Source: Candidatus Polarisedimenticolia bacterium
Lineage (GTDB): Bacteria > Acidobacteriota > Polarisedimenticolia > Gp22-AA2 > AA152
Assembly: GCA_035764505.1 (NCBI GenBank)
Contig: DASTZC010000201.1
Location: 1-32,173 of the forward strand
Reading direction: 5' to 3'
DNA: 32,173 bases
Shown here: positions 1 to 32,173 of the stretch, one piece after another
Numbering within the stretch: the stretch's first letter is position 1
How the letters are laid out: each line of letters opens with the position of its first letter
The notes under the pieces: model-generated
Database searches by the model: none
What the model saw: only the letters and a program-made list of their open reading frames with translations
Told to the model about the DNA's origin: nothing
Made by a program: the position numbers and the translations under genes

Positions 1-894
1 GATCCAGGCGAACGGCAGGTCGAGCTCCAACCCGACGCCCACCGCCGCCAGCGCGTTGCGCACGTTGTGCCATCCGGGGACGCGCAGCGAGATCGAGCCC
101 AGCGCCTTGCCGCGCAGCAGCACCTGGAAGCGCGACTCGAACTCCTGGAATTCGACCCGCTCCGCGCGCAGGTCGGGGGAGCCCTCCAGACCGTAGGTGA
201 CCACGCGCCGATCCAGGCGCGGCAGGATCGCCTGCACGCTCGCATCATCCAGGCAGACGATCCCCGTCCCGTAGAAGGGCACCTTGTTGAGGAAGTCGAC
301 GAAGGCGTCGCGCAGCCGCGCCAGGCTGCCGTAGTGATCCAGGTGCTCGGCGTCGATGTTGGTGACCACGGCGATGGTGGGGGAGAGGTGCAGGAAGGAG
401 CCGTCGCTCTCGTCGGCCTCGGCCACCAGCAGGTCTCCCTTGCCGAGCTTGGCGTTGCTTCCCAGGATCCCGAGCCGGCCGCCGATGACGATGGTCGGAT
501 CCAGGCCCGAACCCGACAGAACCTGGGCCACCATCGAGGTGGTGCTGGTCTTGCCGTGCGAGCCGGCGATGGCCACACCGTATTTCATCCGCATCAGCTC
601 CGACAGCATCTCGGCGCGCGGGATGACCGGGATTTGCCGCCGCCGTGCCTCGGATACCTCCGGGTTATCGGCCTTGACGGCGCTGGAGACGACCACCACA
701 TCGGCCCCCTCCACGTTGCGCGGCGAGTGGCCCACCATGATCGTCCCTCCCAGCCCTTCCAGCCGGCGCGTCACCGGGCTGGAGGCGAGGTCGGACCCGG
801 TGACCCGGTACCCCAGGTTCAGCAGGACCTCGGCGATGCCGCTCATGCCGATACCGCCGATCCCCACGAAGTGCACTTGCCGGACTTTCTTCAT
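1..894 (-). CDS. murC: UDP-N-acetylmuramate--L-alanine ligase, 3' end cut by the window edge
   Basis: MurC joins L-alanine to UDP-MurNAc with ATP, the first amino-acid addition in cytoplasmic peptidoglycan precursor synthesis. The first 298 codons are present and the frame is still open at base 1, so roughly a third of a typical 460-480 residue MurC lies outside. The N-terminus has the [14 protein letters not shown] nucleotide-fold motif. It is followed by the P-loop [10 protein letters not shown], the EADESDGSF segment and [12 protein letters not shown], all diagnostic of MurC rather than MurD/E/F. The ATG at 892-894 overlaps the murG stop as ATGA, and GAGGAG lies 8 bases upstream. It is the most downstream visible gene of the dcw operon. 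Genes such as murB, ddl, ftsQ, ftsA and ftsZ would be expected beyond the left edge. Confidence 0.96.
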
Positions 895-1952
895 GCCATC
901 AGCTCCTCGACCAGCTCGGCCACCCGGATGGTGGCGTCGGGCCGCGCCAGCTTCGCCGCGGCGCGCTCCATCGCCGTCAGCCGGTCGGGGTTCTGCAACA
1001 GGGTCACGATTTCCGTCGCCAGCCGCGGCCCGCTGAGCTCCGATTCGGGCAGGACGCGGGCCGCGCCCGATTGCTCCAGCTTCTCGGCGTTCTGTCGCTG
1101 GTGATCGGCGGCGGCATGCGGGTAAGGGATCAGGATGGCCGCCTTCTGGCAGGCGGTGAGCTCGCTGACCGTGGTCGCCCCGGCGCGGGACACCACCAGG
1201 TCGGCCTTCTCGTACTCCTGGGCCATGTTCTCCAGGTAGGAGACGACCCGGGCATCCAGCCGCTCGGCGCGGTAAGCCGCCTCGACCCGCTCCCGGTCCT
1301 TCTCGCCGGTCATGTGGGTGAAGCGCAGCGCCAGCCGGTGCGCCGCCAGGGCCGGCAGGGCGTCGATCATCGCCTGGTTGACGGCGTGTGCCCCCTGGCT
1401 GCCTCCGAACACCAGCACGCAGAACGGCGTGCCGCGCGGCTTCGGCTTGACCGCGGTGAACTCCTCGCGGATCGGATTGCCGGTCACCTCGCCTCGTCCT
1501 CCCAGCAGATCGCGCGTCTCCTCGAAGGCGACGGCGATCCGATCCACCCAGCGCGACAGGATCCGGTTGGCCAGGCCCGGCGCATAGTTCTGCTCCTGGA
1601 TCATGGTGGGCACGCGCAGCAGGATGGCCGCCCCTACCACCGGGCCGGAGGCGAAGCCTCCCACCCCGACGACAGCCTGTGGCTTGAGCGTCCAGAGGAT
1701 CCGCAGCGATTGGACCAGCCCCATGCCGGTGCGCAGCAGCGCCGAGACCTTGGCCCCGAGGCCGCGTCCCAAAAAGCCGCCCGATTCGACTTTCATGAGC
1801 CGGAAACCGTGTCCTTCCACGACGCGCTTCTCGAAGGGGGAGCCGGTGCCGATGAAGATCACCTCGAGGCCGGGATGGCGCCGGGCCAGCGCCTGCGCCA
1901 CCGCCAGGGCGGGGTAGACATGCCCTCCCGTTCCGCCTCCCGCGAACACCAT
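891..1952 (-). CDS. murG: UDP-GlcNAc:undecaprenyl-PP-MurNAc-pentapeptide GlcNAc transferase (lipid II synthase)
   Basis: MurG transfers GlcNAc from UDP-GlcNAc to lipid I at the inner face of the cytoplasmic membrane, giving lipid II. It is a GT-B fold enzyme of family GT28. The N-terminal glycine loop [11 protein letters not shown] is at residues 5-14. [12 protein letters not shown], the second glycine-rich loop [18 protein letters not shown] in the donor-binding domain and AADHQRQNA near the C-terminus all fit the family. I chose the ATG at 1950-1952 because GGGAGGG lies 4 bases upstream of it. An in-frame TTG at 1977-1979, directly after the ftsW stop, would add nine residues but has no ribosome binding site. 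The resulting 353 residues match the usual length. It overlaps murC by 4 bases and follows ftsW. Confidence 0.95.
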
Positions 1953-1979
1953 GCACCCTCCCGGACCCGCTTCCGTCAA

Positions 1980-3068
1980 CTAATTCGAGTGCTGCGAGAC
2001 GTTCAGCAGCACTCCCACCGAAAGCAGGCAGACCATCAGCGAGGAGCCGCCGTAGGACAGGAACGGCAGCGGCAGCCCCTTGGTGGGCATCATGCCCAGC
2101 ACCATGCCCATGTTCAGCGCCGCCTGGATCACCAGGAACAGCGTCAGCCCCATCCCCAGCAGGTAGCCGAAGCGATCGGGGGCCCGCAGGGCGGCACGAC
2201 AGCCGCGCCAGAGCAGCAGGGCGAACAGCAGCAGCACTGCGGAAGTGCCGATCAGCCCGAGCTCCTCGCCAATCACCGACAGGATGAAATCGGTGTGGGG
2301 CTCCGGCAGGAAGAAGAGCTTCTGCCGCCCTTCACCGAGGTTCAGCCCCTGAATCCCGCCGCTGCCGAAGGAGAGGAGCGACTGGCGGATCTGGAAGCCG
2401 GCCCCGAGAGGGTCCTCCGACGGGTTCAGGAAGGTCATCAGCCGGCGCACCCGGTAGCTCGCCTGGAAGACCGCGACCAGGATTCCCACGAACCCGAGCG
2501 CCGCGCCGGCGGCCATGTAACGCAGATCCAGCCCCGCCAGATAGAGCATCACGGCGGCAATCAGGCAGAGCGACACGGCGGTGCCGAGGTCGGGCTGCAT
2601 ATAGATGAGGAAGGCGAAGGTGCCGGTCACCACGCCCGCGGGCAGCAGCGTGCGGCGCAGGTCGTTGACCTGGCCCGCGCGCGCGTCCAGGAATGCCGCC
2701 AGGAACAGCACCAGCACCGGCTTGGCGAGCTCCGAAGGCTGGAACGAGAAAAAGCCGAGGGAAATCCAGCGGTGCACCGGGCCGGAAGGGGTCACCAGCG
2801 CCAGCATCAGCAGCCCCACGACACCCAGCAGCGCCCCCAGCACCACGGCGCGGCTGCGCAGCCGGCGGTAGTCGAAGTGCATCGCCCAGACCATCAGGAT
2901 CGCCCCGGCGACGAGCGCCGAGACCTGCTTGGCGAGATGGTGGTAGGGGCTGCCGTAGCGGTTCATCGACAATACGGCCGACGCCGAGTAGATCATCACC
3001 ACGCCGAACAGCGCCAGGATGACCGGGATCGAGAAGAGGAGCCGATCGAAAGCCAGCTTGCGCGACAT
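1980..3068 (-). CDS. ftsW: SEDS-family septal peptidoglycan polymerase FtsW
   Basis: FtsW is a polytopic membrane glycosyltransferase that polymerises lipid II at the division septum together with the transpeptidase FtsI. The 362-residue product is almost entirely hydrophobic segments. It contains the SEDS signatures [36 protein letters not shown] (the loop holding the catalytic acidic residue in the family) and [13 protein letters not shown]. The ATG at 3066-3068 overlaps the murD stop as ATGA, with a G-rich Shine-Dalgarno stretch five bases upstream. An open frame continues far upstream of this ATG, but only as a shadow of murD. The neighbours support FtsW over RodA or SpoVE: it sits between murD and murG in a dcw cluster and near ftsI. 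Confidence 0.95.
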
Positions 3069-4447
3069 CAGCGTCCCCCCGGACCGCGTTCGGCGGCGGC
3101 AATCATCTCCCCGACGATCCGCCGGAAATCCTCGCCGCGCTCCTCGAAGTTGCGATAGGCGTCGAAGGAGGCACAGCCCGGAGCCAGGAGGACGACGCCT
3201 CCGGCCGGGGCCAGCCGGCGCGCCTGGTGGACCGCCTCGCGCAGGGTTGCGACGCTCACTCGCGGCCCGGCGGCGCCGAGCTGCGCCGCGATCGCCTCGC
3301 GCGCCTTGCCCATCAGCACGACCGCCGCGGCATGTTGCTTCAGGAGCGGGACGAGCGTGGCGAAATCCCCGCCTTTGTCCTTGCCTCCCAGGATCAGCAC
3401 GACGCCTCCGGGAAAGCTCTCGAGCGAGCGGGCCGTGGCGGCGACGTTGGTCGCCTTCGAATCGTTGTAGTAGCGCACCTGGTCGAGGGTTCCGACCAGC
3501 TCGATCCGGTGCGGCAGCCCGCGGAAGGCGCGCAGCGCTTCCGCCATGCGCTCCGGGGCGACGCCGCACAGGCCGGCCGCCGCCACCGCCGCCAGGACGT
3601 TCTCCAGGTTGTGCACGCCCGTCAGCGGAATCTCCGCGACCGGCAGGACGGGACGGGAGGCTCCGGCGCGCCGCAGCACCACCATGCCGGCTTCGACGCA
3701 CGCCCCTTCGGTCACCGCTTCCTTGCGGCTGAACAGCCACACCCGCGAAGGCACCTTGCCGGCGAAGGCGAAGGCTTCGGCGTCATCGTGATTGAGCACT
3801 GCACCATCGCCGGGCCCCTGGTTCTCGAAGATGCGCGCCTTGGCGGCGCGATAGGCGGCATGGTCGGCATAGCGGTCCTGGTGATCGGGGGCCACGTTGA
3901 GCAGGACCGCCACGTCGGGGCGGAACGTCTCGATCGCCTCCAGCTGGAACGAGGAGAGCTCCACGGCATAGACACGCTCCTCGGAGTCGGTTTCGACCAT
4001 CTCGATGAGCGGGGTCCCGAGATTGCCGCAGGCCACCGCATCCAGCCCGCCGGATTGCAGCAGATCGCCGACGAGGGTCGTGGTGGTGCTCTTGCCGTTG
4101 GTGCCGGTGATGCCGATGATTCGTCCCTTCAGAAAGCGGAACGCGAACTCGATTTCTCCCCAGATCGGGACCCCGGCCCGCCGGGCCGCCGCCAGCGGCG
4201 GAAGATCCAGGGGCACCCCGGGACTGACCAGCACTCGATCGGCCCCGGTGAAATCACTCTCGTCGTGACCTCCAAGGACCAGATGGGCGCCGCGCCGGCC
4301 GAGCGCTTCAACCTCCGGGTCCAGCCCCTGCGCCGCGCGGTCGGTCAGGACGACGCGGGCGCCGCGCTCCAGGAGGAAGCGGCCGAGGGCCCGGCCGCTG
4401 CGCCCGGCCCCCACCACCGTGAACCGAAGACCCGAGACCCGCTCCAT
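3068..4447 (-). CDS. murD: UDP-N-acetylmuramoyl-L-alanine--D-glutamate ligase
   Basis: MurD adds D-glutamate to UDP-MurNAc-L-Ala in the cytoplasm with ATP. The 459-residue protein has the usual three parts: an N-terminal dinucleotide-like fold (VVGAGRSGRALGRFL), a central ATPase with P-loop GITGTNGKSTTTT near residues 112-124, and a C-terminal domain carrying YYNDSKATNVAAT and ILGGKDKGGDF, both characteristic of MurD. The ATG at 4445-4447 gives MERVSGLRF. The 26 bases separating it from the mraY stop hold only a weak GGCGG ribosome binding site, one of the few non-overlapping joints in this cluster. The stop overlaps the ftsW start. Confidence 0.96.
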   Translation of the reverse strand: MERVSGLRFTVVGAGRSGRALGRFLLERGARVVLTDRAAQGLDPEVEALGRRGAHLVLGGHDESDFTGADRVLVSPGVPLDLPPLAAARRAGVPIWGEIEFAFRFLKGRIIGITGTNGKSTTTTLVGDLLQSGGLDAVACGNLGTPLIEMVETDSEERVYAVELSSFQLEAIETFRPDVAVLLNVAPDHQDRYADHAAYRAAKARIFENQGPGDGAVLNHDDAEAFAFAGKVPSRVWLFSRKEAVTEGACVEAGMVVLRRAGASRPVLPVAEIPLTGVHNLENVLAAVAAAGLCGVAPERMAEALRAFRGLPHRIELVGTLDQVRYYNDSKATNVAATARSLESFPGGVVLILGGKDKGGDFATLVPLLKQHAAAVVLMGKAREAIAAQLGAAGPRVSVATLREAVHQARRLAPAGGVVLLAPGCASFDAYRNFEERGEDFRRIVGEMIAAAERGPGGR

Positions 4448-4473
4448 GGGCCCGCCAGAAACCGCCGGGAGAT

Positions 4474-5559
4474 TCAACGCAGCTTGAGGGTGGACAGGCT
4501 GATCAGAGCGAAGATGATCGCGAGGATCCAGAAGCGGATGATCACCTTGGGCTCCGCCCAGCCGCCCAGCTCGAAGTGATGGTGCAGCGGGGCCATCCGG
4601 AAGATGCGCCGCCCGCGTGTCTTGAACGAGGCGACCTGCAGGATCACCGAGGCCGCCTCCATGACGAACAGCCCCCCGACGAACACCAGGAGGAACTCCT
4701 GCTTGATCAGCACCGCCACCGTGCCGATGGCGCCGCCGAGGGCCATCGATCCGACGTCCCCCATGAACACCTCGGCAGGATTGCAGTTGAACCAGAGAAA
4801 ACCAAGCGACGCCCCGACCAGCGCCCCGCAGAAGACCGTCAGCTCCCCGCTTCCCTTGACGTTGAGGACCCCGAGGTAGGTCGAGGCCACCGCGTTGCCG
4901 GCGATGTAGGTGAGGATGGCGAAGGTCCCGGAGGCGATGAGCACCGATCCGATCGCCAGGCCGTCCAGGCCGTCGGTGAGGTTCACCGCGTTGGCCGCCC
5001 CGATGATGACCACCATGATGAAGGGGGCGTAGAACCAGCCCAGGTCGGGGGTCCACCGCTTGTAGAAGGGGAAGCTGAACTGCGTCGTGAACAGGTCGTT
5101 GTGCGCCAGCAGGACGAGATAGACGCCCACGGCGCCGGCGACGACGATCTGCATGGCCATCTTGCCGCGAACAGTCAGCCCGAGGGACCTCATCTTGCGC
5201 AGCTTGAGGTAATCATCGAGGAATCCGATGACACCGAAAGCGAGGGTGGACGCCACGGCAATCCACACATAGCGGTTGGTGAGGTCAGCCCACAGCAGGG
5301 TGGGGAGCACCGCCGCCAATATGATCAGCAGCCCCCCCATGGTCGGTGTGCCTTTCTTGGTGTGGTGGGTTTGAGGTCCCTCGGGTCTGATGTTTTGCCC
5401 TATCTGAAGACTCCTCAGCTTGCGGATCAGCCATGATCCGAGGCCGAAGGAAATCAGTAGTGCCGTCAGCGTGGCCAACGCCGTCCGGAAGGTGATGTAG
5501 CGGAAGACGTTGAAAGCGGAGATCGTCTCGTGCAGCGGGTAGAGGAGATGGAAGAGCAT
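4474..5559 (-). CDS. mraY: Phospho-MurNAc-pentapeptide translocase (lipid I synthase)
   Basis: MraY moves phospho-MurNAc-pentapeptide from UDP to undecaprenyl phosphate, making lipid I in the cytoplasmic membrane. The 361-residue polytopic protein carries [13 protein letters not shown] (residues 65-77), the Asp pair in GFLDDYLK (115-116), NLTDGLDGL (193-201), the Mg-binding FMGDVGS (Asp268) and the PLHHHFE loop (324-330). All are invariant active-site elements of the family. The ATG at 5557-5559 overlaps the murF stop as ATGA, with GGGAGGAGG just upstream. Length and gene order agree with standard mraY, and nothing looks unusual. Confidence 0.97.
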
Positions 5560-6953
5560 CAGGCCTCCTCCCGTCCGCGGGCCGCACGGATCGCCTCGAT
5601 GAGGCGCTCCATCGCCATGCCGCGCGAACCTTTTACCAGCACGAGATCGCCGGGCCGCAGGGCGCCGGCAAGGAATTCCGCCGCGGCGGCGGAGGTGTCG
5701 AAATGCCGGGTCTCGGCCAGCCCGGCCTCGCGGGCCGACTCGGCGGAGTGCCGCGACAGCGGCCCCACGGCGACGAAGAGCGCCGCGCCCGCTTCGGCGA
5801 CCTGCCGTCCCAGCAGGCGGTGTGCCTCGGTCTCGGTGGGGCCGAGCTCGAGCATGTCGCCCGAGGCCACCACCTTGCGGGACGCGGCGGTGGCGGCCAG
5901 CGTCTCCAGCGTGCGCTCCATCGCCTTGGGGTTGCTGTTGTAGGTCTCGTCGAGCACCCGCACCTCGCCGGGAAAGCGCAGCATGGCCCCGCGCATCGGC
6001 AGCGGCCGCGTGCGCGCCAGCCCGGTCCGAATCGCCTCGGGCCCCGCTCCCGCGACATGGGCGGCCGCGGCGGCCGCCAGCGCGTTGGCCACGTGATGGC
6101 GGCCGGGGAAGGGAATCTCGACCTCCAGAGAGCCTTCCAGCCCGGCGATCCGGAAGACGCAGCCCCCCGCCGGGGTGGGCCGCAGGTCGACTGCCCGTAC
6201 GTCGCATCCTTCCGAGAAGCCGAAGGAGATCTTCCGGCCGCGATGCGCCGCCGCCACCCGGGTCACCTCGGGGTCATCGGCGTTGAACACGGCGACGGCG
6301 TCGGCTCGCATGCCGCGGAACAGCTCGCCCTTGGCGTCGGCGATCGCCGCGACCGAAGGAAAGTGCTCCAGGTGGACCGGGTAGACGTTGATCAGGACGC
6401 CGACATCGGGATCCGCGATCTGGGCCAGGCGCGCCATCTCGCCCGGATAGCTCATCCCCATCTCCAGCACCGCCGCGCGGTGCTCCGGCTGCACCCCGAG
6501 CAGGCAGAGCGGCAGGCCGAAGGTGTTGTTGAGATTGCCGCTGCTCTTCAGGGTGGGCACCGCCTCCTGCAGGATTGCCGCCGCCATCTCCTTGGTCGTG
6601 GTCTTTCCCGAGGAGCCCGTGATGCCGACCACCGTCAGCGGCTGCCGCCGCCGCACTGCCGCTCCCAGGTCCTGCAGAGCCTGGGTGGTGTCGGCCACCC
6701 GCAGGATTGCGGCTTCACCCGGGAAATCGCCGGCACGGCCGCGCGAGATGACCACCACCTTCGCCCCCTTGCCGATTGCCTGGCCCACGAAGCGATGGGC
6801 GTCGTGGTTCGGTCCGACCAGGGCGAAGAAGAGATCGCCTTCCCTGAGGGTGCGGGTGTCGATCGAGTACGACTCCACGGCGGTCTCCGGATCGCCGCGC
6901 AGGATGACGCCGATCGTCTCCTGCGCCGCGTAGGCCAGGCTAAGTCGTGCCAT
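5559..6953 (-). CDS. murF: UDP-MurNAc-tripeptide--D-alanyl-D-alanine ligase
   Basis: MurF finishes the cytoplasmic precursor by adding D-Ala-D-Ala to the UDP-MurNAc-tripeptide. The 464-residue protein shows the N-terminal uridine-binding part with [18 protein letters not shown], the P-loop [13 protein letters not shown] (110-122) and [11 protein letters not shown], a MurF hallmark. [22 protein letters not shown] and a C-terminal [14 protein letters not shown] also fit. The ATG at 6951-6953 lies inside the end of murE, overlapping it by 14 bases, and no clear ribosome binding site precedes it. Translational coupling to murE is therefore likely. The stop overlaps the mraY start. Confidence 0.96.
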
Positions 6954-8433
6954 GGGCCGAATCCGCTATCGGGCGGCCGCGCAGGATCTCGCGGACCACC
7001 TCCCGGTCGTCGAACGGGAGCGTGCGCTCCCGCAGGATCTGGTAGGTTTCGTGTCCCTTGCCGGCGATCACCACGGCGTCTCCGGCCTCCGCTTCCGCCA
7101 GCGCCAGCCGAATCGCCTCGCGGCGGTCGGGCTCGACGCGGTACCGGCCCTCATCGGTGGTGATCTGCCGGATCCCCTTCTCCACCTCGGAGAGAATCGA
7201 CAGCGGGTTCTCGGTGCGCGGATTGTCGGAGGTGAGGATCGCCAGATCGGCCAGACGCGCCGCCGCGGCGCCCATCAGCGGCCGCTTGCTGCGGTCCCGG
7301 TCCCCACCGCAGCCGAACACCACCAGCAGCCGTGCCGGATTGAGCTCGCGGACAGTGCGCAGGGTGTTGGCCAGCGCGTCGTCGGTATGGGCGTAATCCA
7401 CGAACACCGCGAAAGGCTGGCCTGCCGCGACGCTCTCCAGCCGTCCGGGCACGCCAGGCAGGGCGGCGATCCCCGCTTCGACCGCGGAGACCGGGCAACC
7501 CACCGCCAGCGCCGCGGCGGCGGCCGCGGCGGCGTTGGATGCATTGATGCGGCCGATCAGGCGGGTTTTCAGCTCCAGCGGCCGCCCCCACGCCGTCAGC
7601 GTCAGGCGGATGCCGTCGGATTGCGGCTCGAAGCGGGTGATGCGGACATCCGAGGCATCGGCGAAGCCGTAGGTCACGCCGAGTCCCGGGCCGGCCGCCA
7701 GCAGGTGATCGCACGCCGGATCGTCGCGGTTGATCACCGCGGGGCGTCCGGCCGGCAGATCGCGGAACAAGATCGACTTCGCCTCCAGATAGGAAGCCAT
7801 GTCGTGATGGAAATCGAGATGGTCCTGCGTCAGGTTGGTGAACACCGCCGCGGCGAACTGCAGCCCTTCGACCCGGTGCAGGACCAGGGAGTGCGAGGAG
7901 ACCTCCATCACCGCGCGCCGGCACCCCTCGGAGGCGGCGCGATCCAGCAGCCGGTAGAGATCCACCGATTCAGGGGTGGTCCTTTCGGCGCGAAACTCTT
8001 CGCGGCCGATGCGATAGCCGAGGGTGCCCAGCGCGCAGACCGGTCCCCCCTCCGAGCGGAAGATCGATTCGAGCAGGTGCACGACCGTGGTCTTGCCGTT
8101 CGTGCCGGTCACGCCGGTCACGCCGAGCCGCAGGTCGGGGTGCGAGTAGTAGTTGCGCGCCGTCAGGGCCAGCGCCTTGCGGTCATCCGCCACCCGGATC
8201 CAGGTCGCCGGGAACGAAGGCGGGGCCGGTGCGGCCGACAGGACGGCGCAGGCGCCGCGGGAAAGAGCGTCATCCACGTAGTCGTTGCCGTCCAGCTTCT
8301 CCCCCCGCAGGGCCGCGAACAGGTAGCCGGGCTCCGCCTGCCGCGAGTCGCAGGCAATTCCGAGGATCGAAGGCTCGGAGGGACCGAGAATCTCCAGCAC
8401 CTCCACTCCGTCGAAAACGCGCGTCAGGTTCAC
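6940..8433 (-). CDS. murE: UDP-MurNAc-L-Ala-D-Glu--meso-diaminopimelate ligase
   Basis: MurE adds the third stem-peptide residue to UDP-MurNAc-L-Ala-D-Glu. The motif DNPRTENP at residues 403-410 is the form linked to meso-diaminopimelate rather than lysine specificity, which indicates DAP-type peptidoglycan. Other landmarks are GIACDSRQAEPGYLFAAL near the N-terminus, the P-loop GVTGTNGKTT (107-116), MEVSSHSL, the carbamylation lysine in YLEAKSILF (Lys219) and FVDYAHTDDAL. The start is a GTG at 8431-8433, overlapping the ftsI stop as GTGA, with AGGAGG five bases upstream. The 497-residue length is normal. A short alanine run (about 299-308) is the only compositional oddity. Confidence 0.96.
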   Translation of the reverse strand: MNLTRVFDGVEVLEILGPSEPSILGIACDSRQAEPGYLFAALRGEKLDGNDYVDDALSRGACAVLSAAPAPPSFPATWIRVADDRKALALTARNYYSHPDLRLGVTGVTGTNGKTTVVHLLESIFRSEGGPVCALGTLGYRIGREEFRAERTTPESVDLYRLLDRAASEGCRRAVMEVSSHSLVLHRVEGLQFAAAVFTNLTQDHLDFHHDMASYLEAKSILFRDLPAGRPAVINRDDPACDHLLAAGPGLGVTYGFADASDVRITRFEPQSDGIRLTLTAWGRPLELKTRLIGRINASNAAAAAAAALAVGCPVSAVEAGIAALPGVPGRLESVAAGQPFAVFVDYAHTDDALANTLRTVRELNPARLLVVFGCGGDRDRSKRPLMGAAAARLADLAILTSDNPRTENPLSILSEVEKGIRQITTDEGRYRVEPDRREAIRLALAEAEAGDAVVIAGKGHETYQILRERTLPFDDREVVREILRGRPIADSAHGTT

Positions 8434-10472
8434 GGCGCCTCCTCCGACAGGACCAGTGTGCAGGCGCTCCCCGAGGGAACGTCGGCCCCCGGCGGAGGGT
8501 CCTGGCTGGAGACGATTGCTCCGTGGCCCGAGAGGGTCGAGGTCATTCCCATCTGCGCCAGCACCAGGCTGGCGTCGCGCACGCTCCGTCCGGTGAGATC
8601 GGGCATCTCGATCGTCTCGCTCTCGGCCGCCTGGGTCGCGTGGCGGGGCTCGGCGGGGGTCAGCGGCACGAAGCGCACGTGGCGCTCGCGCGGCGCCTGG
8701 CGTCCGGCGAAGCGGCCCGGCAGTCCGGGCAGTGACTCGAAGCCTTTCAGGGAGGCGAGTATCTCGGTGTTCCGGTCGAGGACGACGCCGTCCTCGGGGA
8801 GCACGCCAAGATGCTGCAGGGCGGGCAGCGCGATGCGCGCGAAGGCGGGCGCGGCAATCTCGCCGCCGTGGAAGCCGCCGTGCGGCTCGTCCACCACCAC
8901 CAGGATCGCCAGCGCCGGATCGCGGCTGGGGACGAACCCGGAGAACGAAGCGACGTAGCGGCCGCGCGAGTAGTGCCCCGATTCGTCGATCTTCTGCGCC
9001 GTTCCGGTCTTTCCGGCGACGGTGTATCCGGGAATGGCGGCCGCCTTGCCGGTGCCGTCGGTGACGACCTTCTCAAGGATGGCGGTCAAGGCCGCGGCGT
9101 TGCCGGGGGACAGGACGCGCCGGCCCGGATCGGCCGAGCGGGTCGGCCGGCTCAGCGATCCGTCCTCGCCGATCATCCCCGCGACGATCCAGGGGCGGTG
9201 CAGGATGCCGCCGCCGGCGACGGCCGCCATGGCGGTCACCGACTGAAGCGGCGTCACCCCGACCTCCTGGCCGATCGCGAGCGAAGCCTGCGACAGCCCC
9301 GACCACTCGGAGGGAGGACGGAGGATTCCCTTCACCTCGCCGGGCAGGTCGATGCCGGTGGTCGCGCCGAAGCCGAAATCGGTGATGTGATGGTAGAAGA
9401 CGGTGCCCGGCATCATGGCGGCCAGCTTGATGGACCCGACATTGCTCGATTTCTCGACGATCTGGGCCACCGACAGGTAGTCGAAGGGGAGGCGGTCCTC
9501 CTTGATGGTGAACTTGCCGATCTTGATGGCGCCGTGCTCGCAGTAGATCACGGTGGAAGGAGTGACCTTCTTCTCCTCCAGCGCCGCCCCGGCGGTGACG
9601 ATCTTGAAGGTCGATCCCGGCTCGTAGATGGCGCCGATGGCGCGGTTCATCCGCGCGTCGTCGCCGGCGTCGCCGTAAGCGTTGGGATCGAAGGTGGGGC
9701 GGTTGGCGAGCGCCAGGATCTCGCCGGTGGAGGGGCGCATGACGATGGCCGTGCCGCCGCGCGCCTGGTGCTCGCGCACCGTGTCGTCCAGCTCGCGCTC
9801 GGCCAGATGCTGGATCACCTCGTCGATCGACAGCACCACCGCCTTGCCGGAGGTCGGCGGCTGCTCGCTCTTTCCCAGGGCGCGCCGGCCGCGCCCGTCG
9901 CGCAGCGCCACCAGGAAGCCGGGTTTGCCGCGCACGTCGGAGTCGAGCGAGTACTCCAGGCCGTTCAATCCCTGGTTGTCGACGCCGGCATAGCCCAGGA
10001 TGTGGGCTGCGAGCGATCCCTTGGGATAGAAGCGCTTGCTCTCGCGCACGAAGTAGATGCCCTTCAGATGCAGCTTCTCGACCGCCTTGCGCTGCGCCGG
10101 GGTGATCTTCCGCTGCACCCAGACGAAGCGGCGGCCGCTCTTGAGCTTGCCCTTCAGATCCTCGGCGTGCACTTCCAGGACCGAGGCGAGACGGCGGGCG
10201 GCGAGGGTGGGATTCTCGACCTCGGTCGGATCGGCATAGACCGAGTCGACGTCGATCGACAGGGCCAGCTCCCGGCCGTTGCGGTCGTAGATCGGCCCGC
10301 GCTTCGGGTCGAGGGTGACGACCGTTTCCTGCTGGGCGCGGGCGGCGGCCCGCAGGCCGGGGGAGAGCAGGACCTGGAGCTGGACCAGGCGGAACTGGAT
10401 GGCGGCGAGCACGCACCCGAGCCCGATGACCAGGAAGGTCACCCGCTCCGGGACGCTCTCTCGCTGCCACAT
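8430..10472 (-). CDS. ftsI: Division-specific peptidoglycan D,D-transpeptidase (class B PBP) with C-terminal PASTA domain
   Basis: This class B penicillin-binding protein cross-links septal peptidoglycan and works with FtsW. The 680-residue protein has a single N-terminal membrane anchor (about 11-33) and a dimerisation/pedestal region beginning RGPIYDRNG (58-66). Its transpeptidase domain has Ser287 in STFK (287-290), SSN (342-344) and KTGT (488-491). Residues about 621-676 (MPDLTGRSVRDASLVL to the C-terminus) form one PASTA repeat, a module known from SpoVD-like PBPs and absent from E. coli FtsI. The linker 590-620 is Arg/Pro-rich. The ATG at 10470-10472 follows AGAGG by seven bases and lies 13 bases after ftsL. 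The position between ftsL and murE fits ftsI; a SpoVD-like name would be equivalent. Confidence 0.94.
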   Translation of the reverse strand: MWQRESVPERVTFLVIGLGCVLAAIQFRLVQLQVLLSPGLRAAARAQQETVVTLDPKRGPIYDRNGRELALSIDVDSVYADPTEVENPTLAARRLASVLEVHAEDLKGKLKSGRRFVWVQRKITPAQRKAVEKLHLKGIYFVRESKRFYPKGSLAAHILGYAGVDNQGLNGLEYSLDSDVRGKPGFLVALRDGRGRRALGKSEQPPTSGKAVVLSIDEVIQHLAERELDDTVREHQARGGTAIVMRPSTGEILALANRPTFDPNAYGDAGDDARMNRAIGAIYEPGSTFKIVTAGAALEEKKVTPSTVIYCEHGAIKIGKFTIKEDRLPFDYLSVAQIVEKSSNVGSIKLAAMMPGTVFYHHITDFGFGATTGIDLPGEVKGILRPPSEWSGLSQASLAIGQEVGVTPLQSVTAMAAVAGGGILHRPWIVAGMIGEDGSLSRPTRSADPGRRVLSPGNAAALTAILEKVVTDGTGKAAAIPGYTVAGKTGTAQKIDESGHYSRGRYVASFSGFVPSRDPALAILVVVDEPHGGFHGGEIAAPAFARIALPALQHLGVLPEDGVVLDRNTEILASLKGFESLPGLPGRFAGRQAPRERHVRFVPLTPAEPRHATQAAESETIEMPDLTGRSVRDASLVLAQMGMTSTLSGHGAIVSSQDPPPGADVPSGSACTLVLSEEAP

Positions 10473-10485
10473 GGGTGGGCCTCTT

Positions 10486-10896
10486 TCAGCGCTCCGCGGC
10501 GATCAATCCGCCGGCAGGGGGGGAAGACTGCGCCACGCTGCGCGTGGCGGCCGAATCTCCGGTGAGCCGGATCTTCACCGTATTCTCCGGGTCCGGAGGC
10601 ACCAGGCCCAGCCGCGCGCGGCCGAGCTGCTCGATGCGCTTCAGGTTCGACAGGGTGGCGCGCTCCAGCTTCATCTGACGGTTCCATTCCGTGAGGCGGA
10701 TCTTCTCGGCGCGCAGCTGCTCGATCTGGTAGCCGGTGCGGATGAACTCGATCTGCTGCCAGACGTAGAACAGGATCGGGATCAGCAATCCGGCGCAGAT
10801 CCAGGCGAGCCGCCGGAGCTCCCGGGCGCGTGCCTCGTCACGCTCCTTCACCAGGTGCTGGTTCAGCACCACCCGGCGGGTCGCGTCGTGGCTCAT
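10486..10896 (-). CDS. ftsL: Cell division protein FtsL-like, bitopic membrane coiled coil
   Basis: FtsL is a small bitopic division protein that with FtsB/FtsQ activates FtsWI. The 136-residue product has a charged cytoplasmic N-terminus (1-28) and one hydrophobic segment (about 30-48, LAWICAGLLIPILFYVW). A heptad-like periplasmic stretch (about 50-95, with QIEQLRAEKIRLTEWNRQMKLE) follows, and then the LGLVPPDPENTVKI segment commonly seen at the end of FtsL proteins. A polar Ala/Ser/Pro tail closes it. Sequence conservation in this family is poor, so the call rests mainly on topology and position between rsmH and ftsI. The ATG overlaps the rsmH stop as ATGA, with GGAGGAG five bases upstream. 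Confidence 0.85.
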   Translation of the reverse strand: MSHDATRRVVLNQHLVKERDEARARELRRLAWICAGLLIPILFYVWQQIEFIRTGYQIEQLRAEKIRLTEWNRQMKLERATLSNLKRIEQLGRARLGLVPPDPENTVKIRLTGDSAATRSVAQSSPPAGGLIAAER

Positions 10897-11855
10897 GCCT
10901 GCTCCTCCCGCCGGCGCGCGGCACGCAGCCGGGCGCTGCGCGCGCGCGGATTGGCGCGCAGCTCGGCGTCCGATGGCCGCACTGCTTTGCGGTTCACGAG
11001 ATCCACGATGCCGGGCGTGCCGCAGACGCAGCGCGGCAGCGACGGCGGACAGACGCAGTGCGGCACCAGCCGGACCAGGGTCTGCTTGACCTTGCGGTCC
11101 TCGAGCGAATGGAAGGCGATGAAGGCCGCCCTCCCGCCGGGGATAAGCAGGCGGCAGGCCTCCTCGATGAAGCGCTCGAGCCCTTCGAGCTCGTCATTGA
11201 CGGCGATGCGCAGGGCCTGGAACACCCGTGTGGCCGGATGGATGCGACCGCTCGTGCGGGGAGAGGTCTTCTCGACGATGTTCGCCAGCTGTCTGGTGGT
11301 GCGGATCGGCTCGGCCGACCGGGCGCGCAGGATCGCCCGGGCCAGGCGCGGGGCGCGCGGCTCCTCGCCGTATTGCCGCAGCAGCCGTGTCAGCTCCGTC
11401 TCATCAACCGTCGCCAGCAGATCGGCCGCGGTCTCTCCCTGCGAGCGATCCAGCCGCATGTCGAGCGGGCCGTCGGCGGAAAAAGAAAAGCCGCGGCCGG
11501 GATCGTCCATCTGCAGGGAGGAGAAGCCGAAATCGGCCAGGATTGCGTCGACACGCCCGAGACCGCGCTCGGCGGCGATCCGGGACAGGTCACGATAGTC
11601 TGCGTGGATCGGCAGGAAGCGATCCTCGAAGTCGCGCAGCGCACCGGCGGCGCGCGCCAGCGATTCGGCGTCGCGATCCAGTCCCACCACCCGGCCGGAG
11701 GGGCCCACGGCCTCGAGCAGGGCCCGTGCGTGTCCGCCGCCGCCGACGGTACAATCGATCGCCATGCCGCCGCGCGGGACGGAAAGGAGATCGAGGCTTT
11801 CCCGCAGAAGCACGGGGCGGTGCGGAATGTCGGGCGGCTCGATCGAGTTGGTCAT
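10893..11855 (-). CDS. rsmH: 16S rRNA (cytosine-1402-N4)-methyltransferase
   Basis: RsmH (MraW) methylates N4 of C1402 in the 16S rRNA P-site using S-adenosylmethionine. The product shows IPHRPVLLRE, the SAM-binding motif DCTVGGGGHA (34-43), GLDRD, the DFGFSSLQMDDPGRGFSF segment, and near the C-terminus FIAFHSLEDRKVK with a Cys-rich patch. I place the start at the ATG 11853-11855, giving 320 residues and MTNSIEPPDIPHRP, close to the usual family N-terminus. An in-frame TTG at 11883-11885 overlaps the mraZ stop as TTGA and would add ten residues. That overlap resembles the other joints of this operon, and the ATG has no clear ribosome binding site, so the start is unsettled. Confidence 0.93.
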   Translation of the reverse strand: MTNSIEPPDIPHRPVLLRESLDLLSVPRGGMAIDCTVGGGGHARALLEAVGPSGRVVGLDRDAESLARAAGALRDFEDRFLPIHADYRDLSRIAAERGLGRVDAILADFGFSSLQMDDPGRGFSFSADGPLDMRLDRSQGETAADLLATVDETELTRLLRQYGEEPRAPRLARAILRARSAEPIRTTRQLANIVEKTSPRTSGRIHPATRVFQALRIAVNDELEGLERFIEEACRLLIPGGRAAFIAFHSLEDRKVKQTLVRLVPHCVCPPSLPRCVCGTPGIVDLVNRKAVRPSDAELRANPRARSARLRAARRREEQA

Positions 11856-11881
11856 GGCGGCGGCTTCGCTGAGCAAGGCGC

Positions 11882-12322
11882 TCAAATCCCCAGGCTGGCC
11901 AGGATGCGGTGATCTTCCTCGGTGACCGGCTCCGAGCCCAGCTTGGCCTCGAAGCGATCGCGATTCCAGATGTCCAGGTAGCGCTGGTGCCCCAGGACCG
12001 CGACCTCGCCCGTCACCTCGGCCGCCTTGCGCAGCAGCGGCTGGATGACGATGCGCCCCTGGGCGTCGAAGCTTCCGATGGCGCCGTAGTAGTTGACGCG
12101 GTTCAGGAAGCGCATGATGGTCGGGTTCATGGAGGAGACGACGGAGACTTTCTTCTCGATCTCCAGCCAGATCGGCATCGGATAGATGCGGACGAACTCG
12201 CCGGAGAGGCTGGTGATGTAAACGTCCCGGCCGTATTGCTGCTCGATGAAGCTGCGGAAGGTGGATGGGATCTTAAGGCGCCCCTTCTCGTCGATCCTGG
12301 CGGGGGAGTTGCCTCTGAGCAT
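11882..12322 (-). CDS. mraZ: Transcriptional regulator MraZ
   Basis: MraZ is a DNA-binding protein with two SpoVT/AbrB-like domains that in E. coli and Mollicutes binds tandem repeats in its own promoter and controls the dcw operon. The 146-residue product carries MLRGNSPARIDEKGRLKIPS at the N-terminus. The second copy of the DEKGR/DxxGR signature is SFDAQGRIVIQPLLR near residues 83-97. It is the first gene of the cluster. Its ATG follows AGGGA by seven bases and lies about 155 bases downstream of the predicted transcription start. Three GTGGA boxes just after that start (12454-12478) are its expected binding sites. In E. coli it also affects rsmH function in vivo. Confidence 0.95.
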   Translation of the reverse strand: MLRGNSPARIDEKGRLKIPSTFRSFIEQQYGRDVYITSLSGEFVRIYPMPIWLEIEKKVSVVSSMNPTIMRFLNRVNYYGAIGSFDAQGRIVIQPLLRKAAEVTGEVAVLGHQRYLDIWNRDRFEAKLGSEPVTEEDHRILASLGI

Positions 12323-12349
12323 GTGCCGATCCCTGGGAGAAATGCCGGC

Positions 12350-12396
12350 CCGGTCCGCCTGGGGGCGGCCGCCGGAGCCGGTAGCTCGGACACCGG
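12350..12396 (-). other. Imperfect inverted repeat in the mraZ leader
   Basis: Within the roughly 155-base leader of mraZ, CCGGTCCG (12350-12357) can pair with CGGA-ca-CCGG (12387-12396), leaving a two-base bulge. A 10-bp palindrome, GGCGGCCGCC, lies between them. The mRNA could fold here shortly before the ribosome binding site. In DNA this GC-rich, such pairing may be chance, and no T-tract follows, so it is not an ordinary terminator. Confidence 0.3.
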
Positions 12397-12453
12397 AATT
12401 GAGCTGTCTGCTTCGTTAGGCTGTGGGGAGCCAAAGGGAATTTGGGTGGGCTA

Positions 12454-12478
12454 TCCACTTAAGTCCACTTTGCTCCAC
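12454..12478 (-). promoter_or_regulatory. Three tandem GTGGA boxes, predicted MraZ operator
   Basis: Read on the minus strand, GTGGA occurs three times at 12478-12474, 12468-12464 and 12458-12454, each copy separated by five other bases, so the period is exactly 10 bp, about one helical turn. Two copies sit in an AA(A)GTGGA context. The known MraZ targets are short direct repeats (TGGGN with 5-base spacers in E. coli, AAAGTG-type in Mollicutes) at the start of the mraZ operon. The boxes begin about two bases after the predicted transcription start, so bound MraZ would block initiation or clearance. Identification rests on motif, spacing and location. Confidence 0.85.
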
Positions 12479-12486
12479 GGGCGCGC

Positions 12487-12516
12487 ATCATATTGAAGGT
12501 GCGCGCGGGGTGTCAA
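12487..12516 (-). promoter_or_regulatory. Sigma-70 promoter of the mraZ-dcw operon
   Basis: The minus strand carries a perfect -35 TTGACA (12516-12511), an 18-base spacer and a -10 TATGAT (12492-12487), one mismatch from consensus. Transcription should begin near 12480, directly at the three GTGGA boxes. This is the only strong promoter seen upstream of the minus-strand cluster, whose genes run almost without gaps afterwards. Confidence 0.8.
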
Positions 12517-12638
12517 CAGAAAAGTAGGGAGTTTTCTGTAGGGGATTGGCTGTGGTGGAGCTGGAAAAGATTTCGCGGTGCGGACCTCAAAGGTTGGTGG
12601 TGGCGTTCGGGGCGCCCCCATATCCGGTAGAGGGGCTG

Positions 12639-12647
12639 TGCTAGACT
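12639..12647 (+). promoter_or_regulatory. Possible extended -10 promoter for the M16 peptidase gene
   Basis: TG-C-TAGACT matches the extended -10 form. No good -35 is present at the expected distance. Transcription from here would start near 12654 and give a leader of about 45 bases. The rest of the 183-base gap between the divergent mraZ promoter and this gene shows nothing else I can support. Confidence 0.35.
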
Positions 12648-12699
12648 GCCGCACCATTCAGGAACCGGATTGATCCCCGGGCGTAGCGCAGGAGAAACC

Positions 12700-15321
12700 T
12701 TGGCCCCCAATCCCAGGCACCCCATGCTGACCGAGGACGTCGTGCGGCATCGTCTGCCGAACGGCCTCACGATCCTGGTGAAGGAGGAGCACTCCGCCCC
12801 CGTCGTGGCCATCAGCACGTGGGTCAAGGCGGGCTATTTCAACGAGACCGATGACGAAGTCGGCATCTCGCACGTCATCGAGCACATGTTCTTCAAGGGA
12901 ACGCGCCGCCGCCCGCGCCCCGACCAGATCGCCTCCGAGGTGAAATCGCTGGGAGGCGAGATCAACGCCGGGACCTACTACGATTTCACCCACTACTACT
13001 TCGCCCTTCCCTCCGCCGAGTTCTCGCGCGGTCTCGAGATCCAGTCCGACGCGCTGCTGGATCCGCTGGTGGACCCGGTGGAGCTGGCGCGCGAGCTCGA
13101 GGCGATCATCCAGGAGGAGAAGCGCAAGCGCGACAATCCCGCCGCTTTCGCCCTCGAGAAGCTCAACGAGCTGGCCTACCGCGTGCACCGCATCCGGCGC
13201 TGGCGCATCGGCGAGGAGGCGGCGCTGCGCGGCTTCACGCGCGAGCGGCTGCTCGATTATTTCCGACGCAACTACACGCCGGAGAACCTGGTCCTGTCGG
13301 TGGCCGGGGACGTGCGAGCGGCGCAGGTGATCGAAGAGGGGACGCGCTGCCTCGGTGATCTGCCGCGCGGCGTCGGACCCGCCGCCGGCTCGCCGCCGGA
13401 GCCGCCGCAGGATGACTTCCGCTTCACGCTGCTGCGCGGGGACCTGAAGCGCGCCCACCTGGTCCTCGCCTTCCCGGCCCCACCGCTGTTCCATCCCGAT
13501 GATCTCCCGAACCGCATCCTGGCGACGGTGCTGGGGCGCGGCCGCAGCAGCCGCCTGTTCCAGGAGGTCAAGGAGACGCGCGGCTGCGTCGAGTCGATCG
13601 GCGCGGGCGTGGAGACTTTCGCGGATCTTGGCATCTTCCGCATCACCGCGGAGACCGATCCCGGGAGGCTCGAGGAAGCGGCGCGCGCCATCGGCGGCGT
13701 GCTGCTGGGGATTCTCGCCGCCGGCCCGTCGGACGCCGAGATCGGAAGGGCGCGTAACGCGGTGGAGAGCCAGTACTACCATTCCCAGGCCGACGTGCTG
13801 GGCGTGGCGACGAACCTCGCCTATTACGAGGCTCTCGGAGACTATCGCCTGGCGGACGATTTCGTGCGGCGCCTCAAGGAGGTCACTCCGGATGCGGTGC
13901 GCGAGGGGGCCGGCCGGCTGCTGCTGCCGGAGCACGCTTCGCTGTTGGCTTACGTCCCTTCCGACAAATCGGCGGGTCTCGATGAAGCGGCGGCGCGTGC
14001 CTGTTTCGCGCGGGACGCCCGTCCTCTGGTCCCTTCCATGCCCTCCGTTCCGCAGCCGGTCGCCGTCGCGGCGCGGCGCGCCGCCGTGCCGCAGGGACCG
14101 AGGCGCTTTCCCCTCCCCGGCGGGGCCACCCTCCTGGTGGAGGAGATTCCGCGGCTGCCGGTCACCAGCGTGGTGCTCCTGTTCCGCGGCGGCCGCACGC
14201 ATGAGCAGGCAGCCGACTCCGGAATCTCGCGCCTGGACCTGGCGGCGCTCTCGAAGGGGACGCGCACACGCGACGCGGCGCGCATCGCCGCCGAGATGGA
14301 ATCGTACGGCTGCTCGCTGGAAAAGATCTTCGACGACGATTATCTGGGCGTGTCCATCTCGATTCTGTCGCGGCACCTCGCCGGGGGCGTCGGTCTGCTG
14401 TTCGACCTGGTCCGCAATCCCTCCTTTCCCGCGGAGGAGGTCGAGCGCGAGCGCCGCGTGCAGCTCTCCTCCATCGAGAGCCTGAAGGACCAGGCGATGG
14501 GGTATGCGGTCACGCTGCTGCGACAAGCCGCCTTCCCGGATCACCCTTATGGTCTGCCGTCCTACGGATCGCCCGAATCGGTGAGCGCGCTCACGCCCGC
14601 GGCCCTGGCCCGCTGGCATCACCGACTTTTCCGGCCCGATCGAATGGTGGTGGCGGTCGCCGGCGATCAGCCTGCCGAATCGGTGGGCGAGCTGATCACG
14701 CGCCAAATGGAGGGGTGGGCCCCGGAGGGGCCGGAGCTGCCGGAGGCCCCCGACGTGCCGGCGCTCGCAGAGATCTCGATCCGCGCCGAGTCGCGCCGGC
14801 GCAACCAGACGTTCCAGATGATCGGCTTTCCCTCGGTCAGTCTGGCCTCGGACGAGAAGTATCCTCTCGATCTCCTGCAGAGCTGTGTCTCGGGGCTGGG
14901 CGGGATCTTCTTCGAGGCGGTGCGCGGCAGGCGCGGCCTGGCCTACGTGGTGGGGGCCTCCAACATGTGCAAGCGCCTGGGAGGGTATTTCGTGGCCTAC
15001 CTCGGCACCTCGCCCGACAAGGAGGAGGAGGCGAGGCGCATCCTGTTCGACGAGATCGGCCGGATCCGCTCGGAGGGAATCGCAGAGGAGGAGATCCTCC
15101 GCTCCCGCCGCTACCTGGTGGGGACCTATCCCTTCGCGCTGCAGACCGCCGCGGCGCGCGCTCTCTCCTATGCGGCGGCCGAGATCCAGGAGAAGAAGAT
15201 GGAGGAGGTCCTGGAGTACCCGGCGCGGATCGGGTCGGTCTCGCACGAGCGGGTGGTGGAGGCGGCCCGCAGGACCCTGACCCTGGAGCGCTACGCGCTC
15301 GGCGTCTTGCGGGGGGAATGA
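12700..15321 (+). CDS. M16 family zinc metallopeptidase, single chain with two M16 modules
   Basis: M16 enzymes are clamshell zinc peptidases that cut unfolded or small peptides. The first module has the inverted zinc motif in SHVIEHMFFKGT (His58, Glu61, His62), with further acidic ligand candidates in IIQEEKR (Glu139/140). The second module begins near RRFPLPGGATLLVEE and lacks the motif, having SGISRLDLAALSKGT at the matching place. It keeps the GRRGLAYVV segment typical of the substrate-binding C-terminal half. The 873-residue chain thus joins the active and inactive halves that M16B enzymes often encode as separate genes. No signal peptide is visible. The start is the TTG at 12700-12702, because AGGAG lies five bases before it; an ATG at 12724 and an earlier TTG at 12670 lack such a site. 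It overlaps the next gene by 4 bases. Confidence 0.9.
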   Translation: MAPNPRHPMLTEDVVRHRLPNGLTILVKEEHSAPVVAISTWVKAGYFNETDDEVGISHVIEHMFFKGTRRRPRPDQIASEVKSLGGEINAGTYYDFTHYYFALPSAEFSRGLEIQSDALLDPLVDPVELARELEAIIQEEKRKRDNPAAFALEKLNELAYRVHRIRRWRIGEEAALRGFTRERLLDYFRRNYTPENLVLSVAGDVRAAQVIEEGTRCLGDLPRGVGPAAGSPPEPPQDDFRFTLLRGDLKRAHLVLAFPAPPLFHPDDLPNRILATVLGRGRSSRLFQEVKETRGCVESIGAGVETFADLGIFRITAETDPGRLEEAARAIGGVLLGILAAGPSDAEIGRARNAVESQYYHSQADVLGVATNLAYYEALGDYRLADDFVRRLKEVTPDAVREGAGRLLLPEHASLLAYVPSDKSAGLDEAAARACFARDARPLVPSMPSVPQPVAVAARRAAVPQGPRRFPLPGGATLLVEEIPRLPVTSVVLLFRGGRTHEQAADSGISRLDLAALSKGTRTRDAARIAAEMESYGCSLEKIFDDDYLGVSISILSRHLAGGVGLLFDLVRNPSFPAEEVERERRVQLSSIESLKDQAMGYAVTLLRQAAFPDHPYGLPSYGSPESVSALTPAALARWHHRLFRPDRMVVAVAGDQPAESVGELITRQMEGWAPEGPELPEAPDVPALAEISIRAESRRRNQTFQMIGFPSVSLASDEKYPLDLLQSCVSGLGGIFFEAVRGRRGLAYVVGASNMCKRLGGYFVAYLGTSPDKEEEARRILFDEIGRIRSEGIAEEEILRSRRYLVGTYPFALQTAAARALSYAAAEIQEKKMEEVLEYPARIGSVSHERVVEAARRTLTLERYALGVLRGE

Positions 15322-15740
15322 TGGAGCCGCCGGATACCCGCGAGATCCTGCGCCGCTACCGGAGCTTCGCCGTGGTGGGGCTGTCTCCGAGGCCGGAGCG
15401 CGACTCGCACCGCGTCGCGCGCTTCCTCCAGGATCACGGCTACCGGGTCATTCCGGTCTATCCCGGCGAAGCGGAGATCCTGGGAGAGCGCTGCTACTCC
15501 CGCCTGCAGGACATTCCTTTCCCGGTGGAGGTCGTCGATCTGTTCCGCCGCAGCGAAGCGGTTCCCCCTTTCGTGGACGACGCCATCGCCATCGGCGCGC
15601 AGGTGGTCTGGATGCAGATGGGCGTGGTGCACGAGGAGGCGGCGGCGCGGGCGCGCCGTGCCGGCTTGCTGGTGGTGATGGATCATTGCCCGGTCATCGA
15701 GTACCGGCGCCACTTCGGCGCGTCCCCAGCACCGCGCTGA
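15318..15740 (+). CDS. CoA-binding domain protein (YccU-like)
   Basis: This 140-residue protein is a single Rossmann-like CoA-binding domain similar to the YccU family and to the N-terminal part of succinyl-CoA ligase alpha. Visible landmarks are FAVVGLSPRPERDSHRVARFLQDHGYRVIPVYPG near the N-terminus, VVDLFRRSEAVP in the middle, VVWMQMGVVHEEAA, and the C-terminal VVMDHCPVIEYRR. The last two match the conserved W-Q-G and D-x-C-x-x-x-E/H elements of the family. Cellular function is unknown; binding of a CoA ester or nucleotide is inferred from the fold. Start ATG 15318 overlaps the M16 stop as ATGA, and an ATG directly after it is equally possible, so the two genes form an operon. Confidence 0.85.
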   Translation: MMEPPDTREILRRYRSFAVVGLSPRPERDSHRVARFLQDHGYRVIPVYPGEAEILGERCYSRLQDIPFPVEVVDLFRRSEAVPPFVDDAIAIGAQVVWMQMGVVHEEAAARARRAGLLVVMDHCPVIEYRRHFGASPAPR

Positions 15741-15770
15741 AAAAAAACGGCCGGCGCCGGCCGGCCGTTC
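15741..15770 (-). terminator. Intrinsic terminator of ompA, between convergent genes
   Basis: AACGGCCGG (15746-15754) and CCGGCCGTT (15761-15769) form a perfect 9-bp stem with a 6-base loop. On the minus strand the stem is followed by a run of seven T (15747-15741), so it terminates ompA. On the plus strand it lies right after the CoA-binding gene's stop codon, with only a weak later T stretch, and may partly terminate that operon too. Confidence 0.88.
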
Positions 15771-15792
15771 CCGATTCTTTCCCTGCTTATCG

Positions 15793-17406
15793 CTAGTTGC
15801 TGGAGGGCGTCGGCGCGTCCGGCGGCTTCGTCTCGGGCGCGGCGGGCGGTGCCGCTTCCTCGGCCGGAGCGACCGGCAGCGGCGGATGGATCGTCTCGTC
15901 GCCTCCGATCTTCTTCACCTCGACACGGCGGTTCTGGGCCTGGCCTTCCGGCGTGTTGTTGTCGGCCACCGGGTTCTCCGGACCGTACCCTTTCACCTCC
16001 ATCCGCTTCGCGTCGATCCCCTTGGAGACGAAGTAGGTCTTCACCGCCTTGGCGCGATCCAGCGACAGGGCCCGGTTGAGCGATTCCGGCCCGCGGTTGT
16101 CGGTGTAGCCGCCGATCTCGACCCGGACATCGGACCAGTAACTGAGCGCCTGGACCGCTTCGTCGAGGGTCTTGGTGGCCTCGGGCTCGAGCACCGAGCT
16201 GCCCGACTTGAAGTTCACCTTCTCCAGGATGACCAGCGACAGCTTGTCCAGCCTGGGCGTCGGGCACCCCTTGGCATCCAGCGTCCAGCCCTTCGGCGTG
16301 CCGGGACACTCATCCAGCCCGTCGTAGACGCCGTCGCCGTCGGAGTCGGTCGGACAGCCCTTGGCGTCGACGACCGCCCCGGCGGGTGTTTTGTCGCACT
16401 GGTCGATGCCGTCGGGGACGCCGTCTTTGTCGGCGTCGAGCGGGCATCCCTTGGCGTCGACCTTGGCGCCGAACGGCGTGCCGTCGCAGGCATCCAGGCC
16501 GTCGAAGACGCCGTCCTGATCGGTGTCGATCGGGCAGCCGTCGGCGTCGACCTTCGCCCCCTTCAGCGTGTCGGCGCACTTGTCCTTGCCGTCGGGCACG
16601 CCGTCGCCATCGGCGTCGGTCGGACAACCTTTCTCGTCAACGGGCCACTTCTCGGGCGTGTCGGCGCAGGCATCGATGCCGTCGAAAACGCCGTCCTTAT
16701 CCTGATCGTGGGGGCAGCCGAAACGGTCTACGATGGCACCCTTGGGAGTGTCCACGCACTTGTCGTGGACGTCCGAGATGCCGTCGCCGTCCTTGTCGGA
16801 AGGCGCGGCGCCGCCGAAGACCCCGACCAGGCCGACCGTAAGGATCTTGTTCCAGTAGATGTCGTTCACGGCGTACTCGATCGATCCTTCAGCACGCGCC
16901 GCGAGGTTGTCGGTGAAGAAGAAGCGCGTTCCCGCCCCGAACCCGATCGTCGTGGCGGCGGTGTTCCCGGTGGGCACCCAGCTCTCGCTCATCTTGAAAT
17001 CGTGGTGCCCGACCTGCAGGAACACGAGCGGCTTCCAGCGGCGCCAGTCGGTAATGAAGTTGCCGACGGCGCGCAGGTTGTAGGAGTTCAGCTTGGCTCC
17101 CATCTTGGGATTGAATACGAAGTTGGCGGGTGGGTGCTCGGACAGCAGGGTGCTGGTCGGCTGCTGGATGTTGCTCTCGTTGGCGGTGGCGAAGCTGGCC
17201 TCGAATTCCAGCGCGGGGCGCCAGTTATAGCCGACGCGGATGCCGTAGGTGAAGGCGTTCTCCAGCTTCAGCTCGTTGGCGTAGAAGTTCGTGCCGCCGA
17301 AATAGCCGACCTCCCAGGAATTGTCGCGCGCCTGGGAGAAGGCCTCCGGGACGACGCAGGAAACCAGGACACAAGCCAGGGCCCAGAGCGACGCCTTCCG
17401 GATCAT
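15793..17406 (-). CDS. OmpA-family outer membrane protein with beta-barrel, six thrombospondin type-3 repeats and OmpA peptidoglycan-binding domain
   Basis: The 537-residue protein is exported: a signal peptide covers about 1-25 (MIRKASLWALACVLVSC... ending FSQA). Residues about 26-200 alternate polar and hydrophobic residues with many aromatics (WEVGYFGGTNFY, YGIRVGYNW, FGAGTRFFF), as in an eight-stranded OmpA-type barrel. Residues 203-382 are six exact 30-residue Asp-rich repeats of the DxDxDGV(x)DGxDxC type, each with two cysteines, expected to bind calcium. Residues about 395-500 are an OmpA C-terminal domain (GYTDNRG, LSLDRAKAVK, NRRVEVKK) that binds peptidoglycan. A Pro/Ala/Glu tail ends it. 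The ATG 17404-17406 follows AGAGGAG by six bases; an upstream in-frame ATG would precede the signal peptide. The role is probably structural, tying the outer membrane to the wall. Confidence 0.92.
   Translation of the reverse strand: MIRKASLWALACVLVSCVVPEAFSQARDNSWEVGYFGGTNFYANELKLENAFTYGIRVGYNWRPALEFEASFATANESNIQQPTSTLLSEHPPANFVFNPKMGAKLNSYNLRAVGNFITDWRRWKPLVFLQVGHHDFKMSESWVPTGNTAATTIGFGAGTRFFFTDNLAARAEGSIEYAVNDIYWNKILTVGLVGVFGGAAPSDKDGDGISDVHDKCVDTPKGAIVDRFGCPHDQDKDGVFDGIDACADTPEKWPVDEKGCPTDADGDGVPDGKDKCADTLKGAKVDADGCPIDTDQDGVFDGLDACDGTPFGAKVDAKGCPLDADKDGVPDGIDQCDKTPAGAVVDAKGCPTDSDGDGVYDGLDECPGTPKGWTLDAKGCPTPRLDKLSLVILEKVNFKSGSSVLEPEATKTLDEAVQALSYWSDVRVEIGGYTDNRGPESLNRALSLDRAKAVKTYFVSKGIDAKRMEVKGYGPENPVADNNTPEGQAQNRRVEVKKIGGDETIHPPLPVAPAEEAAPPAAPETKPPDAPTPSSN
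16261..16800 (-). repeat. Six tandem 90-bp units encoding 30-residue thrombospondin type-3 repeats
   Basis: Inside the ompA-like gene the coding sequence repeats six times with an exact 30-codon period. Cysteines fall at residues 217/231, 247/261, 277/291, 307/321, 337/351 and 367/381, always 14 apart and then 16. Each unit holds one acidic D-x-D-x-D-G-V calcium-type loop. The DNA copies are similar but not identical, so the array is old rather than a fresh expansion. It forms an extended spacer between the barrel and the peptidoglycan-binding domain. Confidence 0.9.
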
Positions 17407-17509
17407 CAGGCACTCCTCTGCTGATTCCCGCGCCGGAATCATCGCCATCCGGCGACGCGCCAATACATCCTTGGTCGAGACGAGGGTGAAACTGTTTCGA
17501 AGAGCGCGA

Positions 17510-17539
17510 AATCTAGCACACGGGAAAAGTGCAAGTCAA
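17510..17539 (-). promoter_or_regulatory. Sigma-70 promoter of the ompA-like gene
   Basis: On the minus strand TTGACT (17539-17534) and TAGATT (17515-17510) are separated by 18 bases, and a TG one base before the -10 gives an extended -10. Transcription should begin near 17503, leaving a leader of about 97 bases. The -35 overlaps the stop codon (17536-17538) of the upstream aminopeptidase gene. Confidence 0.7.
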
Positions 17540-18993
17540 CGAGTTCCTGGGGTAAGCCCCTTTCCCATCTGCATTTCCACCGCATCGGCCCGGCGCGGGA
17601 GGCAACGGCTCAGGATCTCCGCGCCGGTGGCGGTCACCAGGATGTCGTCCTCGATGCGCACGCCGAGCTGTTTGTCGGGAAGGTAGATGCCCGGCTCGAT
17701 CGTGAAGACCATGCCGGGCCGGAGGACGGCGGAAGTGTCGCCGTCGTCGTGCACGTCCAGGCCGAGGAAATGGCTGGTGGCGTGGATGAAATAAGGCCCG
17801 TACCCGGCGTCGGCAATCACTTTGCGGGCCGCCTTGTCGAGCTCGGCGAAGGCGACTCCCGGCTTGGCGACTGCCAGGGCCGCTTCCTGGGCCTGGTAGA
17901 CCAGGTCGTAGATTTTCCGCTGCTCCTTGCTGAAGCGCCCTCCCACGGGGAGGGTGCGGCTGATGTCGGCGGAATAGCGGCGGTATTCGGCGCCCACGTC
18001 CATCAGGAGAAGGTCGCCTTTCGCCAGGACGCGCTCGCTGGCGTCGTAATGCAGGATGCAGGAGTTCGGCCCGGAGGCGATGATCGAGGGAAAGCCGGGG
18101 CGGCGCGCCCCCTCGAGGATGAAGCGGCGCTCCAGCTCCGCCTGCACCTGGTACTCCGCGGCGCCCGCCGCGGCGACCCGCGACGCATCCTGCACGGCCT
18201 GGCAGGTAATCTCCACGGCACGCCGCAGCTGCTCGATCTCGGAAGCCGACTTGATCATCCGCAGCCGTCCGAGCGCCGCGCGCGGATCCTTGAGCTTCAG
18301 CTCCGGGTAGCGCGCGCGCAGCTCGTTCTGGAACGCCATCGATTCGGAGAGCGGCTCTCCCAGGATCCCCGGCTCGGCGGCGAAGAACAGCACGCCCGCC
18401 CGCGAGAGGAAAACCGAGAGGTGCTCCGGCAGGTCGCCGATGCTCTCGACCGGCCCGCGCGGCCAGCGGCGCGGCGGGAAGTCCCCCTCCGGGATCCGAT
18501 CGAAGCCGGTGAGGCGCATGGCGGTCTGCCTCTCGGGGTCGGGCCCGAGGCTCTCTTTCTCCAGCCCTCCGGCCGACAGCCGCGGGCCGGTCCACTTCTC
18601 CTGGCGCGGGTTACTCGCGGGAAGGTAGAGATATTCGGCGTAATTCGGAGAAGCGCCGGGGCTGGTCGCCGCGAGCGCCGAGTCGGTGCGATCGAAGGCG
18701 AGAACCAGCGCGCTGCGCGGCACCTCGATGCCGGCGAGATAATAAAGGTTGCTGTCCTGACGGAAGGTGGCATTCTCGGGCTCCGGCAAGGAGCGGATGA
18801 GGAGTATCCCCAGCTCTCCCGGAGCGAGCTCGGCGCGCAGCGATTCGGCCAGCGCCTGACGGCGCGCGGCATACTCCGATGGCGGAATCGGCTTGATTCC
18901 GGCTTCAGGCGCCGCGGCCGACGGCAGCGACAGAACGGCCGCGAGAAAGAAAAGGAGCCCTCCCTTGGCCGAGACCGGCAGTCTCCAAGACAC
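17536..18993 (-). CDS. Exported Xaa-Pro aminopeptidase (M24B family)
   Basis: M24B enzymes remove the N-terminal residue of peptides whose second residue is proline, using two metal ions, usually manganese. The five metal ligands of the pita-bread fold are all present: Asp332 (LLMDVGAEY), Asp343 (SADISRT), His408 (ATSHFLGLDVHD), Glu433 (FTIEPGIY) and Glu448 (VRIEDDILVT). The N-terminal non-catalytic domain spans about 35-235. A signal peptide (MSWRLPVSAKGGLLFFLAAVLSLPSAAA) indicates periplasmic or surface location, unlike cytoplasmic PepP. The start is GTG at 18991-18993, with AAGGAG immediately upstream; longer starts reach back past the ribosome binding site. It lies divergent to the sensor kinase, and I see no convincing promoter for it. 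Peptide scavenging is the likely role. Confidence 0.9.
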   Translation of the reverse strand: MSWRLPVSAKGGLLFFLAAVLSLPSAAAPEAGIKPIPPSEYAARRQALAESLRAELAPGELGILLIRSLPEPENATFRQDSNLYYLAGIEVPRSALVLAFDRTDSALAATSPGASPNYAEYLYLPASNPRQEKWTGPRLSAGGLEKESLGPDPERQTAMRLTGFDRIPEGDFPPRRWPRGPVESIGDLPEHLSVFLSRAGVLFFAAEPGILGEPLSESMAFQNELRARYPELKLKDPRAALGRLRMIKSASEIEQLRRAVEITCQAVQDASRVAAAGAAEYQVQAELERRFILEGARRPGFPSIIASGPNSCILHYDASERVLAKGDLLLMDVGAEYRRYSADISRTLPVGGRFSKEQRKIYDLVYQAQEAALAVAKPGVAFAELDKAARKVIADAGYGPYFIHATSHFLGLDVHDDGDTSAVLRPGMVFTIEPGIYLPDKQLGVRIEDDILVTATGAEILSRCLPRRADAVEMQMGKGLTPGTR

Positions 18994-19105
18994 GCGACTC
19001 CTTCCGTTAGAGGGCGTTAACCTTAGCACAACCTCCGGCCCATGAGCCACCCCACCGGCGGAGGTCTATCTTCCTGTCAGAAAAGGGGTTTCATCGTGCC
19101 GGCTT

Positions 19106-19135
19106 TTGACGGTCGCGGCGCCGCTCTGCTATCAT
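19106..19135 (+). promoter_or_regulatory. Sigma-70 promoter of the kinase-ligA operon
   Basis: TTGACG (19106-19111) and TATCAT (19130-19135) are separated by 18 bases. Transcription would begin near 19142, about 16 bases before the kinase ATG. The region 18994-19105 between this and the divergent aminopeptidase start holds no other signal I can support. Confidence 0.65.
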
Positions 19136-19157
19136 GCCGGAGAGATAACGACGCCTC

Positions 19158-25018
<5,861 letters not shown>

Positions 25019-25128
25019 GCCGACGCGCTCGGCCAAAATGACGGCGCTCCATCATCAATCGTTCCGAACCCTGCCGCTAACCCATCGTATAAGGAAGCAG
25101 TTGAATAAGAAATGCCCCGCAGGGCGCG
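25019..25128 (+). promoter_or_regulatory. Candidate activator-binding region upstream of the sigma-54 promoter
   Basis: The 110 bases between the regulator stop and the sigma-54 promoter contain several short inverted repeats. These are GCCGA-N5-TCGGC (25019-25033), GTTC-C-GAAC (25061-25069), and GCCC-CGCA-GGGC directly before the promoter. The middle part (25085-25112) is AT-rich for this genome. Enhancer-binding proteins usually bind dyads about 80-150 bases upstream of a sigma-54 promoter, so the first two are placed suitably. None can be assigned to a protein from sequence alone. Confidence 0.35.
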
Positions 25129-25144
25129 TGGCACGCTCATTGCT
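25129..25144 (+). promoter_or_regulatory. Sigma-54 (RpoN) promoter
   Basis: TGGCACG (25129-25135), four bases, then TTGCT (25140-25144) matches the -24/-12 consensus TGGCACG-N4-TTGCW in every defined base. The GG and GC dinucleotides are at the required distance. Transcription would start near 25155, leaving about 18 bases before the receiver gene, enough for its GGAG ribosome binding site. It follows a gene for a sigma-54 activator, which strengthens the call. Confidence 0.88.
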
Positions 25145-25172
25145 CTATGGGTGTTCCCCGATGGAGCCTGAG

Positions 25173-25586
25173 ATGCCTGGACGAATCCTGATCGTTGACG
25201 ATGATGCCGCGGCGCGGGAGTGCTACGGGCGGCTGTTCCGGCGGAATGGCTATGAGCCCTGTCTCGCGGCGAGCGGCGCCTGGGTGGAAGCCAACCCGGA
25301 GATGCTCTCGGAAGTCGAGGTCGTCCTTCTCGATCTTCGGATGCCCGGAATGAGTGGGCTGGAGCTTCTCTCCCGTCTGCGCCGCAGGGGCTTCGCCGGC
25401 CTCGCCATTCTGGTGACGGCCCATGCCGAAGCGGAAATTTCGCACGAGGCCAAGCGGTTGGGAGTTAGACGGGTATTCAATAAACCAGTGCAAAGCGCCG
25501 CCCTGCTGGAAGCGGTGGCGGAGGCTTTCACCCGCACAAGGAGGAAGGCGGAAGAGGTGAGTAGCCCTTCGGAAGCCTTGACCTAA
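25173..25586 (+). CDS. Receiver-only response regulator
   Basis: This 137-residue protein is a single CheY-like receiver with no output domain. Landmarks are the acidic cluster VDDD (8-11), phospho-acceptor Asp54 in VVLLDLRMPGMSG, Thr82 in ILVTAHAE and Lys104 in VFNKPV. A short polar tail (about 120-137) follows. Such proteins act as phosphate sinks, phosphorelay intermediates or partners of other proteins; which applies here cannot be told. I chose the ATG at 25173 because GGAG precedes it by six bases. An ATG at 25161 would add four residues (MEPE) and has no site. It is preceded by the sigma-54 promoter, so its expression probably depends on a phosphorylated NtrC-family activator, plausibly the one encoded just upstream. 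Confidence 0.88.
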   Translation: MPGRILIVDDDAAARECYGRLFRRNGYEPCLAASGAWVEANPEMLSEVEVVLLDLRMPGMSGLELLSRLRRRGFAGLAILVTAHAEAEISHEAKRLGVRRVFNKPVQSAALLEAVAEAFTRTRRKAEEVSSPSEALT

Positions 25587-25606
25587 GCCATGATGGAACC
25601 TATACT
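25578..25606 (+). promoter_or_regulatory. Sigma-70 promoter of htrA
   Basis: TTGACC (25578-25583) and TATACT (25601-25606) are separated by the optimal 17 bases. The -35 abuts the receiver gene's TAA stop (25584-25586). Transcription would begin near 25613, about 43 bases before the htrA ATG. This supports the later of the possible htrA starts, since an in-frame ATG at 25590 would lie upstream of the transcript. Confidence 0.75.
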
Positions 25607-25655
25607 TGCATCGCTTCCGATCCGACCGCATCCTTCACGAGGAGCCGGTTTTTCC

Positions 25656-27188
25656 ATGAAAAAGCACGCACAGCTTATGGTCCTCACCATGATCGCCGGC
25701 GTATCCATCCTCTTCGGGATGGTCCTGGCTTCCGGAGTCAAGCTGACTCCGCCTTCCCTGGCAGATTCGGGCATGGCTCAAGCCGCGCTGCGGCAGGCCT
25801 CCAACAGCGATTCCAGCCGGCCCGGATATCCCTCCTTTGCCGACATCGTGGAGAAGGCCAACCCGGCGGTGGTCAGCATCATCTCCACCGAAATGGTGGA
25901 GCCGGGACAGGGCGGCCCCAACTTCCATGGTCCCTTCGAGTTCTTCTTCGGCCCGAACGGTCCGGAGCGGCGCAAGGGCGGCGGTGCCGAGCCGCGCCGC
26001 GAGGATTCAGGAGGCTCGGGCTTCATCATCAGCGAGGACGGCTACATCCTGACCAACAACCACGTCATCGAGGGGGCGGACAAGATCCGCGTGAGCCTCG
26101 AGGACGACGACAACGAGTACAAGGCGGAGGTGGTGGGGACCGATCCGAGCACCGACCTCGCCCTCATCAAGATCACCTCCGACCGCAAGCTGCCGACCGT
26201 GCCGCTGGGCGACTCCGACGGGCTGCGGGTGGGCGAGTGGGTCATCGCCGTGGGCAACCCCTATTACTACGAGCACACCGTCACCGTGGGCGTGGTCTCC
26301 GCCAAGGGGCGCAAGCTGGGAGAGATTTCCAAGGATCCTTCCCTCGACGAGTTCATCCAGACCGACGCCGCCATCAACTTCGGCAACAGCGGCGGCCCGC
26401 TGCTCAACGTGAATGGCGAGGTGATCGGCGTCAACAGCGCGATCTCAAGCGTCGGGCAGGGGATCGGCTTCGCGGTGCCGATCAACCTGGCCAAGAACAT
26501 CCTGCCGCAGCTCAAGGCGACGGGCCACGTGCAGCGCGGCTATCTCGGCATCCGCCTGCGCAACGTCAACACCGACCTCAAGGACGCCTTCAGCCTGAAG
26601 GACACCAAGGGGGCGCTGGTGGAGGATGTCGAGAAGGGGCTGCCCGGTGATCGCGCCGGATTGAAGCCCGGCGATGTCATCGTGGCGGTGGACGGCAAGA
26701 ACATCGCGAACATGGACGAGCTGGTGAAGATCATCTCCGCCCGGGAGCCGGGCAGCCGCGCCAAGCTGAGCGTGATGCGCGAGGGCAAGCCGGTGGTCCT
26801 GACGGCCCGCCTCGAGGACCGCGGACAGTACCTCAACGCCAAGAAGGCCTCCTCCTCACCGGATGAGGAGCGCGAGCCGGAGGCGGAAGGAGAGCGCCGG
26901 CTCGGGATCACCGTCGACAACCTGACTCAGTCGATTCGCCGGCAGCTGGATCTCGACGACTCGGTGAGCGGCGTGGTGGTTACCGAGGTCTCGCAGAGCA
27001 GCGAAGCCTTCGAGCAGGGCGTGAGCCGCGGCCAGGTCATCACTTCGGTGAATCGCGTCCCGGTCACCTCGCTGTCGGAGTTCCGCCGCGAGATGGCGAA
27101 GGTGCGGCCAGGCTCGAAGGTGCTGTTCCGCATCTTCAGCCCCACCAGCGACGGCTGGCGGTTCGTGGTCATCCGTAACGAGGAGTAG
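25656..27188 (+). CDS. HtrA/DegP-type periplasmic serine endoprotease with two PDZ domains
   Basis: HtrA proteases degrade or refold damaged envelope proteins. The 510-residue protein has an N-terminal hydrophobic export or anchor segment (about 7-27). A trypsin-like domain (about 60-285) follows, with catalytic His136 (LTNNHVIEG), Asp167 (STDLALIK) and Ser245 (NFGNSGGPL). PDZ1 (about 294-385) has RGYLGIRL and GDRAGLKPGDVIVAVDG, and PDZ2 (about 415-500) has RRLGITV and QGVSRGQVITSVN. A charged linker, rich in Glu and Ser, lies between the PDZ domains (395-413). The ATG 25656-25658 is preceded by GAGGAG at a slightly long distance of 11 bases and by its own sigma-70 promoter. Read-through from the sigma-54 promoter upstream is also possible, as no terminator separates them. 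Confidence 0.94.
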   Translation: MKKHAQLMVLTMIAGVSILFGMVLASGVKLTPPSLADSGMAQAALRQASNSDSSRPGYPSFADIVEKANPAVVSIISTEMVEPGQGGPNFHGPFEFFFGPNGPERRKGGGAEPRREDSGGSGFIISEDGYILTNNHVIEGADKIRVSLEDDDNEYKAEVVGTDPSTDLALIKITSDRKLPTVPLGDSDGLRVGEWVIAVGNPYYYEHTVTVGVVSAKGRKLGEISKDPSLDEFIQTDAAINFGNSGGPLLNVNGEVIGVNSAISSVGQGIGFAVPINLAKNILPQLKATGHVQRGYLGIRLRNVNTDLKDAFSLKDTKGALVEDVEKGLPGDRAGLKPGDVIVAVDGKNIANMDELVKIISAREPGSRAKLSVMREGKPVVLTARLEDRGQYLNAKKASSSPDEEREPEAEGERRLGITVDNLTQSIRRQLDLDDSVSGVVVTEVSQSSEAFEQGVSRGQVITSVNRVPVTSLSEFRREMAKVRPGSKVLFRIFSPTSDGWRFVVIRNEE

Positions 27189-27213
27189 ACCCGAAGAACA
27201 AGGATTGGTTCCC

Positions 27214-27228
27214 GCCCCGCCGCGGGGC
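27214..27228 (+). other. Small GC hairpin before the htrA terminator
   Basis: GCCCCG (27214-27219) and CGGGGC (27223-27228) form a 6-bp stem with a 3-base loop, with no T-tract after it. It lies just before the main terminator and may protect the 3' end or be incidental. Confidence 0.3.
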
Positions 27229-27231
27229 AAT

Positions 27232-27275
27232 GCCAGGGACGATGAGGGATGACTTCATCGTCCCTGGCTTTTTTT
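27232..27275 (+). terminator. Intrinsic terminator of htrA
   Basis: GCCAGGGACGATGA (27232-27245) and its exact complement (27255-27268) form a 14-bp stem with a 9-base loop, followed by seven T (27269-27275). This is a textbook Rho-independent terminator. It ends 18 bases before the start codon of the next regulator, so that gene must have its own promoter within or just after the hairpin. Confidence 0.95.
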
Positions 27276-27279
27276 GGGA

Positions 27280-27285
27280 TAGAAT
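27280..27285 (+). promoter_or_regulatory. Possible -10 element for a leaderless regulator mRNA
   Basis: TAGAAT sits between the terminator T-tract and the ATG at 27294, with eight bases in between. This would place transcription initiation at or next to the A of the start codon. No recognisable -35 is found (ATCGTC-like sequence inside the hairpin), and no Shine-Dalgarno sequence precedes the ATG. Leaderless mRNAs with a -10 this close to the ATG are known in several GC-rich bacterial groups. Confidence 0.5.
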
Positions 27286-27293
27286 CCTCCGCC

Positions 27294-28697
27294 ATGAAGC
27301 CGAAGATCCTGGTCATCGACGACGAGGAAGACATCCGGAAGTCGCTCCGGATGATCCTGGAATACGAGAATTACCAGTGCCTCACCGCCGCCACCCCGCA
27401 CGAAGGGCTGGAGGTGGCGCGCCGCGACGACCCCGACGTCATTCTGCTGGACATCAAGATGCCCGGGCTGGACGGGCTGGAAGTGCTGCAGCGCCTGAAG
27501 GAGCGCGGTGATCGCTCCGAGGTGGTCATGGTCTCGGGCCATGGCACCATCGCCACCGCCGTCGAGGCCAGCCGCAAGGGGGCTTTCGACTTCCTGGAGA
27601 AGCCGCTCGAGGAAGGACGGGTCCTGACTTCCATCCGCAACGCCCTCAAGCAGCGCAGGCTGGTGGAGGAGAACCGCGTCCTGAAGGAAGAGCGCGGCAG
27701 CCGCTTCGAGCTTATCGGCGGCTCGGCGGCGCTGCAGACGGTACGTGCCGCGGTAGAGAAGGCCGCGCCGACGCAAGCCACCGTGCTGATCCGCGGCGAG
27801 AGCGGCACGGGCAAGGAGATGGTGGCCTGGGAGATCTATCGCCGCAGCCTGCGCAAAGACGCTTCCTTCGTGAAGGTCAACTGCGCGGCCATTCCGGAGG
27901 AGCTGATCGAAAGCGAGCTGTTCGGCCACGAGAAGGGGGCCTTCACCGGCGCGGTCGGGCGGCAGACCGGCAAGTTCGTGCAGGCCGACGGCGGGACGAT
28001 CTTCCTCGACGAGATTGGCGACATGAGCGCCCGCACCCAGGCCAAGGTGCTGCGGGTCCTGCAGGACGGCGAGGTGGAGCCGGTGGGCATGCCCAAGACG
28101 CTGCACGTCGACGTGCGCGTCCTGGCGGCGACCAACAAGGACCTCGAGGCGGAGATCCGCGCCGGCCGCTTCCGCGAGGACCTCTACTTCCGTATCAACA
28201 CGCTGATCATCCCGATCCCGCCGCTGCGCGAGCGGCGCGGCGACATCCCGAAGCTGATCGAATACTTCTCGGCGCGCTTCTCGGAGGAGAACAACCGCCG
28301 GCCGAAGTTGTTCGACCCCGAGGCGCTGAAGGAGCTGGGGGCGCTTCCCTGGCGGGGCAACGTGCGCGAGCTCAAGAGCGCCGTCGAGCGGCTGCTCATC
28401 ATGGCCGAGGGGGAGACGATCACGCTGGAGGACCTGGCGTGGCTGCGCGGCGGCCGCATGGCCCCCGCGGGCGCCGCACCGGCGCAGTACCACACGCTGC
28501 AGGAATTCAAGGACGCCGCCGAGCGGCAGTTCCTGGTGGAGAAGCTCCGGGAGTTCGACTGGAACATCTCCGCCACCGCCAAGGCCATCGACACGCCGCG
28601 CAGCAACCTCTACAAGAAGCTGGAGCAGTACGGACTGAGCAAGCACGCCACCTCCGGCGCCGCGGCGGAGTCCCCGGCGGAACCGGCGGCCGAGTAG
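27294..28697 (+). CDS. NtrC-family sigma-54-dependent response regulator, NtrX-like
   Basis: The 467-residue regulator has a receiver (about 3-120, phospho-acceptor Asp53 in VILLDIKMPGLDG, Lys103). Its AAA+ domain (about 138-372) has Walker A GESGTGKE (168-175), GAFTGA (215-220) and Walker B TIFLDEIGD (235-243). The C-terminal part is FKDAAERQFLVEKLREF...NISATAKAIDTPRSNLYKKLEQYG (405-447), which I recognise as the NtrX-like type of Fis helix-turn-helix; the assignment to NtrX itself is tentative. No kinase gene is adjacent. The ATG at 27294 is used because earlier in-frame codons lie inside the terminator hairpin. The stop is eight bases before the thiolase GTG, so the regulator and the beta-oxidation genes are probably co-transcribed. 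Confidence 0.93.
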   Translation: MKPKILVIDDEEDIRKSLRMILEYENYQCLTAATPHEGLEVARRDDPDVILLDIKMPGLDGLEVLQRLKERGDRSEVVMVSGHGTIATAVEASRKGAFDFLEKPLEEGRVLTSIRNALKQRRLVEENRVLKEERGSRFELIGGSAALQTVRAAVEKAAPTQATVLIRGESGTGKEMVAWEIYRRSLRKDASFVKVNCAAIPEELIESELFGHEKGAFTGAVGRQTGKFVQADGGTIFLDEIGDMSARTQAKVLRVLQDGEVEPVGMPKTLHVDVRVLAATNKDLEAEIRAGRFREDLYFRINTLIIPIPPLRERRGDIPKLIEYFSARFSEENNRRPKLFDPEALKELGALPWRGNVRELKSAVERLLIMAEGETITLEDLAWLRGGRMAPAGAAPAQYHTLQEFKDAAERQFLVEKLREFDWNISATAKAIDTPRSNLYKKLEQYGLSKHATSGAAAESPAEPAAE

Positions 28698-28705
28698 GGC
28701 GCCCG

Positions 28706-29995
28706 GTGCCCGGTGCCGTCATCCTCGGGGGCGCCCGCACCCCTTTCGTCAAATCGTGGGGCCCGTTCCGGGGGGTTTCCGCCCAGGAGCTGGGACGCGT
28801 CGCCGCCTCGGAGGCGCTGGCCCGCTCCACCATCGATCCCGCCGATCTCGACGAGGTGATCTTCGGCAATGTGGCGCAGCCGGCCGACGCCACCAACCTG
28901 GCCCGGGTCGTGGCGCTGCGCGCCAACGTCCCCAAGGCCATTCCTGCCTACACCGTGAACCGCAACTGCGCCTCCGGAATCCAGGCGGTGACCGACGCCG
29001 CGCTGCGGATCGAGTCGGGACGCGCCGACCTGATCCTGGCGGGGGGCGCCGAGTCGATGTCGCGCATCCCGTTCCTGTTCCAGGAGGAGACCCGCGATCT
29101 GATGATGAGCGCCATGCGCGCGCGCGGAACGGTGCGCCGCCTGGCGGCCTGGCTCCGGATGCGGCCTCGGAACTTCAAGCCGGTGGTGGGACTGGAGGTG
29201 GGGCTCACCGATCCGGTGGCCGGGCTCAACATGGGAGAGACGGCCGAGGTCCTCGCCAAGCGCTACGAGATCCCGCGCGAGGAGCAGGACCGCTTCGCGC
29301 TGCAGAGCCACCTCCGGGCGGCGAAGGCCACCGAGTCGGGACGCCTGCGGGAAGAGATCGTCCCGGTGTTCCTTCCGCCGCGATACGCGGAAGCGATCCC
29401 CGACGATGTCGGCTTCCGTCCCGAGCAGAGCCTGGAGGCGCTGGCGAAGCTGAAGCCGGTGTTCGACCGGCGCTTCGGGACGGTGACCGCGGGCAACAGC
29501 AGCATGATTACCGACGGCGCGGCGGCGCTGGTCCTTGCCTCCGAGGAGAAGGCCCGTGAATCGGGATATCCGATCCTGGGGCGAATCCGTGCCTGGGCCT
29601 TCGCCGGCTGCGATCCGTCCACCATGGGAATGGGGCCGGCCTACGCCGTTCCGCTGGCGCTGCGGCGCGCCGGTTTGGAATGGCGCGACGTGAAGCTCGC
29701 CGAGATCAACGAGGCGTTCGCCGCGCAGGTGCTGGCCTGCGCGCGGGCGTTCGCCAGCCGCGAGTTCGCCGCCAAGGAGCTGGGACGCTCCCAGCCGATC
29801 GGCGAGATCGACTTCGAGCGCACCAACGTCAATGGCGGCGCCATCGCCCTGGGCCACCCGGTGGGCAGCTCCGGAGCCCGCCTGATCCTGACCCTGTGCC
29901 TGGAGATGATCCGGCGCGGCAAGGATCTGGGCGTCGCGACGCTGTGCGTGGGAGGAGGCCAGGGAGCTGCGGTGGTGATCGAGCAGGTGGCATGA
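28706..29995 (+). CDS. Acetyl-CoA C-acyltransferase (3-ketoacyl-CoA thiolase)
   Basis: Thiolase carries out the last step of a fatty-acid beta-oxidation round, cleaving 3-ketoacyl-CoA with CoA to acetyl-CoA and a shortened acyl-CoA. The 429-residue protein has the nucleophile Cys88 in NRNCASGIQAV, the NEAFAAQ motif (335-341), catalytic His384 in GGAIALGHPVGSSGAR and Cys414 in CVGGGQGAA. The length and the insertion around 130-170 (RDLMMSAMRARGTVRRLAAWL...) resemble FadI/trifunctional-enzyme beta subunits more than short acetoacetyl-CoA thiolases. The start is GTG 28706-28708, giving MPGAVILGGARTPF, with AGGG six bases before. It overlaps the following multifunctional enzyme gene by 4 bases, and the two products probably form one complex. 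Confidence 0.92.
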   Translation: MPGAVILGGARTPFVKSWGPFRGVSAQELGRVAASEALARSTIDPADLDEVIFGNVAQPADATNLARVVALRANVPKAIPAYTVNRNCASGIQAVTDAALRIESGRADLILAGGAESMSRIPFLFQEETRDLMMSAMRARGTVRRLAAWLRMRPRNFKPVVGLEVGLTDPVAGLNMGETAEVLAKRYEIPREEQDRFALQSHLRAAKATESGRLREEIVPVFLPPRYAEAIPDDVGFRPEQSLEALAKLKPVFDRRFGTVTAGNSSMITDGAAALVLASEEKARESGYPILGRIRAWAFAGCDPSTMGMGPAYAVPLALRRAGLEWRDVKLAEINEAFAAQVLACARAFASREFAAKELGRSQPIGEIDFERTNVNGGAIALGHPVGSSGARLILTLCLEMIRRGKDLGVATLCVGGGQGAAVVIEQVA

Positions 29996-32148
29996 CCCGC
30001 GACAAGCCCGGAATCGAGCTGAGCACCGACGCGGAAGGGATTGCGCACCTCGTCCTGGACCGCGGCGACGGCTCCCTCAACATCCTCGACCAGATCTTCA
30101 TGCAGGCCCTCGAGTCCCACCTGGGCGAGCTGGAGTCGCGAAAAGAATCTCCCAAGGGGCTTGTGGTCCGCTCGGCGCGCCCCGATTCGTTCATCGTCGG
30201 CGCCGATGTGGAGGAGATTGCGAAGCTCGCCTCGGCGGAAGAGGCGGAGCAGAAATCGACCTACGGCCAGGGCCTCTTCAACCGGCTCGAGGCTCTCCCT
30301 TTCCCGGTGGTCGCGGCGGTGCGCGGCACCTGCCTGGGAGGCGGGACCGAGCTGGCGCTCGCCTGCCATGCATTGATTGCCGGGGACGATGCGCAGACCG
30401 AGATTGGCCTGCCCGAGGTGCGATTGGGGCTGATCCCGGGATGGGGAGGGACGCAGCGCCTGCCGCGCCGCGTGCCGCTGCCCGTCGCCGTGGAGATGAT
30501 CCTCACCGGGAAATCGCAGCGCGGCGCCGGCGCCCAGCGTGTCGGCCTGGCCGACGCTTGCGTTCCTCCCGATTACGTCCTGCGCGAGGCGCTCGCCTGG
30601 ATTCAGGCCGCCTCCTCAAGACCGCGCTACCGCCCTCCGGCGCGGCACGGCGGGGCCGATGCGCTCAGCCGCGCGGCGCGCTGGTTTCCGCCGTTCCGCA
30701 AAGCCTTTTTCGCCGCCGTGCGCCGCAAGACCGCCGCCAAGGCGAATCCCGATCACTATCCGGCCCCCTACCTCGCATTGGAGTCGATCGAGCAGGGGCT
30801 GGGGAGCGATCTGGCGCACGGCCTGGCGCGCGAGGCGCAGCTGCTCGGCCGCGCCGCGACCACCGAAGCGCGCAAGAACCTGACGCGTCTGTTCCTCCTG
30901 CAGCGCGACGCCCGCAAGGTGCTCTCGCTGCTGAATCCCGCCGTCCGATGGCGGCGCGTCGACCGGCTCGGCCTGCTGGGAGCCGGGGTGATGGGGGGGG
31001 GCATCGCGCAGATCGCCGCATCCTCCGGCCTCGTGGTCCGGATGAAGGACGTCGATGCGAAGCCGCTGGGCGCCGGATTGCGCCACGCGCGCGAGGTCTT
31101 CGAGAAGGAAGCGGCGCGCCGCCGGCAGCCGGCGCGCGTGGTGGAGGCAGGGATGGCCCGCATCGTCCCGACCACCTCCTATGCGGGCTTCGAGACGCTG
31201 CCTTGTGTCGTGGAGGCGGTGGTGGAGAACCTCGAGATCAAGCGCAAGGTTCTCGCCGAGGTGGAGGAAGTATCGCGCGGCGGCTGTCTGTTCGCCACCA
31301 ATACCTCCTCGCTGCGAATCGACCTGATTGCGCAGGGGGCCCGCCACCCGCAAAACGTCGTCGGCATGCACTTCTTCAACCCGGTGGACAGGATGCCGCT
31401 GGTCGAGGTGATCCGCGGCGGCGCGACTTCGGATGAGGCGGTGGCGACCATCGTGGAGCTCTGCCGCCGTCTGAAGAAGACGCCGGTGGTGGTGAGCGAC
31501 GGCCCCGGCTTCCTGGTGAATCGCCTGTTGATGGCGATGCTCATCGAGGCGCTCTTTCTCCTGAAGGAGGGAAGCACGATCGAGGCCGTGGACGGCGCGA
31601 TGAAGCGCTTCGGCATGCCGATGGGGCCTTTCGAGCTGCTCGATCGCGTCGGCATCGACGTGGCCTACAAGGTCTCGCTCATCCTGGGCGAAGCCTTCGC
31701 CGATCGTATCCGCGCGCCGCGCATCCTCGAGGCCGCCTATCAGGAGCAGCGCTTCGGGCAAAAGAACGGCAAAGGGTTCTATCGCTGGCCGAACGGGGAG
31801 CGCGGCCGACCCGATCCCACCGCCTACGCCACGGTGCACGATCGCGGCGGGCGCATCGCCCCCGAGGGGGAAGCGGTGGACCGGATGATCCTGCCGATGA
31901 TCAACGAGGCGGCCTTGTGCCTGCTGGAAGGGGTGGCGCGTACTCCCGCCGACGTCGACCTGGCGATGGTGATGGGGACCGGCTTTCCGCCGTTTCGCGG
32001 CGGGTTGCTGCGCTACGCCGACTCGCTGGGGCTGAATGAGGTGGTGCGCCGGATGGACCGGCTCGCCGCCGCCGCCGATCCCCGCTTCAAGCCGGTGCCG
32101 CTGCTGCGCGAGCTTGCCCGCTCTTCCAGAACTTTCCTGCCCGCCTAG
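29992..32148 (+). CDS. FadB/FadJ-type multifunctional enzyme: enoyl-CoA hydratase and 3-hydroxyacyl-CoA dehydrogenase
   Basis: This protein catalyses the second and third steps of beta-oxidation: hydration of trans-2-enoyl-CoA, and NAD-dependent oxidation of 3-hydroxyacyl-CoA. The 718-residue chain starts with a crotonase domain (about 8-200) with oxyanion segment FIVGADVEEI and both catalytic acids, Glu120 (GGGTELALAC) and Glu142 (GLPEVRLGLIPGWGGTQRLP). A linker of helices follows. The dehydrogenase NAD fold (about 323-505) has GLLGAGVMGGGIA (328-338) and the catalytic pair His460 (GMHFFNP) and Glu472. Two C-terminal dehydrogenase domains follow, with FGMPMGPFELLDRVGID and MGTGFPPFRGGLLRYAD. 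The ATG overlaps the thiolase stop as ATGA. The 3'-to-5' gene order thiolase-then-hydratase matches fadI-fadJ rather than fadBA. Substrate chain length cannot be read from sequence. Confidence 0.94.
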   Translation: MTRDKPGIELSTDAEGIAHLVLDRGDGSLNILDQIFMQALESHLGELESRKESPKGLVVRSARPDSFIVGADVEEIAKLASAEEAEQKSTYGQGLFNRLEALPFPVVAAVRGTCLGGGTELALACHALIAGDDAQTEIGLPEVRLGLIPGWGGTQRLPRRVPLPVAVEMILTGKSQRGAGAQRVGLADACVPPDYVLREALAWIQAASSRPRYRPPARHGGADALSRAARWFPPFRKAFFAAVRRKTAAKANPDHYPAPYLALESIEQGLGSDLAHGLAREAQLLGRAATTEARKNLTRLFLLQRDARKVLSLLNPAVRWRRVDRLGLLGAGVMGGGIAQIAASSGLVVRMKDVDAKPLGAGLRHAREVFEKEAARRRQPARVVEAGMARIVPTTSYAGFETLPCVVEAVVENLEIKRKVLAEVEEVSRGGCLFATNTSSLRIDLIAQGARHPQNVVGMHFFNPVDRMPLVEVIRGGATSDEAVATIVELCRRLKKTPVVVSDGPGFLVNRLLMAMLIEALFLLKEGSTIEAVDGAMKRFGMPMGPFELLDRVGIDVAYKVSLILGEAFADRIRAPRILEAAYQEQRFGQKNGKGFYRWPNGERGRPDPTAYATVHDRGGRIAPEGEAVDRMILPMINEAALCLLEGVARTPADVDLAMVMGTGFPPFRGGLLRYADSLGLNEVVRRMDRLAAAADPRFKPVPLLRELARSSRTFLPA

Positions 32149-32173
32149 TCCGCCCCCTACGGCCCTCCGGAAT

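Follow-up and report, generated by a model that had tools for sequence, protein, structure and literature searches.

The stretch of DNA analysed here, which we call the window (32,173 nucleotides from Candidatus Polarisedimenticolia bacterium, Acidobacteriota), raises the question of whether a short gene for a stand-alone receiver protein, REC, is expressed from a sigma-54 promoter under the control of the neighbouring NtrC-type activator, NtrC1, and what such a receiver might do once it is made. We addressed this question by comparing the locus with its counterparts in related genomes and by examining the residues of the encoded proteins; the features concerned are collected in the table.

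Table. Features of the receiver locus, in window coordinates
Feature	Position	Strand	Basis or remark
HK, HisKA/HATPase_c sensor histidine kinase	19158..20648	+	Pfam HisKA, HATPase_c
NtrC1, response regulator, proposed activator of the promoter	23645..25018	+	Pfam Response_reg, Sigma54_activat, HTH_8
Candidate NtrC1 upstream activating site, CGGCCAAAATGACGG	25030..25044	+	Consensus GCGYCA-N3-TGRCGC, comparison of 19 genomes
Predicted sigma-54 promoter TGGCACG-CTCA-TTGCT (-24/-12), TGGCACGCTCATTGCT	25129-25144	+	Consensus match and conservation
REC, stand-alone receiver, 137 aa	25173..25586	+	Pfam Response_reg
Sigma-70-like promoter TTGACC-N17-TATACT for the HtrA gene	25578..25606	+	Overlaps the end of REC
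HtrA/DegP-type Do family serine endopeptidase	25656..27188	+	NCBIfam TIGR02037, 462 bits, above cut-off
NtrC2, second receiver-AAA+-Fis activator	27294..28697	+	Pfam; class-level synteny with REC and HtrA

The predicted promoter between NtrC1 and REC

The preliminary description of this DNA had reported a match to the RpoN consensus about 110 bases after the NtrC-family gene, and both statements were borne out: the site TGGCACG-N4-TTGCT is a perfect match to the -24/-12 consensus TGGCACG-N4-TTGCW and begins 110 bp after the NtrC1 stop. Given the GG at 25130-25131 and the GC at 25142-25143, the usual -24/-12 numbering places the predicted transcription start near 25155. This is about 11 nt past the end of the motif, with the first base of the REC ATG 29 nt past that end, so that the figure of 18-20 bases given earlier for the distance to the transcript start region was imprecise. 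Within the window alone, the occurrence of one perfect match is moderately rare (0.55 matches are expected with one mismatch allowed), and a pattern search of the whole 4.46 Mb genome, which encodes RpoN, returned six matches to the strict motif against one for the reversed control.

The decisive evidence is comparative. REC orthologs were located in relatives, nearly all of them represented by metagenome assemblies, and the surrounding regions were compared. Among order-level relatives, TGGCAC-N5-TTGC[AT] stands ahead of REC in G000-G005, G007, G010 and G011, TGGCATGACCCTTGCT ahead of REC in G008 and TGGCACACCGCTTGCT ahead of the REC candidate in G006, while G009 yielded no REC above the threshold; the -24 and -12 elements are fixed and separated by five bases that vary freely. 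At the level of the class, a C/A-GGCACR-N4-TTGC variant precedes REC in six genomes, namely CGGCACG-N4-TTGC[CG] in G024, G026, G028, G030 and G038 and AGGCACA-N4-TTGCT in G034, with a weaker site, CGGCCCG-N4-TTGCA, in G021. The loss of the motif from relatives that keep both genes, which the preliminary description had proposed as a check, was thus not seen in any order-level genome in which REC was found; at class level the motif persists in weaker form, and in G016 and G032 a search upstream of REC found no convincing promoter. When scored against dinucleotide-preserving shuffles of each intergenic stretch, the sites reached p ≤ 0.001 in 10 of the 10 order-level genomes tested and p values of 0.001-0.012 in seven class-level genomes; all 19 genomes combined (G006 and G009 left out) give p of about 1e-28. 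The promoter weights behind these scores are approximate, being set by the published consensus and not fitted to these genomes. Because position and bases are conserved in relatives while the spacer varies, we consider it highly probable that the promoter is real, and a chance match as the origin of the motif is rejected on the same comparison.

The start of REC is preceded by GGAG at 25163-25166, ahead of the ATG at 25173, and an in-frame alternative ATG at 25161 would give a protein of 141 aa. If transcription is taken to start 26 nt downstream of the motif's first base, the predicted leader measures 2-7 nt in 13 of 18 genomes, and this leads us to predict near-leaderless translation of REC in most of the class. 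Leaders of 14-25 nt with Shine-Dalgarno-like bases are predicted for the window and its family, and for G008, in which REC would start with GTG, the leader is about 20 nt long. The start codons are supported in the class genomes by REC N-termini of the MTP/MSP type directly past the promoter.

Proposed activator, kinase and target of the promoter

NtrC1 has the architecture of the NtrC family, with a receiver, a sigma-54 AAA+ domain bearing GSFTGA and a Fis-type HTH. The G[AS]FTGA loop and the phospho-Asp are present in 19 of 19 orthologs and the Walker A motif GxSGTGK in 18 of 19. The kinase HK carries an N-terminal hydrophobic stretch and an HEIRNPL phospho-acceptor box, the latter found in 18 of 19 HK orthologs, the remaining one being truncated. 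The gene order HK-LigA-(AI-2E transporter)-NtrC1-REC-HtrA-NtrC2-thiolase-FadB holds throughout the class, with exceptions at contig ends and a degree of variation in the flanks; the block is also found at L084, a locus of CP011806 'Acidobacteria bacterium Mor1', and this assigns the group to Acidobacteriota.

Within this syntenic block, a dyad as well as the promoter is placed between NtrC1 and REC. The dyad, GCGYCA-N3-TGRCGC, lies just past the NtrC1 stop in most of the 19 genomes compared, with its centre 47-230 bp upstream of the promoter. It is complete (12/12) in G004, G007, G008, G010 and G024 and matches at 10-11 of 12 positions in 11 further genomes, so that 16 of 19 reach 10-12/12; because the genomes scored are also those from which the consensus was derived, the combined p is partly circular. 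The dyads of G026 and G038 (the latter 8/12) are weak, G016 reaches 9/12, and the copy in the window is likewise weak (9/12; p = 0.24 when taken singly). A search of the window's own intergenic region for direct or inverted repeats gave nothing convincing, and the dyad emerged only by comparison. It is plausible that the dyad is the binding site of NtrC1.

As a query for a wider regulon in 10 genomes, the composite of dyad and promoter recovered the REC locus in 8 of them; its other matches were few and near the control rate, and no clear second target appeared. The dyad alone proved too degenerate, with many other matches. In G004, G007, G008 and G010, none of the other matches listed had the A/T-only centre of the dyad at the REC promoter. 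A perfect dyad upstream of rpoN was rejected as a target, as it falls inside an open reading frame that runs on the same strand as rpoN.

Natural contrast loci were sought by searching the genome collection with NtrC1. At 11 acidobacterial NtrC1 loci (L085, L086, L088-L094, L098, L100), neither REC nor the dyad nor the promoter was found behind NtrC1. At the six of these with 4.7-7 kb of upstream sequence (L086, L090, L091, L092, L094, L098), some of which differ in context and may be non-orthologous, HK was not found. On account of the synteny and this joint absence, HK, promoter and REC appear to form a unit whose members are largely present together, and HK is counted into the circuit because it was not found upstream of NtrC1 at related loci without REC and the promoter. 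At L085, L086, L088, L089, L091-L094, L098 and L100, an open frame of about 71-76 aa follows next after NtrC1, which in many loci reads MELPxxVLIHNxLxGLKG...

The simplest reading of these data is that the sigma-54 promoter is controlled by NtrC1, and a circuit of HK, NtrC1, promoter and REC is well supported. The circuit put forward earlier is upheld as far as the promoter, the adjacent NtrC-type activator with its conserved dyad and intact G[AS]FTGA loop, and the nearby HK are concerned; its other part, that REC drains phosphate from the kinase of NtrC1 or passes the signal on, is tentative, and the sequence does not point to a shared kinase, since the first helix of REC differs and its receiver identity to NtrC1 is only about 27%. 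We infer from sequence the kinase of NtrC1, the action of NtrC1 rather than of another activator at the promoter, and the role and partners of REC. In the mechanism we propose, the membrane-associated HisKA kinase HK would phosphorylate NtrC1, which in its phosphorylated form would bind the dyad that follows closely on its own gene and use the G[AS]FTGA loop of its AAA+ domain to open RpoN-RNA polymerase at the -24/-12 promoter. The promoter would then yield a short-leader mRNA for REC, a phosphorylatable protein that might thus act as a second tier of signalling, synthesised only while the first is switched on.

Two other accounts of the promoter have to be weighed against this, and we regard both as unlikely. 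The genome encodes further sigma-54 activators, among them NtrC2, which lies two genes away with the same degree of synteny and whose AAA+ domain is intact, and NtrC2 or an unlinked activator might drive the promoter with NtrC1 as a mere neighbour; the position of the dyad directly behind the NtrC1 gene, and the nearly invariant Fis-type HTH of NtrC1, as would be expected for a protein that recognises one conserved site, speak against this. The promoter might also mainly serve HtrA by read-through, with REC as a small first cistron. In most genomes no more than about 100 bp separate the REC stop from the HtrA start, which would suit such an arrangement, as would L087 (L087:1130-1500), in which dyad and sigma-54 motif are kept and only a C-terminal fragment of REC, the product of decay or of an assembly fault, remains ahead of HtrA. 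Yet the gap reaches up to 490 bp, the spacing between promoter and REC is narrow in most genomes, and a sigma-70-like element ending in TATACT precedes HtrA in 10 of 10 order-level genomes, although no such element stands out at class level. Because HtrA has this promoter of its own, REC is probably the main product of the sigma-54 promoter, and HtrA as its sole target is rejected. In the NtrC1-driven circuit, HtrA would be transcribed from its housekeeping promoter and may receive read-through in addition.

The receiver and its possible roles

REC consists of a receiver domain only (Response_reg, 74 bits, residues 5-115, no other Pfam domain), and the catalytic residues D10, D11, D54, T82 and K104 are kept in its 19 orthologs, with T or S at position 82, as in a phosphorylatable single-domain response regulator. 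The α1 docking helix, AVLxxYxRLLRRxG in REC versus egNRxxxxxALxKxG in NtrC1, is also unlike that of NtrC2, and the mean receiver identities are 27% to NtrC1 and 28% to NtrC2; as the docking helix differs, the kinase of REC need not be HK. At D+2 the protein has R or K and at T+2 mostly an aromatic residue or Leu, and such pairs, of which the K/Y of Spo0F is an example, go with slow dephosphorylation. Around the conserved T, the FATG motif is missing from the REC orthologs, which read L-[IV]-[TS]-A, so that REC falls outside the FATGUY hub receivers of the MrrA type.

All 19 REC orthologs have V, I or T at the position of Y/T coupling (K-3), versus Y or F in NtrC1 and F in 16 of 17 NtrC2 proteins; 86% of receivers carry Tyr or Phe there (PMC12632262). 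The missing aromatic side chain speaks against an output surface of the canonical kind and would fit a role in phosphotransfer or as a scaffold. Taken together, we favour, with good though not full confidence, a local sigma-54 two-component module running from HK through NtrC1 to REC, in which REC would hold or shuttle phosphoryl groups, whether in a relay, as a hub or by feeding back on a kinase with a delay, rather than present a Y/T-coupled output face.

How REC might do so can be pictured in two ways that we consider about equally likely, neither of them more than tentative. With HK or a number of kinases as its source, REC might hand phosphate on to a different pathway, for which NtrC2 and the envelope function of HtrA are possible candidates. 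Such a role would fit the lost coupling residue, a loss shared with the hub receiver MrrA (PMC5964349), the conserved order REC-HtrA-NtrC2 and the presence of Spo0F among the best solved-structure matches of REC by sequence; against it, no HPt protein or partner kinase was identified, the FATGUY signature is absent, and the likeness to Spo0F is what any receiver would show. Competition of REC with NtrC1 for the same kinase is also possible: HK would phosphorylate REC and so drain NtrC1~P, in negative feedback. Single-domain receiver sinks are known, such as LovR (PMC5964349), and REC has the residues for phosphorylation, would be made under the same regulator and is found together with HK. The unlike docking helix and low identity to NtrC1 count against this, and the D+2 and T+2 residues poorly suit a fast sink. 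More ambitious, and in our judgement improbable, is the idea of a class-wide acidobacterial two-tier cascade, headed by a dedicated kinase-NtrC pair, with REC as the only conserved detectable sigma-54 target, translated from near-leaderless mRNA and passing phosphate to NtrC2 or other kinases.

Comparison with known systems

Locally acting NtrC-family systems of the same build, with kinase, regulator, binding site, -24/-12 promoter and neighbouring target, are known from Desulfovibrio vulgaris, and PMC4641369 lists GSFTGA activators of Desulfovibrio with assigned sigma-54 targets. In the excerpts of PMC4641369 and PMC3333781, the targets are mostly concerned with transport, metabolism, flagella, stress or non-coding RNA, whereas here the conserved target is a receiver-only protein. 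MrrA and the alphaproteobacterial hub receivers resemble REC as receiver-only, phosphorylatable proteins without the usual Y/T-coupling residue, but they possess the FATGUY signature that REC lacks, and a sigma-54 promoter is predicted for REC while none was looked for with the MrrA type (PMC5964349). VemR of Xanthomonas is likewise receiver-only and functionally tied to a sigma-54 system through FleQ, and an interaction with RpoN2 is reported in work cited by PMC9923393. The link reported for VemR is one of protein interaction, whereas that of REC would be transcription from a predicted sigma-54 promoter (PMC9923393). With Spo0F, REC shares the stand-alone receiver, a generic similarity, but unlike Spo0F it has no phosphorelay partner in view. 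One search of an open-access library for sigma-54 enhancer-binding proteins of Acidobacteriota found nothing related. The novelty is the arrangement, not any single part: a sigma-54 regulator with a bare receiver as its conserved neighbouring target is unusual and suggests a two-tier signalling design, by feedback or relay, that can be tested, and for Acidobacteriota it supplies a specific promoter together with a candidate binding site and a definite set of proteins.

Other sequences related to sigma-54 were noted alongside this locus. In G000, besides an intact rpoN on C94, a second RpoN-like sequence (C217:1326-2117; L002, L003) appears as a two-piece match inside one open frame of 836 aa. 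In the same genome, another perfect sigma-54 motif lies directly 5' of a gene for a NarL/LuxR-type response regulator (L005:1501-2196). Perfect motifs also stand ahead of genes whose products begin with signal-peptide-like sequences, MRRNVLL... and MRKNFLV... (L004:1501-1600 and L009:1501-1600), and these genes possibly represent a further sigma-54 group.
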